DNA of 64,000 nt from the NCBI RefSeq assembly GCF_024347135.1, contig NZ_AP024907.1, forward strand, positions 1,231,001 to 1,295,000, in the 5' to 3' direction. The position numbers were made by a program, and so were the translations under genes. Below the pieces are notes generated by a model. That model ran no database searches. It saw only the letters and a list, made by a program, of their open reading frames with translations, and had not been told where the DNA came from. Below, piece after piece: positions 1-64,000 of this stretch. Numbering within the stretch: position 1 is the stretch's first letter; every line of letters begins with the position of its first letter. The DNA comes from Vibrio spartinae. Its GTDB lineage: Bacteria; Pseudomonadota; Gammaproteobacteria; Enterobacterales; Vibrionaceae.

Positions 1-1
1 T

Positions 2-1609
2 GCCGACACGCTGGAAACGCTTCCCGAAGCCTGGATCGCAACGGTGAAAAACCGTCCCGGCCAATGGGCAGTCGCGGACAGCAACGGTCAACCAATCACT
101 CATAGCCGCTTTCTGGTCGGCAGTCTGCTGCTCAAACGTAAACTTCAGCATCTGCCGGGACAGAATTTAGGCTTGCTGGTCCCGACTTCCAGTGTTGGGC
201 TGATGAGTAATCTGGCAGCGATGATGGCGGGGAAAACCGTGGTCAATCTCAATTACACGGCTTCAGCAGAAGCTCTGCGCAGTGCAAAACACAATGCGGC
301 AATGGAAAGTGTCGTTACTTCCAGACGCTTTCTCGCCAGACTGGAAAAACGCGGCATTGACTGCCAGACCCTCCTTGACGGCTGTCATGTACTTTATCTG
401 GAAGATTTCAAAGCCAGTCTCGGCCGGCCCGCACAACTGATGATGTTATTGGCGGTCAAAACACTGCCTGCCAGTTGGATTAGCCGATTACTCTGTCAGC
501 AACAACAACGGGAAGATACCGCTGCAATCTTGTTCTCTTCGGGAAGTGAAGGCGCGCCGAAAGGTGTCATGCTCAGCCACAAAAATATTCTGGCCAATTT
601 ACGTCAGGTTTCGGATGTGCTGAATATCCGCAGCAACGATAAAATCATGGCGACCCTGCCACTATTCCATGCATTTGGTCTGACAGTCACCGGCATGTTA
701 CCGCTGATTGAAGGGATTCCGGTCATCTGCCATCCGGATCCGACCGATAGCCTGAATATTGCCCGTTCAGTCGCCAAATATGAAGCCACCCTGATGTGTG
801 CAACCTCGACATTTTTAGGCATGTATCAGCGTAACCGTCGCATCAATCCCATGATGTTCAACTCACTCAGAGCTGTGGTATCCGGTGCTGAAAAATTAGA
901 CGCGAAGATCAAAGCCGCATTTCAGCAGAAATTTATGGTGCCAGTCCTCGAAGGATACGGTACCACCGAAACAACGCCGGTTGCCAGCGTCAACCTGCCG
1001 GGGCATCTGGTCCGTCGTGAAGGCTTTATTCAGGAAGCCGCCCGCGAAGGAACCGTTGGTCTGGCACTTCCCGGAACCACATTTAAGATCGTGGATCCCG
1101 TGACACTGATGCCGTTACCTGCCGGTGAAGACGGACTGATCCTGATTGGTGGCGCTCAGATCATGCAGGGCTATCTCAATGACCCGGATAAAACGGCCGA
1201 AGTCGTCGTCGAACTGGACGGCCAACGTTGGTACAAAACCGGAGACAAAGGTCATCTGGATAGTGACGGCTATTTAACTATCGTTGATCGTTATTCACGC
1301 TTCGCCAAACTGGGTGGCGAGATGGTAAGTCTGGGGGCTGTTGAACAGTGTACCCGTGAACTGCTCGATCAACCGGAATCCGGGCTGGTTGCCGTGAATC
1401 TGCCGGATGAGAAGAAAGGAGAACAGATCATCATGCTAGTTGATCTGAATTTAGAACCGGCTGAAGTGAAAAAAATCCTGATCCAGAAAGGAATGCCGTC
1501 TCTGATGCTGCCAAATAAAATCATGCAAGTCGCCAATATTCCCCTCCTGGGCAGCGGCAAGCTCGATTTCTCCGCCGCAAAAAATCTGGCACTGGCGCAA
1601 ATGGGATAA
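2..1609 (+). CDS. aas: Acyl-ACP synthetase (AMP-binding) part of an Aas-type protein, 5' end outside window
   Basis: The reading frame is open from base 2, so the gene starts before the window; a GTG at 44 is only an internal codon. About 535 residues are visible. They form an ANL adenylating domain: the Ser/Gly-rich ATP loop (SSGSEGAPKG, near base 535), the GYGTTETTP motif, the hinge YKTGDKGHLDSDGYLTIVDR, and a C-terminal GSGKLD containing the usual catalytic lysine. The family activates fatty acids with ATP and loads them on acyl-carrier protein; in Aas this feeds an acyltransferase that re-acylates lysophosphatidylethanolamine at the inner membrane. Any acyltransferase domain would lie upstream and is not seen. 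Base composition is richer in G+C than the eut genes that follow. A stand-alone acyl-CoA/ACP ligase is the alternative. Confidence 0.8.
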   Translation, partial: ADTLETLPEAWIATVKNRPGQWAVADSNGQPITHSRFLVGSLLLKRKLQHLPGQNLGLLVPTSSVGLMSNLAAMMAGKTVVNLNYTASAEALRSAKHNAAMESVVTSRRFLARLEKRGIDCQTLLDGCHVLYLEDFKASLGRPAQLMMLLAVKTLPASWISRLLCQQQQREDTAAILFSSGSEGAPKGVMLSHKNILANLRQVSDVLNIRSNDKIMATLPLFHAFGLTVTGMLPLIEGIPVICHPDPTDSLNIARSVAKYEATLMCATSTFLGMYQRNRRINPMMFNSLRAVVSGAEKLDAKIKAAFQQKFMVPVLEGYGTTETTPVASVNLPGHLVRREGFIQEAAREGTVGLALPGTTFKIVDPVTLMPLPAGEDGLILIGGAQIMQGYLNDPDKTAEVVVELDGQRWYKTGDKGHLDSDGYLTIVDRYSRFAKLGGEMVSLGAVEQCTRELLDQPESGLVAVNLPDEKKGEQIIMLVDLNLEPAEVKKILIQKGMPSLMLPNKIMQVANIPLLGSGKLDFSAAKNLALAQMG

Positions 1610-1643
1610 ATAGCACAAAACGTCAAATAAATAGGTGAACATA

Positions 1644-1832
1644 ATGAAAACAAACAAAATCAAAGAATTAGAATATATTTTAGACATGGCTGATCTCGCT
1701 GTCCTTGCACTGTCTTCAATCTTGCTGGCTGACTATAAAGGCGTGTCTGCTTTGCAAAAAGGGATTATCGAGATCAGTAGAAAAGCAGAACAGCTGATAG
1801 AACAGGAAACTTGCATGGAACAGGCGATATAA
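1644..1832 (+). CDS. Small unknown protein (62 aa)
   Basis: I do not recognise this protein. The ATG at 1644 is preferred over the GTG at 1635 because AGGTGA lies about six bases before it. The product is mostly helical, with a hydrophobic stretch at about residues 14-27 (DLAVLALSSILLADY) followed by a charged helix and a Cys near the end; no signal peptide is evident. It lies 35 bases after the Aas-like gene and may be cotranscribed with it. The repeat array starting at 1849 begins 17 bases after its stop codon, so this ORF is the last gene before the accessory block. Confidence 0.45.
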   Translation: MKTNKIKELEYILDMADLAVLALSSILLADYKGVSALQKGIIEISRKAEQLIEQETCMEQAI

Positions 1833-1848
1833 CAAATATCCTGAAGAG

Positions 1849-1939
1849 AATAAGCAAATAAGCAAATAAGCAAATAAGCAAAATAAGCAGGACACACACC
1901 TCAAGGAATGGATTTACTTATGGTGTGTGTCCTCGTAAG
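1849..1939. repeat. TAAG-heptamer array plus 12-bp palindromic repeat (left edge of accessory block)
   Basis: Five head-to-tail copies of AATAAGC or AAATAAGC (1849-1888) run into a perfect inverted repeat: AGGACACACACC at 1889-1900 and GGTGTGTGTCCT at 1922-1933, with a 21-base loop. CGTAAG follows. The same organisation recurs at 10984-11067, and the outer heptamers match those flanking the RAYT element ends at 7028, 9549 and 28077. I infer a REP-like or MITE-like structure mobilised by, or related to, the HUH transposase encoded at 7540-8502. Confidence 0.8.
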
Positions 1940-1997
1940 AATTCTTCTTTTTATTATCGATCAAGTCTTATTGATTACATAGAGAAAATAGCAATGA

Positions 1998-3386
1998 CTA
2001 GGCTTCAGTTGGAACTTGAAGCATTTCATTGCCTTCTTGCATGGCATCTGAACTATGTGTTGCTTTAAAGTAAACAAAACCTAACGCGAATAGTACGACG
2101 AAGATAACCGCGATTAAGAAGTTATAGTAAACCATAGCAACCAAAGACAGTACGGCAAGGATAAGCGCTACTGCCGGCGCATAAGGAAATAGCGGTGCTA
2201 CAAATGGACGCTCTAGATTCGGTTCAAGGCGACGTAGTTTGAATAATGCAAGCATTGAGACAATATACATTACAATGGCACCGAATACCGCCATGGTAAC
2301 GATGTTCGCCGTCAGAGGTTGTCCTGCGATAACAATAAGGTTATCCGAGAATATGGCGGCGATCCCGATGATACCGCCGGCAAGAATGGCCCAGTGAGGT
2401 GTTTGGTATTTGCTGTTTACCGCGGCTAGTGATTTAGGTAAGAAGCCTGCGCGCGCTAAAGCAAAGATCTGACGAGAGTAACCCATGATAATGCCGTGGA
2501 AAGAGGCTATCAAGCCGAACAAGCCTAGCCATACCAACATATGTAACCAACCGCTAGAGTTACCAACAATCATTTTCATCGCTTGTGGTAGTGGATCGTT
2601 GATGTTTGACAGTTCACGCCAGTCACCTGCGCCCCCCGCAAAGAACATGACACCAATTGCCAGAACGACTAGCGTTAATATACCTGCGATAAATGCAACG
2701 GGAATCGTACGTTTAGGGTCTTTTGCTTCTTCAGCAGCCATTGATGCGCCTTCGATGGCGAGGAAGAACCAGATTGCGAATGGAATGGCGGCAAAGATAC
2801 CTGATATCGCTTCGCCAGAAAATTCATTGCTACCCGCCCAGCCGTTAGCTACGAAGTTATCAATAGAGAAGCCTGGAGATACCACCCCCATGAATACCAA
2901 TAGTTCGACAATGGCTAGAATTGTTACTAACAGTTCGAAGGTCGCAGCGATACTAACACCAATCAAGTTCAGTGCCATAAAAATAATATAAGCACTTACC
3001 GCAACCATTTTCGGATCCCAAGTTGGGAACTGAACATTCAAATAAGCACCAATAGCCATCGCAATCGCGGGTGGAGCAAAGACAAACTCTACCAGCGTAG
3101 CAAAGCCTGCGATGTAACCGCCAACCGGACCGAATGCACGATAGGCGTAAGCAAATGGTCCGCCAGCATGTGGGATCGACGTGGAAAGTTCGGTAAAGCT
3201 AAAAATGAACGCCGTATACATGGTTGCGATTAGAAATGTCGTAATTAAAAAGCCTAATGTGCCAGCTTGTGCCCACCCATAACTCCAGCCAAAGTATTCG
3301 CCAGAGATGACGAGTCCTACCGCGATCCCCCAGAGATGAAATTTCCCTAGCGTTCGTTTTAAGCCAGGTTTGTTGTCATGTCCCAT
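1998..3386 (-). CDS. eat: Ethanolamine permease (APC family)
   Basis: This 462-residue protein has about 12 hydrophobic segments and the amino acid/polyamine/organocation (APC) family pattern. The N-terminus (GIAVGLVISGEYFGWSYGW) matches the ethanolamine permease subgroup. It would import ethanolamine across the inner membrane. It is transcribed in the same direction as eutC and eutB, which supports the substrate. A gap of about 146 bases separates it from eutC and holds a 7-bp stem (GCACTTC/GAAGTGC, about 3522-3546) overlapping the eutC 3' end, so its expression may be uncoupled from eutBC. The ATG at 3386 is followed by a short polar N-terminus, as expected for this family. Another amino-alcohol permease is possible but less likely in this setting. 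Confidence 0.88.
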   Translation of the reverse strand: MGHDNKPGLKRTLGKFHLWGIAVGLVISGEYFGWSYGWAQAGTLGFLITTFLIATMYTAFIFSFTELSTSIPHAGGPFAYAYRAFGPVGGYIAGFATLVEFVFAPPAIAMAIGAYLNVQFPTWDPKMVAVSAYIIFMALNLIGVSIAATFELLVTILAIVELLVFMGVVSPGFSIDNFVANGWAGSNEFSGEAISGIFAAIPFAIWFFLAIEGASMAAEEAKDPKRTIPVAFIAGILTLVVLAIGVMFFAGGAGDWRELSNINDPLPQAMKMIVGNSSGWLHMLVWLGLFGLIASFHGIIMGYSRQIFALARAGFLPKSLAAVNSKYQTPHWAILAGGIIGIAAIFSDNLIVIAGQPLTANIVTMAVFGAIVMYIVSMLALFKLRRLEPNLERPFVAPLFPYAPAVALILAVLSLVAMVYYNFLIAVIFVVLFALGFVYFKATHSSDAMQEGNEMLQVPTEA

Positions 3387-3532
3387 ATCAATTCCCTCTT
3401 TTCCCTGATAATAATTGTGACAATTTGAGTGCGACAGACCGTTGTGTCATGCCGACGTGAACTATATGTATGAACCTTTATGAATGATCCCTTGGGCTCA
3501 TCATCTTGATTTGTCATTTAGGCACTTCCTTC

Positions 3533-4387
3533 TCATTCAGAAGTGCTGGTTAAACAAAATTGTTGCTGTGTTGTACTTTCTAGCTGAACGTCGTCAGAGC
3601 GGTCTTTTAGTCCTACGCCAGTCAACTGGATTCGATGAGATTCACGTAATAAGTAAAAGCATTTGTGCGCAGCTGCAGGATAATTGAGTCCTTGGGGGCG
3701 CACATTGGAAATGCAGTTGCGCAGAGAATCTTCAGTGCCGCGTTTGGGTTGCCAAGTCAGGTAAAGCCCCATGCTGTCTGGAGAACTTAAACCGGGACGT
3801 TCGCCCACAAGGAGTAAAACTTCTTTGGCATTGAGTGCTTCACCGACATCGTCGCCAATGGCGACACGTGCTTGCTCAACGATACTGAGCGGTGCGAGAT
3901 TCCAATCTTTTGTCGGATCGTCGTTCAATATGGTGAGTAGCGACTCTATAAATGGTTTTGCGTGATGAGCAATGGCATAAGATGAAAGGCCATCCGCGAT
4001 GACAATGGCCAAATCATAGGATTCTTGCTGATCAGCTTGACTACGGAGTTGCTGCAAACGATAGAGAGAACGTTCATCCAGTTGGCGACCAAAATCTGGA
4101 CGTTGTAGGTATTCCATTCGGTTTGCTGCACCACTGTGTAAAACAAAAGCTGGCAAAAGTGGGGCAATATGTTCGCTCTGTTCAAGTTCTTCCATGAGCT
4201 GTGCTACATCAAGTGGAACATGAACCGCGTCCATCGCTTGGGCGTGAGAAAGCTGAAAACGCAGTAACTCTGCGGTTGGAATACTGGTTCCCACTCGGCC
4301 AAGACCAATGCGAGCATCGGTAAATTGGCGTAGCTTTTCCCATGGGTCTTCATGAACCAGTTTCTTCATTGGGAGGATATCGTTCAT
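3533..4387 (-). CDS. eutC: Ethanolamine ammonia-lyase small subunit
   Basis: This is the 284-residue light chain of adenosylcobalamin-dependent ethanolamine ammonia-lyase, which converts ethanolamine to acetaldehyde and ammonia. Family motifs are clear: IGLGRVGTSIPT near residue 26, LVGERPGLSSPDSMGLYLTW near 190-210, and the C-terminal CISNVRPQGLNYPAAA, which shape the cobalamin-binding interface. Its ATG overlaps the eutB stop by four bases (ATGA at 4384-4387), indicating translational coupling and a one-to-one complex. No microcompartment shell or EutG/EutE-type dehydrogenase genes appear nearby, so acetaldehyde must be handled by enzymes encoded elsewhere. Confidence 0.95.
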   Translation of the reverse strand: MNDILPMKKLVHEDPWEKLRQFTDARIGLGRVGTSIPTAELLRFQLSHAQAMDAVHVPLDVAQLMEELEQSEHIAPLLPAFVLHSGAANRMEYLQRPDFGRQLDERSLYRLQQLRSQADQQESYDLAIVIADGLSSYAIAHHAKPFIESLLTILNDDPTKDWNLAPLSIVEQARVAIGDDVGEALNAKEVLLLVGERPGLSSPDSMGLYLTWQPKRGTEDSLRNCISNVRPQGLNYPAAAHKCFYLLRESHRIQLTGVGLKDRSDDVQLESTTQQQFCLTSTSE

Positions 4388-5784
4388 GACGCCTCCTGAA
4401 TTAGCTGCAGGGGTTGAATGAACGATGGGGCAAGCTCATTGTTTAGCTGAACGTGATTATCTTGGGGTGAGATTTTCATCGCTTTCAGCCAAGCATCGAA
4501 CTCAGGTGCCGGACGTAAACCAAGCACCTGACGAGCATAAAGCGCATCGTGGAATGATGTCGTTTGATAATTGAGCATGATGTCATCGGAACCAGGAATT
4601 CCCATGATGAACGAGCATTCGGCCACACCAAGCAGTGTTAGCAGGTTGTCCATGTCATTTTGGTCCGCATAGGCGTGGTTGGTGTAACAGATATCGCAGC
4701 CCATTGGTAAGCCCAATAATTTGCCGCAGAAGTGATCTTCCAAGCCTGCACGGATGATTTGTTTTCCATCGAATAAGTATTCTGGGCCGATAAAGCCAAC
4801 AACAGTATTGACTAAAAGGGGGTTAAATTTACGCGCTAAAGCATAAGCTCTTGCTTCACAGGTTTGTTGGTCAAGCCCATGGTGTCCGTTTGCCGAAAGT
4901 GAACTTCCTTGGCCCGTTTCAAAATACATCACGTTATTTCCAACGGTTCCACGATTCAGGCTTAATGCGGCGTCGTAAGCTTCCGCCAGCACATTGGCAT
5001 TAATACCAAATCCTTGGTTGGTTGCTTCCGTTCCACCAATAGACTGAAAAACCAGATCAACGGGTGCGCCTTTTTCAATTGCTTCGATGGTATTGGTTAC
5101 ATGAGTTAAGACACACGATTGAGTCGGAATTTCATAATGTTGAATAACGTCATCCATCAACTTCATCAACTTAATCGCCTGCGTGACACTATCGGTTGCG
5201 GGATTTATTCCGAAAACCGCATCGCCATTACCATACATGAGGCCATCGAAGATTGAGGCCGCAATGCCGTTGACGTCATCGGTCGGGTGATTGGGCTGAA
5301 GACGAGTAGACAGATGTCCCGGAAGGCCAATAGTATTGCGGAACTTAGTAATCACCTGACATTTCTTCGCCACCAAAATTAAATCTTGGTTACGCATGAT
5401 CTTCGATACCGCTGCTGCCATTTCAGGTGTTATTCCTGAACGGACTTTTGCTAACTCAAAATCGGTGGTCGTTTCTTGTAATAGCCAATTACGAAAATCA
5501 CCAACGGTTAAATGTGAGATTGTTTTGAAGGCATCGGCATCATGCTCATCGATAATTAAACGAGTGATTTCGTCTTTCTCATACGGAATTAGAGCTTCGT
5601 TGAGGAATACTCTTAGTGGAAGATCCGCCAAAACCATTTGTGCAACGACGCGTTCTTCGGCAGAGTGGGCGCAAACGCCCGCAAGTTGATCTCCTGAGCG
5701 TAATGGTGTTGCTTTCGCCATCACCTCGGCTAGAGATCCAAATTGATAGGTTTGAGTGCCTAGTTGGTAACGGTAACTCGCCAT
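4384..5784 (-). CDS. eutB: Ethanolamine ammonia-lyase large subunit
   Basis: This is the heavy chain (about 466 aa from the chosen start), a TIM-barrel subunit that binds ethanolamine and, with EutC, adenosylcobalamin. I choose the ATG at 5784 (MASYRYQLG) over the one at 5802 because a GAGGT ribosome site lies about five bases before it and the encoded N-terminus then matches the family (YQF...LRSGDQLAGVCA). Recognisable stretches include GLPGHLSTRLQPNHPTDD, YFETGQGSSLSANGHHGLDQ and MGCDICYTNHAYADQNDM. It is first in the eutB-eutC-eat gene set and divergent from the AraC-type regulator starting at 5965; the 180-base gap presumably holds both promoters. Confidence 0.96.
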   Translation of the reverse strand: MASYRYQLGTQTYQFGSLAEVMAKATPLRSGDQLAGVCAHSAEERVVAQMVLADLPLRVFLNEALIPYEKDEITRLIIDEHDADAFKTISHLTVGDFRNWLLQETTTDFELAKVRSGITPEMAAAVSKIMRNQDLILVAKKCQVITKFRNTIGLPGHLSTRLQPNHPTDDVNGIAASIFDGLMYGNGDAVFGINPATDSVTQAIKLMKLMDDVIQHYEIPTQSCVLTHVTNTIEAIEKGAPVDLVFQSIGGTEATNQGFGINANVLAEAYDAALSLNRGTVGNNVMYFETGQGSSLSANGHHGLDQQTCEARAYALARKFNPLLVNTVVGFIGPEYLFDGKQIIRAGLEDHFCGKLLGLPMGCDICYTNHAYADQNDMDNLLTLLGVAECSFIMGIPGSDDIMLNYQTTSFHDALYARQVLGLRPAPEFDAWLKAMKISPQDNHVQLNNELAPSFIQPLQLIQEAS

Positions 5785-5964
5785 AAATACCTCGTTATCC
5801 ATACAAGCAATGGGCCTAAACTTTGCTTGATACTTTTAACAGTAATTATGCGATTAACGTTCCTCGGAACTAACGAAATTGCGCAAAAATTCAAATTATT
5901 TAATTTCAATGGGTTATGGTTGTAATGCATCAGGGTAGTGCATAAATAAGGAGAGGCTGGCAAG

Positions 5965-6978
5965 ATGAATTTTTCGCAAATGCATCATGAAAGAAATTCA
6001 CTTGCACTAAAACGATGCAAGTCCTACTCATTTGATGTCAATCAGCAAGCCGAAAGTTTAGTCAAGTGGGATCAACATTATAATCAGCATAGCCAAGGCC
6101 GCTTTTCAGGTTATCTTGATGAGCTGAATTTTGGTGGTATGCACTTATTTGAAGAATATACCAACCAAACGCTGTTACAGCACTGCTGTGTCAATGAACA
6201 TAATATTTGGCTTGGTTTTTCATTACAGAAACAACGCCCTAAAATTAATGGCACCCAAATTGAGGAAGGTCAATTGATGATCCGTCCATCAGGCGTTGAG
6301 TTTGAGTTGATCACCCCTAAAGAGTTTCATATCTATGGGTTGGTGCTAGATAAACGAGTGTTGCAACAAGAGTTGATTGGGCTCGATGCTGATTTATGGC
6401 TCAATGAATCAGCAAAAATTTTGGTGAGTGAGCCAAATACGAGAGTGAGTTATGAATTGGCCAAAATTATTGGTTTGATGCTGCACGATAATACGCCGTT
6501 CTCAACAGTGCTTAACCATAATAAAGGCGGCGAGCGTCTTAAACGCTTACGTCCCGTCATTAGTTCGGCTATTGCAGATTTACTGTTGCAAACCGAAACC
6601 GGGATGAGAGAAATTGAAGTTTCAGCGCCCGCAAAACGGCGTGTGTTAGAACGGATTCGAGACCATATTGAGAAAACAGGACGTTATCCTTTAACCACGA
6701 CAGAGTTGTGCCAAATTGCTTACGCTAGCCGTCGAACGCTTCAATATTGTTTTGAACAAGAGTTAGGGGTATCTCCTATCCAATATTTACGTGATTGCCG
6801 TCTTAATGAAATTCGACGAATTTTACTCAATACAGAAGAAGAGGTTGTGATTTCCAACCTAGCGGTCGAATTTGGGTTCTACCATATCAGTACTTTTAAT
6901 GAGCATTACAAGAAACTGTTTGGTGAAACCCCAAGTCAAACTCGACAACGTGCTCGTTTATACCATTATAAACGCTAG
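5965..6978 (+). CDS. eutR: AraC-family activator of the ethanolamine genes
   Basis: This 337-residue protein has an N-terminal sensory region with no obvious membrane segment, and a C-terminal AraC-type double helix-turn-helix at about residues 230-330. It includes the second recognition motif (SNLAVEFGFYHISTFNEHYKKLFGE, shown here split: SNLAVEFGFYHIS then TFNEHYKKLFGETPSQTRQR). AAGGAG lies about nine bases before the ATG. In enterobacteria EutR activates eut genes when ethanolamine and adenosylcobalamin are both present; the divergent position here supports the same job. The name rests on context and fold, since AraC sensory domains diverge quickly. Confidence 0.8.
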   Translation: MNFSQMHHERNSLALKRCKSYSFDVNQQAESLVKWDQHYNQHSQGRFSGYLDELNFGGMHLFEEYTNQTLLQHCCVNEHNIWLGFSLQKQRPKINGTQIEEGQLMIRPSGVEFELITPKEFHIYGLVLDKRVLQQELIGLDADLWLNESAKILVSEPNTRVSYELAKIIGLMLHDNTPFSTVLNHNKGGERLKRLRPVISSAIADLLLQTETGMREIEVSAPAKRRVLERIRDHIEKTGRYPLTTTELCQIAYASRRTLQYCFEQELGVSPIQYLRDCRLNEIRRILLNTEEEVVISNLAVEFGFYHISTFNEHYKKLFGETPSQTRQRARLYHYKR

Positions 6979-7027
6979 TTCTTTCCTTCCTATCCTACCA
7001 ACCAAAAGCAGATCATGTGTCTTAAAA

Positions 7028-7326
7028 AAATAAGAAATAAGCAGAAGAAATAAGCAGGACACGCACCTCACGGAGTGGATTTGTTCAGCGGTTGAAGTCG
7101 TTCCAGGTTTTCTAAGCTAGCTCTCGATGTAAATTATCGGCAGAATAAGCAGGACACGCACCTCACGGAATGGATTCGTTCAGTGGTTGAAGTCGTTCCA
7201 GGTTTTCTAAGCTAGCTCTCGATGTAAATTATCGGAAAATAAGCAGGACACGCACCTCACGGAATGGATTTGTTCAGCGGTTGAAGTCGTTCCAGGTTTT
7301 CTAAGCTAGCTCTCGATGTAAATCAG
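7028..7326. repeat. Three extra tandem copies of the RAYT element left end
   Basis: Direct repeats of about 90-95 bp start at 7049, 7144 and 7238. Each begins AATAAGCAGGACACGCACCT and ends near CTCGATGTAAATTATC. They are nearly identical to one another and to the fourth copy at 7328, which forms the real left end of the transposase-bearing element. TAAG heptamers (7028-7055) precede the first copy. There are no variable spacers, so this is not a CRISPR. Likely origin, by inference: repeated one-ended insertion or rejoining by the HUH transposase, or unequal recombination. Confidence 0.85.
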
Positions 7327-8667
7327 AAATAAGCAGGACACGCACCTCACGGAATGGATTCGTTCAGCGGTTGAAGTTGTTCCAGGTCTTCTAAACTAGC
7401 TCTCGATGTAAATTATTTTTTGCTCGATTTTATGTCGGGGTATTGAATAATTAAGGGCAGTTTTGCATCGATAAAGATGAATCATCGGTTTGAATGGATG
7501 ACGAATGTCAGCAACGGAATTGATATTGAACGGTATTGTTCAGGAAATATGAATCCCGAGCATTCTCTGCTTTTTGAGTTGTTGTTTCGCGAGATTAAGC
7601 CGTTCGGTTGAACCGACCCAGAGTCTGGGTTTCTTTTCCAGCTCGGTGCAGAGTTTGAGGCATTCCTGCTGAGGCAGAGACAACCGCGTGAGGATATTGG
7701 GTAGGCGTTGGTGAATATAGCCCCGTTTATCTTCCCGGATTTGCCGCCCGACCCAATCGACCAATTCGATATAATCCATCAGTCGGAAAGGAATACCTTG
7801 GGGGTTATCCTGATGTTCATAGCCGATGAAATTCACTAAATTGTGGGTTTCGGTTTTTCCTTGCGCCAGTGAAGTCAGTCGGGCTTTAATCGAAGTGTAC
7901 TCAGACTGCTCGGGTGTGTCAGCCATATTTGCTCTGACCGGATTGAGGTCGACATAGGCCATCGCTGCTAACAGGGCTTTCTCATCGAGTAAAGCCTGAG
8001 ATTTAAACCGTCCTTCCCAGAATCGCCCTCTGCACTGGTCTTCGTTGTTGGCACGGACGGCAATCTCATGATTGAGCTCTTGCATAAAACAACTGAGGGA
8101 ATAGAGTCGGTGACGCCAAGTTTCAATGAGTTGGGTGCAGGCATCACGCTCAGCTTGAGAAGTCAGTTGTCCATCGAGAAGGCGCTGAATGAGCTGGGGG
8201 AGTTGATGCTCTTGTCCCCATCGTTCAATGACCTCATGGTCAGAAAGAGAGATAGCCTTCTTTTTATCGATATAGACGACCATATGGTAATGGTTACTCA
8301 TCACAGCATGGGAGCAAATCCCAATACAGTAGATAGAAGCTAATGTGAAGATACGCGATTCCACCCATTCCCGGCGATGTTCATAGGATTTACCGCAATA
8401 AGGGTCATAACCACATAGAAATGAGCGACGGACACAGCGGGAGACGATGTGATAGTAGGGCGTGACCTCGGGGCAAATGAGTTGTGAGCGGGCAGTTGTC
8501 ATGGATGCTCTCGGGATGATGATAGATGAGTCTTATCGTGGAGGATTGAGGCTGGATAGGGAATCGATTCAACCGCTGATTCCGAGTGAGTTCAAATTTA
8601 TTGGTTATCAATGGTCAGACTGATTTCATGATGATGAGAGATTGATTAGAGCGGGTGTCCTTATTTT
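7327..8667 (-). mobile_element. RAYT-type (IS200/IS605-like) element, full copy
   Basis: The element runs from the left end AATAAGCAGGACACGC (7328) to the right end GCGGGTGTCCTTATTT (8651-8666). These are imperfect inverted repeats. It encloses one HUH transposase gene transcribed leftward. TTATTTTG repeats (8661-8684), the complement of the left-flank heptamers, follow the right end. Directly beyond lies a half attC site (8686-8746), so the element or an associated deletion has removed the rest of that site. Two shorter copies sit at 9549-10045 and 28077-28523. Exact cleavage points cannot be fixed without an empty site. Confidence 0.85.
7540..8502 (-). CDS. REP-associated tyrosine (HUH/Y1) transposase
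   Basis: This 320-residue protein carries the Y1/HUH nuclease signature: HYH at residues 71-73 in SNHYHMVVYID binds the divalent metal, and Tyr183 in YVDLNPVRA is the probable nucleophile. The conserved RGRFWEGRFKSQALLD (158-173) is typical of RAYT proteins. Such enzymes cut and join single-stranded DNA at short hairpin-associated motifs. The C-terminus holds a helical extension found in the longer RAYT subgroup. The reading frame is intact, so the protein could act on the two truncated copies and perhaps on the palindromic repeats. It is bounded by the element ends, with no neighbouring accessory gene (no tnpB). Confidence 0.93.
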   Translation of the reverse strand: MTTARSQLICPEVTPYYHIVSRCVRRSFLCGYDPYCGKSYEHRREWVESRIFTLASIYCIGICSHAVMSNHYHMVVYIDKKKAISLSDHEVIERWGQEHQLPQLIQRLLDGQLTSQAERDACTQLIETWRHRLYSLSCFMQELNHEIAVRANNEDQCRGRFWEGRFKSQALLDEKALLAAMAYVDLNPVRANMADTPEQSEYTSIKARLTSLAQGKTETHNLVNFIGYEHQDNPQGIPFRLMDYIELVDWVGRQIREDKRGYIHQRLPNILTRLSLPQQECLKLCTELEKKPRLWVGSTERLNLAKQQLKKQRMLGIHIS

Positions 8668-8685
8668 GTTTCTTATTTTGTTTTC

Positions 8686-8746
8686 GGCTCATTGGGACTG
8701 GAAACGCCGCGCGTTGACAGTCCCTCTTGAGGCGTTTGTTAGCCCG
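8686..8746 (-). other. Truncated VCR-type attC integron recombination site
   Basis: Read on the minus strand, this is GGGCTAACAAACGCCTCAAG, then AGGGACTGTCAACGCG, then GGCGTTTCCAGTCCCAATGA, then GCC. It matches from memory the 5' half of the V. cholerae repeat (VCR) almost base for base. The site should continue for another 60 bases or so but stops where the RAYT element's T-rich flank begins (8685). The stop codon of the adjacent hydrolase gene lies inside its first bases, as is usual for cassette genes. Confidence 0.85.
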
Positions 8747-9260
8747 AAGTTAACGTTGCCGTAGAATTGAGTTCAATATTAGGGTGCTTAGACAAAGTAA
8801 AGCTATGGTGAGCGATAATCGAAGGTGCATCCAAATGAGTCTTACTGTGTGTTGTGTGAGCATCTTCTATCAAGGTGACTTTGTAGCCTTTGCTTGCAGC
8901 ACTAAACGCCGTTCTATCTATACAAAAATCTGTTGAATAACCGCATATAAGTACATGCTCAATCCCATTTTTGTCTAGATACTCTTTTAAATCGGTATTC
9001 TGAAACGAATCTGGAGTACTTTTTCGAACCTTGTAGCTGGAAGCATTAATTGTTAAGCCTGAAAACAGTTCCCAGGCATCGCTTCCTGGCACTAGTACCC
9101 CAGGTATTTCGTGCTGTATAAATACAATCCCAATTCCAGACGAGCTAGCGTAACTCAGTAATTGCTCAATGTTACTTATTACATTTTCAGATAAATATGG
9201 TGGGTTGGTTGACCCAAAAACTCCATTTTGTACATCTATGACTAAAAGTGCCGATTTCAT
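8739..9260 (-). CDS. Isochorismatase-fold cysteine hydrolase, integron cassette gene
   Basis: The product is 173 residues from the ATG at 9260, chosen because AGGAGG lies seven bases upstream; the longer frame to 9293 would start inside the attC site. The isochorismatase-like hydrolase triad is visible: Asp9 (VIDVQNG), Lys80 (VRKSTPDSF) and Cys113 (STDFCIDRT). Members hydrolyse amides such as nicotinamide, or related small substrates; the exact substrate cannot be read. It is flanked by attC sites at 9276-9333 and 8686-8746 in the same orientation, so it is a complete cassette coding unit whose 3' recombination site has been damaged. It is probably cytoplasmic, since no signal peptide is seen. 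Confidence 0.88.
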   Translation of the reverse strand: MKSALLVIDVQNGVFGSTNPPYLSENVISNIEQLLSYASSSGIGIVFIQHEIPGVLVPGSDAWELFSGLTINASSYKVRKSTPDSFQNTDLKEYLDKNGIEHVLICGYSTDFCIDRTAFSAASKGYKVTLIEDAHTTHSKTHLDAPSIIAHHSFTLSKHPNIELNSTATLTSG

Positions 9261-9275
9261 ATTATATCCTCCTAG

Positions 9276-9333
9276 GGCTAACGCCCAGCACACCGGATGA
9301 CAGGTTTGTCAGTCCGATGCTGCTGTTTGTTAA
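9276..9333 (-). other. attC-like integron site
   Basis: On the minus strand the site opens TTAACAAACAGCAGCATCGG and closes GTGTGCTGGGCGTTAGCC, with a spacer containing CTGACAAACCTGTCA. The outer arms TAACAAACAGCA and TGCTGGGCGTTA are imperfectly complementary, and the closing GTTAGCC fits the GTTRRRY core. It sits between the NUDIX remnant and the hydrolase gene, and its first bases overlap the NUDIX stop codon, as expected for an array of cassettes. At about 58 bp it is short for Vibrio, but within the known size range of attC sites. Confidence 0.75.
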
Positions 9334-9548
9334 TCATTTGAAAGCAATCCCACAATGCCGTCGGGGTAAAATGGTATATTGTTAGTTTTGATTTCTTCTT
9401 CATCAAACCATTTAACTACAAAACGTTCACCGTTAGTTTCTACCCCCACCATTTCAGTTTTATTATAGAGATCTTCGTCTTTAAACTTCGCTTCATAAAC
9501 AAAGACGATTTCCTCGATAGTTTCTCGTACGCAGCCTGTTATTGGAAA
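9330..9548 (-). pseudogene. NUDIX hydrolase fragment, 5' end lost to a RAYT-derived insertion
   Basis: The last 70 or so residues of a NUDIX-type protein remain (ETIEEIVFVYEAKFKD, then FVVKWFDEEEIKTNN, then FYPDGIVGLL). The NUDIX box with its catalytic glutamates should lie upstream but is absent, because the frame passes into the TAAG heptamers and left end of the element at 9549. The apparent upstream ATG belongs to the repeat, not to the gene. It was presumably an integron cassette, since an attC-like site begins at its stop codon. It is almost certainly non-functional. Confidence 0.75.
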
Positions 9549-10045
9549 GAAATAAGGAAATAAGCAGGACACGCACCTCACGGAATGGATTCGTTTAGAG
9601 GTTGAAGTCGTTCCAGGTTTTCTAAGCTAGCTCTCGAAGTGAATGATTGTTTGCTCGATTTTATGTCGGGGTATTGAATAATTAGGGGCAGTTTTGTGTG
9701 CCGATAAAGATGAATCATCGGTTTGAATGGATGACGAATGTCAGCAACTGAAAGCCTTCTCTTATCGATATAGACGACCATATGGTAATGGTTACTCATC
9801 ACAGCATGGGAGCAAATCCCAATACAGTAGATAGAAACTAATGTGAAGATACGCGATTCCACCCAGTCCCGGCGATGTTCATAGGATTTACCACAATAAG
9901 GGTCATAACCACATAGAAATGAGCGACGGACACAGCGGGAGACGATTCAACCGCTGATTCCGAGTGAGTTCAAATTTATTGGTCATCAATGGTTAGACTG
10001 ATTTCATGATGATGAGAGATTGATTAGAGCGGGTGTCCTTATTTT
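9549..10045 (-). mobile_element. RAYT element copy 2, internally deleted
   Basis: The left end (9559 onward) and right end (to about 10045) match the full copy at 7327-8667, but two internal stretches are missing. After about 9750 the sequence jumps to the region encoding the HUH motif (9752-9942, still reading SNHYHMVVYIDK on the minus strand), then jumps again to the right-end sequence. The catalytic Tyr region is gone, so it cannot encode an active transposase. TAAG-type heptamers flank the left end, and CTTATTTT repeats extend beyond the right end to about 10090. It interrupts the NUDIX cassette on one side. Confidence 0.85.
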
Positions 10046-10091
10046 TCTTTTTTTCTTATTTTTTTTATTTTGTTTCACTTATTTTGTTTCA

Positions 10092-10241
10092 AGGACGGGT
10101 ACAAGCACCGTCCCATTCATCCCTTTGTCCAAAACACGACGAAGGATGACGGATACTCCTCCTCGAGGGTGTTCAACGGATTTACGAGATGGAAATCAAG
10201 CCTTAGCCAATCCAATGGATAGCCAACGGGAACTCTGCTAG
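10092..10241 (+). pseudogene. N-terminal remnant of a 2-isopropylmalate synthase (LeuA, long type)
   Basis: The frame encodes PFIPLSKTRR, then a degenerate stretch, then CSTDLRDGNQALANPMDSQR, ending at a TAG. STDLRDGNQAL is the hallmark of alpha-isopropylmalate synthases of the long LeuA class, which condense 2-ketoisovalerate with acetyl-CoA in leucine synthesis. Only about 45 residues of a 550-residue enzyme remain. The apparent start at 10020 lies in the adjoining repeat and is not genuine. The following 118 bases to the next gene show no recognisable coding continuation. Confidence 0.6.
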
Positions 10242-10365
10242 ACTCTCGGCCAGCATGCTTTCATCGCTGATCGACTCCTCCAGCGTGGTACTTGAATGAT
10301 GATGCATACGAAAGCCCTGTTACACAACCAGTCTTGGCTCGTTTGAAACTTAGGAACTCATGATG

Positions 10366-10776
10366 ATGACTGATGAAGAAAGAATTGAATTACAAAAAAA
10401 CAACCCATTACACGGTCTTAAGTTAGAAACATTACTGCAAGAGCTAGTCGATTTTTATGGTTGGGATATTCTTGATACGGCCATGCGCTTTAATTGCTTT
10501 CACACCAAACCATCGATTGCGAGCAGTGCGAAATATTTAAAGAAAACTGACTGGGCGAGAGAGAAGTTAGAAAACTTTTACCTATATCGCTTCAAACGGA
10601 TGCCTCGCGCATCGAGTGAAGAGTTTGATATGTCACCACGTGCTCGCACTTTCCCACATGGCCTTCAGCCTAAAGATCCAATGCCACTGACGGTTGATTC
10701 CATTTTGAAGTCGCAAGCGAAAGCGGCATCAGCGCATAAAGAACGTGCATCACGTGAACGTCATTTTCGCAAGTAA
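10366..10776 (+). CDS. VF530-family small DNA-binding protein with C-terminal extension
   Basis: The first 75 residues (NPLHGLKLETLLQELVDFYG, then WAREKLENFYL) match the VF530/DUF2132 family, small alpha-helical proteins with a proposed DNA-binding fold. The remaining 60 residues are basic and low-complexity (KSQAKAASAHKERASRERHFRK), a tail longer than the usual family length. Three consecutive ATGs (10360, 10363, 10366) compete for the start; I list the last, but there is no strong ribosome site to decide. It lies between a leuA remnant and a broken nucleotidyltransferase gene. Its function in the cell is unknown. Confidence 0.75.
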   Translation: MTDEERIELQKNNPLHGLKLETLLQELVDFYGWDILDTAMRFNCFHTKPSIASSAKYLKKTDWAREKLENFYLYRFKRMPRASSEEFDMSPRARTFPHGLQPKDPMPLTVDSILKSQAKAASAHKERASRERHFRK

Positions 10777-10785
10777 TTGGGGTGA

Positions 10786-10980
10786 GAACTTGAGCGGAAG
10801 CAACAAGAACTCCACACCATTGCGACAATTCTGCGCAATGCGCTGGATGATTTCTTAACAAATAAAAACGGCAGTAAGGCCGAGTTTCGCATTCTTAAAA
10901 TCATTCTATTTGGCAGCCACGCCAAAGGGACATGGGTTAATGACCGACCCAATGGTTACATCAGCGATTACGATATTCTG
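10786..10980 (+). pseudogene. Minimal nucleotidyltransferase fragment cut by a palindromic repeat
   Basis: Frame 10786-10980 encodes ERKQQELHTIATILRNALDD, then FRILKIILFGSHAKGTW, then NGYISDYDILV. FGSHAKG plus the DYDILV aspartates are the active-site signature of minimal nucleotidyltransferases (MNT), which often pair with HEPN toxins or form N-terminal domains of MNT-HEPN proteins. An in-frame TGA lies at 10783, and no convincing start precedes the fragment. Downstream, the frame runs straight into the TAAG-heptamer array at 10984, so the rest of the gene is missing. Loss was probably caused by insertion of the repeat or a repeat-mediated deletion. Confidence 0.7.
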
Positions 10981-10983
10981 GTA

Positions 10984-11097
10984 AAAATAAGCAGCAAAAA
11001 TAAGCAGCAAAATAAGCAGGACACACACTTCAAGGAATGGATTTACTTATGGTGTGTGTCCTCGTAAGGGTTAATGGCGTGTGTCCTCGTAAGGGTT
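10984..11097. repeat. TAAG-heptamer array, palindromic repeat and extra right-end motif
   Basis: Three AAATAAGC-like units (10984-11016) lead into AGGACACACACT (11018-11029) and GGTGTGTGTCCT (11051-11062), an 11-of-12 inverted repeat with the same loop as the copy at 1889-1933. A second right-half motif, GGCGTGTGTCCTCGTAAGGG, follows at 11076-11095, giving a tandem duplication of the right end. The array directly abuts the broken nucleotidyltransferase gene. The next 200 bases up to the diguanylate cyclase gene hold its presumed promoter region; I see no gene there. Confidence 0.8.
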
Positions 11098-11299
11098 ACC
11101 CTGATGGTCACAAATGTTTGTGTTACATTGACCCACTTAGATAGGCTGGTATTACCGCCCAGAGAGTCCGGTCACAACTATCTCAAACCGCTATTTACCA
11201 ATCTTTTCTAATCAATGCAGTGTTTATCTACCCTATTGATGAATGAACTCTCATTCTGATATATATTAAGTGTTTTATAAATAAGAGAAGTTAATTGAC

Positions 11300-12364
11300 G
11301 TGATAGTTAATGGGTTAGAAAAATGGCTCGGCGTAGGTCGTGCGGATAGTGAGTTTAGAGAAAGCTCGTTCATTTTCATTTCCTTGACGGTGCTCACGTT
11401 AATTCTTACCTTTTTTGTTTGTTACAATGTATTCGTCATTCCGTCACGATTGCTCGCAGCAATAGAAGCAATAGGGGTTCTTTTCTGCTTGTTTAGCTAT
11501 TATTTCCTGTGGCAAAGTCGAGATCCTAGAGTTGCGGCAATAATTCTGGTCTCTGTGATGACTTCCATAAGCCTGTTATTTATTCTGGGTACAGGTAATG
11601 ATGAATTTGCGTTGGCCTTTTGTTTCCTGACGCCAGTGATTGCCATCTTTATTCTTGGGTATAAGTTAGGTTCTCTTTTTAGTCTCGCCAATTTTATCTT
11701 TGTTGCATATATTTGTATCACTTATATGGATAACTGGTCTCCCGTCTATTTTGATACCATCAGTTTTGTTCATCTCACGACGATCTATTTCTTTTTGTTT
11801 TCTGTTTCTTACTTTTATGATGCCGGACGTCGAAGAACCATGGTTCTCTTGGAAGAATCTAATCGTCAACTGCAGGCACTTTCTAATACTGATGGGCTAA
11901 CCAATATATCTAATCGTCGATTTATGGAAAAGCTGTTACTCGATTCTCAAGTTGGGCAGTGGGTTGCTATTATCGATATCGATGATTTTAAACAAGTAAA
12001 TGATGTTTATGGGCACGAAGTAGGTGATAAGGTGTTGGTGAGTATTGCGAACATACTCAAAGTCAGCGTTCAGGGAATTGGCCATGTGGGACGATGGGGA
12101 GGTGAAGAGTTTTTGGTCCTCTTCACCGACGCAACTGAGGATGTTATCGAATCTCATATTCATCAATGCCAGAAATCCATCACAGATTATGATTTTGGCA
12201 TAGGGAGAAGCGTCACCATCAGTTGTGGTATTGCGCCACATCTAGATAGTTTTAATACCTCGACATTCAGTCATGCTGATGAAGCATTGTATCGAGCAAA
12301 AACCTCGGGGAAAAACTGCTTTCGATTTTCGGTTGCCCATAAATTCACTGAAAATCCTATTTAG
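11300..12364 (+). CDS. Membrane-bound diguanylate cyclase (GGDEF)
   Basis: This 354-residue protein has a hydrophobic N-terminal half with about six membrane segments (residues 20-180, MASE-like) and a C-terminal GGDEF domain. It should make cyclic di-GMP from GTP. The signature is GGEEF near residue 267, preceded by the metal-binding IDIDDFKQVND. The RxxD inhibitory site expected just before the signature is absent (the segment reads QGIGHVGRW), so classical product inhibition is unlikely. It starts at GTG with a weak AGAAG site upstream. It stands alone, convergent with the next gene (three bases apart). Confidence 0.9.
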   Translation: MIVNGLEKWLGVGRADSEFRESSFIFISLTVLTLILTFFVCYNVFVIPSRLLAAIEAIGVLFCLFSYYFLWQSRDPRVAAIILVSVMTSISLLFILGTGNDEFALAFCFLTPVIAIFILGYKLGSLFSLANFIFVAYICITYMDNWSPVYFDTISFVHLTTIYFFLFSVSYFYDAGRRRTMVLLEESNRQLQALSNTDGLTNISNRRFMEKLLLDSQVGQWVAIIDIDDFKQVNDVYGHEVGDKVLVSIANILKVSVQGIGHVGRWGGEEFLVLFTDATEDVIESHIHQCQKSITDYDFGIGRSVTISCGIAPHLDSFNTSTFSHADEALYRAKTSGKNCFRFSVAHKFTENPI

Positions 12365-12366
12365 TA

Positions 12367-13533
12367 TCAATAGAATGGAGCATTTTCACATGGCTCCATG
12401 ACTTGATTGGCTGGGCCCATATGATGTGATGCTTTGAAAGCTGAATTTATGACCAACTTTTTGCACTCTTTAGGTTCATTATCGATATCAAACCATACCG
12501 TTTGTACCATTTCATTACTCATAAAATAGTAACGCCTTTGGGTTGAATCACTAATGTTACTCCATAACGTATATGAATTGACTGAATACCCCAGCTTCTT
12601 CTTCAGTTTTTCAAATAAGTTTATTGGGTACAGTTCTTCAAATGAGACCGGGACGATACATGTCGCGACCATGGCACGAACTTGAGCGACAGGATCAACG
12701 TCTTGTGCTTGCGGGTTATACATATAGCGATAAAAACATCCTCGCTCAAAGCGCTGGACAGATGTGTAACCACCGGGTACCGAAAATACAGGGTGAGGAT
12801 TGCGAATATTTTTCATGAACTCGTCTAAGCTTTTCTCTGCTGTATCTTCAAGATCCTCATACTGTTCACTGAAAATGTCTGGCTTATTCCACTGATATAA
12901 CCAATAGTCCATCATTTTGAGCTGGGTTTTATAATCAGGTTGGTTCGTCATGACGGTATAATTCTCATGACAATAAATTTGTATCTCGCTATTTTTGACC
13001 TCTAATATCGCTGATTTTCCTTTTTTATCGGAAATAGAGAGATGCAGAGTGGCAGGAGAGTTTTCATCACCAGGTACTTTTCCACCATAAAGATAGATTG
13101 TATTTTTTGAAAGCGATTCCACCGCTTCAGCAACGGTAGCAAAACTGTCCAGAATATACTGTCCCCAGCGTAGAACACTGAGCCCTTTTTGTTGTGGTTC
13201 TTGAGATTTGGCAAAACTACAATTGGTATCGTAAAGTGCATTGGCCACTAGTCCTTGATCATTCATGCCATCGCAAAAACCGTAGCCTTCGTTGATATCC
13301 CCAATGAGTGTTGAAACTGTGGCGTAGTTTACTTCCCACTCCAATACCTCTGTATTCTTTAATTTATTAGAGGTGTGTTGGTTAATTTGGTTGAGCTCTG
13401 CCTCGCTCATTCCAATTCGTCGTCCGTGAGCTGGATTAATGATAATGGTAGGCTCTAATGAAAACTCCCAATCCATGTTTCGTCCAACCGTAATATGATC
13501 TTTATTTATATTATTGAGTATCCGTGTGCACAT
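12367..13533 (-). CDS. Choloylglycine hydrolase / penicillin V acylase family Ntn-hydrolase
   Basis: This 388-residue protein begins Met-Cys (MCTRILNN). After Met removal, Cys2 is the N-terminal nucleophile of the linear-amide C-N hydrolase family. GRNMDWEF near residue 17 and NALYDTNCSF near 97 fit the fold. Members cleave penicillin V, conjugated bile salts or acyl-homoserine lactones; the substrate here cannot be decided from sequence. There is no signal peptide, and the Cys at position 2 fits direct N-terminal processing in the cytoplasm. The 390 bases upstream (13534-13925) hold no convincing gene, only AT-rich sequence presumed to include its promoter. Confidence 0.87.
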   Translation of the reverse strand: MCTRILNNINKDHITVGRNMDWEFSLEPTIIINPAHGRRIGMSEAELNQINQHTSNKLKNTEVLEWEVNYATVSTLIGDINEGYGFCDGMNDQGLVANALYDTNCSFAKSQEPQQKGLSVLRWGQYILDSFATVAEAVESLSKNTIYLYGGKVPGDENSPATLHLSISDKKGKSAILEVKNSEIQIYCHENYTVMTNQPDYKTQLKMMDYWLYQWNKPDIFSEQYEDLEDTAEKSLDEFMKNIRNPHPVFSVPGGYTSVQRFERGCFYRYMYNPQAQDVDPVAQVRAMVATCIVPVSFEELYPINLFEKLKKKLGYSVNSYTLWSNISDSTQRRYYFMSNEMVQTVWFDIDNEPKECKKLVINSAFKASHHMGPANQVMEPCENAPFY

Positions 13534-13925
13534 CGTTCATCCTTATTAAATACATTACATCGTTATAAATATGGTTAATCATTGTGTCGTCAGCGTTGAA
13601 CGGCATGGATTACATATTTTTTGAGCATTTTTTGTTATCTGTACAATTAAATAATACTGTATTTTCGAATCGTTTCTACTGTTTTGATACAATCAAGATA
13701 CCTGTGTGAAAAATATGAGTGTTGGAAACGGTGCTGAGTTTCGTGCATGTGACAGGAAGTAATTTGTATTGCTTGAGCGTTCAGGCTTTCTAGAAAATGT
13801 CGCTTTATTCGATGGGTTAAATTGGTCATGAATGGATGATTAACGGATCATTAAGTCGTTTAACAGCGTTCACAAAAAGGATAGAATATGCAACTGGCAT
13901 TAAATGTGACAAGGCATAGTCAATC

Positions 13926-14078
13926 ATGAACTCAGCACTTCTCTCGCTTTTAGAAAAGAAAAGCACTTCGGAAAACGATAAATCGCAATCGACGTTGGCT
14001 GACAAACTATCAAGTGTCATGATGTTTGGCGCGACACTCGCTGTCGTTGGTGTGCTAGGGCTCGTTTACATTGCATAA
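13926..14078 (+). CDS. Small single-pass membrane protein (50 aa)
   Basis: I do not recognise this protein. The product starts MNSALLSLLEKKST, has a charged middle, and ends in one hydrophobic helix (about residues 31-49, VMMFGATLAVVGVLGLVYIA). A modest AAGG lies 12 bases upstream of the ATG. It is followed within ten bases by a strong bidirectional terminator, which supports a real transcription unit here. It is convergent with the ridA-tnaB-tnaA set. Confidence 0.55.
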   Translation: MNSALLSLLEKKSTSENDKSQSTLADKLSSVMMFGATLAVVGVLGLVYIA

Positions 14079-14086
14079 ATTCAAAT

Positions 14087-14113
14087 AAAAAAGACGCGGC
14101 AAGCGTCTTTTTT
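14087..14113. terminator. Bidirectional intrinsic terminator
   Basis: AAAAAAGACGC (14087-14097) and GCGTCTTTTTT (14103-14113) form an 11-bp stem with a GGCAA loop. T-runs serve both strands, ending the small membrane protein gene on the plus strand and the tna operon on the minus strand. Confidence 0.9.
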
Positions 14114-14132
14114 ATTCTCTAGAGAATCGCGC

Positions 14133-14516
14133 TTACTTGGTCGCTATCACTTCAATTTCTACTTTTGCATCCATCGGCAGGCGAGCGACTTCTACGCATG
14201 AGCGTGCTGGGAAAGATGCGTTGTGGCTTTCAAAGAATTCGCCATAGACTGTGTTGACGAGTGGAAAGTCATTTAAGTCTTTGACGAAAACCGTCGTCTT
14301 AACGATGTTGCTTGCATTTAAACCGGCTTCTTCAATGATAGACAAAGCATTGTTTAACGATTGCAAGGTTTGCTCTGTGATATCTTCAGGCATCTGTTTC
14401 GTTTGTGGGTTAATGGGTAATTGCCCCGAGGTCATGACCATGCCACCCAGATTGACGCCTTGTACATAAGGCCCGATTGCCAGTGGTGCCTTTGTTGTGT
14501 TGAGTATTTCTGCCAT
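14133..14516 (-). CDS. ridA: RidA-family reactive imine deaminase
   Basis: The product is 127 residues from the ATG at 14516, which has AGGAG seven bases upstream; the longer frame to 14531 lacks this. It is a trimeric YjgF/YER057c/UK114 protein that hydrolyses reactive enamines/imines such as 2-aminoacrylate to keto acids and ammonia. Arg105 in SFPARSCVEV is the essential substrate-binding arginine, and Glu120 is in place (DAKVEIEVIA). It is the last gene of the tna set, 47 bases after tnaB. Tryptophanase generates an enzyme-bound aminoacrylate, so RidA here plausibly protects PLP enzymes from escaped intermediate. Confidence 0.93.
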   Translation of the reverse strand: MAEILNTTKAPLAIGPYVQGVNLGGMVMTSGQLPINPQTKQMPEDITEQTLQSLNNALSIIEEAGLNASNIVKTTVFVKDLNDFPLVNTVYGEFFESHNASFPARSCVEVARLPMDAKVEIEVIATK

Positions 14517-14563
14517 TGTAATTCTCCTCATTCGTGGTTTGTTATGGGGGTAATAAAATCGAC

Positions 14564-15778
14564 TTATCCGCTGAATGTCGGTAATAGATTCATCATTGAC
14601 ATAAAGTGGAATACTGCGGTTGCGATACCAAATACGATCAGCATACCGATAATGGCGTTGCCACCCGGGGCCATAAAACCTTCTCGACCACCTTCTAAAG
14701 TTCGTGATTTACGGGCCAATAATGCTGGAATTAAACAAGCCCAGATCGTTGCTGCCGCACCTGCATAGCCAATCGCCACAACAAAGCCGAATGGGAACAA
14801 TAGAGAAAGAAGAAGTGGTGGAATAAAGGTCACGGCCCAAGTTTTGGTGCGGCCTTGTTTGCTGTCTTCAAATTTAAAAAGGTCTGCCAGAAAATCAAAA
14901 ACACCCAAGCCGACACCGATGAACGAAGAAAGAATGGCCGCCATTGAGAATGTGTTGATTGCGTGCGATACCTTGTCTGAATCAATCACAGAGCCTAACG
15001 CAGCCAATAGAACGTCAACATTACCACCTTGGGCAATCACTGGGCCGAAATTGCTACGTGGTAGGTTACCGTAAATACTGACCATCCATATAAAGTACAG
15101 ACATAGCGCGATAACAGTACCGCCCAAAATGGCGTATTTTGCGCGATGTTCACTTCCGTAGTAACAACGCATACTGGCCACTGAGTGATGATAGCCAAAT
15201 GACGTTAAGGCGATAGGTAACATGGCCATAGCGTAGGGGGCGTAATTGGATTCTTTGCTGATGCGGTCGAACAGTACGTTCGCATCGATGTTGACGGCTA
15301 AACCAGAAATACCGAATACGAAACTCAGAACCATAAAGGCAATCAAAACAATAGAGATCCTGTCGACGGCTCGCGTAGAGTGCCAAACGAAAAGAGAAAA
15401 AATAGCCACAAACAGGATTGATGAGATTTTATTATTGATGCCTAAAGCACCTTCCAAAATTAAACCTGAAGACGTGATGTAAGCATAAAGTAAGATACCG
15501 CCAACAAAATAAACCGCTAAGTTATTAATTCGGTTGACGTTATCGCCGAGAATATCTTTGGTCACCGTGTTGAAAGACACTTTAAGATCGTAGCGCTTGA
15601 ATGCTTCCAATAGCATCCAACCTGAGAGTGTCATCATGATCATGGTGAAGGTAATTGCGATAAGAGACCAAGTTGTCCAAGCGCCCGCTCCCGCACTCGG
15701 TAAACCTAACATGCCAGCCCCCACACAGACGCTTGCGATGATACAAGCTCCGCCTATTAAAGATGGATTATTGTTCAT
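14564..15778 (-). CDS. tnaB: Aromatic amino acid (tryptophan) permease, Mtr/TnaB family
   Basis: The product is 404 residues from the ATG at 15778 (MNNNPSLIGG), which has a GAGAG site about 9 bases upstream; the upstream in-frame ATG at 15793 has none. There are about 11 membrane helices, and the N-terminal GGACIIASVCVGAGMLGLPSA is typical of the hydroxy/aromatic amino acid permease family. It would import tryptophan for the tryptophanase encoded 117 bases upstream, on the same strand. The E. coli tna operon has the same tnaA-tnaB order. Mtr or TyrP specificity cannot be excluded, but context favours tryptophan. Confidence 0.9.
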   Translation of the reverse strand: MNNNPSLIGGACIIASVCVGAGMLGLPSAGAGAWTTWSLIAITFTMIMMTLSGWMLLEAFKRYDLKVSFNTVTKDILGDNVNRINNLAVYFVGGILLYAYITSSGLILEGALGINNKISSILFVAIFSLFVWHSTRAVDRISIVLIAFMVLSFVFGISGLAVNIDANVLFDRISKESNYAPYAMAMLPIALTSFGYHHSVASMRCYYGSEHRAKYAILGGTVIALCLYFIWMVSIYGNLPRSNFGPVIAQGGNVDVLLAALGSVIDSDKVSHAINTFSMAAILSSFIGVGLGVFDFLADLFKFEDSKQGRTKTWAVTFIPPLLLSLLFPFGFVVAIGYAGAAATIWACLIPALLARKSRTLEGGREGFMAPGGNAIIGMLIVFGIATAVFHFMSMMNLLPTFSG

Positions 15779-15895
15779 AATCGTTACTCTCATTTAAGTT
15801 TCATGTTGAGGCCAAAAGCCCGCTAAATTTATAGATTTTGTTTTGCTCGATTTAGAGGGAAATAGCGCGCCAATGAGGCGCGCTTGAGTGAGTGA

Positions 15896-17314
15896 TTATT
15901 CAATTTCTTTCAGACGAGCAGTGAAGTGGCGTAGCACGGGTGGTTCGTAGGTGAAATCCAGCCCCTTCACGTTATGAGCATTCTTTTTGACTTTCTCAAA
16001 CGCTTCGATAACGAAGTCCATGTGCGTTTGAGTGTAAGTCGCGCGAGGAATCGTCAGGCGTAACAACTCAGCAGGGCAAGGGTGCTGTTGGCCCGTTGCC
16101 GGGTCACGGCCTAATAGTAACGAACCGATTTCCACCGCGCGGATACCGGCGACTTTGTAGAGCTCACAAGCCAAAGCATGAGCTGGGAATTGATGTGAAG
16201 GGATATGAGGTAATAGTTTTCCTGCATCAACGAATGCGGCGTGACCGCCGGCTTGCTGACACACAACCCCAATGGCTTCCAAGCCATCAACAAGGTACTG
16301 AACCTGACTGATACGGTACTCTAACCAGTCCTGACGCATGCCATCGTAAAGGCCGACCGCAAGTCGTTCCATGGCACCGCCTTCAAGACCACCATAGGTA
16401 GGGAAACCTTCTTGAACGACACAAAGTGTACGACATTCAGTGTAAGCGTCCATCATCGATTCATCTTTGAAACACAACAGTCCGCCCATTTGAACCATTG
16501 CATCTTTCTTCGCTGACATGGCTAAGCCATCTGCGTATTGATAAGTTTCACGCGTGATTTCTTCGATCGTCCAATCTTGGTAACCGGGCTCACGTTGTTG
16601 AATAAAGTAAGCATTCTCGGCAAAACGCGCTGAGTCCATGATGACAGGGATATCGTAACGTTGAGCAATCGTGTATACCGCTTTCAAGTTCGCAATAGAG
16701 ACCGGCTGCCCACCTGCCGAGTTACAAGTAATTGTGCTGACAATGTAAGGAACGTTCGCGGGTCCCGCTTCTTCAATCGCCATTTCAAGTTTCGCGATGT
16801 CAAAGTTACCTTTGAAATCGGCATTGACAGACGTATCGAACGCATCTTCGGTATAGACGTTTTTCGCCACACAGCAGTTAACCTGAGTGTGACCTTGCGT
16901 GGTGTCGAAGAAGTAGTTAGACAGTGCCACCATTTTTGAACGGTCTAGGCCTTTTTCTTGTTCACGTTTTTTAATCAGAACAGGAATATAGATTTGTTCT
17001 GCACCACGACCTTGGTGCGTTGGAATCGTTAATTCATAACCGAAGATATCTTTTACCGCATTCGCAAGCGTGTAGTAGCTGCGGCTGCCACTGTATGCTT
17101 CGTCGCCCATCAGCATTGCGGCTTGCATTCTTTGAGTGATAGAGCCGGTGCCGCTGTCAGTGAGCAGGTCAATGAACACATCATCACTATCTAAAAGGAA
17201 CGGGTTCATACCTGCTTTAAGGATGGCTTCTTCACGATGTTCACGCGTGGTACGTTTTACTGGTTCAACCACACGAATGCGAAATGGTTCTGGTAAGTGT
17301 TTAAAGTTTTCCAT
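15896..17314 (-). CDS. tnaA: Tryptophanase
   Basis: This 472-residue PLP enzyme splits tryptophan to indole, pyruvate and ammonia. The PLP-binding lysine lies in SAKKDAMV near residue 270. Other family stretches are [37 protein letters not shown] and [10 protein letters not shown]. Length and N-terminus ([20 protein letters not shown]) match E. coli TnaA. A candidate tnaC leader lies about 375 bases upstream, with an ERIC element between the two. Indole is a signal in Vibrio biofilm and grazing resistance, so the operon may matter beyond catabolism. Confidence 0.97.
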
Positions 17315-17432
17315 GATAATACCTTTGAATAAATTAATTTTCGTCAGGCGATATTATTCGGCACCCGATATATATTTAGGGTGTAAAATATCGCGCTAAA
17401 TAATTAGCGATGAATTTAGAATTAAATAAATC

Positions 17433-17560
17433 TATTCCCAAACAACTTGAAGATTCAGGTAGGCGGCAAGTGAGCGAATCCCCATGAGCATAGAAACACT
17501 ATGTGATTGGGGTGAACGAACGTAGACAACACCGCTGTAACTTCAAGTGGGACGGGTATA
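17433..17560. repeat. ERIC intergenic repeat (about 128 bp)
   Basis: The block contains GTAGGCGGCAAGTGAGCGAA, then TCCCCATGAGCATAGAAACA, then CTATGTGATTGGGGTGAACG, and outer arms resembling AACTTGAAG / CTTCAAGTGGGA. It is an imperfect palindrome of the length and sequence class of enterobacterial repetitive intergenic consensus elements, which are also common in Vibrio. It is inserted between the candidate tnaC leader and tnaA, so it would be transcribed as part of the tna leader RNA and fold into a long hairpin. Confidence 0.85.
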
Positions 17561-17690
17561 TTCGAAATAACGAAACCACAACTTTAAATTAATAAAGATG
17601 AGTGCCAGTATCGAAAAACGATATCAATAGATTTAGTGTTGATGCTGATTGTTTAATCGATTCGAAAGAATGCAGAAACAACCAAGAAGG

Positions 17691-17795
17691 TTAGGCGTGT
17701 GTAAAAGAAGGTAAGATTGAGATTTGATAGTCGTGCGTGTACCAAGCTAGGGAGCTTGACCATAACTTATCTTGAATTTTTAGATTTTTACTCAT
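17691..17795 (-). CDS. tnaC: Candidate TnaC leader peptide (34 aa)
   Basis: A short ORF about 375 bases upstream of tnaA, on the same strand, encodes a peptide with Trp18, Asp22, Ile25 and Pro29. E. coli TnaC, which stalls the ribosome when free tryptophan is bound, uses Trp12, Asp16, Ile19 and Pro24. The Trp-Asp and Trp-Ile spacings agree exactly; the Pro is one residue closer. Five residues (SFTHA) follow the Pro, as in longer TnaC homologues. The ribosome site is weak. If correct, tryptophan induces tnaA by blocking Rho-dependent termination in the leader. Identification rests on position and spacing only. Confidence 0.6.
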   Translation of the reverse strand: MSKNLKIQDKLWSSSLAWYTHDYQISILPSFTHA

Positions 17796-17884
17796 ATCTA
17801 AATCCGCTGTGAGTTATAGCTGGTTGACTGATAGATGGATTCTCAACCAAGTTTATTGGTAAGTAAATTGACTAAAATAATAAT

Positions 17885-17900
17885 TGTGACTTAAGTCATT
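17885..17900 (-). promoter_or_regulatory. Possible CRP site upstream of the tna leader
   Basis: TGTGACTTAAGTCATT is a near-palindrome resembling TGTGA-N6-TCACA; the right half is weaker. It lies about 90 bases upstream of the candidate tnaC start. The E. coli tna promoter is CRP-dependent, so catabolite control is plausible. I could not place a confident -10/-35 pair. Between here and the LysR gene (17901-18543) I see no gene: the stretch is AT-rich with a 10-bp perfect hairpin at 18147-18170 and a dubious 53-codon frame from 18346. Confidence 0.4.
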
Positions 17901-18146
17901 AAATTGAACATGGAATAAATTATATTTCATAAATAAACAGGTCGAGGATAAGAAATTTTATGACGGAAACAAATTGAAATAGAAAAATGCATTAAATATT
18001 AATAATCTTCTATAAAATACATCGATATTATTAATCGCTGCTTGATGCATTTGAATGCCGCTGTTCTTTTTGGCATTGAGGGTGGGGGCTTCGGTGACTT
18101 AGATATCAATAAACATCGCTGCCTATCACTCCGCTTTCAGCCGCTC

Positions 18147-18170
18147 ACTTTGATGCACGCGCATCAAAGT
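18147..18170. repeat. Perfect 10-bp inverted repeat in the tna-LysR gap
   Basis: ACTTTGATGC (18147-18156) and GCATCAAAGT (18161-18170) are exact complements around ACGC. No T-run follows, so it is not an evident terminator; a protein-binding site or RNA hairpin is possible. It is more than 350 bases from the nearest genes on either side. Confidence 0.5.
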
Positions 18171-18543
18171 TGTTTGAGGTGTGTGGCTATTCATCCTTTT
18201 GCTCCCGACTCCTACATATAGTTCGTATAAGATATTGTATGTTCATTTTTTATGTGTGTTCATTTTTTAATAATGTTCAAATAAAATGAACGGATGAAAT
18301 TAATGAACAAAGGTTCAATCCTAGCCTACTTCAAAGGTAGCATACTGTGATTTTCAGTCTTCTTGGCTTAAGTGGAACCGTCCCTTTTGGGAAAAAAATA
18401 GGCAGGGATGATGAAAGTATAACGTTAGATGAAGATAGCTTTTTTATCGCCGATATTCAGAGCTTTAGTACTCGCCACCTATTCTGGTTCTATTATTGTT
18501 AAAGAGACTTCTGGTTCTACTACTGCGCAAATATTATTTCTGC

Positions 18544-19458
18544 CTACAGGTTTGGTTGTAACTGAACCGTTAAATAGTCCAAGAATGACTGTACGGCTTT
18601 AGGCAGTGTGCGTCCTGCTAAGACCTGTACTTCTGTGTTCCGAATGCCCATCATTTTATCGGAAATCGGGATCGCTTTAACGACGCTGTTGCTAATGAGG
18701 CGACGCACTGAAATCTCGCCAGATAGAGAAACCCCTGAACCATTGATCGTAAATTGATTGAGCGCAGACATATAAGTGCTCACCAGAGCGGCTTCGTAGC
18801 TAAGCTGCTGTTGGCTGATACAGATATCAAAGAGCTGTCTCAGCGTGGTATCTGGGTATGGTAAAGCCAATGGATAAGCGACTAATTGTGCGAGAGTAAT
18901 TCGTTTTTTCTCTGCTAATGGATGTTTGGGGTGAACAATTGCCAATATCGGAGCTGGTTGAGTATGGACCACGCGCAATTCTGGCGTGGGAGTCAGGCTG
19001 AATGCGATGCCAATATCGGCATCACCATTTCGAATGGTGTTAGCAACTTCATGGGGGGAATACACGTCAAGCTTGAAGTGAATCCCTGAAAATTGCTTAC
19101 GGTATTCAGCAATGACATAGGGTAGAAACTCCATTGCGAATCCCTCTGTTGTGGCAATCGATACGGTTCCCTTTTGCAATCCTTCGAGCGCGTTAATTTC
19201 ACCAACGATTCTATCTGTCTCCAGTAAGACCTTTCTTGCATAAGCAGAAAGGAGTTCTCCTGCAGCACTTAAAATCATTCCTCTCGGTCTTCGTTCAAAT
19301 AATGGGGTGCCTAGATGGTTTTCGAGGCCGGATATTTGCCTACTAATCGCACTTGTTGCCACATTAAGGTGCGATGAAGCTTCACTAATAGAACCACATC
19401 TCGCTACCTCAAGGAAGTAGCGTAATGCGGGTGCGGTCAATTGATGAAAGGTGGCCAT
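18544..19458 (-). CDS. LysR-type transcriptional regulator
   Basis: This 304-residue protein has an N-terminal winged helix-turn-helix (residues 8-67: LRYFLEVARCGSISEASSHL, then VATSAISRQISGLENHLGTP) and a C-terminal periplasmic-binding-like effector domain (about 93-295). It is divergent from the peptide ABC transporter operon, with a 354-base gap that holds a strong inverted repeat at 19661-19700. LysR proteins usually control the divergent operon and themselves in response to a small ligand, here perhaps a peptide or amino acid released by the encoded peptidases. The ligand cannot be inferred. Confidence 0.9.
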   Translation of the reverse strand: MATFHQLTAPALRYFLEVARCGSISEASSHLNVATSAISRQISGLENHLGTPLFERRPRGMILSAAGELLSAYARKVLLETDRIVGEINALEGLQKGTVSIATTEGFAMEFLPYVIAEYRKQFSGIHFKLDVYSPHEVANTIRNGDADIGIAFSLTPTPELRVVHTQPAPILAIVHPKHPLAEKKRITLAQLVAYPLALPYPDTTLRQLFDICISQQQLSYEAALVSTYMSALNQFTINGSGVSLSGEISVRRLISNSVVKAIPISDKMMGIRNTEVQVLAGRTLPKAVQSFLDYLTVQLQPNL

Positions 19459-19660
19459 AGTATTTCCTTCGAATGACTAACCATTATGGTGCCCTATTAT
19501 ATAGCAAGATCGTTGCCAAAAAAGCAATGAAAGTATGCTTATTCTCTAATTGTGGCATGTAAAATAATCACCTAGTATCGAATGAAGCTTAGGCGATGAG
19601 GCGTTAAATGGAGCACCTTAGGGAGCGTGAGCACTATAGCGTCAGCAAGTTTATCACTGA

Positions 19661-19700
19661 GGAAATAACCTGTTGGAAATATGTACGTACAGTTATTTCC
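19661..19700. promoter_or_regulatory. Inverted repeat in the LysR / ABC operon control region
   Basis: GGAAATAAC (19661-19669) and GTTATTTCC (19692-19700) are exact complements. The pairing extends inward as CTGT/ACAG with a single-base bulge, leaving a loop that contains the palindrome GTACGTAC. It lies about 110 bases upstream of the transporter's first gene and could be an operator or leader-RNA hairpin. The rest of 19459-19812 shows no gene. Confidence 0.5.
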
Positions 19701-19812
19701 GGCTCACTTCTTGCCTCTTCCTCCTTAGATACTGCCCAGAAGTCGTTTGGTGTTTAGGTTATTAAAGTAATAACTATTGGTGTAAGAGTTATCACAGTAT
19801 AAGGAAATACGT

Positions 19813-21339
19813 ATGTCTCTTTTGAAAAAAACTGGACCATTTGCTATTGCTTCGATTCTAGTCATGGGATCGCAGTCGGCTACTGCCGGTAAGTCTGATG
19901 ATACCTTGGTGTATGCTTCGAACAGTTGGCCTGAAAATATCAGCCCTTATCATAATAATTTGCGTGAGGGGGTTATTCTCGGTCATCTCGCTTGGGATAC
20001 CTTAGTGTATCGTGACCCTGCTTCAGGTAAGTACCTTCCAATGTTAGCGACTGACTGGAAATGGGTCGATAGCACCCACCTTGTGCTTAATTTACGCCAA
20101 GGTGTGAAATTTCAAAATGGCGATCGTTTTAGTGCACAGGATGTTGCATTTACCTTCAACTATGCACTGACTCCTGAATCTAAGGTTGTCACGCTCCAAA
20201 ATATTAGTTGGATTAAACATGTTAATGTTTTGGATGATTACAAAGTTGAGTTCGAACTAGATAAGCCGTTTCCTGCTGCCTTGGAATATTTAGCGGGTCC
20301 ACTACCGATTTACCCCAAAGAGTATTTTGAGAAAGTTGGATTGGTCGGATTCAATAAAGCTCCCATCGGTACGGGCCCCTATCAGATCACGAAGGTGATC
20401 AATGGGCAAGAAGCAGATATGAAATTAAATGCCAATTACTTTAAAGGTAGTCCAATTGGTAAGCCCAAAATTGGTAAACTTAAATTTGTTTTGATTCCTG
20501 ATCCCGAAACACGTTTAGCTCAATTGATGACTGGACAAGTTGATTGGATTTGGCGCGTGTCTTCAGATCAGGCAGACCAATTAAAAGCGATGCCAAATTT
20601 ATCGGTATTAAGTAGCGAAACGATGCGAGTTGGCTTCTTAACCTTAAATAGTTTGGGTACCGATAGAGAAAACTCCCCATTTAAAGATCTTAAAGTTCGT
20701 CAAGCTATCAATTACGCCATCAATCGAGATGGTTTGGCTAATCAACTCGTCCGGGGCGGCAGTCGTCCACTCTACACACCTTGTTTCCCTGACCAGTTCG
20801 GTTGTCAAACCGATGCGGCGGTTAAGTATGAGTATTCACCAGAGCACGCGAAAAAACTATTGGCAGAAGCGGGTTATCCCGATGGATTTGATACCGATAT
20901 TTACGCTTATCGTGACCGAGATTATGCCGAAGCTGTGATTGGTAACTTAAGAAAAGTGGGGATTCGCGCTAAGCTCCATTATATGAATTATGCTGCACTG
21001 CGTGATGATATGCGCGCGGGTAAGGTTCCTATGTCATTTCAAACATGGGGGTCGTATTCAATCAATGATGCGTCGGCCATCATCAGTGTCTATTTCAAAG
21101 GTGGGTCGGATGACCAAGATAAGGATCAAGAAGTCAAAAGTTGGTTAGAGATTGCAGATACTTCGGTTGATCCCGAGGTTCGTAAAAGCTACTACAGCAA
21201 AGCGATTAAGAAAATTTCTCAACAGGCGTACTGGGCTCCAATGTTCTCCTATACCAGTAACTATGCATTTACCTCAGATTTAAATTTCACCGCTTATCCA
21301 GACGAATTACCACGTTTTTGGGAATCGAGTTGGAAATAG
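19813..21339 (+). CDS. Peptide ABC transporter, periplasmic binding protein (SBP_bac_5)
   Basis: This 508-residue protein has a cleavable signal peptide (MSLLKKTGPF...GSQSATAG, cut near residue 26) and the DppA/OppA-type family-5 fold (RQGVKFQNGDRFSAQDVAFT, GTGPYQI, FKDLKVRQAINYAINRDGL). It captures peptides, or peptide-like solutes, in the periplasm for the permeases encoded next. It is followed by an 8-bp stem (TTGATCAG/CTGATCAA, 21381-21402), of a kind often seen after binding-protein genes to raise their transcript level relative to the permeases. Its GC content is like the neighbouring transporter genes. Confidence 0.92.
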   Translation: MSLLKKTGPFAIASILVMGSQSATAGKSDDTLVYASNSWPENISPYHNNLREGVILGHLAWDTLVYRDPASGKYLPMLATDWKWVDSTHLVLNLRQGVKFQNGDRFSAQDVAFTFNYALTPESKVVTLQNISWIKHVNVLDDYKVEFELDKPFPAALEYLAGPLPIYPKEYFEKVGLVGFNKAPIGTGPYQITKVINGQEADMKLNANYFKGSPIGKPKIGKLKFVLIPDPETRLAQLMTGQVDWIWRVSSDQADQLKAMPNLSVLSSETMRVGFLTLNSLGTDRENSPFKDLKVRQAINYAINRDGLANQLVRGGSRPLYTPCFPDQFGCQTDAAVKYEYSPEHAKKLLAEAGYPDGFDTDIYAYRDRDYAEAVIGNLRKVGIRAKLHYMNYAALRDDMRAGKVPMSFQTWGSYSINDASAIISVYFKGGSDDQDKDQEVKSWLEIADTSVDPEVRKSYYSKAIKKISQQAYWAPMFSYTSNYAFTSDLNFTAYPDELPRFWESSWK

Positions 21340-21380
21340 TCTGATGTCTTGAAGGCGTGTTAGTCAGGGCATTCGTTATT

Positions 21381-21402
21381 TTGATCAGTTTAAGCTGATC
21401 AA
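21381..21402 (+). terminator. Intercistronic hairpin after the binding-protein gene
   Basis: TTGATCAG and CTGATCAA pair perfectly around TTTAAG. No poly-T tract follows, so it more likely stabilises the upstream mRNA or attenuates read-through than ends transcription fully. Confidence 0.5.
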
Positions 21403-21425
21403 TTGTAGAAATATGGAGGTACACC

Positions 21426-22343
21426 ATGTTGGGATATTGTATGCGGCGTTTGCTGATGGCAATGAGTGTGGCATTCACCGTATCGGTTGTCTGTTTTATG
21501 CTGCTCCATCTTTCTGGTGATTTAGCAACCGCGATCGCTGGTCCAGAAGCAAGTAGCGATCAAATCGAACAGATTCGTGTTCAATTTGGCTTAGATAAGC
21601 CGATTTATGTTCAGTACGTTAGTTGGTTATGGGGGGCGCTTCACCTCGATTTCGGTGACTCCTATTATTTTCCAGAAGCGGTGATTTCTCTTATTGGTGA
21701 ACGGCTACCCGTTACACTAACGTTAGGCGCGGTCGCGCTTGGTGTTGCAACCTTGGTTGCCATTCCTTTGGGGGTGATTGCTGCAATTAAACAAGATACG
21801 TGGATTGACCGTCTGGCACTACTCATCGCAGTGTTTGGACAAGCCATGCCGAGCTTTTTCTTCGGTTTAGTACTTATCATCGTTTTTGCCGTCAATCTTC
21901 ACTGGTTGCCAGCCGGTGGTACCGGAACATGGCAGCATTTCATCCTGCCTGCTGTGGCTCTGGGGTATTACGCCACGCCATCGATCATGCGTTTGACCCG
22001 TACCGGCATGCTAGAAGTGTTAGGTTCAGATTACATTCGTACCGCTCGAGCGAAAGGGATCAGCGAAACACGAGTCGTCCTGAAGCATGCTCTCCGTAAT
22101 GCGGTGATTCCTGTCGTCGCCTTATTGGCAGTTGAATTAGGCTTTATGCTCGGTGGTTCTATTGTTATTGAATCGGTGTTTTCTCTACGCGGCCTAGGTC
22201 AGCTTGCTTGGGATTCAATTGCTCGCAACGATTATCCGGTTGTTCAAGCCGTGGTGCTACTTATTGCAGTGTTCTATATCGTGTTGACCTTTTTGGCTGA
22301 CTTACTCAACGCTGTGCTTGACCCTAAACTACGTATTGCCTGA
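21426..22343 (+). CDS. Peptide ABC transporter permease (DppB-like)
   Basis: This 305-residue inner-membrane permease has six predicted helices, the N-terminal GYCMRRLLMAMSVAFTVSVV typical of DppB/OppB proteins, and the EAA loop (DYIRTARAKGISETRVVLKH, near 200-220) that docks on the ATPases. ATGGAGGTACACC provides a good ribosome site. It is the second gene of the five-gene transporter set; the next gene begins 15 bases later. Confidence 0.92.
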   Translation: MLGYCMRRLLMAMSVAFTVSVVCFMLLHLSGDLATAIAGPEASSDQIEQIRVQFGLDKPIYVQYVSWLWGALHLDFGDSYYFPEAVISLIGERLPVTLTLGAVALGVATLVAIPLGVIAAIKQDTWIDRLALLIAVFGQAMPSFFFGLVLIIVFAVNLHWLPAGGTGTWQHFILPAVALGYYATPSIMRLTRTGMLEVLGSDYIRTARAKGISETRVVLKHALRNAVIPVVALLAVELGFMLGGSIVIESVFSLRGLGQLAWDSIARNDYPVVQAVVLLIAVFYIVLTFLADLLNAVLDPKLRIA

Positions 22344-22357
22344 GGAAGGAGAGGATA

Positions 22358-23251
22358 ATGACGGTTATGACGATGCCAACACATCTCCCTGAGATACCAC
22401 CGTGGCGCAAAGCAATACATCATTTGTTTGGCCATCATAGTTTGACACTTGGAACGGTCATTTTGTTACTAATAGTGGCTGGTGCGTTATTTGCGCCCCT
22501 TATTGCGCCCTATGACCCATTTGATCAAGATGTGATGCGTCGAATGCTACCCCCGTTCTGGCATGACAACGGTAGCTGGGAACATATTTTGGGGACAGAT
22601 AAACTTGGTAGGGATTATTTTTCTCGCCTACTATATGGCGCTCGGATTTCTTTGGTGATTGGTTTTGCAGCTGCGTGTATTTCGGGTGTTATTGGCACGA
22701 CTTTTGGCATTTTAGCGGGCTACTTTGGTGGCCGAACGGATGCCGTGATCAGTTATCTCATTACAACGCGCCTCTCTATGCCTGTGATATTAATAGCATT
22801 AGCAATGTCCTCGTTAGTGGGGGGCTCACTGGATGTCGTCATACTACTATTAGGCTTTCTATTGTGGGATCGCTTTGCTGTTGTGGCACGGGCTACGACT
22901 CAGCAGCTAAGAGACGCTGAGTTTATCGCGTCAGCGAAAGTACTCGGCGCTTCAACTCGTTACATCTTGATTCGCGAGTTACTGCCAAATATTTTAAGTC
23001 CGTTAATCGTTGTTATCACATTAGAAATGGCCCATGCCATCCTGCTTGAAGCAACGTTGTCTTTCCTCGGCTTAGGCGTTCAACCGCCATTGCCATCTTG
23101 GGGGTTAATGGTCGCTGAGGGTAAGGCATACATGTTTTTTCAGCCATGGGTTATTGCTGTTCCAGGAATCGCACTAATGATATTAGTGATGGCCATTAAC
23201 CTCGTTGGTGATGGTTTGCGTGATCTCAATGCACCCACTAACCGTAGTTAA
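22358..23251 (+). CDS. Peptide ABC transporter permease (DppC-like)
   Basis: This 297-residue partner permease has an N-terminal cytoplasmic stretch, a first helix near 27-50, and the DppC/OppC pattern (GTDKLGRDYFSRLLYGARIS near 70-90). The EAA loop is EFIASAKVLGASTRYILIRE. It pairs with the DppB-like protein to form the translocation channel. Spacing to the neighbouring genes (15 and 12 bases) indicates one operon. Confidence 0.92.
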   Translation: MTVMTMPTHLPEIPPWRKAIHHLFGHHSLTLGTVILLLIVAGALFAPLIAPYDPFDQDVMRRMLPPFWHDNGSWEHILGTDKLGRDYFSRLLYGARISLVIGFAAACISGVIGTTFGILAGYFGGRTDAVISYLITTRLSMPVILIALAMSSLVGGSLDVVILLLGFLLWDRFAVVARATTQQLRDAEFIASAKVLGASTRYILIRELLPNILSPLIVVITLEMAHAILLEATLSFLGLGVQPPLPSWGLMVAEGKAYMFFQPWVIAVPGIALMILVMAINLVGDGLRDLNAPTNRS

Positions 23252-23263
23252 GTCGGAGGTACT

Positions 23264-24253
23264 ATGGAAGCGTTACTTAAGGTAGAAAATCTGCGTGTAA
23301 GTTTACCAACGGCAAACGGTCAGCTAAATGCTGTACGCGGTATTGATATTGACGTTGCGAAAGGGGAGATGCTGTGTATTGTTGGCGAATCAGGTTGTGG
23401 TAAATCGATGACGTCAATGGCGTTAATGGGGCTACTTCCTAAAAAAGCTCAGGTTGACGCAAATAAAATTGAATTTGATGGTATCGATCTACTCAATGCC
23501 AATAAGAAACAACGCAGTGCGCTACGTGGGATGCGCATGTCGATGATTTTTCAAGAGCCGATGACGTCGCTTAATCCATCTTATAAGCTTGGTGACCAAT
23601 TATGCGAAGGGGTCATTGCGCACAAAAATATTTCACTGGCCGAGGCAAGAAAGCGAGCCATTTATTTACTCGAACGAGCAGGTGTACCTTATCCCGAAGA
23701 GCGTCTAAATCAGTACCCACATCAGCTTTCTGGTGGCTTACGCCAGCGGGTGATGATTGCGATGGCATTGATGTGTGAGCCTGATTTAATTATTGCTGAT
23801 GAGCCAACCACAGCATTGGATGTCACGATTCAGGCGCAGATTTTAAAACTGATTCGAGAGCTACAACGAGAATTTGGAGCGGCGGTTATTTTTATCACTC
23901 ATGATCTGGGTGTGGTGGCCCGCATTGCTGACCGCGTTGCTGTCATGTATGCGGGGCAAGTGGTAGAGACGGGGTCGGTGAAATCAATTTTTGCTGAGCC
24001 TCAACATCCTTATACTCAGGGATTACTCAGTTGCATTCCAATTCCAGGACTTACTAAGCCGGGAGAAGCGCTAGCGACCATTTCTGGTGTGGTTCCGAGC
24101 CTAATCGGTGAGAGTAAAGGTTGTGCATTTGCAAATCGTTGTGAGCGAGGTACTGAAACATGCCGCTCTCAGTCCCCCGAGTTAATTACGTGTGGTGTTA
24201 ATCATACGGTGCGATGTCCAATCGCGATACACCAGTTACAGGAGGCTTCATAA
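23264..24253 (+). CDS. Peptide ABC transporter ATPase (DppD-like)
   Basis: This 329-residue ATPase has Walker [10 protein letters not shown] near residue 43, the signature LSGGLRQRV near 158, Walker [13 protein letters not shown] near 178, and the C-terminal oligopeptide-transporter extension with cysteines ([14 protein letters not shown]) found in DppD/OppD. It powers the importer as half of a heterodimer with the next gene product. GGAGGT precedes the ATG. Its TAA shares one base with the following ATG. Confidence 0.93.
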
Positions 24254-25080
24254 TGGATTATGCGTTAGAACTCTGTTGTCTTTCTCGTCATTTTGAGATG
24301 AAAAAAGGGATGTGGGCTAAAAAAACTCGGTTTACCGCCGTAGATAACATTAACCTGAGGGTAAAGCCGGGTGAAGTCGTGGGTTTAGTGGGAGAGTCAG
24401 GATGTGGGAAAAGTACTCTTGCTAAGATGATTCTTGGCTTGCTTGAGCCGAGTGATGGGGATGTGCTGATTGCTGATAAGCAGATTGATTTATCAAACCG
24501 GATGGCGTTGGCAAGAATGATTCAGCCGATTTTCCAAGACCCATACTCATCGCTGAACCCACGCAAGAAAATCTACGATATTATTCGTTTGCCGCTTAAA
24601 TTACATAAAATGGGCAGTAATAGCGAGCAAGATCGCGAAGTGCGACAAATCGCCCAAAAAGTTGGATTACCTGAACGTCTGTTGGAACAATTTCCCGGGC
24701 AGCTTTCTGGTGGGCAGAGGCAACGAGTGGCGATTGCCCGAGCGTTAATCATCAAGCCCCGAATCTTAGTGTGTGATGAGCCAACATCGGCATTAGATGT
24801 ATCCGTTCAGGCGCAAATTCTAAATTTGCTGTTATCACTAAAAGAAGAGTTTGGTTTAACGTATCTCTTTATTAGTCATAACTTAGCGGTAGTAGAGCAC
24901 TTAGCAGACCGAGTGGCTGTTATGTATCGAGGTCAAATTGTTGAACGAGGTGATGCACAACAGATCTTTCATCAACCTCAGCATCCATACACTAAAGCGT
25001 TATTGGCTTCAATTCTCACACCCGACCCAGACTTAGGTTTGCCAGAGCTTGAAGCGATTAGTTGGCAAGAGGCTAGCTAA
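24253..25080 (+). CDS. Peptide ABC transporter ATPase (DppF-like)
   Basis: This is the second ATPase, 275 residues from the ATG at 24253, where AGGAGG lies seven bases upstream; the longer frame from 24214 overlaps the preceding gene and is rejected. Walker A is [10 protein letters not shown], the signature [15 protein letters not shown], and Walker [13 protein letters not shown]. It lacks the long C-terminal cysteine region, as usual for DppF-class partners. About 94 bases separate it from the first M20 peptidase. Confidence 0.92.
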
Positions 25081-25174
25081 CGACTTGACCACAATAAAAA
25101 ACTAATTATCCAAATGTAATGATCACGGACTTTGAAAAAGTCGGTGAGGAATTTCTACGCCTTGAGGAGCGCTT

Positions 25175-26584
25175 ATGAGCCGTCAAACTGCAATTCAAAA
25201 CGTAACAGAACATTATAAAAGCGGCGCCTTTATTGCTGATTTACGTCAGCGTGTGGCGATTCACAGTGAAAGTCAAACGCCAAAGGGATATCCATACCTT
25301 ACCGCTTATCTTGAGTCGAATATTGTTCCGGTACTTGATTCGATGGGCTTTAGTAGTGAAATTTTTCCTAATCCCATAAGTCATGATTCACAAGCGTGGC
25401 CATTTTTGGTCGCGGAACGTATTGAAGACCCTTCGTATGTGACGCTGCTAACTTATGGTCATGGCGATGTGGTCATGGGTTACGACAATGAGTGGCGAGA
25501 GGGATTATCTCCGTGGGATATCGTGGTGGAAGGGGATTTCTGGTATGGCCGTGGAACCGCGGATAATAAAGGTCAGCATTCCATTAACTTAGCGGCATTG
25601 AATACGGTATTAGGGCAAAAAGGTAAGCTTGGGTTTAATGTTAAGATCTTATTTGAAATGGGAGAAGAAGCCGGTTCACCCGGTTTGGCTGAGTTTTGTG
25701 CGGCTAACCAGCAACGGTTGTCAGCGGATTTATTTATTGCCTCTGATGGTCCTCGAGCGGCGGCGGCGTTACCGACGGTTTTTCTGGGTTCGAGAGGGTC
25801 GCTCAATTTCGATCTCAAGCTGAAGTTACGTGAAGGTTCTCATCATTCCGGTAACTGGGGCGGTTTGTTAGCAAATGCCGGAACAAGGTTGATGCATGCA
25901 TGGGCATCGTTGATTGATGCAAATGGTAAAATTTTAGTGCCAGGTTTGTTGCCCAGCGAACTGCCTCAAGCAGTAAGAGAAGCGGTGAAAGATATTCCTG
26001 TCGGAGTGGGCGATAATGACCCTATTCTCAGTGAAAACTGGGGCGAGCCAGGCTTAACGTCTGCTGAACGTGTTTTTGGTTGGAATACGTTAGAGATTCT
26101 TGCGGTAAAAGCAGGTAATCCTGACGCGCCAGCCAACGCAATTCCGGGAGAGGCGAATCTCCATGCCCAAATTCGTTATGTGGTTGGCAGTGATGCAGAT
26201 AACTTTTTAGAGTCGATCCGTGAGCACCTTGCTCAACATGGCTTTGGTGATGTACTCGTGGAGGCGTCCGGTGTGGCGCGAATGGAAGCAACGCGTCTCA
26301 ACCCTCAAGATCCTTGGGTTGAGTGGGTGATGGGCTCGATCTCTGAAACCACTCATAAGCGCCCTGCATTATTACCTAATTTAGGTGGTTCACTACCTAA
26401 TGACTGTTTTGCCAATATTTTAGGTTTACCAACGGTATGGGTTCCCCACTCTTACCCCGCATGCTTACAACACGGACCTAACGAGCATCTACTTGGTTCT
26501 GTTGCGCTTGAAGCGTTGCAAATGATGACCGGTCTGTTCTGGGATTTAGCTGAAGTCGGTAAAGTGATTAAGGAACAACGATGA
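25175..26584 (+). CDS. M20-family metallopeptidase (dipeptidase-like)
   Basis: This 469-residue cytoplasmic enzyme has the co-catalytic zinc pattern of M20 peptidases: YGHGDVV (His/Asp), the bridging Asp in GRGTADNKGQ, the catalytic Glu pair in MGEEAGSPG, and a late His in WVPHSYPACLQHG. It likely hydrolyses peptides brought in by the ABC importer upstream. GAGGAGC precedes the ATG at a good distance. It overlaps the next peptidase gene by four bases. M20 enzymes also deacylate or cleave related amides, so the precise substrate is open. Confidence 0.85.
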   Translation: MSRQTAIQNVTEHYKSGAFIADLRQRVAIHSESQTPKGYPYLTAYLESNIVPVLDSMGFSSEIFPNPISHDSQAWPFLVAERIEDPSYVTLLTYGHGDVVMGYDNEWREGLSPWDIVVEGDFWYGRGTADNKGQHSINLAALNTVLGQKGKLGFNVKILFEMGEEAGSPGLAEFCAANQQRLSADLFIASDGPRAAAALPTVFLGSRGSLNFDLKLKLREGSHHSGNWGGLLANAGTRLMHAWASLIDANGKILVPGLLPSELPQAVREAVKDIPVGVGDNDPILSENWGEPGLTSAERVFGWNTLEILAVKAGNPDAPANAIPGEANLHAQIRYVVGSDADNFLESIREHLAQHGFGDVLVEASGVARMEATRLNPQDPWVEWVMGSISETTHKRPALLPNLGGSLPNDCFANILGLPTVWVPHSYPACLQHGPNEHLLGSVALEALQMMTGLFWDLAEVGKVIKEQR

Positions 26585-27753
26585 TGAACTCAGACCAAAT
26601 GAAAGACTGGTTGCAAGAATGGCTTGAAAACAAACAAGAGGAGATGGTGTTGTTTCTTGAAAAACTGGTCAATATTGATTCTTATAGCCACGATCAGGAA
26701 GATATTCATTTAATGGTTACAACGCTATATGACTTCCTATTTCAAGCCGGTATTCACGTTCACGTTATCGAAGAGTTTGATTCGTTAGCGGTGAAAGCCT
26801 CAGTCGGTCATGTTGCTGGGTCGTTAGTCTTTCTTACTGGCCATCTTGATACGGTATTTAAAAAAGGCACGGTCAAACAGCGACCATTTTGCCTTGAAGA
26901 AAATAAGGCTTACGGCCCAGGTGTGGCCGATATGAAAAGTGGAATTGTGATGAATGCCTTCATTCTGGTTGCGATGTCTGAACTAGATAAAGAACTGGAA
27001 AGTGGTTTGCCCTTTAGTGTGACACTCTTTGCCACGACAGATGAAGAGATTGGTTCGCCAAAAGGTCGCCATTTAATCGAAAAATACTTACCTAGTGCAG
27101 TGGCTGTGTTTAATGCGGAACCGGGACGTATCAGCGGTAATCTTGTCGCTGCACGCAAAGGTGGTGCAAGCTATCAAATTGATATCAAAGGCAAGGCCGC
27201 TCATGCGGGTGTGAGTCATGCCGATGGCATCAGTGCGATAGAAATTATGGCTCATATCATAACCAGAATTCATCAACTTACTGATTATCAGCAGGGTATT
27301 ACCACGAATATTGGTGTTATTGACGGAGGGACGACACCGAATACGGTAGCCGAGTTAGCGACTGCCAAGCTCGATGTCCGTTTCATGACATTGGAACAAG
27401 GGGTTAGTACGGCACAACAAATTGAGCAGATCGTGGCACATCACGCTGTCAATGGTGCGCAAGCCAGTCTAATCCAGTTGGCAAACTTCTTGCCATTTGA
27501 GGTCAACATGAGCGCGCAGTTATTAACTATAATGCAGCAAGAAGCCCATCAGCTTGGGTTCTCAGTAGACGGTGAATATACAGGCGGGTGTTCCGATGCC
27601 GGATGGACAGCATCAATGGGAATTCCAACCATCTGTGGGACAGGGCCTGTCGGTGCTTATATGCACACAGATAGAGAGTATTGTTTGGTGGACACCTTTG
27701 TGGAGAGGGCAACGCTTGTTGCAAGGGCAACCATAGCGGTTGCCCTGAATTAG
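26581..27753 (+). CDS. M20-family metallopeptidase (carboxypeptidase G2 / ArgE-like)
   Basis: This 390-residue second M20 enzyme has the zinc-binding GHLDTVF, YGPGVADMKSG and TTDEEIGSPKG motifs, and a dimerisation insert near 180-290 (RKGGASYQIDIKGKAAHAGV). It resembles glutamate carboxypeptidases more than dipeptidases. The ATGATGA junction with the upstream gene implies coupled translation, so the two peptidases probably act in sequence on the same imported peptides. A 9-bp inverted repeat (AGGGCAACC/GGTTGCCCT, 27724-27746) sits over its last codons and may mark the operon end. Confidence 0.85.
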   Translation: MMNSDQMKDWLQEWLENKQEEMVLFLEKLVNIDSYSHDQEDIHLMVTTLYDFLFQAGIHVHVIEEFDSLAVKASVGHVAGSLVFLTGHLDTVFKKGTVKQRPFCLEENKAYGPGVADMKSGIVMNAFILVAMSELDKELESGLPFSVTLFATTDEEIGSPKGRHLIEKYLPSAVAVFNAEPGRISGNLVAARKGGASYQIDIKGKAAHAGVSHADGISAIEIMAHIITRIHQLTDYQQGITTNIGVIDGGTTPNTVAELATAKLDVRFMTLEQGVSTAQQIEQIVAHHAVNGAQASLIQLANFLPFEVNMSAQLLTIMQQEAHQLGFSVDGEYTGGCSDAGWTASMGIPTICGTGPVGAYMHTDREYCLVDTFVERATLVARATIAVALN

Positions 27754-27768
27754 GTTTATCTGAATATA

Positions 27769-28074
27769 TTAAATCACTCTGCAAGCAAAATCTTTGAGAT
27801 AAAAACCTTCTGGATAAGCGGAGTCGGTCGGGTGATCAGCCGCTTGTTCAAACAATAGTTGCTTGATGATCTTGTTCGCTTCGGTTTTGCGTTCCGCTGC
27901 ACTTATTGCTTTGGCGTTTTTTGAGGCTTTCGATCGAGTTGGAGTATTAAGTTGCGATCGCTCTTCGCTCGAATAAGTTGCATTCTTCCCAGTCTTGGGC
28001 TGCTGTTGATTTCGGCTTGCTCTTAGGCGAGCCACCGTATCTTGTACGGACTCTTTATTGCTTGGCTTATGCAT
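27769..28074 (-). CDS. Unknown small protein, upstream region replaced by a RAYT-derived element
   Basis: I do not recognise this protein. From the ATG at 28074 the product is 101 residues: a polar, Lys/Ser-rich first two-thirds ([17 protein letters not shown]...) with disordered character, and a more ordered C-terminus ([20 protein letters not shown]). The frame continues upstream to 28116, but those codons are the TAAG heptamers and left end of the repeat element, and there is no ribosome site before 28074. The native promoter, and perhaps the true N-terminus, were therefore displaced by the element. It is convergent with the peptidase operon, 15 bases away. Confidence 0.5.
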
Positions 28075-28076
28075 AG

Positions 28077-28523
28077 AAAATAAGCGGAAATAAGAGGAAA
28101 TAAGCAGGACACGCACCTCAAGGAGTGGATTCGCTTAGAGGTTGCAGTCGTTCCAGGTCTTCTAAACTAGCTCTCGATGTGAATTATTTTTTGCTCGATT
28201 TTATGTTGGGGTATTGAATAATTAAGGGCAGTTTTGCGTGCCGATAAAGATGAATCATCAGTTTGAATGGATGATGAATGCCAGCAACTGAATTGATATT
28301 GAACGGTATTGTTCAGGAAATATGAACCCCAAGCATTCTCTGCTTTTTGAGTTGTCATGGATGCTATCGGGATGATGATAGATGAGTCTTATCGTGGAGG
28401 ATTGAGGCTGGATAGGGAATCGATTCAACCGCTGATTCCGAGTGAGTTCAAATTTATTGGTCATCAATGGTCAGACTGATTTCATAATGATGAGAGATTG
28501 ATTAGAGCGGGTGTCCTTATTTT
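28077..28523 (-). mobile_element. RAYT element copy 3, MITE-like (no transposase)
   Basis: TAAG heptamers (28077-28098) precede a left end identical in type to that at 7328, and the sequence tracks the full element to about 28353 (the transposase's last codons). It then jumps to the right-end region (TCATGGATGCTATCGGGATG onward) and closes with GCGGGTGTCCTTATTT at about 28508-28523. CTTATTTT repeats extend to 28555. Nearly the whole transposase gene is deleted while both ends remain, so it could be mobilised in trans. The stretch 28117-28711 holds nothing else recognisable apart from the patatin gene's AT-rich promoter region. Confidence 0.85.
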
Positions 28524-28711
28524 TTTCTTATTTTTTTATCCTTATTTTGTTTTTGTCTTTTATTTAACTACCTAGCACCTTGACAATTACTTATTATTAC
28601 CTACTTTTTTTATATCAATTAAAAATTATTATCGGTGTAAGTGTTTATTAAATCATTTACACCCCGCCTGCTATATTAACAGTAAACACATTAATTAAAG
28701 GAAAGGAATAA

Positions 28712-29929
28712 ATGGAAAACGCTACAAAGAATGTCGCCTTTGTTATATCAGGAGCTGCTGCATTCATACCACAAGAACTTGCTTGTATTCGAGCAATCAT
28801 GGAAGCCAAGTATCCCGGGGCTACAGAAAAAATAACCCCAGCAATCCTTGCAGGAACCAGTTCTGGCTCAATATGTACAATTCTGGTCAATGGGATTATT
28901 AATGGAAAAATCACCTGGGATCAGGTGGAAAATGACATTATTCCAGCGATCAAGAATAATAATATTTACGATAATGAACTATTTCTGCAAGCCCTATTGT
29001 TTAACGCGATTCAAACCATTATTGCGGGATCAAAATCAAGTAAAGACACTATTCAGTTGTATAACGATGTCGTTGATTTATTAAAAAATTACGCATCCAT
29101 GACGTGGCGGCAAGTTTTGGCGAAGTTGATTTCTATTTTTGGTGAATCGGTTAAAGAATATCAAGAAATCAGAGCCTTTGCTAACGATGTTGCCACATTA
29201 ATTCAAAAGGTTAAGCACTATGATTATGAAGCGGTGAAAGCGGCTTACCAAGCCATTTTGGAGAATATAGGAAAGGGTTATGTCTTGGATACCGCTCCGC
29301 TGAAAGTCACCTTAGAAAAATATATTAATAACGAAATGGACTTCGACACCATCGACCAGCTTCCTTGCCGCACGCTTATATCAGCAGTTTCGGTAGCTGA
29401 TGGCAGGGAAAAAAGATTCGATAGCACAAAAAATGACGATAAAGGCACAAATCTGGTCGATATCATTTTAGCTTCCACGGCTATTCCTGTAGCATTCCCC
29501 GAGCGTGCGGTAAACACACAAATGTATGTTGATGGTGGCACGGGCACTGATAATTTCCCTGTTCCGGATATTATGGGTACTGGAGAAAAGTTTGACGAGG
29601 TGTACGTCATTACCCACAAGAATGAGACACTGCTTGGCAAAGCTATCGCTCACAACTACACTTGGCTGCCTATCCTGTCGAATTTATTTTTTGCCTTGGC
29701 CGTTCAGGGGGGAAACACGGTAACTTACCAGATGGCTCAATCTCTCAGTATTGTTAACAATCCTCAAAATGCTTACTTATATATGCCTAATTTCGATCAG
29801 AATTTTAGTATGCTTGATTTTGACTCCATGCCGGAGCAATTAAAAGAGTCAAAAGAATATTGTGAGAACCATTCTCCTGAAAAAGTTGTTGACGTCTTAA
29901 AGCGTATTAACTTTCCAGTCCCGATCTAA
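28712..29929 (+). CDS. Patatin-like phospholipase
   Basis: This 405-residue protein has the patatin Ser-Asp dyad: the nucleophile Ser50 in GTSSGS and Asp near residue 274 in YVDGGTG. The oxyanion region near residue 13 reads SGAAAF rather than the common GGGxxG. A long helical insert (about residues 75-200) separates the two. Patatins hydrolyse acyl ester bonds of membrane lipids. No signal peptide or membrane helix is evident. AAAGGAAAGGAA gives a strong ribosome site. It is AT-rich, lies between a mobile repeat and a repeat scar, and has no cotranscribed partner; roles in toxin action, membrane turnover or phage defence are all possible and undecided. Confidence 0.88.
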   Translation: MENATKNVAFVISGAAAFIPQELACIRAIMEAKYPGATEKITPAILAGTSSGSICTILVNGIINGKITWDQVENDIIPAIKNNNIYDNELFLQALLFNAIQTIIAGSKSSKDTIQLYNDVVDLLKNYASMTWRQVLAKLISIFGESVKEYQEIRAFANDVATLIQKVKHYDYEAVKAAYQAILENIGKGYVLDTAPLKVTLEKYINNEMDFDTIDQLPCRTLISAVSVADGREKRFDSTKNDDKGTNLVDIILASTAIPVAFPERAVNTQMYVDGGTGTDNFPVPDIMGTGEKFDEVYVITHKNETLLGKAIAHNYTWLPILSNLFFALAVQGGNTVTYQMAQSLSIVNNPQNAYLYMPNFDQNFSMLDFDSMPEQLKESKEYCENHSPEKVVDVLKRINFPVPI

Positions 29930-30023
29930 TTCACACCATAAACAATAGACGAATTTGGCATTGAGTATAAAATATGGGGTGTCCTGCCTTTACTGCACAC
30001 TTTCGGTATAGGCATAAGATTTG

Positions 30024-30065
30024 GTAGGGCGTGTGTCCTCGTAAGGTTCCCGCTCGTAAGGTTCA
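30024..30065. repeat. Solo right-end motif of the palindromic repeat, partly duplicated
   Basis: GGGCGTGTGTCCTCGTAAGG (30027-30046) matches the right half of the palindromic repeats at 1922-1939 and 11051-11097, without a left half. CTCGTAAGGTTC is then repeated at 30053-30064. It lies in the gap between the patatin gene and the secreted-protein gene; the same motif recurs at 32685 and 34595. Confidence 0.75.
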
Positions 30066-30105
30066 ATCATCAATAAAGCTATTGTTTAAAACGCAAGCAA
30101 ACCTA

Positions 30106-30129
30106 AACCACCGCATTTTAGCGGTGGTT
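30106..30129 (-). terminator. Probable terminator hairpin after the secreted-protein gene
   Basis: AACCACCGC (30106-30114) and GCGGTGGTT (30121-30129) form a 9-bp stem around ATTTTA, 18 bases past the stop of the minus-strand gene. There is no long T-run, so efficiency is uncertain. Confidence 0.55.
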
Positions 30130-30146
30130 ATTAAAGTTTCGCTCAA

Positions 30147-30743
30147 TCAGTTTTTAACTTCAACCAGTGTCGAGCAATGAATTCTTTCCACATAATCATC
30201 GCCATAATCTTTATAGGTCATCCCTGATAGGTAGCTTCCTTTCGGGCAATAGGTATTCCCTGTATATTTTACATGTTCCCAACTAACACCTTTCACGGTA
30301 CGTTGAGCGACTTCTAGGCAGCGAAAAGCCTCGACACTATCATCATTTGAATCCGCGTAATATAACTCAGTGATAATACTATTGTTAGGGCAAAGATAAT
30401 TTTTAGAGCCCTTGCCATCCATTTGTATTTTGGTTTTTCTATAATCTGCCCATCCCCAGCTTGGTTTTTCATACTGAAATTTTTCGATGCTCCGGTCACT
30501 GTCTCCAGCACCGTATACGGCATTAATACCACCGTTTACCCCATACCAACCTGTTCCTTTGCCATTCATTTGTTTCCAATATGAAGATGCTTCCTGACCA
30601 GATTTAGTGGCGATGGAAGGGGAAGAAAAATAGTCCACTGTACTGGGGAAATCTTCATAACCTTCTTGGCTCTCGCCTGCAAATGTGTTCATCGATACGC
30701 AAAGAATTGTACCTGCCATCATGAGTTGTAATTGTTTTTTCAT
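30147..30743 (-). CDS. Secreted protein with a duplicated Cys/Asp motif, function unknown
   Basis: This 198-residue precursor has a clear signal peptide (MKKQLQLMMAGTILCVSMNT, cleaved after FAG near residue 23). I do not recognise the family. The C-terminal half contains two related segments: YLCPNNSIITELYYADSNDD followed by SVEAFRC, and TYCPKGSYLSGMTYKDYGDD followed by YVERIHC. Each begins CP and ends in Cys about 25 residues later, suggesting two small disulfide-closed repeats rich in Asp that might bind metal. The middle is aromatic and glycine-rich (GKGTGWYGVNGG, SWGWADY). It is probably periplasmic or extracellular. It is flanked by repeat scars. Confidence 0.7.
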   Translation of the reverse strand: MKKQLQLMMAGTILCVSMNTFAGESQEGYEDFPSTVDYFSSPSIATKSGQEASSYWKQMNGKGTGWYGVNGGINAVYGAGDSDRSIEKFQYEKPSWGWADYRKTKIQMDGKGSKNYLCPNNSIITELYYADSNDDSVEAFRCLEVAQRTVKGVSWEHVKYTGNTYCPKGSYLSGMTYKDYGDDYVERIHCSTLVEVKN

Positions 30744-30946
30744 TTTTTTAATTTCCTTATTTGATTATCAAGAGCAAAGGCAACTAGTTGCATTTGTTCT
30801 TGTAGTCTATAAAAAAACATGTTGATTTTTGGTATCACCTTGGTATCAGTTTGGTGTTATTTTTGTTTTAATTTTGTAATGTGCAGCCTGTAATACGGAC
30901 TTTAGCCCTAAAAAGCCGAATCACTATTCATAGTGTGTGAACACTT

Positions 30947-32578
30947 TTATTTGAGCTGAAAGCGTGAAGATACCTCGCTTAAGCTCTGACTCGTGGACTT
31001 GAGTTCCTCACTGAGTTTTTCAGTGTCGTGTACACTATGGTGAATGTCCTGAGACATTTGGTGAATCTGGTGGATGCTGTGCGCTAACTCTTTCGCTACA
31101 TCCAGTTGTTGCTCGGTTGCCGCAGCAATCATGTGGCTCATGCCATCGATGGTCGTCGCAGAGGTCATGACATTCCCAATACTTTCTTGGCTGCTGCGGG
31201 CTTTTTCGAGCCCTGAGTGCATCTGATTTTGGCTGATCTCCATGGTGTTCACGGCTTGATCGGCATGGTTTTGAATGACATTAATGGTCTTATTGATCTC
31301 ATCGATAGAGTCTTGCGTTTTTTGCGCTAAGGAGCGAATTTCGTTGGCAACTACTGCGAAACCCCGTCCGGCTTCTCCTGCCCGGGCAGCCTCGATAGCG
31401 GCATTGAGTGCTAATAAATTGGTTTGCTCTGTAATATTGCGAATAACTTGAGAAATCATTTCAATGCCTGCACTGTCATTTTTCAGCGCTTGAGTCACGA
31501 CAGATGCTTGGGAAATGGCGCCAGAAAGCGATTCGGTTTGGTTGAGCGATGCTTGGATCACTTCTTGGCTGTTGATCGCATGATCTTTGACATCCGCTGC
31601 ACTTTGGGCGGCTGTCACTGTATGCTGAGCCACGTCGGCAAAGCTGGTTTGTAATTGCGACATCGCCGATGCCACAGTGCTGATTTCGCTTTTTTGTTGA
31701 TCGAGACGCATTGTGGTATTTGCCATTCTTTCCAACATGATTTGGCTGGCATTCTCGACAGTCTGAGTATTTTGCTGCACGCCCTCAGCTAATCGATAGA
31801 TACCTTGTTGCATTTGGTCAAATGAATGAGCTGCGCGTCCTAATTCATCGTCAGCAAACTGGGTTAATGCTAAGCGAGTGCGCAAGTCCCCTTTTTCTAC
31901 CGTATTCATCTGCTCAATCAGCACCCCCAATGGTTTATTGACCTTACGCATCAGTAAGACACCGAAAACGACCAAAAATAGCAGTAAGATTGTCCCAACG
32001 ATGGCCTCAACCACAATCGCACGTTCCATGGCTCTGGATTCTTCTTCTTTCATCTGAACGCCTTGTGCCAATAACTGTTGTTGTAAGTCACTCAGCGAGT
32101 CGACAATGGTATTAAAGGGCGCGAGCATGGGGCCTAGCATTTCTGCGCGTGCTTTATCTATGTCGCCTTGGTCGATCAACGAAAGGTAGTGGTTTTGCAT
32201 GTCACGATAAGCATTAATGCGCTTTTTAACCGTTTTCATAAAGGATTTCATTTCTGCCGTATCTGCCACGGCACTAAAACGTTGCAACGATGCCGCGACT
32301 TTGTTGTCGTTTTCATCGATGGTTCTTTGAATGTCCTGGTGAGCACTTGCGCTGATGGTTAGCCCGTAATCCAAGGCGAAACGACGGTAGGTGACCGTAT
32401 AAAAGCGCAAATCCGAAAGGACGGATTGTACCTGTAAGTTATGGGTGACAAGCGTATTGAAGTGATCGCGTACATGACTGATTACGACAAACAGGTAGAT
32501 ACCGACAGCAAGTACCATGGTGATGGCGATGCCAAAACCCCATTGCATAGCTCTGGCAATTGATATTCTTGATAACAT
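30947..32578 (-). CDS. Methyl-accepting chemotaxis protein
   Basis: This 543-residue chemoreceptor has an N-terminal membrane helix (residues 13-33), a periplasmic four-helix-bundle sensor of about 150 residues, a second helix (about 190-212, [18 protein letters not shown]), HAMP, and a long cytoplasmic coiled coil with the hairpin tip [20 protein letters not shown]. It signals through CheA/CheW. The ligand is unknown; four-helix-bundle sensors detect small molecules such as amino or organic acids. There is no C-terminal CheR-binding pentapeptide (it ends EVSSRFQLK). Neighbouring pectate lyase and transport genes hint at nutrient sensing but do not prove it. Confidence 0.93.
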
Positions 32579-32681
32579 GCCTATTTCTCCTCATAGACTG
32601 ATAATGAGAGGGATTATCAAGAATTTGTTTTAATAAATAAAATATATTATAGAGATTAAATCAATAGCTTTTGCCTATCAA

Positions 32682-32706
32682 CGGCAGGGCGTGTGTTCTG
32701 ATAAGA
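32682..32706. repeat. Solo right-end motif (variant)
   Basis: GGCAGGGCGTGTGTTCTGAT then AAG resembles the GGGCGTGTGTCCTCGTAAGG motif with changes in the CCTCG part. It lies between the chemoreceptor gene and the MFS gene, that is, again at a gene junction. Confidence 0.6.
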
Positions 32707-32709
32707 CTC

Positions 32710-33858
32710 TCATTTGTTATTTTCAAGTGCAATAGAAAAAGGGATCTTAATCAAACTAATTGTAAGTACTAAAGCCATAATCATTGCAATATAAAATGGA
32801 ACTTGCATCCCATTTAAATTAAAAATTGACTGAAGGTCATCTGTAATGATTGGTGATAGGAATTGACCTAAATATAACATAGCACTCATAATTGCCATGG
32901 CAGAGGTCATGTTCTCTTTTTTTACATGTAAAGAAATTTGTGAATTTAGTATTGGCACCATTATGCCAAGTCCTATTCCAATTGCGGCCAACCCGGAAAT
33001 GACCAATAATATATTGCTAGTCATACTCAAGCAATAAAGACCAATAGTAAGTACACCTGATCCTAAAAACTTAGAATATCTATGGAATCTTTTTAGCAGT
33101 ATGGATAATGTCATCCCAACAACAAATGAAACAATTGTTTGCACTGCCATTAACAGCCCTATAAAAGATGTTGGAACAAGCTGTTCATTAGACATGACAA
33201 TTGCAAAATTTGAGGGTACAGTATAGAAAATTATCATAGTAATAAACATGCAAATCACATAAGGTGAAATTTTTTTAATTTCATCAATGTCAATTGTTGT
33301 GCTGCTTTTCCTTATTTCTGTTTTGGGGAGAAATATAATTACCAAAATGAGAACAACAATCCCCACTAAATAAATAAAGAAACTATAGCGCCAATTTAAT
33401 GCCACTAGATATCCTGATAGCACTGTTGCTATAATTCCCCCTAAATTATTCATTGCGGATGAATAGCCCATAAGTTTTGATTGTTCTTTTTTATCGAAGT
33501 AAAAAGCAATCAGTCCAGTGGATAACGGCATGATTAGTCCAACACCGATACCTAGAACCGCTCTGAATGCTAAAACTTCATATATAGTATTTGCTAATCC
33601 CGCAGCATTTCCACCGATTATATAAAGTAACAATCCAGTGACAGCAATGGTTTTTGATGAGAATTTATTCGCAATTAAACTAAATAATAGAGATGTTAAT
33701 ATTATAAATAGTGCAGGAAGTGTGATTACCAGCTGAATCAATAATGTGTCTGTATTATGGAAGTACTGTGCGATCTCGCCTAACGCGGGCGCTACTGCTG
33801 CACCTGACATTACTGTGACCAAAGATAACGATAAGATCGTTAATTTTAACTTTCTCAT
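32710..33858 (-). CDS. MFS efflux transporter
   Basis: This 382-residue protein has 12 predicted membrane helices and the major-facilitator pattern of drug:proton antiporters (first helix LTILSLSLVTVMSGAAVAPA; helix 4 region LGIGVGLIMPLSTGLIAFYF). It is likely an exporter of a toxic small molecule. It starts one base after the MarR-type repressor gene and is thus in the same operon. Codon use is markedly AT-rich compared with the men genes, suggesting recent acquisition. The stop codon is only four bases from the repeat motif at 32682-32706. Confidence 0.85.
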   Translation of the reverse strand: MRKLKLTILSLSLVTVMSGAAVAPALGEIAQYFHNTDTLLIQLVITLPALFIILTSLLFSLIANKFSSKTIAVTGLLLYIIGGNAAGLANTIYEVLAFRAVLGIGVGLIMPLSTGLIAFYFDKKEQSKLMGYSSAMNNLGGIIATVLSGYLVALNWRYSFFIYLVGIVVLILVIIFLPKTEIRKSSTTIDIDEIKKISPYVICMFITMIIFYTVPSNFAIVMSNEQLVPTSFIGLLMAVQTIVSFVVGMTLSILLKRFHRYSKFLGSGVLTIGLYCLSMTSNILLVISGLAAIGIGLGIMVPILNSQISLHVKKENMTSAMAIMSAMLYLGQFLSPIITDDLQSIFNLNGMQVPFYIAMIMALVLTISLIKIPFSIALENNK

Positions 33859-33859
33859 T

Positions 33860-34306
33860 TCATTTGCCTTTTGTTTCTCTCAAAGCATTCTCTGACATCA
33901 ACATAAGCTTTTTGATGATGACATCACGTTCCATTTCATCCATTCCTTCAGAAATAATTTCTGTCCACTTCTGAAGAACAGCAAGAACCTTTGGCTGGAT
34001 TTCAATTCCTTTATTTGTCAGGCGAATATGGTACGCACGTTTATCCTCTTGACTCTTTTCTCTGAAAATTAATCCTTTCTCCTCCAGTTTTTTCATAACC
34101 CGTGTTGTGAGGGCATCATCAATATGATTTAAATCAGATAAATATTTTTGGTTACACCCTTCACCATCACCAGTGAGGTTCGCTAAATAGAAATACTCTG
34201 ATGAATTGATGTTATAAGCTTTTAATTCTCTATTTATATATATTTGAGCTTGTCTATGAAGAATCGAGATCCATTTACCAATACTCTTCCTTTCAATATG
34301 TTCCAT
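33860..34306 (-). CDS. MarR-family repressor
   Basis: This 148-residue winged-helix protein has the recognition region near residues 50-75 (NQKYLSDLNHIDDALTTRVM) and the wing LEEKGLIFREKSQEDKRAYH. MarR proteins are dimers that release DNA on binding phenolic or other ligands. It is the first gene of a two-gene operon with the MFS exporter, and a perfect operator-like repeat lies just upstream (34320-34371). It probably represses its own operon, and the exporter is probably induced by its substrate. Confidence 0.9.
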   Translation of the reverse strand: MEHIERKSIGKWISILHRQAQIYINRELKAYNINSSEYFYLANLTGDGEGCNQKYLSDLNHIDDALTTRVMKKLEEKGLIFREKSQEDKRAYHIRLTNKGIEIQPKVLAVLQKWTEIISEGMDEMERDVIIKKLMLMSENALRETKGK

Positions 34307-34319
34307 AATGAATTGCCTA

Positions 34320-34371
34320 TTAGTTGACTAGTCAGGTATTTATAGATAATTTTACCTGACTAGTCAACTAA
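34320..34371 (-). promoter_or_regulatory. Twin operator: 19-bp perfect inverted repeat upstream of the MarR gene
   Basis: TTAGTTGACTAGTCAGGTA (34320-34338) and its exact complement (34353-34371) flank 14 AT-rich bases. Each arm contains the 10-bp palindrome TGACTAGTCA, so this is two MarR-type dimer sites about 32-33 bp (three helical turns) apart, 14 bases before the marR start. This layout fits cooperative autorepression. Confidence 0.8.
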
Positions 34372-34592
34372 AATATTGGCCTTTTACATATCTTGAGATG
34401 ATCGGTTATTAGATTTATGAATTATTTCATGCACATAAAGAGTGCAATAGAGGACACACGCATTTTAGATGTACTACCGCAAAAAAGTACCTGGGGCGCA
34501 GACGATCATGTTGAAGGCATTGATGAAATTGGCGTGTCCCAAATTACAACCTCAACATTTTACCTCCCCAGCCACGGGCTCCGAAAGGGAGG

Positions 34593-34616
34593 GCAGGGCG
34601 TGTGTCCTCGTAAGGA
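34593..34616. repeat. Solo right-end motif (right edge of accessory block)
   Basis: GCAGGGCGTGTGTCCTCGTA then AGG is the same motif as at 30027-30046. It is the last copy I can find in the window; the core-like sequence to the right has none. The surrounding 34372-34635 has no convincing gene (an 84-codon frame from 34417 crosses this repeat and lacks a ribosome site). Confidence 0.7.
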
Positions 34617-34635
34617 TATGCTGACAGGAACCAAA

Positions 34636-34663
34636 AAAAATGCAGCCATCAGGCTGCATTTTT
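34636..34663. terminator. Bidirectional intrinsic terminator
   Basis: AAAAATGCAGCC (34636-34647) and GGCTGCATTTTT (34652-34663) form a 12-bp stem with an ATCA loop and T-runs on both strands. On the minus strand it ends the pectate lyase gene. Confidence 0.9.
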
Positions 34664-34679
34664 CGTTGTAAGTAAATGA

Positions 34680-35993
34680 TTAATAATCGGACTCAAAAGC
34701 GCCTAAATCGGGTGCGACACCTTTGTAATTGTCACCGGCGTAAATACCTGCATCAATTAAATCACTGCCTTTTTTCAGCAGCGCATACTTGATTCTTGGG
34801 AGGGAACCATCAGCTTGACGCGGGTACATCAACTCACGTTCATCAAGACGACGGAAATCTTTTGATGTGATCGTAACGGGTAAGTTGAAGTAGTTGTAGA
34901 TCATATCGTTTTGGTTGCTGTTGCCCAGATTGATGACTTCGTTGTGACCATCAAATCCTAAGTTATTCCGCATGTAATGTCCGTAGCCTTTCACATCGGT
35001 TCTGTTGTCATCAAGCGTCGATAACATATTGTAGTTAGCGCTTTGGTTACGAATCGAAGTGTTGTTGATCCAGTTCTGACCACCGATATGGTGGTTGGCG
35101 TAAAACCCGGCAGAGCGGTTACGTACCGCTAAGTTGTAGCGAATGGTATGACGTGGAATCACACTTGGCGTGGCACTGCCGTTGCGACCATAACCGCCTG
35201 CTTTGAAACCATTACCATCACCCAATCTGGTAAAGTCTTGGCTGTAACCGTTGTAAAAAGCCCAGCTATATTCAATGGTGACAGCGGCATCAGCATTGAT
35301 GAGATCAAAACCGTCGTCACTATTAAACCAAGCACGTGAATGGCTGATGACATTGCCGGTATAAGATGATGAGGTTGGGTGCACCCCGAAACCATCGACG
35401 TTACCATTTGAGTGATGGTTTAACCCACGGTTATTGTATGCATCGACATTGAGGACGTAGTTGTTACTGCCGGCAACCAAGTACCAGCCAATGGCCATGC
35501 CATCATGAATCGCTAAGTTCTCAAAGCGGTTACCATTGCCTTTGTTGATCATAAATGCTTCAGATTGAGTGTGATGATCATCAATCGTGACTTGCACACC
35601 AACCACATCAAAGCCTTTAAATACGCAGTTATCCGCACGGACCATAAAGGCCGTATTGCGATAATTAGCCGGTTTGACATGCGAAAAGTTGAAGACAGGT
35701 CGCTCGGAACCATAGTTAATATAGCGGATATTGTCTTTAGTGATGTTATTCACGATTGCGCGAACACTTTGGTGTTGGGTGATATTCGAATTGTTTAAAT
35801 AATAAGTACCGCCGCGGATATAGACCGTATCACCACCCGAAGCCGCCGCTTGTGCTGCCATAATGGTTTTTAATGGGGAAGAGAGTGTGCCGGAATTATG
35901 GTCAGAACCGTAAGGGGCAATATATAGGTTTTTAGCAAAACCCAGATTGCTCACGGCCATGAGCATAAATAGAGAGATGATTTTGAATTTCAT
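34680..35993 (-). CDS. Secreted pectate lyase, polysaccharide lyase family 9 type
   Basis: The product is 437 residues from the ATG at 35993, which gives a proper signal peptide (MKFKIISLFMLMAVSNLGFA); an upstream ATG at 36020 would bury it. The start of the mature protein (LYIAPYGSDHNSGTLSSPLK) and the right-handed beta-helix ladder fit PL9/PelL-type lyases. FNSDDGFDL supplies calcium-binding aspartates, and the Lys in GDGNGFKAGGYG matches the catalytic lysine of family 9. It would cleave polygalacturonate by beta-elimination outside the cell. A KdgR-like palindrome lies about 70 bases upstream. It stands just outside the repeat-bounded block. Confidence 0.88.
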   Translation of the reverse strand: MKFKIISLFMLMAVSNLGFAKNLYIAPYGSDHNSGTLSSPLKTIMAAQAAASGGDTVYIRGGTYYLNNSNITQHQSVRAIVNNITKDNIRYINYGSERPVFNFSHVKPANYRNTAFMVRADNCVFKGFDVVGVQVTIDDHHTQSEAFMINKGNGNRFENLAIHDGMAIGWYLVAGSNNYVLNVDAYNNRGLNHHSNGNVDGFGVHPTSSSYTGNVISHSRAWFNSDDGFDLINADAAVTIEYSWAFYNGYSQDFTRLGDGNGFKAGGYGRNGSATPSVIPRHTIRYNLAVRNRSAGFYANHHIGGQNWINNTSIRNQSANYNMLSTLDDNRTDVKGYGHYMRNNLGFDGHNEVINLGNSNQNDMIYNYFNLPVTITSKDFRRLDERELMYPRQADGSLPRIKYALLKKGSDLIDAGIYAGDNYKGVAPDLGAFESDY

Positions 35994-36061
35994 AATTGAT
36001 CCATGTGTTATTTGTTTCATATATAAAATATACGGATTGATACATAAGATCGATCAATTAA

Positions 36062-36074
36062 GAAACGATGTTTC
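36062..36074 (-). promoter_or_regulatory. KdgR-like palindrome upstream of the pectate lyase gene
   Basis: GAAACGATGTTTC is a 13-bp palindrome inside TTAAGAAA...TTTCAAATTT. It resembles the pectin-pathway KdgR operator (GAAA, short spacer, TTTCA) but the spacer is one base shorter than the classical consensus I recall. The rest of 36075-36338 contains nothing I can identify. Confidence 0.4.
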
Positions 36075-36338
36075 AAATTTCTGAATCATGGTCACTGTTG
36101 CGTCAAAGATAGAATCACTTTTGGCGATGATTGAATTTATATATTCTCACATATCAGCATCGGGATATGACTTTCTCTGATTTCAGTGACAGGCTCCCCG
36201 AGCCGAGGAGCACCGCCTATTGCAACAAACGAAAATCGTTCTCACGACGATTGAACTGAGTTCACATCGCTGCAAAGAAAACCTCACATCTCATCAATAG
36301 TTAAATGAGAAAGCATTGCAATAACATATGGCTGTTGA

Positions 36339-36352
36339 TATGTTATAACATA
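36339..36352. promoter_or_regulatory. Palindrome upstream of the nickel/peptide-type ABC operon
   Basis: TATGTTATAACATA is a perfect 14-bp palindrome about 30 bases before the probable start codon at 36381. It shares half-sites with metal regulators of the Fur/Zur class (TGTTATA) but the halves overlap, so it does not fit a standard Zur box. It is probably an operator; the regulator is unknown. Confidence 0.4.
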
Positions 36353-36380
36353 CCAATTAATGATAATTTACTCATTCCGT

Positions 36381-37907
36381 ATGAAAAAAATATTGCTCAT
36401 CGTCGTGATTTGCATCATCGCTATCGCGCTTTATCAACATCGTCAGTCTCAGGATACGACTCAACTCACAATTTCTGGCCCGTTTGAATTTAACGGGACC
36501 GACCTTTCCAGAGACGGATTTCTTTACAGTCGTCTCGGCGTGACCGAGTCTTTAACCCGCATTCTCCCCGATGGGACGGTGCAACCCTTATTGGCCTCCG
36601 GCTGGACGCCATCAGATGATGGCCTGACATGGCGTTTTCGTATCCGTTCAGATGTTCACTTTCATGATGGCGTACCGCTTGATGCTGAAGCAGTACGGCA
36701 GAATTTAGAGGGTGCGCGTGCCAAGCCGGGCGTGATTCGGCAAGTACCGATTGAGTCGATTGCTGTGAACAATAATGAGTTAGTCATGACGCTATCTCGT
36801 CCTTACAGCCCGTTATTGAGTGTGCTCGCACATTACAGTTTGGGAATGGTTTCTCCGGTGACGCTGGGTCAGGAAACGGATAGAACAGCCGTCATTGGCA
36901 CCGGCGCTTATCAGGTTTCAATGGCTCATCCGCCGCATAAAATCGAAGTTACGCAAAACCCGGATTACTGGGGTGAGCCTGCCCATACTCATTCGGTCAG
37001 TTATCTGGCGGGTCACCGCAGCGAAAGTCGGGCATTGTTAGTACGCAGTGGTCAGGCGGATATCGCTTATTCGATTGATCCGATTAGCCAAGAGGGATTA
37101 AGTGAATCGAAAAAAGTTACCGTGCATTCATTCGCGTTACCCCGAACGGTGTTACTGAAGCTGAATCTTGCTCATCCGCAATTACGTCATCGGGCCGTTC
37201 GACAGGCGATCAGTCTGGCGCTGGACCGTGAAGGGATGGCATCCACGGTGCTGCGTTTACCGGGGTCAGCCGCTTATCAGCTTTTTTCGCCGTCACAGTC
37301 AAACTGGCATGTCGATACCCTCAAACGTGAGCGCAATCTTCAGCAAGCTAAAACGCTGATGATGCAACAGGGCTGGTCTTATGATAACAAGGGTTGGTTA
37401 GTGCGTGATGGTCAGCCGTTCACGTTGACGCTCGTGACTTATGCCAATCGGCCTGAATTACCTGTTTTGGCAACCAGTATCCAGAACCAGTTGGCACTGC
37501 TGGGGATTCGGGTTGAGGTCAGTATTGATAACGCCAGTGCGATTCCGGCAAAGTATCATGATAATACGCTCGATATTGCACTCATTGCGCGGAACTTCGG
37601 TATGATGGGGAGCCCGTTGCCGATTCTTTATGATGACTTCTCTTCTCCGCGTGGCAGTGACTGGGGCCACATGAACTGGGATTCACCAGAAATCCGCACT
37701 CTCCTGACCCAACTTCTGGAGGAGTCCGACCCGCAGGTTGCCCGGCAACTGTCTCAGCAGGTCGCTCAAATCATGGCTGATGAGCTGCCCGTAATTCCGA
37801 TTGCCTACAGTCATCAATTGATCGCGGTCAGTAAACGTATTTCGGGATTCTCCTTTGACCCGTATGAGATTGATTATCGTCTTAAGGAGATGAAAATTCA
37901 TGATTAA
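36381..37907 (+). CDS. ABC transporter substrate-binding protein (NikA/DppA class)
   Basis: This protein is about 508 residues from ATG 36381, with an uncleaved-looking N-terminal hydrophobic helix (ILLIVVICIIAIALY), then a family-5 binding domain (GLTWRFRIRSDVHFHDGVPL near 85-105; LRHRAVRQAISLALDREGMA near 270). Nickel, metal-chelate or peptide uptake are all compatible; no residue decides it. It heads a four-gene operon in which each gene overlaps the next by 4-8 bases. The composition is GC-richer than the peptide operon at 19813-25080, and the two systems are clearly separate paralogues. An ATG at 36360 is possible but poorer. Confidence 0.82.
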   Translation: MKKILLIVVICIIAIALYQHRQSQDTTQLTISGPFEFNGTDLSRDGFLYSRLGVTESLTRILPDGTVQPLLASGWTPSDDGLTWRFRIRSDVHFHDGVPLDAEAVRQNLEGARAKPGVIRQVPIESIAVNNNELVMTLSRPYSPLLSVLAHYSLGMVSPVTLGQETDRTAVIGTGAYQVSMAHPPHKIEVTQNPDYWGEPAHTHSVSYLAGHRSESRALLVRSGQADIAYSIDPISQEGLSESKKVTVHSFALPRTVLLKLNLAHPQLRHRAVRQAISLALDREGMASTVLRLPGSAAYQLFSPSQSNWHVDTLKRERNLQQAKTLMMQQGWSYDNKGWLVRDGQPFTLTLVTYANRPELPVLATSIQNQLALLGIRVEVSIDNASAIPAKYHDNTLDIALIARNFGMMGSPLPILYDDFSSPRGSDWGHMNWDSPEIRTLLTQLLEESDPQVARQLSQQVAQIMADELPVIPIAYSHQLIAVSKRISGFSFDPYEIDYRLKEMKIHD

Positions 37908-38853
37908 CCTATTACTGAGACGTTTCTGTCAGTTGATATTTGTCGGCTGGTCAGTCGGCACAGTGACGTTTGTGATGATGAAATTTTTGCCCGGAGATAT
38001 GGCGTTTCGTATTGCTGCCGCCCGGTATGGCCATGATTATGTGAATTTAGCATCTGCCCAGCGTGTGGCGGCAGATCTGGGTCTGAATCGTCCGGTGTGG
38101 GAACAGTACGTCAGCTGGATGTGGGATTTAGCCCATTTTAATTTGGGACAATCGATGGTCAGCGGTGAGTCGGTGACCGAGAAAATTATGCACCATTTGG
38201 GTTATTCATTGTGGCTGGCCGTGGTTGCGCTGGGATTGTCGCTGTTGATTGCGTTTCCTATCGGTATCTACTGCGCGCGTCATGCCGGACAGTGGCATGA
38301 CCGGGTCACGTTACTGATTTCAAGTTTCATGCGGGCGCAGCCGGTATTTTTGATCGGGTTGGTGCTGATCTTATGCTTCGCGTTGAAACTTGATTTGTTA
38401 CCTGTGGCAGGTTTTGGTCGTTTTGAACATGTGTTACTGCCTGCTTTGGCACTGGCTTTGTCTCTGGCTGCCATGTCGAACCGGATGATTCGCAATACAG
38501 CGAAGCGAATTTTTGACGCGCCGTTTTACCATTTTGCACGGTTAAAAGGCCTGAGTGAGTCGCAGACTTATGTACATCATGGTCAGCGTAATATTACGTT
38601 ACCACTGCTGGCATTTATCGGTGTGCAGGCCGTCGGGCTGGTGGAAGGGATTGTGATGATTGAATCCCTGTTCTCTTGGCCGGGCATTGGTCATGCGCTG
38701 TCTCATGCCATCTTCGGCCGGGATATTCCGGTGATTCAGGGAGCGGCATTGATGATGGGATTACTTTTTGTCGTGATTAATACCGGGGTGGATCTGGTTC
38801 AGTATCACTTTGATCCGCGCTATCGTCGCTCCGTTGCCGGAGGGATGGCATGA
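37900..38853 (+). CDS. ABC transporter permease (NikB/DppB class)
   Basis: This 317-residue inner-membrane protein has six helices, the characteristic start (NLLLRRFCQLIFVGWSVGTV) and an EAA loop (FYHFARLKGLSESQTYVHHG). AAGGAGATGAAAATTC places a ribosome site inside the 3' end of the preceding gene, with an eight-base overlap. It forms the channel with the next gene product. Confidence 0.88.
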   Translation: MINLLLRRFCQLIFVGWSVGTVTFVMMKFLPGDMAFRIAAARYGHDYVNLASAQRVAADLGLNRPVWEQYVSWMWDLAHFNLGQSMVSGESVTEKIMHHLGYSLWLAVVALGLSLLIAFPIGIYCARHAGQWHDRVTLLISSFMRAQPVFLIGLVLILCFALKLDLLPVAGFGRFEHVLLPALALALSLAAMSNRMIRNTAKRIFDAPFYHFARLKGLSESQTYVHHGQRNITLPLLAFIGVQAVGLVEGIVMIESLFSWPGIGHALSHAIFGRDIPVIQGAALMMGLLFVVINTGVDLVQYHFDPRYRRSVAGGMA

Positions 38854-39638
38854 AACTCTATCGGACACAATGGATCGGTCTGTCGATCCTGACCCTCTTG
38901 TTGGTGTTTGTTGTGATCGAAAAGCTCTGGTTTAAGGGCGATATTGCCCGTCAGCAGCTTGCACTGACCTTTGTTGAACCCAACTGGCAGGAAATTCTTG
39001 GCACGGATCATTATGGGCGCAGTAATGCCGCCCGCCTTGCCGATGCGATTATGAACTCGTTGCTGATGGCCGGATTATGTGTGACCACGGCGTCATTGCT
39101 CGGGACGATTTCCGGCGTCTGGGCCGGATGGCAGAAAGGTTGGGTCGATCGTATTTTTTCGCTGTTGGTGAATATTGTCATGGCACTGCCGGGATTGGTT
39201 CTGGTGTTGCTGTTCGGGGCGATTTTTCCGGGCTCATTTTTCTTACTGTTTATGGCTATCTCAATCACCATGTGGGCGGATTATTTCCGGGTGATTCGTA
39301 GCCAGACACAAGCGGTTGTGTTGTCGGATGCATTTGAGTCCTCGCGTCTGTTCGGATTCGGTCGCTGGTATCTGTTTTATCGTCACATCTGGCCTGAAAT
39401 CCGCAATGACGTCTATACCTTGTCCTGTTTTGGGGCAGGCAATGCCATTCTATCGTTGGCTGCGCTTGGCTTTTTGTATGTCGGGTTGCGTCCGCCACAC
39501 GCAGAATTAGGCATGATGATGGTAGAACTGTTTCGTTACTATGATCAGGGGTTTTGGGTGCTGCTTCAGCCAATTGTGGTTGTTTCGCTGCTGATTTTCT
39601 CTTTCCACTTACTTGCACAGCGAGGTGCCCGGACATGA
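38850..39638 (+). CDS. ABC transporter permease (NikC/DppC class)
   Basis: This 262-residue permease has a first helix at about residues 8-25, then LGTDHYGRSNAARLADAIMN, which is the NikC/DppC pattern, and an EAA-type loop (DAFESSRLFGFGRWYLFYRH). It is somewhat shorter than typical DppC. ATGA overlaps join it to both neighbours, so the operon is translationally coupled. Confidence 0.88.
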   Translation: MKLYRTQWIGLSILTLLLVFVVIEKLWFKGDIARQQLALTFVEPNWQEILGTDHYGRSNAARLADAIMNSLLMAGLCVTTASLLGTISGVWAGWQKGWVDRIFSLLVNIVMALPGLVLVLLFGAIFPGSFFLLFMAISITMWADYFRVIRSQTQAVVLSDAFESSRLFGFGRWYLFYRHIWPEIRNDVYTLSCFGAGNAILSLAALGFLYVGLRPPHAELGMMMVELFRYYDQGFWVLLQPIVVVSLLIFSFHLLAQRGART

Positions 39639-41086
39639 CACCATTACTTGAAGTGCGGCAACTGTCCGTCTGGTTGGGAGAGCACTGTGTCGTCGGGCCG
39701 GTCTCGCTGACGCTGGCGCATGGCGAGTCGTTGACCATTCTCGGCGAAACCGGAGCCGGTAAGAGTTTGCTGCTGAAAGCGATTATCGGGGCATTACCGG
39801 CGTCATTTACCAGCCGCGGGGAAATCTGGTGGTCAGGACAGGCACTGCATACCATGTCGGCTGATGAACGGGAAAACTTATGGGGGCGGGTCTTCTCAAT
39901 TCTGCCTCAGGAGCCTTCACTAGCGCTCGATCCATTGATGCCGCTGTCTCGTCAGGCGGAGGAAGTGCCGACACTGTTACGCAACTATGGTGCGCAAGCA
40001 AGCCGGGCACAGACATCACGATTGTTTGATTCTGTCGGACTGCGCGGCCATGAGCCGAAATATCCGGTTCAGTTGTCCGGTGGGATGGCGCAGCGTGGCG
40101 CTTATGTTTGTGCTGTTAGCGGTGGTGGCGAAATCCTGATTGCTGACGAGCCGACCAAAGGGCTTGATGATCATAACCGTGAACGTCTGGTGACAATGCT
40201 ACAGCAGTATCGTCAGCAAGGGGCGTTGCTGACCGTCACCCATGATATCGAAGTCGCGGAACAACTCGGTGGTACCATCATTGTGATTCAGCAGGGCGAT
40301 GTAGTCGAACAGGGGGATGCCGGCGCAGTCCTTGCGCAGCCACAACATGCGTATACGCGCCAGTTGATTAAAGCACACCCGCGTCACTGGGCAATGCTTA
40401 ATCATCATCAGCCCGGTGAGGTGTTATTGCGGGTCCATCAGCTAACCATGGCGGTTGAGAATCGGGTTCTGTTTGACAATTTGTCTTTTGAACTCCGCGC
40501 CGGAGAAGTGTTGGGGATCCGCGGACCAAGCGGATGCGGTAAATCGACCTTGTGTCAGGCGGTTCTTGGTTTACGGGCACCACTGGCGGGGGAGATTGAA
40601 TATCTGCAACCGCTGGGCGTCGGGCAAAAGCTCAAACTCTATCAGGATCCACCGAGTGCATTTGCTTCACATGTCAGTTTAGGCACTTTGGTTGATGATA
40701 TTTGCCGTCGCTATCAGATTGCTGATGATGTGCCGCAAGCGTTGATGAAGCGGCTCCATTTGGACCCGAAACTATTGCAGCAATCAGCCAGTCAGGTCTC
40801 CGGTGGGGAATTACAACGGTTTGCGATCTTGCGGGTATTGCTGTTGAAACCCAAATTACTCATCGCGGATGAACCGACCACTCGGTTAGATCCATCCACG
40901 GCTCAGGCAACCCTGACGCTGATCTTAGAAGCAACCCGGGAGATTCATTGCGCGCTGTTACTGGTCAGTCATGAACACAATTTATTGCATAAAGTGTGTC
41001 ATCGGGTCATTGAGTTGTCGGCGGAAGCGGCGGTCACCGGTGAAGAGGATGTCATGGCCGATCAACGTCTCACTGCCTCTGGCTAA
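39635..41086 (+). CDS. Fused double ATPase of the ABC importer (NikD-NikE / DppD-DppF in one chain)
   Basis: The product is 483 residues from ATG 39635, overlapping the previous stop by four bases; the longer frame from 39554 is not used. Two complete nucleotide-binding domains lie in tandem: Walker A GETGAGKSL, signature LSGGMAQRG and Walker B ILIADEPTKGLD in the first (about residues 1-250); GPSGCGKST, SGGELQRFA and LLIADEPTTRLD in the second (about 270-470). This replaces the two separate ATPases seen in the dpp-like operon at 23264-25080. Signature residues look intact, so both halves may hydrolyse ATP. Confidence 0.9.
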   Translation: MTPLLEVRQLSVWLGEHCVVGPVSLTLAHGESLTILGETGAGKSLLLKAIIGALPASFTSRGEIWWSGQALHTMSADERENLWGRVFSILPQEPSLALDPLMPLSRQAEEVPTLLRNYGAQASRAQTSRLFDSVGLRGHEPKYPVQLSGGMAQRGAYVCAVSGGGEILIADEPTKGLDDHNRERLVTMLQQYRQQGALLTVTHDIEVAEQLGGTIIVIQQGDVVEQGDAGAVLAQPQHAYTRQLIKAHPRHWAMLNHHQPGEVLLRVHQLTMAVENRVLFDNLSFELRAGEVLGIRGPSGCGKSTLCQAVLGLRAPLAGEIEYLQPLGVGQKLKLYQDPPSAFASHVSLGTLVDDICRRYQIADDVPQALMKRLHLDPKLLQQSASQVSGGELQRFAILRVLLLKPKLLIADEPTTRLDPSTAQATLTLILEATREIHCALLLVSHEHNLLHKVCHRVIELSAEAAVTGEEDVMADQRLTASG

Positions 41087-41140
41087 ACACGGCGGATGGT
41101 AACGTGCTGATACGGGCTTATCTGGCTGGTCGTTCATATC

Positions 41141-41169
41141 AACAGGCCCGAACATTGTTCGGGCCTGTT
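41141..41169 (+). terminator. Intrinsic terminator of the ABC operon
   Basis: AACAGGCCCGAAC and GTTCGGGCCTGTT form a perfect 13-bp GC-rich stem with an ATT loop, followed by GGCTTTT. It ends the plus-strand operon before the convergent alaA gene. Confidence 0.9.
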
Positions 41170-41234
41170 GGCTTTTCAGGGGGCTGGTGTTTCAGGCAAG
41201 GGATAACACCATGCGCCGATGATCTGTCGGTCGC

Positions 41235-42449
41235 TTACTGTCGGTAAGTCGAAAGGAACAGCTCGAAACGACTGATAGCAATTTCCAGATCTTCAACATG
41301 CGGTAGTGTGACGATACGGAAATGGTCGGGTTTCGGCCAATTGAAGCCGCTTCCCTGAACCAGCAGAACTTTTTCCTGAATCAGAAAATCGAGCACCATT
41401 TTCTGGTCGTCATGAATGTTGTACATCTTGGTATCAATTTTCGGGAATAAATACATCGCCCCTTTGGGTTTGACGCAGGAGACCCCCGGAATCTGATTGA
41501 TCATCTCCCACGCGCGATCACGCTGTTCTAATAATCGCCCACCGGGCAAAATGAGTTCATTGATACTCTGATAACCGCCCAGTGCGGTCTGAATCGCATG
41601 TTGCATCGGCACATTGGCACACAACCGCATCGACGCCAGTATATCCAGCCCGGAAACGTAACCCGCAGCGAGATGTTTCGGGCCGGTCAGGAACATCCAG
41701 CCCCCTCTGAATCCACACACCCGATAAGCTTTTGACAGCCCATTGAATGTGGCCATGAGTACATCATCGGCGAGCGTTGAGATTGGCGTATGGGTTGCAC
41801 CGTCGTATAAAATCTTGTCGTAAATCTCATCTGCAAAGATAATCAATTTATGCTGGCGGGCGATTTCGATAAATTCCAACAGAAAATCACGACTGTAAAC
41901 AGCGCCTGTCGGATTATTCGGGTTGATCAGTACAATACCGCGAGTGTTCGGGGTGATTTTCTTTTTGATGTCTTCCAGATCGGGATACCAGTCTGATTCT
42001 TCATCGCACAGATAATGCACTGCTTTCCCGCCGGAGAGTGAGATCGAGGCCGTCCAAAGCGGGTAATCCGGTGCCGGTACCAACATCTCATCGCCATTGT
42101 TCAACAGCGCTTGCATTGACATGACGATCAGCTCAGAAGCACCGTTACCGATATACACATCTTCGATATCGAGAGCGCGTAATCCTTTTTTCTGATAGTG
42201 CTGAACCACGGCTTTTCGGGCAGAATAGATCCCTTTGGAGTCACAATAACCTTGCGATGTTGGCAGGTTACGGATCACATCAACAAGGATTTCATCAGGG
42301 GCATCAAACCCAAAAGGTGCCGGATTGCCGATATTGAGTTTTAGGATTTTATGTCCCTCTTCCTCCATCCGTTTAGCATGTTTGAGTACCGGACCCCGAA
42401 TGTCGTAGCAGACATTATCAAGTTTTGATGACATCCCAATATTTTGCAT
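41235..42449 (-). CDS. alaA: Glutamate-pyruvate (alanine) aminotransferase
   Basis: This 404-residue fold-type I PLP aminotransferase closely matches E. coli AlaA in length and motifs: LNIGNPAPFGFDAPDEILVD at the start, PNNPTGAVYS, and the PLP lysine in GLSKAYRVCGFRGGW. It transfers the amino group between glutamate/2-oxoglutarate and pyruvate/alanine. The ATG at 42449 could be moved to MSSKLDN (42434), which is closer to some homologues. It is divergent from menF across about 195 AT-rich bases that must hold both promoters. Confidence 0.92.
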   Translation of the reverse strand: MQNIGMSSKLDNVCYDIRGPVLKHAKRMEEEGHKILKLNIGNPAPFGFDAPDEILVDVIRNLPTSQGYCDSKGIYSARKAVVQHYQKKGLRALDIEDVYIGNGASELIVMSMQALLNNGDEMLVPAPDYPLWTASISLSGGKAVHYLCDEESDWYPDLEDIKKKITPNTRGIVLINPNNPTGAVYSRDFLLEFIEIARQHKLIIFADEIYDKILYDGATHTPISTLADDVLMATFNGLSKAYRVCGFRGGWMFLTGPKHLAAGYVSGLDILASMRLCANVPMQHAIQTALGGYQSINELILPGGRLLEQRDRAWEMINQIPGVSCVKPKGAMYLFPKIDTKMYNIHDDQKMVLDFLIQEKVLLVQGSGFNWPKPDHFRIVTLPHVEDLEIAISRFELFLSTYRQ

Positions 42450-42645
42450 GGCAGCTCCCCCGAAAATAATTGAATTTTTTTATTAAGTTACACTAAATCA
42501 TGTTTTAAAAGAATAAAAATCTAAAATTATCTGCTTTCTGGGCTAGAGCTTCGGGAGCATCTGACATAAAATGCTCTACATCCTTTGACAGGAACAGATA
42601 AATCAATCAATAGAGTCGTTATTGATTCTCTCAGTTGAGGTCGCT

Positions 42646-43953
42646 TTGTCTTATTTTTACCAAGCAGTAAACCAACTCATTCACCAAATTCATCAGGCTT
42701 CCCCACAGGTAAGCCGATGCCGACAGGAACTTGATTTTCCTCCTCATTTTACGCTGCCTGACTGGCTTGCCGCGCAAACTTTATTCCCCCAATTTTATTG
42801 GCAAGATCGGGATTGTCAGGAAGAAGTGGTTGCGTTGGGGGCGTGTGTTACGTTTGCAGATCCCGCACCTGCCTATCACGTGATCACCGACTCTCAGCGT
42901 ATTTGGGGCGGACGTTCCTTTGATGGTGGGACAACTAAAAATCCGCACTGTAAAGAAGCATTTTTCTTTCTGCCGCAAATCGAGTTAATTCGCGAAGGGC
43001 ATGCATGGTTTTTATGTGCCAATTTGACTCAAGCGCGTGACACGACAATTGAGGCGTTACGACAACTTCAGCATGAGATTCCGACTTTACCGCCAATGGC
43101 AACTGAAGTGCTTTCGGTTGATCACGCGCCTCAGCGTCCTCAATGGTGCCAGTTAGTTGAGCAGGCGCTGTCTGCGATGATGCAGCAGCAGTTTGATAAA
43201 GTCGTCTTAGCGCGTCAGTCTACGTTTCAACTGACGCAGTCGATTCAGGCGGCACAGTTGTTAAAAGAAAGCCGGCGTCACAATGATCAGAGCTTCCATT
43301 TCTTGCTGGCGATTGACCCGCGGCATAGTTTTGTCGGCTCGACACCGGAGCGTCTTTATCAACGCCACGGGGAAGCGCTATTTACTGAAGCGCTCGCTGG
43401 CACCATCGGCAGAAGCGATGATCTCCAACAGGATCAGGCGTTATCCGATTGGTTGCTCCATGATGATAAGAACATGACGGAAAACCAGTATGTCGTGGAT
43501 GACATTGTGGACCGTTTAGCTCCTTTGGCACGCTCTGTTGAGGTCGGTGCTGAAACAGCATTGGTGAAACTGCGTCGCGTGCAACATCTGAAACGCCATA
43601 TTGCGGCGGTGCTCAAGCCGACCATCAATGGCGTCCAGTTACTGGGTGCATTACAGCCGACCGCAGCCGTCGCGGGTCTGCCAAGACAAGCCGCGAAAAC
43701 ATTTATTGAACGTTATGAGCCTTTCCCCAGAGGGTGGTATGCCGGTTCGATCGGGTATATCAGCCATCAACGTGCTGAATTCTGTGTTGCCATCCGCAGT
43801 GCGCTGGTCATGGATAAACAGGTCAAACTCTTTGCCGGGGCGGGGATTGTGAGCGGTTCGGTTGCTGAACATGAATGGTTAGAGTTGGATCGCAAGATGT
43901 CAACTTTACTCAGCCTGATTACAGAGATCTCTCCGGAGGAAGTGGTATCGTGA
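42646..43953 (+). CDS. menF: Isochorismate synthase, menaquinone pathway
   Basis: The product is about 435 residues. I prefer the TTG at 42646 (LSYFYQAVNQ) because GAGG lies five bases before it; the TTG at 42622 has no such site. The chorismate-binding domain occupies the C-terminal 260 residues, with the proposed base lysine in FDKVVLARQ, the TPERLYQRHGE segment and ALAGTIGRS. It converts chorismate to isochorismate, the first step to menaquinone. It overlaps menD by four bases (GTGA) and heads the six-gene men operon. Confidence 0.93.
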   Translation: MSYFYQAVNQLIHQIHQASPQVSRCRQELDFPPHFTLPDWLAAQTLFPQFYWQDRDCQEEVVALGACVTFADPAPAYHVITDSQRIWGGRSFDGGTTKNPHCKEAFFFLPQIELIREGHAWFLCANLTQARDTTIEALRQLQHEIPTLPPMATEVLSVDHAPQRPQWCQLVEQALSAMMQQQFDKVVLARQSTFQLTQSIQAAQLLKESRRHNDQSFHFLLAIDPRHSFVGSTPERLYQRHGEALFTEALAGTIGRSDDLQQDQALSDWLLHDDKNMTENQYVVDDIVDRLAPLARSVEVGAETALVKLRRVQHLKRHIAAVLKPTINGVQLLGALQPTAAVAGLPRQAAKTFIERYEPFPRGWYAGSIGYISHQRAEFCVAIRSALVMDKQVKLFAGAGIVSGSVAEHEWLELDRKMSTLLSLITEISPEEVVS

Positions 43954-45668
43954 AATCTCAACAAGCGGTGATGAATCGCGTCTGGAGTCGGTTGATTCTG
44001 GAAGAATTGTCGCGTCTGGGTGTGCGTGATGTGTGTGTTGCACCGGGATCCCGTTCGACACCGCTGACACTCGAAGCCGATGCGCATCGGGGCCTGCGGC
44101 TCCATCGTCATTTTGACGAAAGAGGGTTGGGCTATCTGGCACTGGGACTGGCAAAAGCCAGTCATCACCCGGTTGCCGTGATTGTGACATCGGGCACGGC
44201 TGTAGCGAATCTGCTCCCGTGTGTGGTTGAAGCTAATTTGACCGGTGAAAAACTGGTTTTGTTAACCGCAGACCGTCCGGTGGATCTGATTGACTGCGGT
44301 GCGAATCAGGCTATTGAACAGCCGGGAATTTTTGCCGCGCATGTGGTTCAGGCGGTCAACTTACCCAGTCCGACAACGGCCATCGCGCCCAATTGGCTGC
44401 TCACCACGCTTGATCAGGCACTTTCTGTGCAAGCGCGCCGCGGTGGTCCGGTGCACATCAATTGTCCGTTTCCCGAACCCTTGTATATACCGGAGCAAGA
44501 TGAAGTTATCGACGATGCGGTTTATCTGGCTGGGGTTCTGCCGTGGTTGGCGACGCGAGAGCCTTATATTATCAAGCAAAGCGAACCACCGTTATCGCTG
44601 CAGTCTGAACCGTCACTGTACCGTCAGCGCGGTGTGGTGATTATCGGCTCTCTGACGCTGGTTGAGGCGGAGCAGGCGAAAGCGTTCGCGCAGCAGTTGG
44701 GCTGGCCGGTGTTCTGTGATCCTCAGTCCGGTGTATCAAGCGACTGGGCATATTTCGATATCTGGCTTCACCATTCATCTGCCCGGCAGATCTTGTCTGA
44801 ATGTGACGTGATCATTCAGTTTGGGGGGCAGCTGGTTTCCAAACGGCTGAATCAATGGTTGCAACAGCACGTCATGCAACACGGGAGCCGTTATCTGTTG
44901 GTTTCTCCGGATGAGAAACGCAACAACCCGTCACATCTGCCACAACAGCAGATTGTGACTCAGATTGAGACTTGGGTTGATGCTCAAGTCGCGCAGGCTC
45001 AAACCGTCGGGTCATCAGCGGGATGGGCGGATGAATTACTGCCGTTGATTGGCCGAATCCCGGCTGTGATACAGCAAGTGGCAGAGAGCACGGCATTCAT
45101 TTCAGAGTTGGATGTCGGTCAGTCGGTGGCAACGCTTGCCCCCGCAGCCGATTTATTCTTCGGTAACAGTTTGATGGTGCGCTTGGTGGATATGTTCGGC
45201 AAGGTGGCGCATCAGAACGTTTATTCTAATCGGGGCGCGTCGGGGATTGATGGGCTGGTGGCAACGGCTGCTGGTGTTCAGCGAGCGCGGCAGCAACCGA
45301 TGTTGTTACTGCTTGGCGATACATCACTCTTGTATGACCTCAATTCGCTCGCCTTGCTGACCAATACGCCTCAGCCTTTTGTGATTGTGGTGACCAATAA
45401 CGACGGTGGGGCGATTTTTGACTTACTGCCCGTCCCACAACGACAGAAAACTGACTTGTATCAGATGCCACATGGTTATGATTTTCAACATGCAGCCGCC
45501 CAATTTGGGTTGCACTATGCCAACCCTGATCGTGTGAGCACATTGACGGACTGTGTCGCGCAGCATTTCGAGCACGGCAAGCACGGCTTGATTGTCGAAC
45601 TCACTGTCCCTGCCGGTCAGGCGGCACAACACATTCAGCAGGTCATCCAGCATGTCTGTACTTTATAG
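43950..45668 (+). CDS. menD: SEPHCHC synthase (2-oxoglutarate decarboxylase step)
   Basis: The product is 572 residues from the GTG at 43950, which overlaps menF; the longer frame from 43875 lies inside menF. This thiamine-diphosphate enzyme joins isochorismate and 2-oxoglutarate. Visible features are CVAPGSRSTPLTLEA near the N-terminus, SGTAVANLLPCVVEA, SNRGASGIDG and the metal-binding GDTSLLYDLNSLALL, followed by TNNDGGAIF. GGAGGAAG provides a strong ribosome site. Its stop codon lies in the first unit of the 18-bp tandem repeat that also encodes the MenH N-terminus. Confidence 0.95.
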   Translation: MKSQQAVMNRVWSRLILEELSRLGVRDVCVAPGSRSTPLTLEADAHRGLRLHRHFDERGLGYLALGLAKASHHPVAVIVTSGTAVANLLPCVVEANLTGEKLVLLTADRPVDLIDCGANQAIEQPGIFAAHVVQAVNLPSPTTAIAPNWLLTTLDQALSVQARRGGPVHINCPFPEPLYIPEQDEVIDDAVYLAGVLPWLATREPYIIKQSEPPLSLQSEPSLYRQRGVVIIGSLTLVEAEQAKAFAQQLGWPVFCDPQSGVSSDWAYFDIWLHHSSARQILSECDVIIQFGGQLVSKRLNQWLQQHVMQHGSRYLLVSPDEKRNNPSHLPQQQIVTQIETWVDAQVAQAQTVGSSAGWADELLPLIGRIPAVIQQVAESTAFISELDVGQSVATLAPAADLFFGNSLMVRLVDMFGKVAHQNVYSNRGASGIDGLVATAAGVQRARQQPMLLLLGDTSLLYDLNSLALLTNTPQPFVIVVTNNDGGAIFDLLPVPQRQKTDLYQMPHGYDFQHAAAQFGLHYANPDRVSTLTDCVAQHFEHGKHGLIVELTVPAGQAAQHIQQVIQHVCTL

Positions 45669-46482
45669 TGTTTATAGCCCAGAGAGTGTTTATACCCCAA
45701 AGAGTGTTTATACCCCAGCGGAGACGGCTCTTCATCAGGATCGACCAGTGCTGGTTTTTTTACATGGTTTACTGGGCAGCCGTGACGACTGGTCGGAAAC
45801 GCTGACTCATTTACGCGACTTCCCTTGTTTAACCATCGATTTGTGTGGGCATGGACACAGCCGTGAGCAACACTGTACCGATTTTGACGACTGCTGTGCG
45901 CAGATCGCCCGGACGATTGCGAGCCGTTTGCCACCAGCGCAGCCGCTGGTGCTGATTGGCTATTCGCTGGGAGGGCGATTAGCCATGTATGGTGCCGTTT
46001 ACGGGGCTTGGTCGGCCTTGAATGTGACCACGTTGGTGATTGAAGGGGGCAACTTCGGACTGCATGATGAGTCCGCCCGTCAGGCTCGCTGGCAACAGGA
46101 TCAGGTCTGGGCGAATCGCTTTGCATCTGAGCCGATTGCTGATGTTTTAATCAGTTGGTATCAGCAGCCGGTATTTTCTTCACTCAACGATGAGCAAAGA
46201 CAAGATTTGATTACCCGACGGAGTGATAATCTTGGTACTAGCATCGCCGCGATGATGCGTGCGACCTCGTTGGCTTTGCAGCCGGATTTGCTACCGGCAT
46301 TGAAAACACAGCCGATCCCCGTTCAGTATATCTGTGGGGAGCGCGATCAAAAATTCCGCCAACTCGCTCAATCCAGCGGGTTGCCAATACAGATTGTTTT
46401 GCAGGCAGGACATAATGTCCATCAGGAGCGACCCGAGGCGTTTGCCCAGTGTCTTCGAAAACAACTCGCTCATCAGAGATGA
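45652..46482 (+). CDS. menH: SHCHC synthase, alpha/beta hydrolase
   Basis: The product is 276 residues from ATG 45652, overlapping the menD stop by 17 bases. The alpha/beta-hydrolase features are FLHGLLGSRDDW, the nucleophile elbow GYSLGG, and a late His in AGHNVHQERPEA. It eliminates pyruvate from SEPHCHC. The N-terminus is unusual: three near-identical six-residue repeats (SVYSPE, SVYTPK, SVYTPA), encoded by an 18-bp tandem repeat at 45667-45720, extend the protein before the conserved RPVLVFLHG. The extension is probably harmless, since it lies ahead of the fold. Confidence 0.92.
   Translation: MSVLYSVYSPESVYTPKSVYTPAETALHQDRPVLVFLHGLLGSRDDWSETLTHLRDFPCLTIDLCGHGHSREQHCTDFDDCCAQIARTIASRLPPAQPLVLIGYSLGGRLAMYGAVYGAWSALNVTTLVIEGGNFGLHDESARQARWQQDQVWANRFASEPIADVLISWYQQPVFSSLNDEQRQDLITRRSDNLGTSIAAMMRATSLALQPDLLPALKTQPIPVQYICGERDQKFRQLAQSSGLPIQIVLQAGHNVHQERPEAFAQCLRKQLAHQR
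45667..45720 (+). repeat. 18-bp tandem repeat x3 at the menD/menH junction
   Basis: AGTGTTTATAGCCCAGAG, AGTGTTTATACCCCAAAG and AGTGTTTATACCCCAGCG follow head to tail. The length is a multiple of three, so changes in copy number keep menH in frame. The menD stop codon is at the start of unit one. Confidence 0.9.
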
Positions 46483-46506
46483 CAGCTCAAACAAGATAGG
46501 TAGATT

Positions 46507-47373
46507 ATGACAATTACTGTAGGTATCAGTGAAGAAGAACTTTATGCACCGGTAAACTGGACCGATTGCAGCGGTGAGTATCAAGATATTCACTATCATA
46601 AATCGGATGATGGGATTGCGAGAATTACCATTGCCCGACCACAGGTTCGCAATGCTTTCCGCCCCCAGACGGTTAAAGAGATGATGCAGGCGCTGGCTGA
46701 TGCCCGCTATGATTCCGGTGTGGGTGTCATTGTGCTGACCGGACTGGGAGAAGATGCGTTCTGTTCTGGTGGTGATCAGAAAATCCGTGGTGATTATGGC
46801 GGCTATCGCGATGACGAAGGCACACACCATCTCAATGTACTAGACTTTCAACGTCAAATCCGGACTTGTCCGAAGCCGGTGATCGCTGCCGTGGCGGGTT
46901 GGGCTGTTGGCGGGGGGCATGTGCTGCATATGATGTGTGATTTAACCATTGCGGCTGATAATGCCAAGTTCGGTCAGACCGGTCCGAAAGTCGGATCTTT
47001 TGACGGCGGTTGGGGTGCCTCTTACATGTCACGGATTGTCGGCCAGAAAAAAGCCCGCGAAATCTGGTTCTTGTGCCGCTTTTATGATGCGCAGGAAGCT
47101 GTGGATATGGGGCTGGTGAATACCGTTGTGCCATTGGCGGATCTGGAAAAAGAAACCGTACGCTGGTGTCGGGAAGTGTTACAACACAGTCCGATGGCGC
47201 TGCGCTGTTTGAAAGCCGCCCTGAATGCCGACTGTGATGGTCAGGCCGGGTTACAAGAGCTGGCAGGCAATGCGACGATGATGTTTTACATGACTGAAGA
47301 AGGTCAGGAAGGTCGCAATGCATTTAACGAAAAACGGCGTCCTGATTTTCACAAGTTCCCTCGTAACCCGTAA
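46507..47373 (+). CDS. menB: 1,4-dihydroxy-2-naphthoyl-CoA synthase
   Basis: This 288-residue crotonase-fold enzyme closes the naphthoquinone ring from o-succinylbenzoyl-CoA. Oxyanion and active-site segments [36 protein letters not shown] and [14 protein letters not shown] are intact and typical of MenB, which uses bicarbonate where other members have an acidic residue. It starts 24 bases after menH. Its stop codon lies inside a 15-bp tandem duplication (CTCGTAACCCGTAAG then CTCGTAACCCGCAAG, 47360-47389). Confidence 0.96.
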
Positions 47374-47389
47374 GCTCGTAACCCGCAAG
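47360..47389 (+). repeat. 15-bp tandem duplication over the menB stop codon
   Basis: CTCGTAACCCGTAAG (47360-47374) is followed directly by CTCGTAACCCGCAAG (47375-47389). The TAA of menB lies in the first unit. Confidence 0.85.
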
Positions 47390-47481
47390 CTAAAAGCTTG
47401 GCAACGATGGAAATACAATGATTGAAATAAGATGTCTGGTGGGTTGAACCCTCAGGCATCGGGTCAAGAGGATCAGTGACA

Positions 47482-48465
47482 ATGCGTAGTGCAAAACTGT
47501 ACCGCTATCGATTACCGATGGATAGCGGTGTGATTCTTCGTAACGAGAAGCTTCTGGAACGAGAAGGCTTCATCGTCGAAATTCATGAGCAGAATCAGGT
47601 AGGCCGGGGGGAAATCGCGCCATTAATTGGATTCAGCCGGGAATCTTCCACGGAAGCGGGGGTTCAGCTTCAAGAACAATTGGCTCGCTGGTGTCGCGGT
47701 GAGGTGATTGATTATTCGTCGTTATATCCATCCGTGGCGTTTGGTTTGTCTGCCGCAGAGGCTGAGTTATCCGGTGAACTGCCACAAGCCGGTCATTATT
47801 TTGCGGCGCCCTTATGTATCGGTGACCCGGATGAATTGATCGAGCGTCTTCAGGAATTGCCCAAAAAAGTCGCCAAAGTTAAAGTGGGTTGGTATGAGCC
47901 GATCCGTGACGGACTGGTTGTGAATCTGTTGCTGGAAAGCATTCCTGATTTATCACTGCGCTTGGATGTCAACCGCGGCTGGACACCGGAGAAGGCGGCC
48001 AAGTTCGCCAGTAAAATTTCACATTCTTATCGGCAGCGAATTGCCTATATCGAAGAACCCTGTGCTGCGCCGAGCGATAGCATTGCGTTTGCGATTAATA
48101 CCGGTATTGCGATTGCGTGGGATGAAACCTTACAGGAATCATTACATGCTCCCGATTTCAATCTGGAAGATTTGACCGGTGTCAAAGCACTGATCATCAA
48201 ACCGACACTGATCGGTTCGATTGAACGCTGTCGTCACTTGGTCGAAAAAGCCAGAACTCTGGGAATGCAACCGGTAATCAGTTCCAGCATTGAGTCGAGC
48301 TTCGGTTTGTGTCAATTGGCACGACTGTCACGCTGGTTGATACCGGATGAGGTGCCGGGACTGGATACCATCGGTCTGTTTCAGCAACAGTTGGCCGTTG
48401 CGTGGCCGGGATGTGACTTACCCGTTGTTGCGTTAGAAAATCAGGAACTGATCTGGACGTCTTGA
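47482..48465 (+). CDS. menC: o-Succinylbenzoate synthase
   Basis: The product is 327 residues from ATG 47482; AGAGGA is nine bases upstream of it but only three from the GTG at 47476. This is an enolase-superfamily dehydratase with the expected catalytic and metal residues: KVKVGW (acid/base lysine), LRLDVNRGW (Asp), IEEPC (Glu), IAWDETLQE (Asp) and ALIIKPT (Lys). It forms o-succinylbenzoate from SHCHC. The last base of its stop is the first base of the menE ATG. The 100-base gap after menB may carry a secondary promoter. Confidence 0.95.
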   Translation: MRSAKLYRYRLPMDSGVILRNEKLLEREGFIVEIHEQNQVGRGEIAPLIGFSRESSTEAGVQLQEQLARWCRGEVIDYSSLYPSVAFGLSAAEAELSGELPQAGHYFAAPLCIGDPDELIERLQELPKKVAKVKVGWYEPIRDGLVVNLLLESIPDLSLRLDVNRGWTPEKAAKFASKISHSYRQRIAYIEEPCAAPSDSIAFAINTGIAIAWDETLQESLHAPDFNLEDLTGVKALIIKPTLIGSIERCRHLVEKARTLGMQPVISSSIESSFGLCQLARLSRWLIPDEVPGLDTIGLFQQQLAVAWPGCDLPVVALENQELIWTS

Positions 48466-49922
48466 TGATCAATCATGCCCCTGCCCAGCAAGCCCCGTGG
48501 CTGCGCTGGGCCGTTGAACGGCCGACCGCCATTGCGCTGAAAGTCGCGCAGCACACCTATACGTGGCAAGCGGTGGCGGAGAAGGTGGCGGCTATTGCTG
48601 CGGCGCTACAGTTGCAGGGCATTGCTGACGATGATGTCGTGACATTGGTCGGCAAGAATCATCCCGATGCGGTCTGGTTGTTTCTGGCGAGGTTACATGT
48701 CGGGGCGCTGAGCGCTTTGTTGCCGCCACAACCGATTGCCATGTTGCAGCGTAAACTGGAGACGATCTATCGTCCGGAGCAAACCATGTGGTTGTTCTGT
48801 GCCGACCCGAGTGAGGCCGCTGCATTGCAGACACAGTTGCCGGACTGTCGCATGGTTGGTCGTATCGTTGACTGTCAGCCAGCCACCGGTGTTGTTAAGC
48901 CCGCCAATTATCATCCTGAGCAGTTGAGCTCATTAATCTTTACTTCCGGTTCGACCGGGGATGCAAAGGCGGTTGCTCATACGTCTCGCCAGCATTTTGC
49001 CTCTGCGCAGGGATTGTTATCTCAGTTTCATTTCACCGTCAGTGATACTTGGTTACTGAGTCTGCCTGTTTATCATGTTTCCGGGTTATCGATCATTTAC
49101 CGCTGGTTACAAGCGGGGGCTTGTCTGCGGATTGGGCGGATTGAAGATGGTGAGATGACGGATGTGACCCATGCTTCGCTGGTGCCGACCCAGTTACAGC
49201 GGTTGCTGGACCAGTCGATTCCTCATGTGCTGACACATGTACTGCTCGGCGGCAGTTATATTCCGCCGGAACTTGCCCGGCGAGCGGCTGCGCTCGGCAT
49301 TGAGACATGGCTGGGGTATGGGATGACCGAAGCTGCGTCAACGGTCACCGCCAAACGTGTTGATGGGCGCGAGAGTTGTGGCAGCGTGCTGCCTTTGCGT
49401 CAGGTAAAAATTGACCACGACCGGATTTATATCAGCGGTGATACACTGGCTGGCGGTTATTATCGTCAGGGAACGCTGACACCACTGTGTGACGATTCAG
49501 GCTGGTTTGACAGCAAGGACATGGGGTATTGGCATGAACAAGAACTCCATATCACCGGTCGGGTTGATAATCTGTTCATCTCCGGCGGAGAAAATATCCA
49601 TTGCGAAGAAATTGAAGCGGTTTTAGTTCGACATCCGCAGGTTGATATTGCAGTGGTGGTGCCTGTTGCTGATGCCACCTATGGGGCGCGTCCGGTCGCG
49701 GTGATTGGGTGTGAACCGGGCTGGCAATCGATGAGCGCGGACCTCAGAGAGTGGCTTGAGGGACGGTTGGAGACATTTAAATGGCCGGATGGTTATTACC
49801 AATTGCCTGAACATTTCTATACGAAAGGCCATACGCAAGGGATTAAAATCTCTCGTGCTGCGGTCAAAACGTGGCTGAGTGCCGAAATCAAGGGATGCCG
49901 CGATCCGGACAAGCAGTTATGA
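48465..49922 (+). CDS. menE: o-Succinylbenzoate-CoA ligase
   Basis: The product is 485 residues from ATG 48465 (TGATG junction with menC). ANL adenylation motifs are present: FTSGSTGDAKAVAHT (ATP loop), WLGYGMTEAAST, GDTLAGGY, SKDMGYWHEQELHITGRVDN and a terminal lysine in THTQGIKISR-like context (GHTQGIKISRAAVK). It activates o-succinylbenzoate with ATP and CoA for MenB. It is the last gene of menFDHBCE; no menA is seen in the window. Confidence 0.94.
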   Translation: MINHAPAQQAPWLRWAVERPTAIALKVAQHTYTWQAVAEKVAAIAAALQLQGIADDDVVTLVGKNHPDAVWLFLARLHVGALSALLPPQPIAMLQRKLETIYRPEQTMWLFCADPSEAAALQTQLPDCRMVGRIVDCQPATGVVKPANYHPEQLSSLIFTSGSTGDAKAVAHTSRQHFASAQGLLSQFHFTVSDTWLLSLPVYHVSGLSIIYRWLQAGACLRIGRIEDGEMTDVTHASLVPTQLQRLLDQSIPHVLTHVLLGGSYIPPELARRAAALGIETWLGYGMTEAASTVTAKRVDGRESCGSVLPLRQVKIDHDRIYISGDTLAGGYYRQGTLTPLCDDSGWFDSKDMGYWHEQELHITGRVDNLFISGGENIHCEEIEAVLVRHPQVDIAVVVPVADATYGARPVAVIGCEPGWQSMSADLREWLEGRLETFKWPDGYYQLPEHFYTKGHTQGIKISRAAVKTWLSAEIKGCRDPDKQL

Positions 49923-50002
49923 GTTAGTCCAAAACTGAATTTTGGTTTGATATGTCTTTTCGTCATAATTAACCCAGTTTAATTAACTAAAAGGCATACC
50001 CA

Positions 50003-50170
50003 ATGAAAAAAGGGCTTATGATTGCGACCATTATCATTCAGCTTTTCGTGGCCGTGCTAAACAGCGGTGCAACCCGGTCACTGGCTGAGCTCACTGCATT
50101 TTTGTTGATTGTTGCTCTGTTTCTGGAACGCGCTCCCCGGCCATCATCCCGTCAAACGTCTTCGCTGTGA
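50003..50170 (+). CDS. Small two-helix membrane protein (55 aa)
   Basis: I do not recognise this protein. The product begins MKKGLMIATIIIQLFVAVLN, has a short polar turn, a second hydrophobic stretch (LTAFLLIVALFLE) and a basic, proline-containing tail. AAAGGC lies about 11 bases before the ATG. It stands alone between menE and the convergent yeiH-like gene. Confidence 0.55.
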   Translation: MKKGLMIATIIIQLFVAVLNSGATRSLAELTAFLLIVALFLERAPRPSSRQTSSL

Positions 50171-50213
50171 ATCTGGCACCGTGTCCGCGTGTCATGATGC
50201 CAGTCGGTACGAC

Positions 50214-51206
50214 TCACTGAGTGAGCATGATCCAGCTCAGTGATGACACCGAGATGAGTACCCATAAACCAACGCCGAAGAGTAACGGTCTTGGACCTGC
50301 CTGACGTAACTTACCCAATGACAGACTACAACCAATCAGAAACAGGCAAATGACTAATGTCTGTTTCGCCAGCGCGAAGATGCCATGATAGAGAGCGGAA
50401 AATTGAGGCAACTGGTCATGAAAAATAATCGCCGCACAGTAGAAGAAAATGAAATAAGGAATGGTGATTTTTCTTGATTCGCTGCGAAATAAAAAGGTAC
50501 TGAGGAATGTCACCGGAATAATCCAGAGTGCGCGGGCCAGTTTTAACGTGGTTGCGGTTTTGAGTGCCGTCTCTCCATAAGCGGATGCTGCACCGACGAC
50601 CGAAGACGTATCATGAATGGCAATGGCGGCCCACGTTCCGAATGCTTCCTGACTCATACTGAGCAGATGACCAATCACCGGGAAAATAAATAAAGCCAGT
50701 GAATTGAGGACAAAAACGGTTCCCAGTGCGAGGCCAGTCTGGTCATCATCTGCATTGATGGCTGGTGCAATGGCTGCAATGGCACTGCCGCCACAAATCG
50801 CTGTCCCTGAAGCAATCAGATAACCGGTTTTACGCACCAGTCCGACCCGGACACTGACAAACCAGCCGATCAGCAAGGTCGTGAACAAGCTGGCGACGAT
50901 TAACCCCAAACCATGTGTCGTGACGGTCAGTGCCGTTTGCAGCGGAATACCGAATCCGAGACCGATAATCGAGTAAGCGAGGAGCTTTTTGGTGATTTTC
51001 GCTAAAGGAATACCCTGAGGAACCATGCCTAGAGTGGTCAGAAAAAAACCGATGACCAGTGCTGTGGGGGAGGTGATATAAGCGGTTGTACAAACCAATA
51101 ATCCAATGAAGAACGGAATGTTTTTGAGCTGGCAAGCATTTTTGAGCGAGTCAGACTTGTTTAATGAAAAAGCATTACTGAACAAACGACTGAATAAAGG
51201 GGCCAT
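50214..51206 (-). CDS. yeiH: YeiH/UPF0324-family membrane protein
   Basis: This 330-residue protein has about ten membrane helices. Signature stretches [16 protein letters not shown] and [19 protein letters not shown] identify the UPF0324 (Cons_hypoth698) family, often labelled putative sulfate exporters; in enterobacteria the neighbouring LysR gene is yeiE. Function is not established for most members. It is monocistronic here, in the same direction as but 97 bases from the lipid gene that precedes it. Confidence 0.88.
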
Positions 51207-51303
51207 GTCGATACCACGGTCAGAAAAGATGATGCCATTCTAACGAAAATAAACGATCAGTCAGTCTGAATGTTTTTAACTTTCATTCATTAAAATTGAA
51301 CAA

Positions 51304-53175
51304 CTACCGCCACGCCCCCCTTAATTCAGCAACGTATTGCCGTAACTGCGCACTGCTGGTGTCGGCAGCAACGATTGGCGGCGCCGCTTCCACTTCAATT
51401 CTGGCTCTGAAACGTTGGGGGATGCCACGACAGGCGCGGCCGCGATGACGGCTGAAATAACTGCCCCACATTCCTTTCAGTGCCAGCGGAATGACCGGGG
51501 CACTGGTGTGTTGAATAATGCGGTCCAAACCGCGCAGAAACGGTCCGATTTCACCGTCTGATGAGAGCCGTCCTTCGGGGAAGATACAGACCAGTTCTCC
51601 TTGCTGAAGTGCCTGTTCAATCTGGACAAACGCTTGGCGAATGGTTTTGCCGTGTGCAGCACAGATCGGGATAACCCCTGCACGATTCAACACGGGCCGA
51701 ATCAGCGGCGAAGTGGTGTAATCGGCTTCCATCACGAAGCGGATCAATCGCGGTGAAGCGGCACTGAGAATCAGCGCATCCAGATATGTGACATGGTTAC
51801 AGATAATCAGGGCGCCGCCTTGCGACGGAAGATGATGCAAATTGCGGTAATGCACGCGATAGCATAGCTTCGCCAGACATGCCAGCACGAAACGCAGTGT
51901 CTCAATTGGTCGCTTGCACAGTAAATAGACCGCGACGCCCAGATTGATCAGCGAGAGTAACAGAAACAGGTCGGGGATTGACCATTGCAGCAACGACAGG
52001 ACGATAATGGCTAAAATCGCGCTGATGACCATAAACAGCGCGTTGTATATATTGAGGGCTGCAATCACCTGAGCACGTTGGTCCGGATGGGCGCGCTGTT
52101 GTAATAACGTGTACAAAGGGACGATAAACATCCCGCCGGAGACGCCCAGTAACAACAGGCTCACAAATAGCGGCCACAGTTCGGTGGTGGTGATAAAGGT
52201 CGCAAAGTCCATGGGTTGGGGGAGTGCGCCCGGCACACCGTCGGCCAACCCGTAGCCAAAGAGCGAGATCCCCAAGCAGGCCAGTGGCACAAGTCCGAGT
52301 TCAATGCGATGGCGCGAAAGACGATCACATAGTAAAGAGCCGAGGGCAATGCCTACGGAGAACAGCGTCAGTAGCCAAGAGACCGCACCTTCGTTACCGT
52401 GGAGGAAATAACGGGTGAAATTGGGAAATTGGGTCAGATAGGTCGCTCCCATAAACCAGAACCAACTGATGATCAGAATGGTCCGGTGGATCACGGGATC
52501 CTGCTTGGCAATGTGCAGTGTGTTACGTGTTTGTGAGATGGGGCGCCACCGAAAACGTTGCGTCGGCGCGGTTGCCGGTGCATTGGGAATATAGCAACTT
52601 GCCAGATAGCCACACAGGGCGACCACCAATACGGCACCCGCTGCGATGTATTCTGCACTCGGGGTTGAAGCGATGACACCGGCCAGTAAGGTCCCCAGCA
52701 AGATGGCTAAAAATGTCCCGGTTTCAACCAGCGCATTGCCGCTCATCAGTTCATCCGGTCTGAGTTGCTGTGGCAGTAAGGCATATTTGACCGGGCCGAA
52801 TAAGGCTGATTGAGTCCCCATCAGAAAAAGCAGCAAGAGTAGAATAAGATAGCTGTGGGTGATGAATCCAACGGCAGCCAGACTCATGATCACCACTTCT
52901 AACATCTTAATTTTTCGGATCAGTTGGCTTTTTTCCAGTTGATCCGCAAGCACACCGGAAGATGCAGAAAATAAAAAGAAAGGCAGAATAAATAAACCGG
53001 CAGCGAGATTAATAAACAGGGTGCTTGAAATCGCCAGTTGCCCGGCACTGCTGAATGCAACAAATAGCAACAGGGTATTTTTAAACACATTGTCGTTAAA
53101 TGCCCCGAAAAACTGGGTGATGAAATAGGGCAAAAAACGCCGGGAAGAGAGCAGTGATGAAGTCGTATGAGACAT
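51304..53175 (-). CDS. LplT-like lysophospholipid flippase fused to a PlsC acyltransferase
   Basis: This 623-residue protein has a 12-helix MFS part (residues 1 to about 410; FITQFFGAFNDNVFKNTLLL is the LplT-type start) followed by a glycerophospholipid acyltransferase domain (about 430-623) with NHVTYLD (HX4D catalytic motif), RAGVIPIC and FPEGRLSSDGEIGPF. It would move lysophospholipid to the inner leaflet and re-acylate it. In some bacteria a third, AMP-binding domain is also fused; here that activity may come from a gene such as the one at the window start. It follows a TetR-type regulator by 57 bases. Confidence 0.9.
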   Translation of the reverse strand: MSHTTSSLLSSRRFLPYFITQFFGAFNDNVFKNTLLLFVAFSSAGQLAISSTLFINLAAGLFILPFFLFSASSGVLADQLEKSQLIRKIKMLEVVIMSLAAVGFITHSYLILLLLLFLMGTQSALFGPVKYALLPQQLRPDELMSGNALVETGTFLAILLGTLLAGVIASTPSAEYIAAGAVLVVALCGYLASCYIPNAPATAPTQRFRWRPISQTRNTLHIAKQDPVIHRTILIISWFWFMGATYLTQFPNFTRYFLHGNEGAVSWLLTLFSVGIALGSLLCDRLSRHRIELGLVPLACLGISLFGYGLADGVPGALPQPMDFATFITTTELWPLFVSLLLLGVSGGMFIVPLYTLLQQRAHPDQRAQVIAALNIYNALFMVISAILAIIVLSLLQWSIPDLFLLLSLINLGVAVYLLCKRPIETLRFVLACLAKLCYRVHYRNLHHLPSQGGALIICNHVTYLDALILSAASPRLIRFVMEADYTTSPLIRPVLNRAGVIPICAAHGKTIRQAFVQIEQALQQGELVCIFPEGRLSSDGEIGPFLRGLDRIIQHTSAPVIPLALKGMWGSYFSRHRGRACRGIPQRFRARIEVEAAPPIVAADTSSAQLRQYVAELRGAWR

Positions 53176-53232
53176 GGGAGCACATCCTTTTTACCCAGTG
53201 CGATTGAGTCAGCGCTATTCTGGCGGGTTTGG

Positions 53233-53823
53233 TTACCAAGCCTTTAGATAATGAGTCAATAGGTTATGAATCAGTTCATTGCCATCAATCGGTGATGAAG
53301 CAAAGAATTTATCATCGACACTCAGCAACGTGATGCCATGGACACCGGCCCACAATACGCGACTGGTGGTGGTAATTTCCTCTGCTGAACGTTGTGGCGC
53401 CAACTGTTGTAAGAGGGTTTCCAGTATATCCGTCATGTGATCGATTCTTTGGGTCTGCCATTCGGGCAAATCTTCGCCATTCATATTGTGTTCAAAAATC
53501 AGTTGCCAGCGGAAGGTATGGTCTTGGGCAAAGTCGTGATAGCAGTAGGCGAGCTGAAATAAGGCGTCCCGGTGATCGGTACTTTGGCTGACGGCTTGTC
53601 GGGCAGCTTCAATCAGCTCATCGAGTGTTTGGGCGACTGCATGTAATAGCAGGAGATTATAGTTGCCGAAAACATTGACGAGTGTACTGGGGACATACCC
53701 AATCATGGCGGCGACTTTGCGTAAGCTCAGCTCATGATAGGAGTGATCGGTAAGAAATTTTTTGACATGTTCTAATGTCAGCTGAATGAGCTCTTCTCGC
53801 GTGTGGTCGTTTCTTCTGGCCAT
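53233..53823 (-). CDS. TetR-family regulator
   Basis: This 196-residue protein has an N-terminal helix-turn-helix (residues 10-55: HTREELIQLTLEHVKKFLTD, then SLRKVAAMIGYVPSTLVNVF) and a C-terminal all-helical ligand domain. It probably controls itself and the downstream lipid-transport/acyltransferase gene. It is divergent from the Tim44-domain gene. The intervening 158 bases contain TGAACAACGTTCA (about 53839-53851), a perfect 13-bp palindrome 16 bases before its start and a good candidate operator. Confidence 0.88.
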   Translation of the reverse strand: MARRNDHTREELIQLTLEHVKKFLTDHSYHELSLRKVAAMIGYVPSTLVNVFGNYNLLLLHAVAQTLDELIEAARQAVSQSTDHRDALFQLAYCYHDFAQDHTFRWQLIFEHNMNGEDLPEWQTQRIDHMTDILETLLQQLAPQRSAEEITTTSRVLWAGVHGITLLSVDDKFFASSPIDGNELIHNLLTHYLKAW

Positions 53824-53838
53824 GATCTGTAATCGTTA

Positions 53839-53851
53839 ATGAACAACGTTC
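53839..53851 (-). promoter_or_regulatory. Candidate TetR operator
   Basis: TGAACAACGTTCA reads TGAAC-AAC-GTTCA, a perfect five-base inverted repeat with a three-base centre, just upstream of the tetR start codon. TetR-family members often bind short palindromes overlapping their own promoter. Confidence 0.5.
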
Positions 53852-53981
53852 AATATATTATTGTTCCCTTGTCTGAGCGTCAATCAAAGCCTGCAATATT
53901 CTGATACATGTACAGTGTTTCTTTGGGGTGAGGGAGTGTCTATGATACTTCTGATCCCTTTTAATAAGACACAGGATAGAC

Positions 53982-54845
53982 ATGAAACGTTTTTTATCGT
54001 TAATGACCCTAATCATTGTTTCAGTGGCAGTGATGCCTGTTGCTGATGCCAAGAAATTCGGTGGTGGCCGCTCTTTGGGCAATAGCTTCAAAACGGCACC
54101 GGCATCCAAGCAACAGTACAGCAACACCAACACGCAGAATAATAAGGCAGGTCAGACCCAAAATGCCGGACGCAAAGGGCTGATGGGTGGACTCATGGGT
54201 GGTTTGCTGGCTGGTGGTCTGTTGGCGGCCTTCTTCGGTGGTGCTTTTGAAGGTATCCAGTTCATGGATATTCTGATTATCGGGTTAGTGGCGTATTTTA
54301 TCTTCAAACTATTGCGCGGGATGCTGGCTGCCAAGCAGGGCAGTATGAATCAGCAGCAACCGGCATTTGGCGGGACCGCTCATCGCCAGTCTCATGTGCA
54401 TAACTTCGAACAACCTGCTGATTCCATGGGTGGCAGTGGCTTTGGTACCAATGCTGCCAGCGATGTACCGCACCGTTATCCGCCAGCGTTCGATCGGGCT
54501 GGTTTTCTCAACGGTGCCCGTGAACACTATCGCATTTTGCAGGGCGCATGGAATCATAATGAGTTAGACATGATTCGTGAGTACGTTTCTGCAAGCTTGT
54601 TTGAAGATTTGAAAGCCGAGCGGGACAAACTGGTCGGTGAGCAACATACCGATGTGATGTATGTCGATGCTGAATTTGTCCGAGCTGACTACGATGCGAA
54701 CCGTGCCCAGTTGAGCTTACAATTTTCAGGGCGTTACCGTGATGCTGTCGAAGGGACTGAAGAAGAGATCCAGGATATCTGGCATCTTGAACGGGACTTA
54801 ACCGTACCGAATGCGCCTTGGCTGATTGTCGGTATTCAAGGCTGA
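53982..54845 (+). CDS. Tim44-like domain protein, inner membrane
   Basis: This 287-residue protein has a signal sequence (MKRFLSLMTLIIVSVAVMPV, then ADA), a low-complexity Gly/Asn/Gln linker with KKFGGGRSLG, a membrane hairpin (about 62-105, LMGGLMGGLLAGGLLAAFFG then ILIIGLVAYFIFKLL), and a C-terminal Tim44/MBA1 fold (about 165-285, REHYRILQGAWNHNELDMIR onward). Bacterial homologues are membrane-associated with unknown function. The 3' end carries a 20-bp tandem duplication that includes the stop codon (54821-54860). Confidence 0.85.
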   Translation: MKRFLSLMTLIIVSVAVMPVADAKKFGGGRSLGNSFKTAPASKQQYSNTNTQNNKAGQTQNAGRKGLMGGLMGGLLAGGLLAAFFGGAFEGIQFMDILIIGLVAYFIFKLLRGMLAAKQGSMNQQQPAFGGTAHRQSHVHNFEQPADSMGGSGFGTNAASDVPHRYPPAFDRAGFLNGAREHYRILQGAWNHNELDMIREYVSASLFEDLKAERDKLVGEQHTDVMYVDAEFVRADYDANRAQLSLQFSGRYRDAVEGTEEEIQDIWHLERDLTVPNAPWLIVGIQG

Positions 54846-54938
54846 TCGTCGGTATTCAAGGCTAATTATCGGCCAGATAACTTGTTGATTGATAAAAATA
54901 AGTTGATTGATAGAAATAAGTTGATTGATGAAACAATG
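54821..54938 (+). repeat. Two adjacent tandem repeats after the Tim44-domain gene
   Basis: GCTGATTGTCGGTATTCAAG (54821-54840) is duplicated with one change at 54841-54860, and a partial third unit (GCTAATTATCGG) follows. Then TTGATTGATAAAAATAAG (54885), TTGATTGATAGAAATAAG (54903) and a decayed third 18-bp unit (54921) are head to tail. Confidence 0.85.
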
Positions 54939-54960
54939 CCTCCGCAAGCGGAGGCATTGT
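54933..54960. terminator. Bidirectional terminator hairpin
   Basis: ACAATGCCTCCGC and GCGGAGGCATTGT form a 13-bp stem with a minimal AA centre (in practice a GCAAGC loop). It lies between convergent genes. Confidence 0.85.
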
Positions 54961-55014
54961 TCTGTGTGTCAATTGAGTTCTTCGTGCTGGATCAGGCTGT
55001 ACGATTCGTGACGA

Positions 55015-55578
55015 TTAAATGAAGTGCAGGACATCATCGCTTGGCAGAACCCGGGCCAGTCGCGGGAAAATGGTTTCAAAAGCCATGTGGTGAAATTCTG
55101 CTGAGAATGAGCTACAAGCATTTTCGATGGTGAGCATGTCATATCCGAGCTCCCAACCGTGACGTAGCGTTGATTCCACGCCCATATTGGTGGCGATGCC
55201 AACGACAACAAGATGACGAATCCCACGTCTGCGGAGCTGCATATCCAGCTCTGTCCCGGTAAACGCGCCCCATTGCCGTTTGGTGATCCGTAAATCACCA
55301 TCTTGAACCACGCCATCAGCCAGTGTCATCCAGTGTTCCATCGCGTCCGGTGCCGGTGTCGGTTCATCAACCACACCGGGCGGGTAATCCTGTTGGTCAG
55401 CCGACCAACCGACATTGACACCGACAACCGTTGCACCGTGCTGGCGAAAACGCGCTGCCAGAGATTGACACCTTGCCAATATGTCATCGGCGTGATGCGG
55501 ATAGCGTTGCGGTGCGAGGATGCCATGTTGTAAATCGATCAGAATCAATGCGGTTTCATGCGGATTCAATGTCAGCAT
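55015..55578 (-). CDS. Isochorismatase-family protein of the YecD type
   Basis: The product is 187 residues from the second ATG (55578), which is better spaced from AAGGAA. The isochorismatase fold is clear (ALILIDLQHGI; ITKRQWGAFTGTELD). The usual nucleophile cysteine is replaced: the loop reads GIATNMGVEST, like E. coli YecD (GIATNIGVEST as I recall it). It therefore cannot work as a classical cysteine hydrolase; an EntB/PhzD-like Asp-only mechanism, or a non-hydrolytic role, is possible. The neighbour on the same strand is the cysteine desulfhydrase gene, 33 bases upstream. Confidence 0.85.
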   Translation of the reverse strand: MLTLNPHETALILIDLQHGILAPQRYPHHADDILARCQSLAARFRQHGATVVGVNVGWSADQQDYPPGVVDEPTPAPDAMEHWMTLADGVVQDGDLRITKRQWGAFTGTELDMQLRRRGIRHLVVVGIATNMGVESTLRHGWELGYDMLTIENACSSFSAEFHHMAFETIFPRLARVLPSDDVLHFI

Positions 55579-55610
55579 CATAGTTTCCTTGAATTGATGA
55601 GAATCAGAGA

Positions 55611-56729
55611 TTACGCCCCCGCCTGCAATTCAGGTTGAGGTGTGATCTTGGATTGCTGATCCGCAGAAAAATTCCCATTCCGTTCAAATGAATCCAGTTG
55701 TGCCAGATAAGGTGTGATATCACCGAAGTGTTGACGCACCCAAGCGGGATTGTAATAGCAGTCCAGATAGCGTTCACCATCATCACACCACAGCGTGACA
55801 AGCGAGCCGGTTTCACCGTCACGTTGCATTTGCTGGGCGAGCTTGAGGGTCGCATAGAGGTTGGTCCCTGTTGACGGGCCAGCTTTGCGGCCGGTTTGCT
55901 TTTCCAGCCAGTAAATGGTTGCGATGCTGGCAGCATCAGGGACAGCCATCATGGTGTCGATGACGCCGGGAATAAAGCTCGGTTCAACTCTCGGGCGACC
56001 AATCCCTTCAATCCGGCTACTCTGTTGGCAAGTCAGCTGGGCATTATTGTGGACGAATGCGTCGTAAAAAACGGAGTTTTCACAATCCGCAACACACAGT
56101 TGAGTTGGATATTGGCGATAATGAATGTGGCGTCCCAGTGTGGCAGAGGTGCCGCCGGTACCGGCTGACATCACCAACCAGCTTGGCAGCGGAAAACGTT
56201 CTTGTGCCATCTGATCAAATATTGCATGAGCCACATTATCGCTGCCACGCCAGTCTGATGCCCGTTCTGCATAGGTGAACTGGTCGATATAGTGTCCATT
56301 GAGTGTCTCAGCCAGTTGTCGGGCTGCCGGATAAATATCACCAGCACGATCGACAAAGTGAGCCTGACCGCCATATTGTTCGATCAATTCAATTTTCTTA
56401 CGCGCAGTGGTTCGTGGCATGACGGCATAGAAAGGCAGGCCCAGCATCCGGGCAAAATAGGCCTCAGAGATGGCCGTGCTGCCGGAAGAGGATTCAATAA
56501 TGGGTGTGTCCGGTCCGATCAACCCATTGGTTAAAGCATACAAAAATAGTGAGCGGGCCAAGCGGTGTTTCAGTGACCCGGTCGGGTGGCAGCTTTCATC
56601 TTTGAGGTAAATGTCGATGTTCTGTAAACCGGGGACGGGCAGTTTGATGAGCGGTGTCTCCGGATGATGGGCTTCTTCGGCCATGATTTGATGAATTGCC
56701 TGCTTAATCCAACCATGATTACTGGACAT
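55611..56729 (-). CDS. PLP-dependent L-cysteine desulfhydrase, Cds1-like
   Basis: This 372-residue fold-type II PLP enzyme of the cysteine synthase/CBS superfamily carries the PLP lysine Lys54 in PTGSLKHRLARS, ESSSGSTAISEAYFA (the Asn-loop equivalent) and the phosphate loop SAGTGGTSAT. The long form with a C-terminal PEDYCYNP-like segment (here ERYLDCYYNPAWV) matches Cds1 desulfhydrases, which release sulfide and pyruvate from cysteine. It is divergent from an Lrp-type regulator of the DecR class, which in E. coli senses cysteine; together they form a cysteine-detoxification unit. Confidence 0.8.
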   Translation of the reverse strand: MSSNHGWIKQAIHQIMAEEAHHPETPLIKLPVPGLQNIDIYLKDESCHPTGSLKHRLARSLFLYALTNGLIGPDTPIIESSSGSTAISEAYFARMLGLPFYAVMPRTTARKKIELIEQYGGQAHFVDRAGDIYPAARQLAETLNGHYIDQFTYAERASDWRGSDNVAHAIFDQMAQERFPLPSWLVMSAGTGGTSATLGRHIHYRQYPTQLCVADCENSVFYDAFVHNNAQLTCQQSSRIEGIGRPRVEPSFIPGVIDTMMAVPDAASIATIYWLEKQTGRKAGPSTGTNLYATLKLAQQMQRDGETGSLVTLWCDDGERYLDCYYNPAWVRQHFGDITPYLAQLDSFERNGNFSADQQSKITPQPELQAGA

Positions 56730-56875
56730 ATGAACACTTCCTATAAGCGGATAAGATGAACGAACGAGTAGAATAAAAATAACCGTATTCTCAGAGAAAA
56801 AGGTTTCATTTTTTACTGTTTATTGGCTAAATGAGAGAATATTTTTCTCTTATATTGAATTTTTGGAGTATGCAG

Positions 56876-57331
56876 ATGGATAAAACCGATAAACATTTAC
56901 TGCGACTGTTACAGCAGAATGCGGATTGGTCTTTGAATGAGCTTGCCGAGGCGGTTCATCTGACAACGACACCATGCTGGAAGCGGTTAAAGAAGCTGGA
57001 AGACATGGGCGTTATTCACAAGCGAGTCGCGTTGCTGGATCCGGAAAAGCTGGGGTTAAACTTCACGGCCTATGTGATGCTCAAAACCAGTAATCACTCG
57101 CATGAGTGGTATGTCCGTTTTGTTGAAATCGCCTCAGAGTTTCCTGAAGTGATGGAATTTTACCGGATGGCGGGGGAGTACGACTATATGATGAAAGTCG
57201 TGGTGAAAGATATGCGCTGCTTTGATGAATTTTATAAACAACTGGTCAATCGTGTCGAAGGGTTGAGTGATGTGACCTCAACCTTTGCGATGGAGTCACT
57301 GAAATATACCACGGAACTGCCCTTATCATGA
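56876..57331 (+). CDS. decR: Lrp/AsnC-family regulator, DecR-like
   Basis: The product is 151 residues from ATG 56876 ([10 protein letters not shown]), which has GGAG seven bases upstream; the frame from 56831 adds a spurious N-terminus. The AsnC-type helix-turn-helix (residues 5-50, [20 protein letters not shown]) includes Cys at [13 protein letters not shown], followed by the ligand-binding RAM domain. E. coli DecR (YbaO) activates cysteine-detoxification genes. The divergent cysteine desulfhydrase gene supports the same role here. The name is inferred from context and similarity. Confidence 0.8.
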
Positions 57332-57480
57332 ATGGTCATGACAATGCTGCAAATACGGAGCGTAAACACGATAAATCACAACGGCCTGTCAGCATCGGGA
57401 AATTCGCGGACAGGCCATCTGCGTGAGAGCGGTCAGTTAACCAAACAGCGATTAACCAAAGAGCTATTAGCTATTAACCA

Positions 57481-57594
57481 TTAACCAAATAACAATGTAA
57501 TCAAGACAATGACGGCAAACAAGACCCCAATGTATTTCAAGAAGAGACTCACATTGTTACTCCCTCCCGGTGGGGGGTTATTACAACATCCCAT
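57481..57594 (-). CDS. 37-residue membrane peptide MGCCNNPPPGG...
   Basis: The ATG at 57594 has CGGAGG five bases upstream, a strong site. The product has a short Cys-Cys/Asn/Pro/Gly head (MGCCNNPPPGGSNNVS) and one membrane helix (FLKYIGVLFAVIVLITLLFG) ending at the stop. I do not recognise the family. Residues Cys3-Cys4 could bind metal or be lipidated. TTAACCAAA is repeated three times between 57437 and 57489, around its stop codon. It lies between the decR-like gene and tesB. Apart from a possible hairpin with GGCCTGTC/GACAGGCC (about 57382-57416), the rest of 57332-57711 is empty. Confidence 0.7.
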   Translation of the reverse strand: MGCCNNPPPGGSNNVSLFLKYIGVLFAVIVLITLLFG

Positions 57595-57711
57595 ACTAAC
57601 CTCCGATGCTCATTGTGAAGACCTCTGTATCATAAAGCTTCCCCTTGGGGGAAAGTAAAGTCTGGCGTAATAAAATGTTTTATCTGGATAACCGGTGGTG
57701 ATGGGGTTCAA

Positions 57712-58620
57712 TTAAGCGTCATCTGATGGATCGTTGCCATCGGATTGCTTTGGACTGGTGTGATCAAGAAAGCGCATCACACCTTCTTGTACCGCACTGG
57801 CAACCAAATCACCTTGCTGATTGTAGATTTCGCCCCGCACCAAACCACGGCCATTGGTGGCACTCGGACTCTCAATCGCAAACAACAGCCACTCATCCAT
57901 ACTGAACGGGCGGTGATACCACATCGAGTGATCGATGGTTGCGACTTGAAATCCCGGTGTCATCATCGTGACTGCATGCGGCTGCAATGCTGTGATCAAA
58001 AAGCCCCAGTCAGAGGCGTAGGCGAGCAGATACTGATGGATCAATTGATCGTTCGGTAACTTGCCGTTGGCCCGGATCCACAGATACTGCTTGGGTTCGA
58101 TTTTTTCCGGCTTGAACGGGTTCACCACATGCACCGGACGGATTTCAATCGGTTTCTCGCGACAAAACATTTTTTTGACGGCGTCAGAGAGGCGGTGGGA
58201 AATTTGGTTCATCAACTCAGTTTCAGACGCATAATTTTCCGGCCCGGCAACCTCTGGCATTGTATTTTGGTGCTCAAAGCCGGTGCCTTCACCGTGGTAT
58301 GACGCGGTCAGATAAAAAATCGGTCGGCCATTTTGGATCGCTTTGACACGCCGAGTGCTGAAATTACGTCCGTCTCTGAGCTTTTCTATATCATAAACAA
58401 TCGGTTTTTCCGGATCGCCCGGATGAAGAAAGTAGCTATGAAATGAATGAACCGTTCGCTCAGCATCGACGCTATAGCGGGCAGCAGAGAGTGCCTGACC
58501 GATCACTTGTCCGCCATAAACCTGCGGTAATCCGAGGTGTTCACTGTTGCCCCGGTAGAGCCCTTCCTCTAGTTTTTCTAATTGTAAAAGTTTAAGTAAA
58601 TTATTGAGAGCTTTGCTCAT
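57712..58620 (-). CDS. tesB: Acyl-CoA thioesterase II
   Basis: This 302-residue double hot-dog enzyme hydrolyses acyl-CoA esters. Typical TesB segments are [20 protein letters not shown] (near 30), [20 protein letters not shown], and the active-site region with [29 protein letters not shown] and a late Gln in SAVQEGVMR. The gene order tesB / ybaY / atl / ffs, with the same relative strands as in E. coli, confirms a core chromosomal location. A 17-bp direct repeat (three copies, 58635-58685) lies immediately upstream of its start. Confidence 0.95.
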
Positions 58621-58634
58621 ACTACCTCACTATA

Positions 58635-58685
58635 TTATTTACATACCGACGTTATTTACATACCGACGTTATTTACACATCGACA
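58635..58685. repeat. 17-bp direct repeat x3 upstream of tesB
   Basis: TTATTTACATACCGACG at 58635 and 58652 is exact; the third copy at 58669 (TTATTTACACATCGACA) has three changes. It lies 15 bases before the tesB start codon on the minus strand and so overlaps its leader or promoter. Confidence 0.85.
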
Positions 58686-58788
58686 TCAAACGCTGTCACA
58701 AATCGAAAATCAAGTTTTGTCTCATTGATATTTATCTCTATAATTATGGGCCTAACATGGAATGAATATAGATATAAAATTGGTAATG

Positions 58789-59217
58789 ATGAAACATAAT
58801 AATCAATGGTACCTTTTGTTGCCCCTTCTCTGTGTTTTTCTCAGCAGTGCGGGACAAGCACAAGCTCAACGCCATGAATCACGCATTCATCACATGACGG
58901 GTACATTACTCGGTGATTATCCATTACCGGAACATGTGTTCGTGGTGGTGACACTCAATGATCAAACGCAACACGATCAAGTGATTGCGAAATACCAGTT
59001 TCATGGTGATGGTTTAACATTGCCGATTGACTTTCAACTCGCTTATTCCGGGGCGAACATCCGGCACAATCATCGCTACCGCATTCAGGCGGAGATTGTT
59101 GAACGAGGTCATGTCCGGTATGTAGGCGAGGGGATGGCAGCAGAGCTTGCACCTGAACCGTCAGTCTATGATGGTCAGATCCAGATGACATTGGTGAAAA
59201 GCGCATCATCACATTGA
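58789..59217 (+). CDS. ybaY: YbaY-family exported protein (YscW-like)
   Basis: The product is about 142 residues from an ATG near 58789 (MKHNNQWYLLLPLLCVFLSS); earlier in-frame ATGs at 58762 and 58786 are possible and no ribosome site decides. A signal peptide ends near AGQAQAQ. The mature part is a small beta-sandwich domain of the YbaY/YscW type (MTGTLLGDYPLPEHVFVVVT, then YRIQAEIVERGHVRYVG). Unlike E. coli YbaY, I see no convincing lipobox cysteine, so it may be a soluble periplasmic version. Its position between tesB and atl matches E. coli. Confidence 0.8.
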   Translation: MKHNNQWYLLLPLLCVFLSSAGQAQAQRHESRIHHMTGTLLGDYPLPEHVFVVVTLNDQTQHDQVIAKYQFHGDGLTLPIDFQLAYSGANIRHNHRYRIQAEIVERGHVRYVGEGMAAELAPEPSVYDGQIQMTLVKSASSH

Positions 59218-59541
59218 GCCGGGTTGCCAGCGGTAGCAACGCAGTGAAATCTTGCCGTTGCTGCTGATTGGTATCCCTTCTGCGACTAATTCGGTACGTT
59301 GTCGTTCAAAATCCGGACCGGACAGAGAGATTTCTCCCTTACTGTTAATGACCCGAAACCAAGGGAGTGTCGAGCCTTTGGGCAGTTGCCCCAGTGCTTT
59401 ACCGACATGGCGCGCGTAGCCCGGATAACCCGCCATTTTAGCCACATCGCCATAGGTGCTGACTTTACCGGGCGGAATTTGGTGAATCACGGTAAATACC
59501 TGAGCGAGAAACTGCTGTTTATCATCGGAGTGAGCCATCAT
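59209..59541 (-). CDS. atl: Alkyltransferase-like DNA repair protein (ATL/YbaZ)
   Basis: This protein of about 110 residues has the C-terminal fold of O6-alkylguanine-DNA alkyltransferase. The reactive Cys of the PCHR motif is replaced by Trp60 (LPWFRVINSKGE), the hallmark of ATL proteins, which bind and bend alkylated DNA and flag it for nucleotide-excision repair. IPPGKVSTYGDVAKMAGYPG and ARHVGKAL (arginine finger region) are intact. It starts at 59541 or 59538, both ATG, without a clear ribosome site. Its 3' end overlaps the ybaY 3' end by nine bases. Confidence 0.93.
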   Translation of the reverse strand: MMAHSDDKQQFLAQVFTVIHQIPPGKVSTYGDVAKMAGYPGYARHVGKALGQLPKGSTLPWFRVINSKGEISLSGPDFERQRTELVAEGIPISSNGKISLRCYRWQPGSM

Positions 59542-59740
59542 TGAATCCGTCAGAAAAGTCTATGTCATACGTTGAGAACTTGAATTGATGCGTATCAGTG
59601 TATGATCAAAACGCCTGTCTGTCAGGTATTTGATGAGCATCATGCATTAAGCAGGCGAGGTTGTCATGGCACAAAACGAGCAAAGCTGATTAATCCCTGC
59701 GCACTCAGTTGGTCTCAGTCCACTTTTATCAGAAAGGGGC

Positions 59741-59769
59741 TTGCAATGCCGATCCCAATCCTTGATAAT
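59741..59769 (+). promoter_or_regulatory. Probable sigma-70 promoter of ffs
   Basis: TTGCAA (59741-59746) and GATAAT (59764-59769) are separated by exactly 17 bases, placing transcription start about 35 bases before the mature 4.5S RNA, consistent with a short 5' extension removed by RNase P. Apart from this, 59542-59809 holds nothing I can identify. Confidence 0.5.
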
Positions 59770-59809
59770 CACCTCGCTTTCGATGTTCACCATCAAAGCC
59801 CTTATCTAT

Positions 59810-59916
59810 GGAGGCCCTGGTCCTCCCGCAACACTAATTCGTGAACTTGGTCAGGACCGGAAGGTAGCAGCCACAGCGAATGACGTGTGTGCCGGGATGT
59901 GGCTGGGGCTTCCACC
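59810..59916 (+). ncRNA. ffs: 4.5S RNA of the signal recognition particle
   Basis: The highly conserved core is present: CTCCCGCAACAC, then GGTCAGGACCGGAAGGTAGC (with the GGAA tetraloop of the Ffh-binding domain), then AGCCACAGCGAATGACG, then GTGTGCCGGGATGTGGCTGG. The ends GGAGGCCCTGG and CTGGGGCTTCC pair as in the long terminal stem. The RNA binds Ffh to target membrane proteins co-translationally. It lies in the E. coli-like order after atl. An integrase remnant begins 73 bases downstream, suggesting that its 3' end served as an attachment site. Confidence 0.95.
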
Positions 59917-59988
59917 CATCTGATGTATCCTTTTTAAATCAATATCTTAGATTATGTTTAGGTCCTAGAAAGTAATTGGTACTAAATT

Positions 59989-60165
59989 ATGTTCTATCTT
60001 AGTCAATGCGACTCCGGTATCTGGTATTTCCGTTATCAAATTCCACCTCAGTATTGTTCTTATTTTAACGGGCGTGAAATCAAAAAATCTCTTCGCACTC
60101 GCTGCCGCCTTACGGCAAAATTGAGGTCTGCAACAGAGCCTTGCTTAATTCAACCAATGGCTTGA
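59989..60165 (+). pseudogene. Truncated tyrosine integrase, N-terminal arm only
   Basis: A 58-codon frame encodes MFYLSQCDSGIWYFRYQIPP, then YFNGREIKKSLRTRCRLTAK, ending soon after at a TGA. Gly-x-Trp-Tyr-Phe-Arg followed by KKSLRTR is the typical arm-binding N-terminus of phage/island tyrosine recombinases (DUF6538-like). The core-binding and catalytic domains (R...HxxR...Y) are absent. The tail overlaps the 3' end of the FHA gene on the other strand. An integrase gene directly beside ffs and pointing away from it is the usual arrangement for an island that integrated at the RNA gene. Confidence 0.65.
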
Positions 60166-61128
60166 ATCTATTTCCAACTGATTCCCCTTAATCACCTGAT
60201 AGTTCGTTGCTGCCAGTCTTATCCGTCCTCGTTTCCTTTCAATAATATTGGGGACCATCACCCCCATTGTTTCCTGCAATTCGGCCAGTTGCTTTCTAGC
60301 TCGGTGGATCTGAATGTTGATGTGGGTCTCAGATATTCCCATGTCTTTTGTTAGCTGGTCTACAGAACGCCAGCCCTGTGAGGGTTCAGGTATGTTCTGT
60401 CTTAAATCCTCCGCTTTGTAGCGTGCGAGCAGAGCCGTGAGATAATGGTGGCTTCTGGTTTGGCAATCGATACATCGCTGGCTGTCCTTGATGGTGAGTT
60501 CGGTGAGCTCCTCGTCCTGACTGATATTGAAGATGTAGCGAAAATTGCTGTCTGGCTGTGCATCTAGATATTCAGTTTCCTGTTCTTCTGAGTGAGCTCC
60601 TTTGAACAACCGCCATGCTTTGTTTGAGAACTCAAGCTGCTCGCCGTCCTTCAGTACATAGCATTGGCTACTTGTTAAATGCTCGCATTGCCACTCTTGG
60701 TTCTCTTGGTCATAGATAACAACCAGCTCTGGGGATGTATCATCGGGCAAGAAGTGGTAGCGCTTTAAGTAAATTGGTTCTAGGTGATGTGATTCATTGT
60801 TATCGTGATATGCAGGAAGAAGTATATCTTTTGGGGGCTCTAGGCTCGCGATGACGAAAGGTTCTTTCTGAGCCGAGGAAAACCAGATCTGGTCTCCACG
60901 TTTAAGCTGGTAAGGGCAATGGGTTTCGAGTCGTTCTCCATTTACACGTACACCGTTTTTACTGAGATCTCGAATATACCAGTGCTTTTTAAACTCAATG
61001 ATAGCATGAATACGGGAGACGTCCGGGAGATTAATTGTCGTGTCTACAGCGGAAGATAGTCGACCAATCTGATGAAAGGCTTTGAGGTAAATGGGGTGCT
61101 CGAGGCGAATGTTACTAAGATAAGCCAT
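60145..61128 (-). CDS. FHA-domain protein with C-terminal winged helix
   Basis: This 327-residue protein has an N-terminal forkhead-associated domain (about residues 15-95): GRLSS, then SRIHAIIEFKKHWYIRDLSK, then NGVRVNGERL, with the Arg, Ser-Arg-x-His and Asn-Gly residues that bind phosphothreonine. The middle (100-235) is unassigned and contains a CxxC (RCIDCQTRSHH). The C-terminus (about 250-315, WRSVDQLTKDMGISETHINI, HRARKQLAELQE, ERKRGRIRLAATNYQ) looks like a winged helix-turn-helix. It is therefore probably a phosphorylation-responsive regulator or adaptor. It is the last gene of the YcaO-TfuA operon, 56 bases after the preceding gene. No protein kinase is visible in the window. Confidence 0.75.
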   Translation of the reverse strand: MAYLSNIRLEHPIYLKAFHQIGRLSSAVDTTINLPDVSRIHAIIEFKKHWYIRDLSKNGVRVNGERLETHCPYQLKRGDQIWFSSAQKEPFVIASLEPPKDILLPAYHDNNESHHLEPIYLKRYHFLPDDTSPELVVIYDQENQEWQCEHLTSSQCYVLKDGEQLEFSNKAWRLFKGAHSEEQETEYLDAQPDSNFRYIFNISQDEELTELTIKDSQRCIDCQTRSHHYLTALLARYKAEDLRQNIPEPSQGWRSVDQLTKDMGISETHINIQIHRARKQLAELQETMGVMVPNIIERKRGRIRLAATNYQVIKGNQLEIDSSHWLN

Positions 61129-61184
61129 GTTTTTCTCCTGACTACTATGCGTAAGTTCACTTTAGTTGTTCGTAGAGTGTGTTG

Positions 61185-61529
61185 CTAAAGCGTGTAGCTA
61201 TATGCGTAACTGAGTGTCTCTTCGAGGGTCAGCGCATCTAACTCATCCAACAGATTCTGGTACTCGGGACTTTTCCGGATGAGCTGCTCAAAGGCGCTTT
61301 CAAGTTCGCTGTTCAGTTGCTCTATAGTTAGTGCCGCTGTATTCCACTGGTTCTGTATTTTCAGCGTTGGGCATTGTTCCTCCGAAATAAACCAAACTGA
61401 TGTCAGCGTCCAGCCAGTCTGATTAGCAAGTGGGGGAAAAATACATTTTGCGAGTTCTCGGAATTGGTGCTCCTTATCTCGGCTAATTTCTAGTGATGCG
61501 ATAATGTTCAATGGTTGTTGGGAAGTCAT
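61185..61529 (-). CDS. Unknown 114-residue protein in the YcaO-TfuA operon
   Basis: I do not recognise this protein. The start at 61529 overlaps the TfuA stop by four bases (ATGA); the longer frame to 61619 lies inside the tfuA gene. It has a mixed alpha/beta N-terminal part (LNIIASLEISRDKEHQFREL, TLTSVWFISEEQCP) and a helical, acidic C-terminal part (NSELESAFEQLIRKSPEYQN, LLDELDALTLEETLSYAYSY). There is no leader/core division or Cys/Ser/Thr-rich tail, so it does not look like a modified precursor peptide. Strict coupling to tfuA suggests a partner or adaptor of the modification enzymes. Confidence 0.65.
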   Translation of the reverse strand: MTSQQPLNIIASLEISRDKEHQFRELAKCIFPPLANQTGWTLTSVWFISEEQCPTLKIQNQWNTAALTIEQLNSELESAFEQLIRKSPEYQNLLDELDALTLEETLSYAYSYTL

Positions 61530-62887
61530 CCTTGTTCTCCTGATTGCATTTGGTATTGAAAGTCTTGTACTACGGCGCTTTTTAGTTCGTCCAGAGAGTG
61601 AAAGCCAAGTATTTGCCATACATCGTTAGGGTTTTGTGTTGGGCTATCTGGATGTTTAACGGCGAAAAACCACTCCCAGAGTTGTTGCTCATTTATGGTT
61701 AGGTCTTGTATAGCCAGCGTTGGCGCCTGTCGCTTAAAAGCGATCCGTGCCTGATAGTCAGCGTAGCGGTTGTTCAGTTTCAGAATATCCAGTATATCGC
61801 CTTCTAATTGTGGGTCGATGCTTTCCAGCCAGGCCAAAAGTGATTGTTCGTTGACGAGAAGGTCAAAATTGCACTCGTCGATACCTTGTGAGGCTAGCCA
61901 TGTGGCGAGGCGATCAAAATTCAGTGTTTGATCAATATAGGCAAATTGACGAAACGCTAGTTCAATCAGTGCGTTCTGTTGTTGGCTGCCAGTTAGCACG
62001 GGACGGTGTGACGAGGCCGTCCTCAAGGCTGATTTTCGACATAAAGCTTGCTGCTTAAGATCAAGAAAGCACCCATCAAGTTTGAGTTCGCGCACCAGTT
62101 CTTCCGGCGAGAGTGAGTGATCCGAGAGCTTTTTCTGGTAATCCAGGTGGGAGGTGAGCCTTTCCCATGTGTCTGTCCTTGCGAAGTGGTGGACTGGTTT
62201 GTTGTTGATAGCATCCTGTTTGCCATTAAAACCAGGGCTTGTATCAGTAAGTCCATTGAGGTGTTCAAGCAGCGCTACCGCATCCTGTTTTTTGATATTA
62301 ACAGTATGCTGTTCGATAAAGATTTGAAGCAACAGCGACTTTTCTTCACTGAGTAGCGCGGTGGCCTGCTGCTTTAGTTGCTGATATGTCCGTTGGGGGT
62401 AATGGTGCTGCTTTAGCACCTCTGTCAACCTCGCTTCTTCATGAGGGGTGATAATCTGGTTCTGGGTAGCGGCGGCAAGTGTAGCCCGGATGTTGACCAT
62501 TGGAACTGAGATCGCCGGATAGCCAAGTTCTGCTGGACCATGAACCAGTGCGACCTCATCATCATCCTCCAGTTCACCGGAGTGAAAGCGCTTGAATACT
62601 TCACCAAAGCCTTCCATTCCTAAGCTTGCAAGTTCTGCGGCCCTGAGAGCCCCCATACTTGCGCAGCCGTAGACGTTGATTCCAAGAGACAGGGCGTAGA
62701 GAATCTCTTTGTGCCATACCGCAGGCACGCTCTCGAAGTAGCCATCAATTAGAACGATGACCTTGGGCTTGTCGTGAGTGGCGAGATAGATATCTCCCTG
62801 TTTGGCCGGAGGCCGACAATCCGCATCAAGTAGGCGGTGTACCTCTTGTGCGGTGATCGTGGGGCCGCTGAATAGAATAATGCTCAT
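61526..62887 (-). CDS. TfuA-like protein, partner of YcaO
   Basis: The product is 453 residues from ATG 62887, overlapping the YcaO stop by four bases. The first 200 residues are a classical TfuA core: IILFSGPTI, VIVLIDGYFESVPAVWHKEI, then LYALSLGINVYGCASMGALR, AAELASLGMEGFGEVF. TfuA proteins assist YcaO in installing thioamides (trifolitoxin, thiovarsolin-type peptides, methyl-coenzyme M reductase), possibly by delivering sulfur. The C-terminal 250 residues are helical and of unknown role, making it about twice the length of minimal TfuA proteins. Confidence 0.88.
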   Translation of the reverse strand: MSIILFSGPTITAQEVHRLLDADCRPPAKQGDIYLATHDKPKVIVLIDGYFESVPAVWHKEILYALSLGINVYGCASMGALRAAELASLGMEGFGEVFKRFHSGELEDDDEVALVHGPAELGYPAISVPMVNIRATLAAATQNQIITPHEEARLTEVLKQHHYPQRTYQQLKQQATALLSEEKSLLLQIFIEQHTVNIKKQDAVALLEHLNGLTDTSPGFNGKQDAINNKPVHHFARTDTWERLTSHLDYQKKLSDHSLSPEELVRELKLDGCFLDLKQQALCRKSALRTASSHRPVLTGSQQQNALIELAFRQFAYIDQTLNFDRLATWLASQGIDECNFDLLVNEQSLLAWLESIDPQLEGDILDILKLNNRYADYQARIAFKRQAPTLAIQDLTINEQQLWEWFFAVKHPDSPTQNPNDVWQILGFHSLDELKSAVVQDFQYQMQSGEQG

Positions 62888-64000
62888 AGCCACTCTTCCT
62901 TACGTGTCAGTGACGCTATTAGCGATGTCGCTCGTTGTCCGGGAATGTATCCTGTGGTTTCATCAATGCCTTCCAGCCCTGGTACAACGACTCTGGCAAC
63001 GGGTATTTTATATTGGTTTTTTTCGAGGTTAACGACACCGACCTGAGTGATCCCAACTTGCCTCAACTTGCCTAGGACAAGCTTTATGTCATCGTCAAAA
63101 CGTTGGTGGCTCCAAGAGGGGATATCGGCAAAGTTCCTCAGGGGCCCTGCATAACTTTCAGCAGAACGGACAGCAGTGCTTTCTTCACCACGTGAATGAT
63201 AATCGTTCGCTTTAATGTCATCTCTAGAGCCGGAAATGAGGGTGAGGCGGGTTTGGGCTGCTTCAGTCAGTGCTCGCAAAAGAGCAATAGATTTACAAGG
63301 ATGGGTGCCGGAGCCAAAAGCAGGATAGCGGGGGCTAGTGGTCGCGTTTTCTGAAATAATGCGACAGAAAAAACTCGGCAACTCAATGTCAGAAGTAATA
63401 TCCCAAACTTGGATATAAACCCCCGCCTCTCGGTATTTGGCAAGGATGCTAAGGCAGTCTGAGTCGTCGATGGTGTCGAGGTTCAGCTGGCGAGCAATAG
63501 GACTATCGGCATATTTTTGTTCGAGCCTCCACAGTGTCAGCGCATCGCGCTCTATGACTTCGCAAAGCCCGTGTACGATTGCTTCGTCGAGCGTGTTTCC
63601 AGATGCCAGCCCATTTGAGCTCATGATAAATGCGCCGCTGCCGGTAGGAAGTGGCAGGGTATAGTTGCAGTGGACCACCTCATAAGGGATATGGATGGCT
63701 TGCTGAGTGAACAGTTCCTCTCCTTCTATCCAGAGCAGTTGGTTGTGGCTGGAAAAATGGCTAAAAGACAGCTTTGGTAACCTATCCACATCTATTACAT
63801 GATGGTTTTCTGAAAGCTGAGCAAGATTTGATAACCTGAGCGGCAGGTCGATATTTTCTGCATGGTAGGTTTCAATCGCTTCCATAGCGCCTGATACCTT
63901 GGCGGAAATAACATCCAGCCCCTTTCCCTGAGCGACAGAAATAGCACATGATTCAGGGCGGCACACAGTAACAACAGGAATGCCAATGTTATCGAGGCCG
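62884..64000 (-). CDS. YcaO-domain cyclodehydratase/thioamide enzyme, N-terminus outside window
   Basis: The frame stays open to the window end (reading GLDNIGIPVVTVCRP), so the gene begins beyond 64000. YcaO features are clear: SVAQGKGLDVISAKVSGAME then AIETYHAEN (ATP-binding Glu residues), VIERDALTLW, and YPAFGSGTHPCKSIALLRAL then TEAAQTRLT. YcaO enzymes phosphorylate backbone amides with ATP to form azolines or, with TfuA, thioamides. The C-terminus is not proline-rich, which favours a TfuA-assisted thioamidation type over an azoline cyclodehydratase. The substrate peptide or protein is not visible here. Confidence 0.9.
   Translation of the reverse strand, partial: GLDNIGIPVVTVCRPESCAISVAQGKGLDVISAKVSGAMEAIETYHAENIDLPLRLSNLAQLSENHHVIDVDRLPKLSFSHFSSHNQLLWIEGEELFTQQAIHIPYEVVHCNYTLPLPTGSGAFIMSSNGLASGNTLDEAIVHGLCEVIERDALTLWRLEQKYADSPIARQLNLDTIDDSDCLSILAKYREAGVYIQVWDITSDIELPSFFCRIISENATTSPRYPAFGSGTHPCKSIALLRALTEAAQTRLTLISGSRDDIKANDYHSRGEESTAVRSAESYAGPLRNFADIPSWSHQRFDDDIKLVLGKLRQVGITQVGVVNLEKNQYKIPVARVVVPGLEGIDETTGYIPGQRATSLIASLTRKEEWL

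Follow-up and report, generated by a model that had tools for sequence, protein, structure and literature searches.

At one end of the window, a 64,000-nt stretch of the Vibrio spartinae genome, lies a minus-strand gene cluster encoding a YcaO protein (62884..64000, where the gene is cut by the window edge; PF02624, E 1.3e-74, 251.8 bits), a 453-aa TfuA protein (61526-62887; PF07812, E 1.5e-46, 157.5 bits), a 114-aa orphan accessory protein that we denote U114 (61185-61529), and a 327-aa protein with an FHA domain (60145-61128; PF00498, E 9.4e-17, 61.7 bits). The YcaO and TfuA domains, encoded by adjacent genes, both score above the Pfam cut-off. Coordinates and junctions confirm the original prediction that YcaO, TfuA, and the 114-aa protein are coupled by ATGA overlaps, with GCTATGAGCA at the YcaO/TfuA junction and AGGATGACTT at the TfuA/U114 junction, and that the FHA gene comes next, following the U114 gene after a gap of 56 nt.

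The operon had been thought to consist of these four genes, but two more belong to it upstream of YcaO, past the window edge. In the genome stretch that extends the window, L002 (window coordinates are L002 coordinates plus 59000; other loci are numbered likewise), the full YcaO gene occupies L002:3884-5116, with its most likely ATG 116 nt past the window edge; a 445-aa reading of YcaO is disfavored, as it would span the intergenic hairpin upstream. This hairpin (L002:5141-5167) lies between the YcaO gene and that of U305, a 305-aa orphan (L002:5188-6105), and beyond it is the gene for KIN (L002:6118-10320), a protein of 1400 aa. The operon order in the genome is thus KIN-U305-YcaO-TfuA-U114-FHA, and an IS remnant (L002:10472-10630) is found past KIN, outside the window.

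At the other end of the operon, the plus-strand 58-aa ORF at 59989..60165 abuts the FHA stop and matches DUF6538 (PF20172, 39.6 bits), which we take to be the N-terminus of phage-type integrases. The integrase remnant had been placed near ffs, and this holds, as the plus-strand gene for the small SRP RNA is found at 59815-59911 (RF00169, 76.2 bits) as a neighboring landmark. The remnant is a trace of mobility and stands outside the machine encoded by the operon. The 39 kb that follow the ffs tail (window 59861-59990) on one side were searched for a repeat of it that might mark an island border, with no convincing match.

Distribution of the operon and its modification enzymes

A tblastn search at E 1e-3 identified relatives of this YcaO in 551 stretches of species genomes, and the 80 best of these were read. 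In a survey of 329 genomes of the family, an orthologous YcaO is present in 14, this genome included, and the order KIN-U305-YcaO-TfuA is kept in all 13 of the others. For comparisons between loci, 92 of 97 were kept (L037, L038, L048, L062, and L105 duplicate L021, L023, L031, L030, and L033, respectively, and were removed), while L034-L036, which are distant YcaO-TfuA pairs without KIN, were excluded from same-operon counts yet remain rows of the tree.

In YcaO, residues E77, E80, E184, E187, R188, E283, and Q286, which we take to be ATP-binding, are invariant in 11 sequences. No E1-like or dehydrogenase partner of an azoline TOMM (SagB/C/D type) was recognized among the operon proteins and scanned neighbors, and an identity as an azoline cluster was rejected, no partner domain having been seen; the SagB/C context named in the original prediction was likewise looked for among the genes around the operon without any being seen. 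By analogy with the chemistry of the family, YcaO-TfuA is likely to install sulfur in the backbone of a protein encoded by the operon itself. The long C-terminal extension ascribed to TfuA is present, but it is not special to this genome: among the 91 TfuA proteins of the 92 non-duplicate loci, 40 have at least 420 aa, 11 have 300-420 aa, and 40 have fewer than 300 aa. U114 has no Pfam or NCBIfam match above cut-off, and its cluster comprises nine loci, two being copies. A relationship of U114 to proteins of 236-290 aa at other loci (cluster c57) was unsupported (hhalign 0.6%).

U305 and the slot upstream of YcaO

The apparent lack of a precursor was an effect of the window edge, as U305 lies directly upstream of YcaO in the extended genome. 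The protein has no NCBIfam match at E 1, including to the TOMM precursor model TIGR03795. With its 305 aa, it is on the long side for a RiPP precursor, which counts against a role as substrate.

In 75 of the 92 loci, this one included, YcaO is directly preceded on the same strand by a gene for a protein no longer than 350 aa, and in other lineages this slot often holds short or tandem-repeat peptides. A C-terminal motif, GxxCYxxNLxS, is common to U305 and short proteins of the same slot elsewhere, and a comparison of U305 with short slot proteins by hhalign (88.7%, E 2.6e-6) covers 18 residues at the C-terminus only. The short Azospirillum peptides were not supported by hhalign as homologues of other short slot proteins, and their DGxLY motif was recognized by eye only.

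The hairpin 3' of U305 has z scores of -2.4 to -3.9 in L002 and L021-L025 vs. -0.2 to 1.3 in the U114-FHA gap of the same loci, which served as a control. A hairpin is found at the same position in L045, L049, and L053 (z -2.7 to -4.4), the sequences being different. By z score, it is weak or absent in L026-L033, L039, L061, and L079, with one visible by eye in L027 and L079, and in L026, a hairpin occurs in the control gap (z -2.77). The mean z across 69 loci is only -1.4, with 22 loci below -2, and 3 of 28 windows inside TfuA also fall below this value. The hairpin behind the U305 gene may be described as attenuator-like.

Together, the slot, exact co-inheritance with YcaO, the attenuator-like hairpin, and the shared C-terminal motif point to U305 as the likely substrate of YcaO-TfuA. 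The most serious alternative is that U305 serves the kinase as partner or receptor and that YcaO-TfuA targets a protein or peptide encoded elsewhere in the genome, a reading that we consider plausible but rather improbable. It draws on L122, where a KIN-U305-FHA set has no adjoining YcaO, the YcaO-TfuA pair being found on another contig together with a second KIN-U305. In addition, U305 lacks repeats of the tandem-peptide kind and is modeled as a folded protein with middling confidence (pLDDT 74), with no fold match (best PDB match E 1.2). Against this reading stand the contents of the slot in other lineages and the fact that U305 never occurs without YcaO in the family survey, where it is found in the same 14 of 329 genomes and in none of the other 315. 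Furthermore, a recognized TOMM precursor (TIGR03795, 91.5 bits, cut-off 41) occupies the slot behind KIN in L118, in an operon with a SagD-like YcaO that ends YcaO-FHA; this layout recurs in L119, where the slot protein is 98.9% identical.

KIN, the FHA protein, and the CRP-linked loci

KIN combines an N-terminal Ser/Thr kinase, a degenerate cyclase-like domain, an AAA/STAND ATPase (AAA_16), and TPRs. Across 13 FHA-linked KINs, K66, D165, N170, and D186-F187-G188 are invariant and H163-R164 are nearly so. In contrast with these kinase residues, Asp-1 of the cyclase, presumably a metal-binding residue, is Ile in this KIN, and this replacement predicts that the cyclase part is not competent. A link to phosphorylation control had been suggested from the FHA protein, and it is supported in two ways: the first gene of the operon encodes a Ser/Thr kinase that retains its catalytic residues, and in 27 of the 30 loci inspected (13/13 and 14/17), the FHA gene adjoins a kinase gene or shares an operon with one. 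A 101-aa FHA fragment near a second, cut KIN in L053 is excluded from these 30. Extension past position 64000 yielded a kinase, one of the genes that the original prediction had proposed to look for there, but no protease or exporter was recognized in the operon.

The AlphaFold2 model of the FHA protein (pLDDT 91) comprises an FHA domain (residues 1-98), a second beta domain (100-175), and a C-terminal domain (197-321) that is winged-helix-like, an assignment made from model topology alone. The FHA domain is predicted to bind phosphothreonine from its PF00498 match and conserved G-R, S, H, and N-G residues: G22, R23, H41, N58, and G59 are invariant in 36 sequences, and S38 is nearly so. Among the matches listed for the FHA part, EmbR ranks first by Foldseek and is tied first with CEP170 by VIA-align, the domain aligning to EmbR 289-382. 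The matches listed by both fold searches cover the FHA part only, with none for the C-terminal domain; by sequence, a winged helix has no Pfam match, and PDB sequence matches are weak and sigma-4-like. We propose that the FHA protein is the transcription-factor read-out of the operon's kinase.

As the original prediction had asked of neighborhood comparison, FHA adjacency extends beyond this genome. All 14 family genomes with YcaO have the FHA protein, as do four further family genomes; it is linked to the operon in 10 of the 14 and unlinked in L027, L028, L032, and L033. FHA is absent from the examined stretch in 20 of 33 kinase-bearing loci, three of these genomes having it in another place. 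FHA also occurs with a kinase but without the YcaO-TfuA pair in L117-L120, L131-L135, and L137-L139, and in L120, KIN is in three pieces with FHA present. Of the four further family genomes, L117, L118, and L119 pair FHA with KIN and other cargo, a TOMM-precursor operon in the latter two, and L120 pairs it with the broken KIN. KIN and FHA thus look like an exchangeable regulatory module with U305-YcaO-TfuA as its cargo.

Across phyla, the output seems to be swapped: in more distant relatives, a cyclic-nucleotide enzyme and a CRP-type regulator stand in place of the kinase and FHA regulator. A Pkinase domain is found in KIN in 13/13 FHA loci vs. 0/29 CRP loci, while the cyclase is found in 27/29 CRP loci vs. 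4/13 FHA loci, being weak in the latter. Metal Asp-1 is present in 26/26 aligned CRP-linked rows vs. 0/12 FHA-linked rows, one of which (L066) has no cyclase there; this comparison omits six KINs without a recognized Walker A, among them L079 from the FHA group and L054, L083, and L101 from the CRP group. Of 37 CRP genes, all carry a loose phosphate-binding pattern of our own making, 32 adjoin TfuA on the same strand, and three are on the strand opposite YcaO. We propose that the CRP-type regulator reads the cyclase output in those lineages. Only two loci have neither kinase nor CRP (L055 and L108), and both are without FHA. On the YcaO tree, the FHA state changes five times and the CRP state three times, and a tree-aware pairs test of the swap, with fewer than six informative pairs, had too few independent pairs or origins to reach significance; L033 was scored as having no kinase in this test, but its KIN is cut by a contig end. 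Fisher values take no account of relatedness, and we do not count them as proof.

Could KIN and FHA instead be a general signaling pair parked beside modification operons without regulating them? We judge this unlikely. FHA-kinase pairs do stand beside other cargo (484 + 237 aa in L117; also L131-L135 and L137-L139), and in L121 and L123, FHA has no adjoining kinase; however, all 14 YcaO genomes keep FHA even where it is unlinked, and loci with cyclase and CRP lack both kinase and FHA, the CRP state having changed at least three times on the tree. The earlier suggestion that the FHA protein brings phosphorylated substrate to YcaO-TfuA would fit its kept phospho-binding residues and its place as last gene of the operon in 7/14 family genomes and behind TfuA in L066, but it is very improbable, as FHA accompanies the kinase even without the YcaO-TfuA pair, is fused to a domain modeled as winged-helix-like, and is absent from the examined stretch in 79 of 92 non-duplicate YcaO loci.

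Proposed scheme and relation to known systems

The reading that we favor, with somewhat better than even confidence, is a self-regulated YcaO-TfuA modification operon in which KIN and FHA regulate, YcaO-TfuA thioamidate U305, and a cyclase/CRP output serves elsewhere. In this scheme, KIN would sense a cue through its STAND ATPase/TPR part, upon which its N-terminal Ser/Thr kinase would fire. The resulting phosphothreonine, most simply on the activation loop of KIN itself, would be bound by the FHA domain of the FHA protein, whose pairing with kinases is shown by co-occurrence, and the winged-helix-like domain would then alter transcription, presumably of the same operon. YcaO and TfuA would introduce thioamides at one or more backbone amide positions of U305 or of a fragment derived from it, as is the chemistry of their families. 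In other lineages, a cyclase output would take the place of the kinase output and be read by the locally encoded CRP-type regulator. A further, speculative and doubtful idea is that the product of U305 or of the slot peptides is itself the ligand of the co-encoded STAND/TPR sensor, firing kinase to FHA or cyclase to CRP.

TfuA-associated YcaO operons have been mined mostly for their products. The present group has a dedicated signaling front end, the output part of which appears to be swapped as a whole, kinase together with FHA or cyclase together with CRP, offering a testable case of rewiring of a bacterial STAND sensor. Reading the slot in this way also predicts a substrate for an orphan YcaO-TfuA group, with the short tandem-repeat peptides as candidate new thioamides.

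As in thioamide-forming YcaO-TfuA systems (McrA thioglycine; thioviridamide- and thiovarsolin-type RiPP clusters), the two genes are adjacent, and here they are ATGA-coupled. The McrA thioglycine pair provides the best NCBIfam matches of both proteins, but each is below cut-off (YcaO vs. TIGR03266, 254.6 bits, cut-off 365; TfuA vs. NF033432, 220.1 bits, cut-off 235.2). In the main text of a YcaO-TfuA survey (PMC8120280), a term search returned no kinase, cyclase, Vibrio, or Azospirillum. Branch 6 ATP-grasp (graspetide) loci are described as complex, with adenylate cyclases among their genes and ATP-grasp enzymes linked with YcaO and TfuA (PMC8939145); in the parts of that work consulted, no FHA or CRP pairing is named, unlike here. 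No ATP-grasp ligase was recognized in L002.

The closest likeness of KIN is to TIGR03903, the TOMM system kinase/cyclase fusion protein, which it matches over residues 59-990 with the kinase catalytic residues kept. The name of this model ties KIN to peptide-modifying YcaO systems, as does L118 with its SagD-like YcaO and TIGR03795 precursor. KIN differs in scoring below cut-off (634.3 bits vs. 705.75) and in having a cyclase without metal Asp-1, and the cargo here is YcaO-TfuA with U305. To our knowledge, the TIGR03903 description does not include an FHA partner. Finally, the FHA protein shares its FHA domain fold with EmbR, an FHA-containing Mycobacterium transcription factor (PDB 2fez, 2ff4), with the difference that the domain is C-terminal in EmbR and N-terminal here.

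Operon layout and its distribution

Four genes named in the original prediction, encoding a YcaO, a TfuA, a 114-aa orphan (U114) and a 327-aa protein with an FHA domain (hereafter FHA), are real and lie at the positions claimed, YcaO being merely truncated by the window edge and continuing outside. Extension of the contig past the window end (stretch L002, whose positions plus 59000 give window positions) reveals two further genes upstream of YcaO: that of a kinase, KIN, and a candidate for the precursor that had not been visible. All six genes are on the minus strand: KIN (L002:6118-10320, 1400 aa), the orphan U305 (L002:5188-6105, 305 aa), YcaO (L002:3884-5116), TfuA (L002:2526-3887), U114 (L002:2185-2529) and FHA (L002:1145-2128). 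In KIN, Pfam detects a Pkinase domain (166 bits), AAA_16, TPRs and a poor cyclase match (14.9 bits, below cut-off), while the top NCBIfam model is TIGR03903, “TOMM system kinase/cyclase fusion protein” (634 bits vs. a cut-off of 706). U305 has no match above chance in Pfam or NCBIfam. Two genes upstream of KIN, past a PETase-like hydrolase, lies a 952-aa HTH-AAA-TPR (STAND-type) regulator (L002:12064-14922).

YcaO relatives at E 1e-20 occur in 16 of 329 family genomes; with G207 and G050 set aside for having distant YcaOs only, 14 genomes carry an orthologue, the window's own counted. The order KIN-U305-YcaO-TfuA is kept in all 13 others, and a U305 profile search of the 329 genomes (E 0.001) finds U305 in exactly these 14. 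FHA is found in 18/329 genomes, namely the 14 plus G227, G049, G083 and G100. Its association with the YcaO operon is not limited to the window genome, as linkage is seen in 10 of the 14, with FHA downstream in L002 and L021-L026 and upstream of KIN in L029-L031. Where unlinked, it lies on a separate contig (G102 and G229; also G080, adjoining a KIN start) or 18 kb off (G045). In two family genomes (L034, L035), TfuA and YcaO occur in another kind of locus, which has several additional genes but lacks KIN.

This patchy distribution (14/329) suggests that the operon was gained or lost by transfer. Between ffs and the end of the FHA gene there is a DUF6538 fragment, and upstream of KIN an IS-type rve_2 fragment; in complete genomes, orthologous operons are on contig 1 in some and contig 2 in others. 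A search on one side gave no flanking repeat.

Kinase and FHA as a constant pair

Across all FHA loci, a kinase is beside FHA or in the same operon in 27 of 30: 13/13 of the YcaO-linked loci, 6/8 of L117-L124 (not L121 or L123) and 8/9 of L131-L139. The last are loci from distant gammaproteobacteria, where FHA matches occur in 5/369 class genomes (the window's own counted) and 7/18 genomes of one genus, three genomes being common to both; the kinase adjoins the FHA homologue in all but L136, where the contig stops 0.6 kb past the FHA gene. The constant pair is thus kinase and FHA, with the YcaO set as its cargo, and FHA is present in the operon because of the kinase located outside the window.

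The cargo varies. In G227, the order is KIN, 484 aa, 237 aa, FHA, while in G049 and G083 it is KIN, 264 aa, about 400 aa, about 740 aa, FHA. In G049 (locus L118), the 264-aa protein is recognised by the TOMM bacteriocin precursor model TIGR03795 (91.5 bits against a cut-off of 41), and G083 has a 98.9% identical copy; in L118 it is followed by an amidohydrolase and a YcaO whose top NCBIfam model is SagD-type, with a score under cut-off. G100 has FHA followed by a KIN gene broken in three pieces, and G229 encodes KIN-U305-FHA on another contig in addition to its YcaO operon.

Several neighboring arrangements were also observed. L118:4842-9077 and L119 represent a second YcaO operon type (TIGR03795 precursor, amidohydrolase, SagD-like YcaO) under the same KIN and FHA pair. 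L053:13131-21217 has, next to a KIN-U305-YcaO-TfuA operon, another YcaO (689 aa) together with part of an FHA gene, an amidohydrolase-like gene and a further KIN that is cut. Behind the kinase in L131, L134, L135 and L137-L139 are convergent genes for 150-190 aa proteins, in some loci two in tandem.

The AlphaFold2 model of FHA (36 sequences; pLDDT 91) places an FHA fold at residues 1-98 and a second beta domain after it; residues 197-321 comprise three strands, three helices and a beta hairpin, an arrangement that by our reading of the model would be that of a winged helix of the OmpR/EmbR type. Fold searches list FHA domains: Foldseek ranks EmbR at the top, and VIA-align places EmbR and CEP170 joint first. 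These lists barely probe the C-terminal part; sequence searches with that part return weak sigma-region-4-like matches only. The phosphopeptide residues of the FHA domain, which we take to have a binding role, are conserved.

Candidate substrate in the slot before YcaO

A scan of species genomes gave 551 stretches encoding a YcaO relative, of which the best 80 (L037-L116) were analysed; with the family loci these make 97, or 92 after five copies were dropped. The slot directly before YcaO holds a same-strand gene of ≤350 aa in 75/92 loci. In other lineages its product is often one of three kinds: a small peptide (about 55-110 aa), as in Azospirillum, where RGADGRLY stands near the N-terminus and the end is of the type DHEAGRMIITPG; a tandem-repeat peptide, as in L042, L046, L052 (20 AGR/ASR units), L054 and L059; or a short protein ending in a GIGxxCYxxNLxSxR-like motif. 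U305 ends in GTVCMVANLQSF; over this C-terminal end, profile alignment matches it to the short slot proteins (88.7%, E 2.6e-6, 18 columns). By our reading, a predicted model of U305 suggests two similar halves; a fold search with it gave no fold match.

Behind the U305 stop is a hairpin whose position is constant and whose sequence differs between species (z of -2.4 to -3.9 in L002 and L021-L025; -2.7 to -4.4 in L045, L049 and L053). By z, it is weak or absent in L026-L033, L039, L061 and L079, and over 69 loci this position has a mean z of -1.4, with 22 below -2. As controls, the U114-FHA gap shows no such signal in L002 and L021-L025 but has z -2.77 in L026, and 3/28 windows inside TfuA fall below -2. 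In many RiPP operons, such a hairpin gives more precursor than enzyme, and here it would allow the precursor to be made in excess of the enzyme.

The main rival reading makes U305 a partner of the kinase. The slot peptides, the shared C-terminal motif, the hairpin and the occupation of this slot in L118 by a TIGR03795 precursor point instead to U305 as the substrate, which is the best reading and a reasonably probable one.

In L052 (alphaproteobacterial MAG), the gene directly before YcaO-TfuA (start 7932) encodes a precursor-like protein of 308 aa with about 20 near-identical AGRWA[IV][TS]P-type units. Related YcaO-TfuA pairs in L076, L094, L095, L097, L104, L107, L109, L112, L114 and L116 have behind them a protein family defined by clustering (called lengths 243-458 aa), with HEVGH, an HExxH motif, in the L076 copy, for which Pfam gave no match. 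This family might itself be the substrate.

Output units and relation to described systems

Clustered gene calls over the 92 loci give KIN in 63, TfuA in 91, a cyclic-nucleotide-type regulator (CRP) in 37, U305 in 21 and FHA in 13. By domain scan, KINs of FHA loci have Pkinase in 13/13 and cyclase in 4/13 (E 0.01; best 5e-5), whereas those of CRP loci have cyclase in 27/29 and Pkinase in 0/29; among the other 26 KIN-type proteins, 23 have Pkinase and 6 cyclase. Of the cyclase's metal-binding aspartates, the first is conserved in 26/26 CRP-linked rows vs. 0/12 FHA-linked rows (one of the 12, L066, lacking cyclase there). All 37 CRP proteins carry a cyclic-nucleotide-type phosphate-binding pattern, a loose one of our own, and their genes lie directly after TfuA on the same strand in 32/37, after KIN in 2 and on the opposite strand in 3.

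On the YcaO tree, the 65 loci with a KIN-type match comprise 13 with kinase and FHA, 20 with kinase alone, 29 with CRP without kinase and 3 with neither (one of them truncated at a contig end); FHA never occurs in the absence of a kinase, nor CRP in its presence. State changes number 5 for FHA, 3 for CRP and 5 for kinase, and there are not enough independent pairs for the association to reach significance. We read this as a single sensor scaffold whose output unit is exchangeable between two types, seen as a pattern and unproved as a rule.

In the open-licence literature searched, YcaO, TfuA and FHA never appear together, nor does YcaO with forkhead-associated; there is no mention of TIGR03903, no joint report of RiPP, FHA domain, kinase and precursor peptide, and no description of kinase/cyclase fusions paired with FHA or CRP regulators and TfuA cargo. 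The main text of a TfuA survey (PMC8120280), searched by term, contains no kinase, cyclase, Azospirillum or Vibrio. That TOMM operons are accompanied by kinase/cyclase fusions is already known from the NCBIfam name. In PMC8939145, adenylate cyclases are listed as members of complex ATP-grasp loci in which YcaO and TfuA are also present, so a link between YcaO-TfuA loci and cyclases is already in print.
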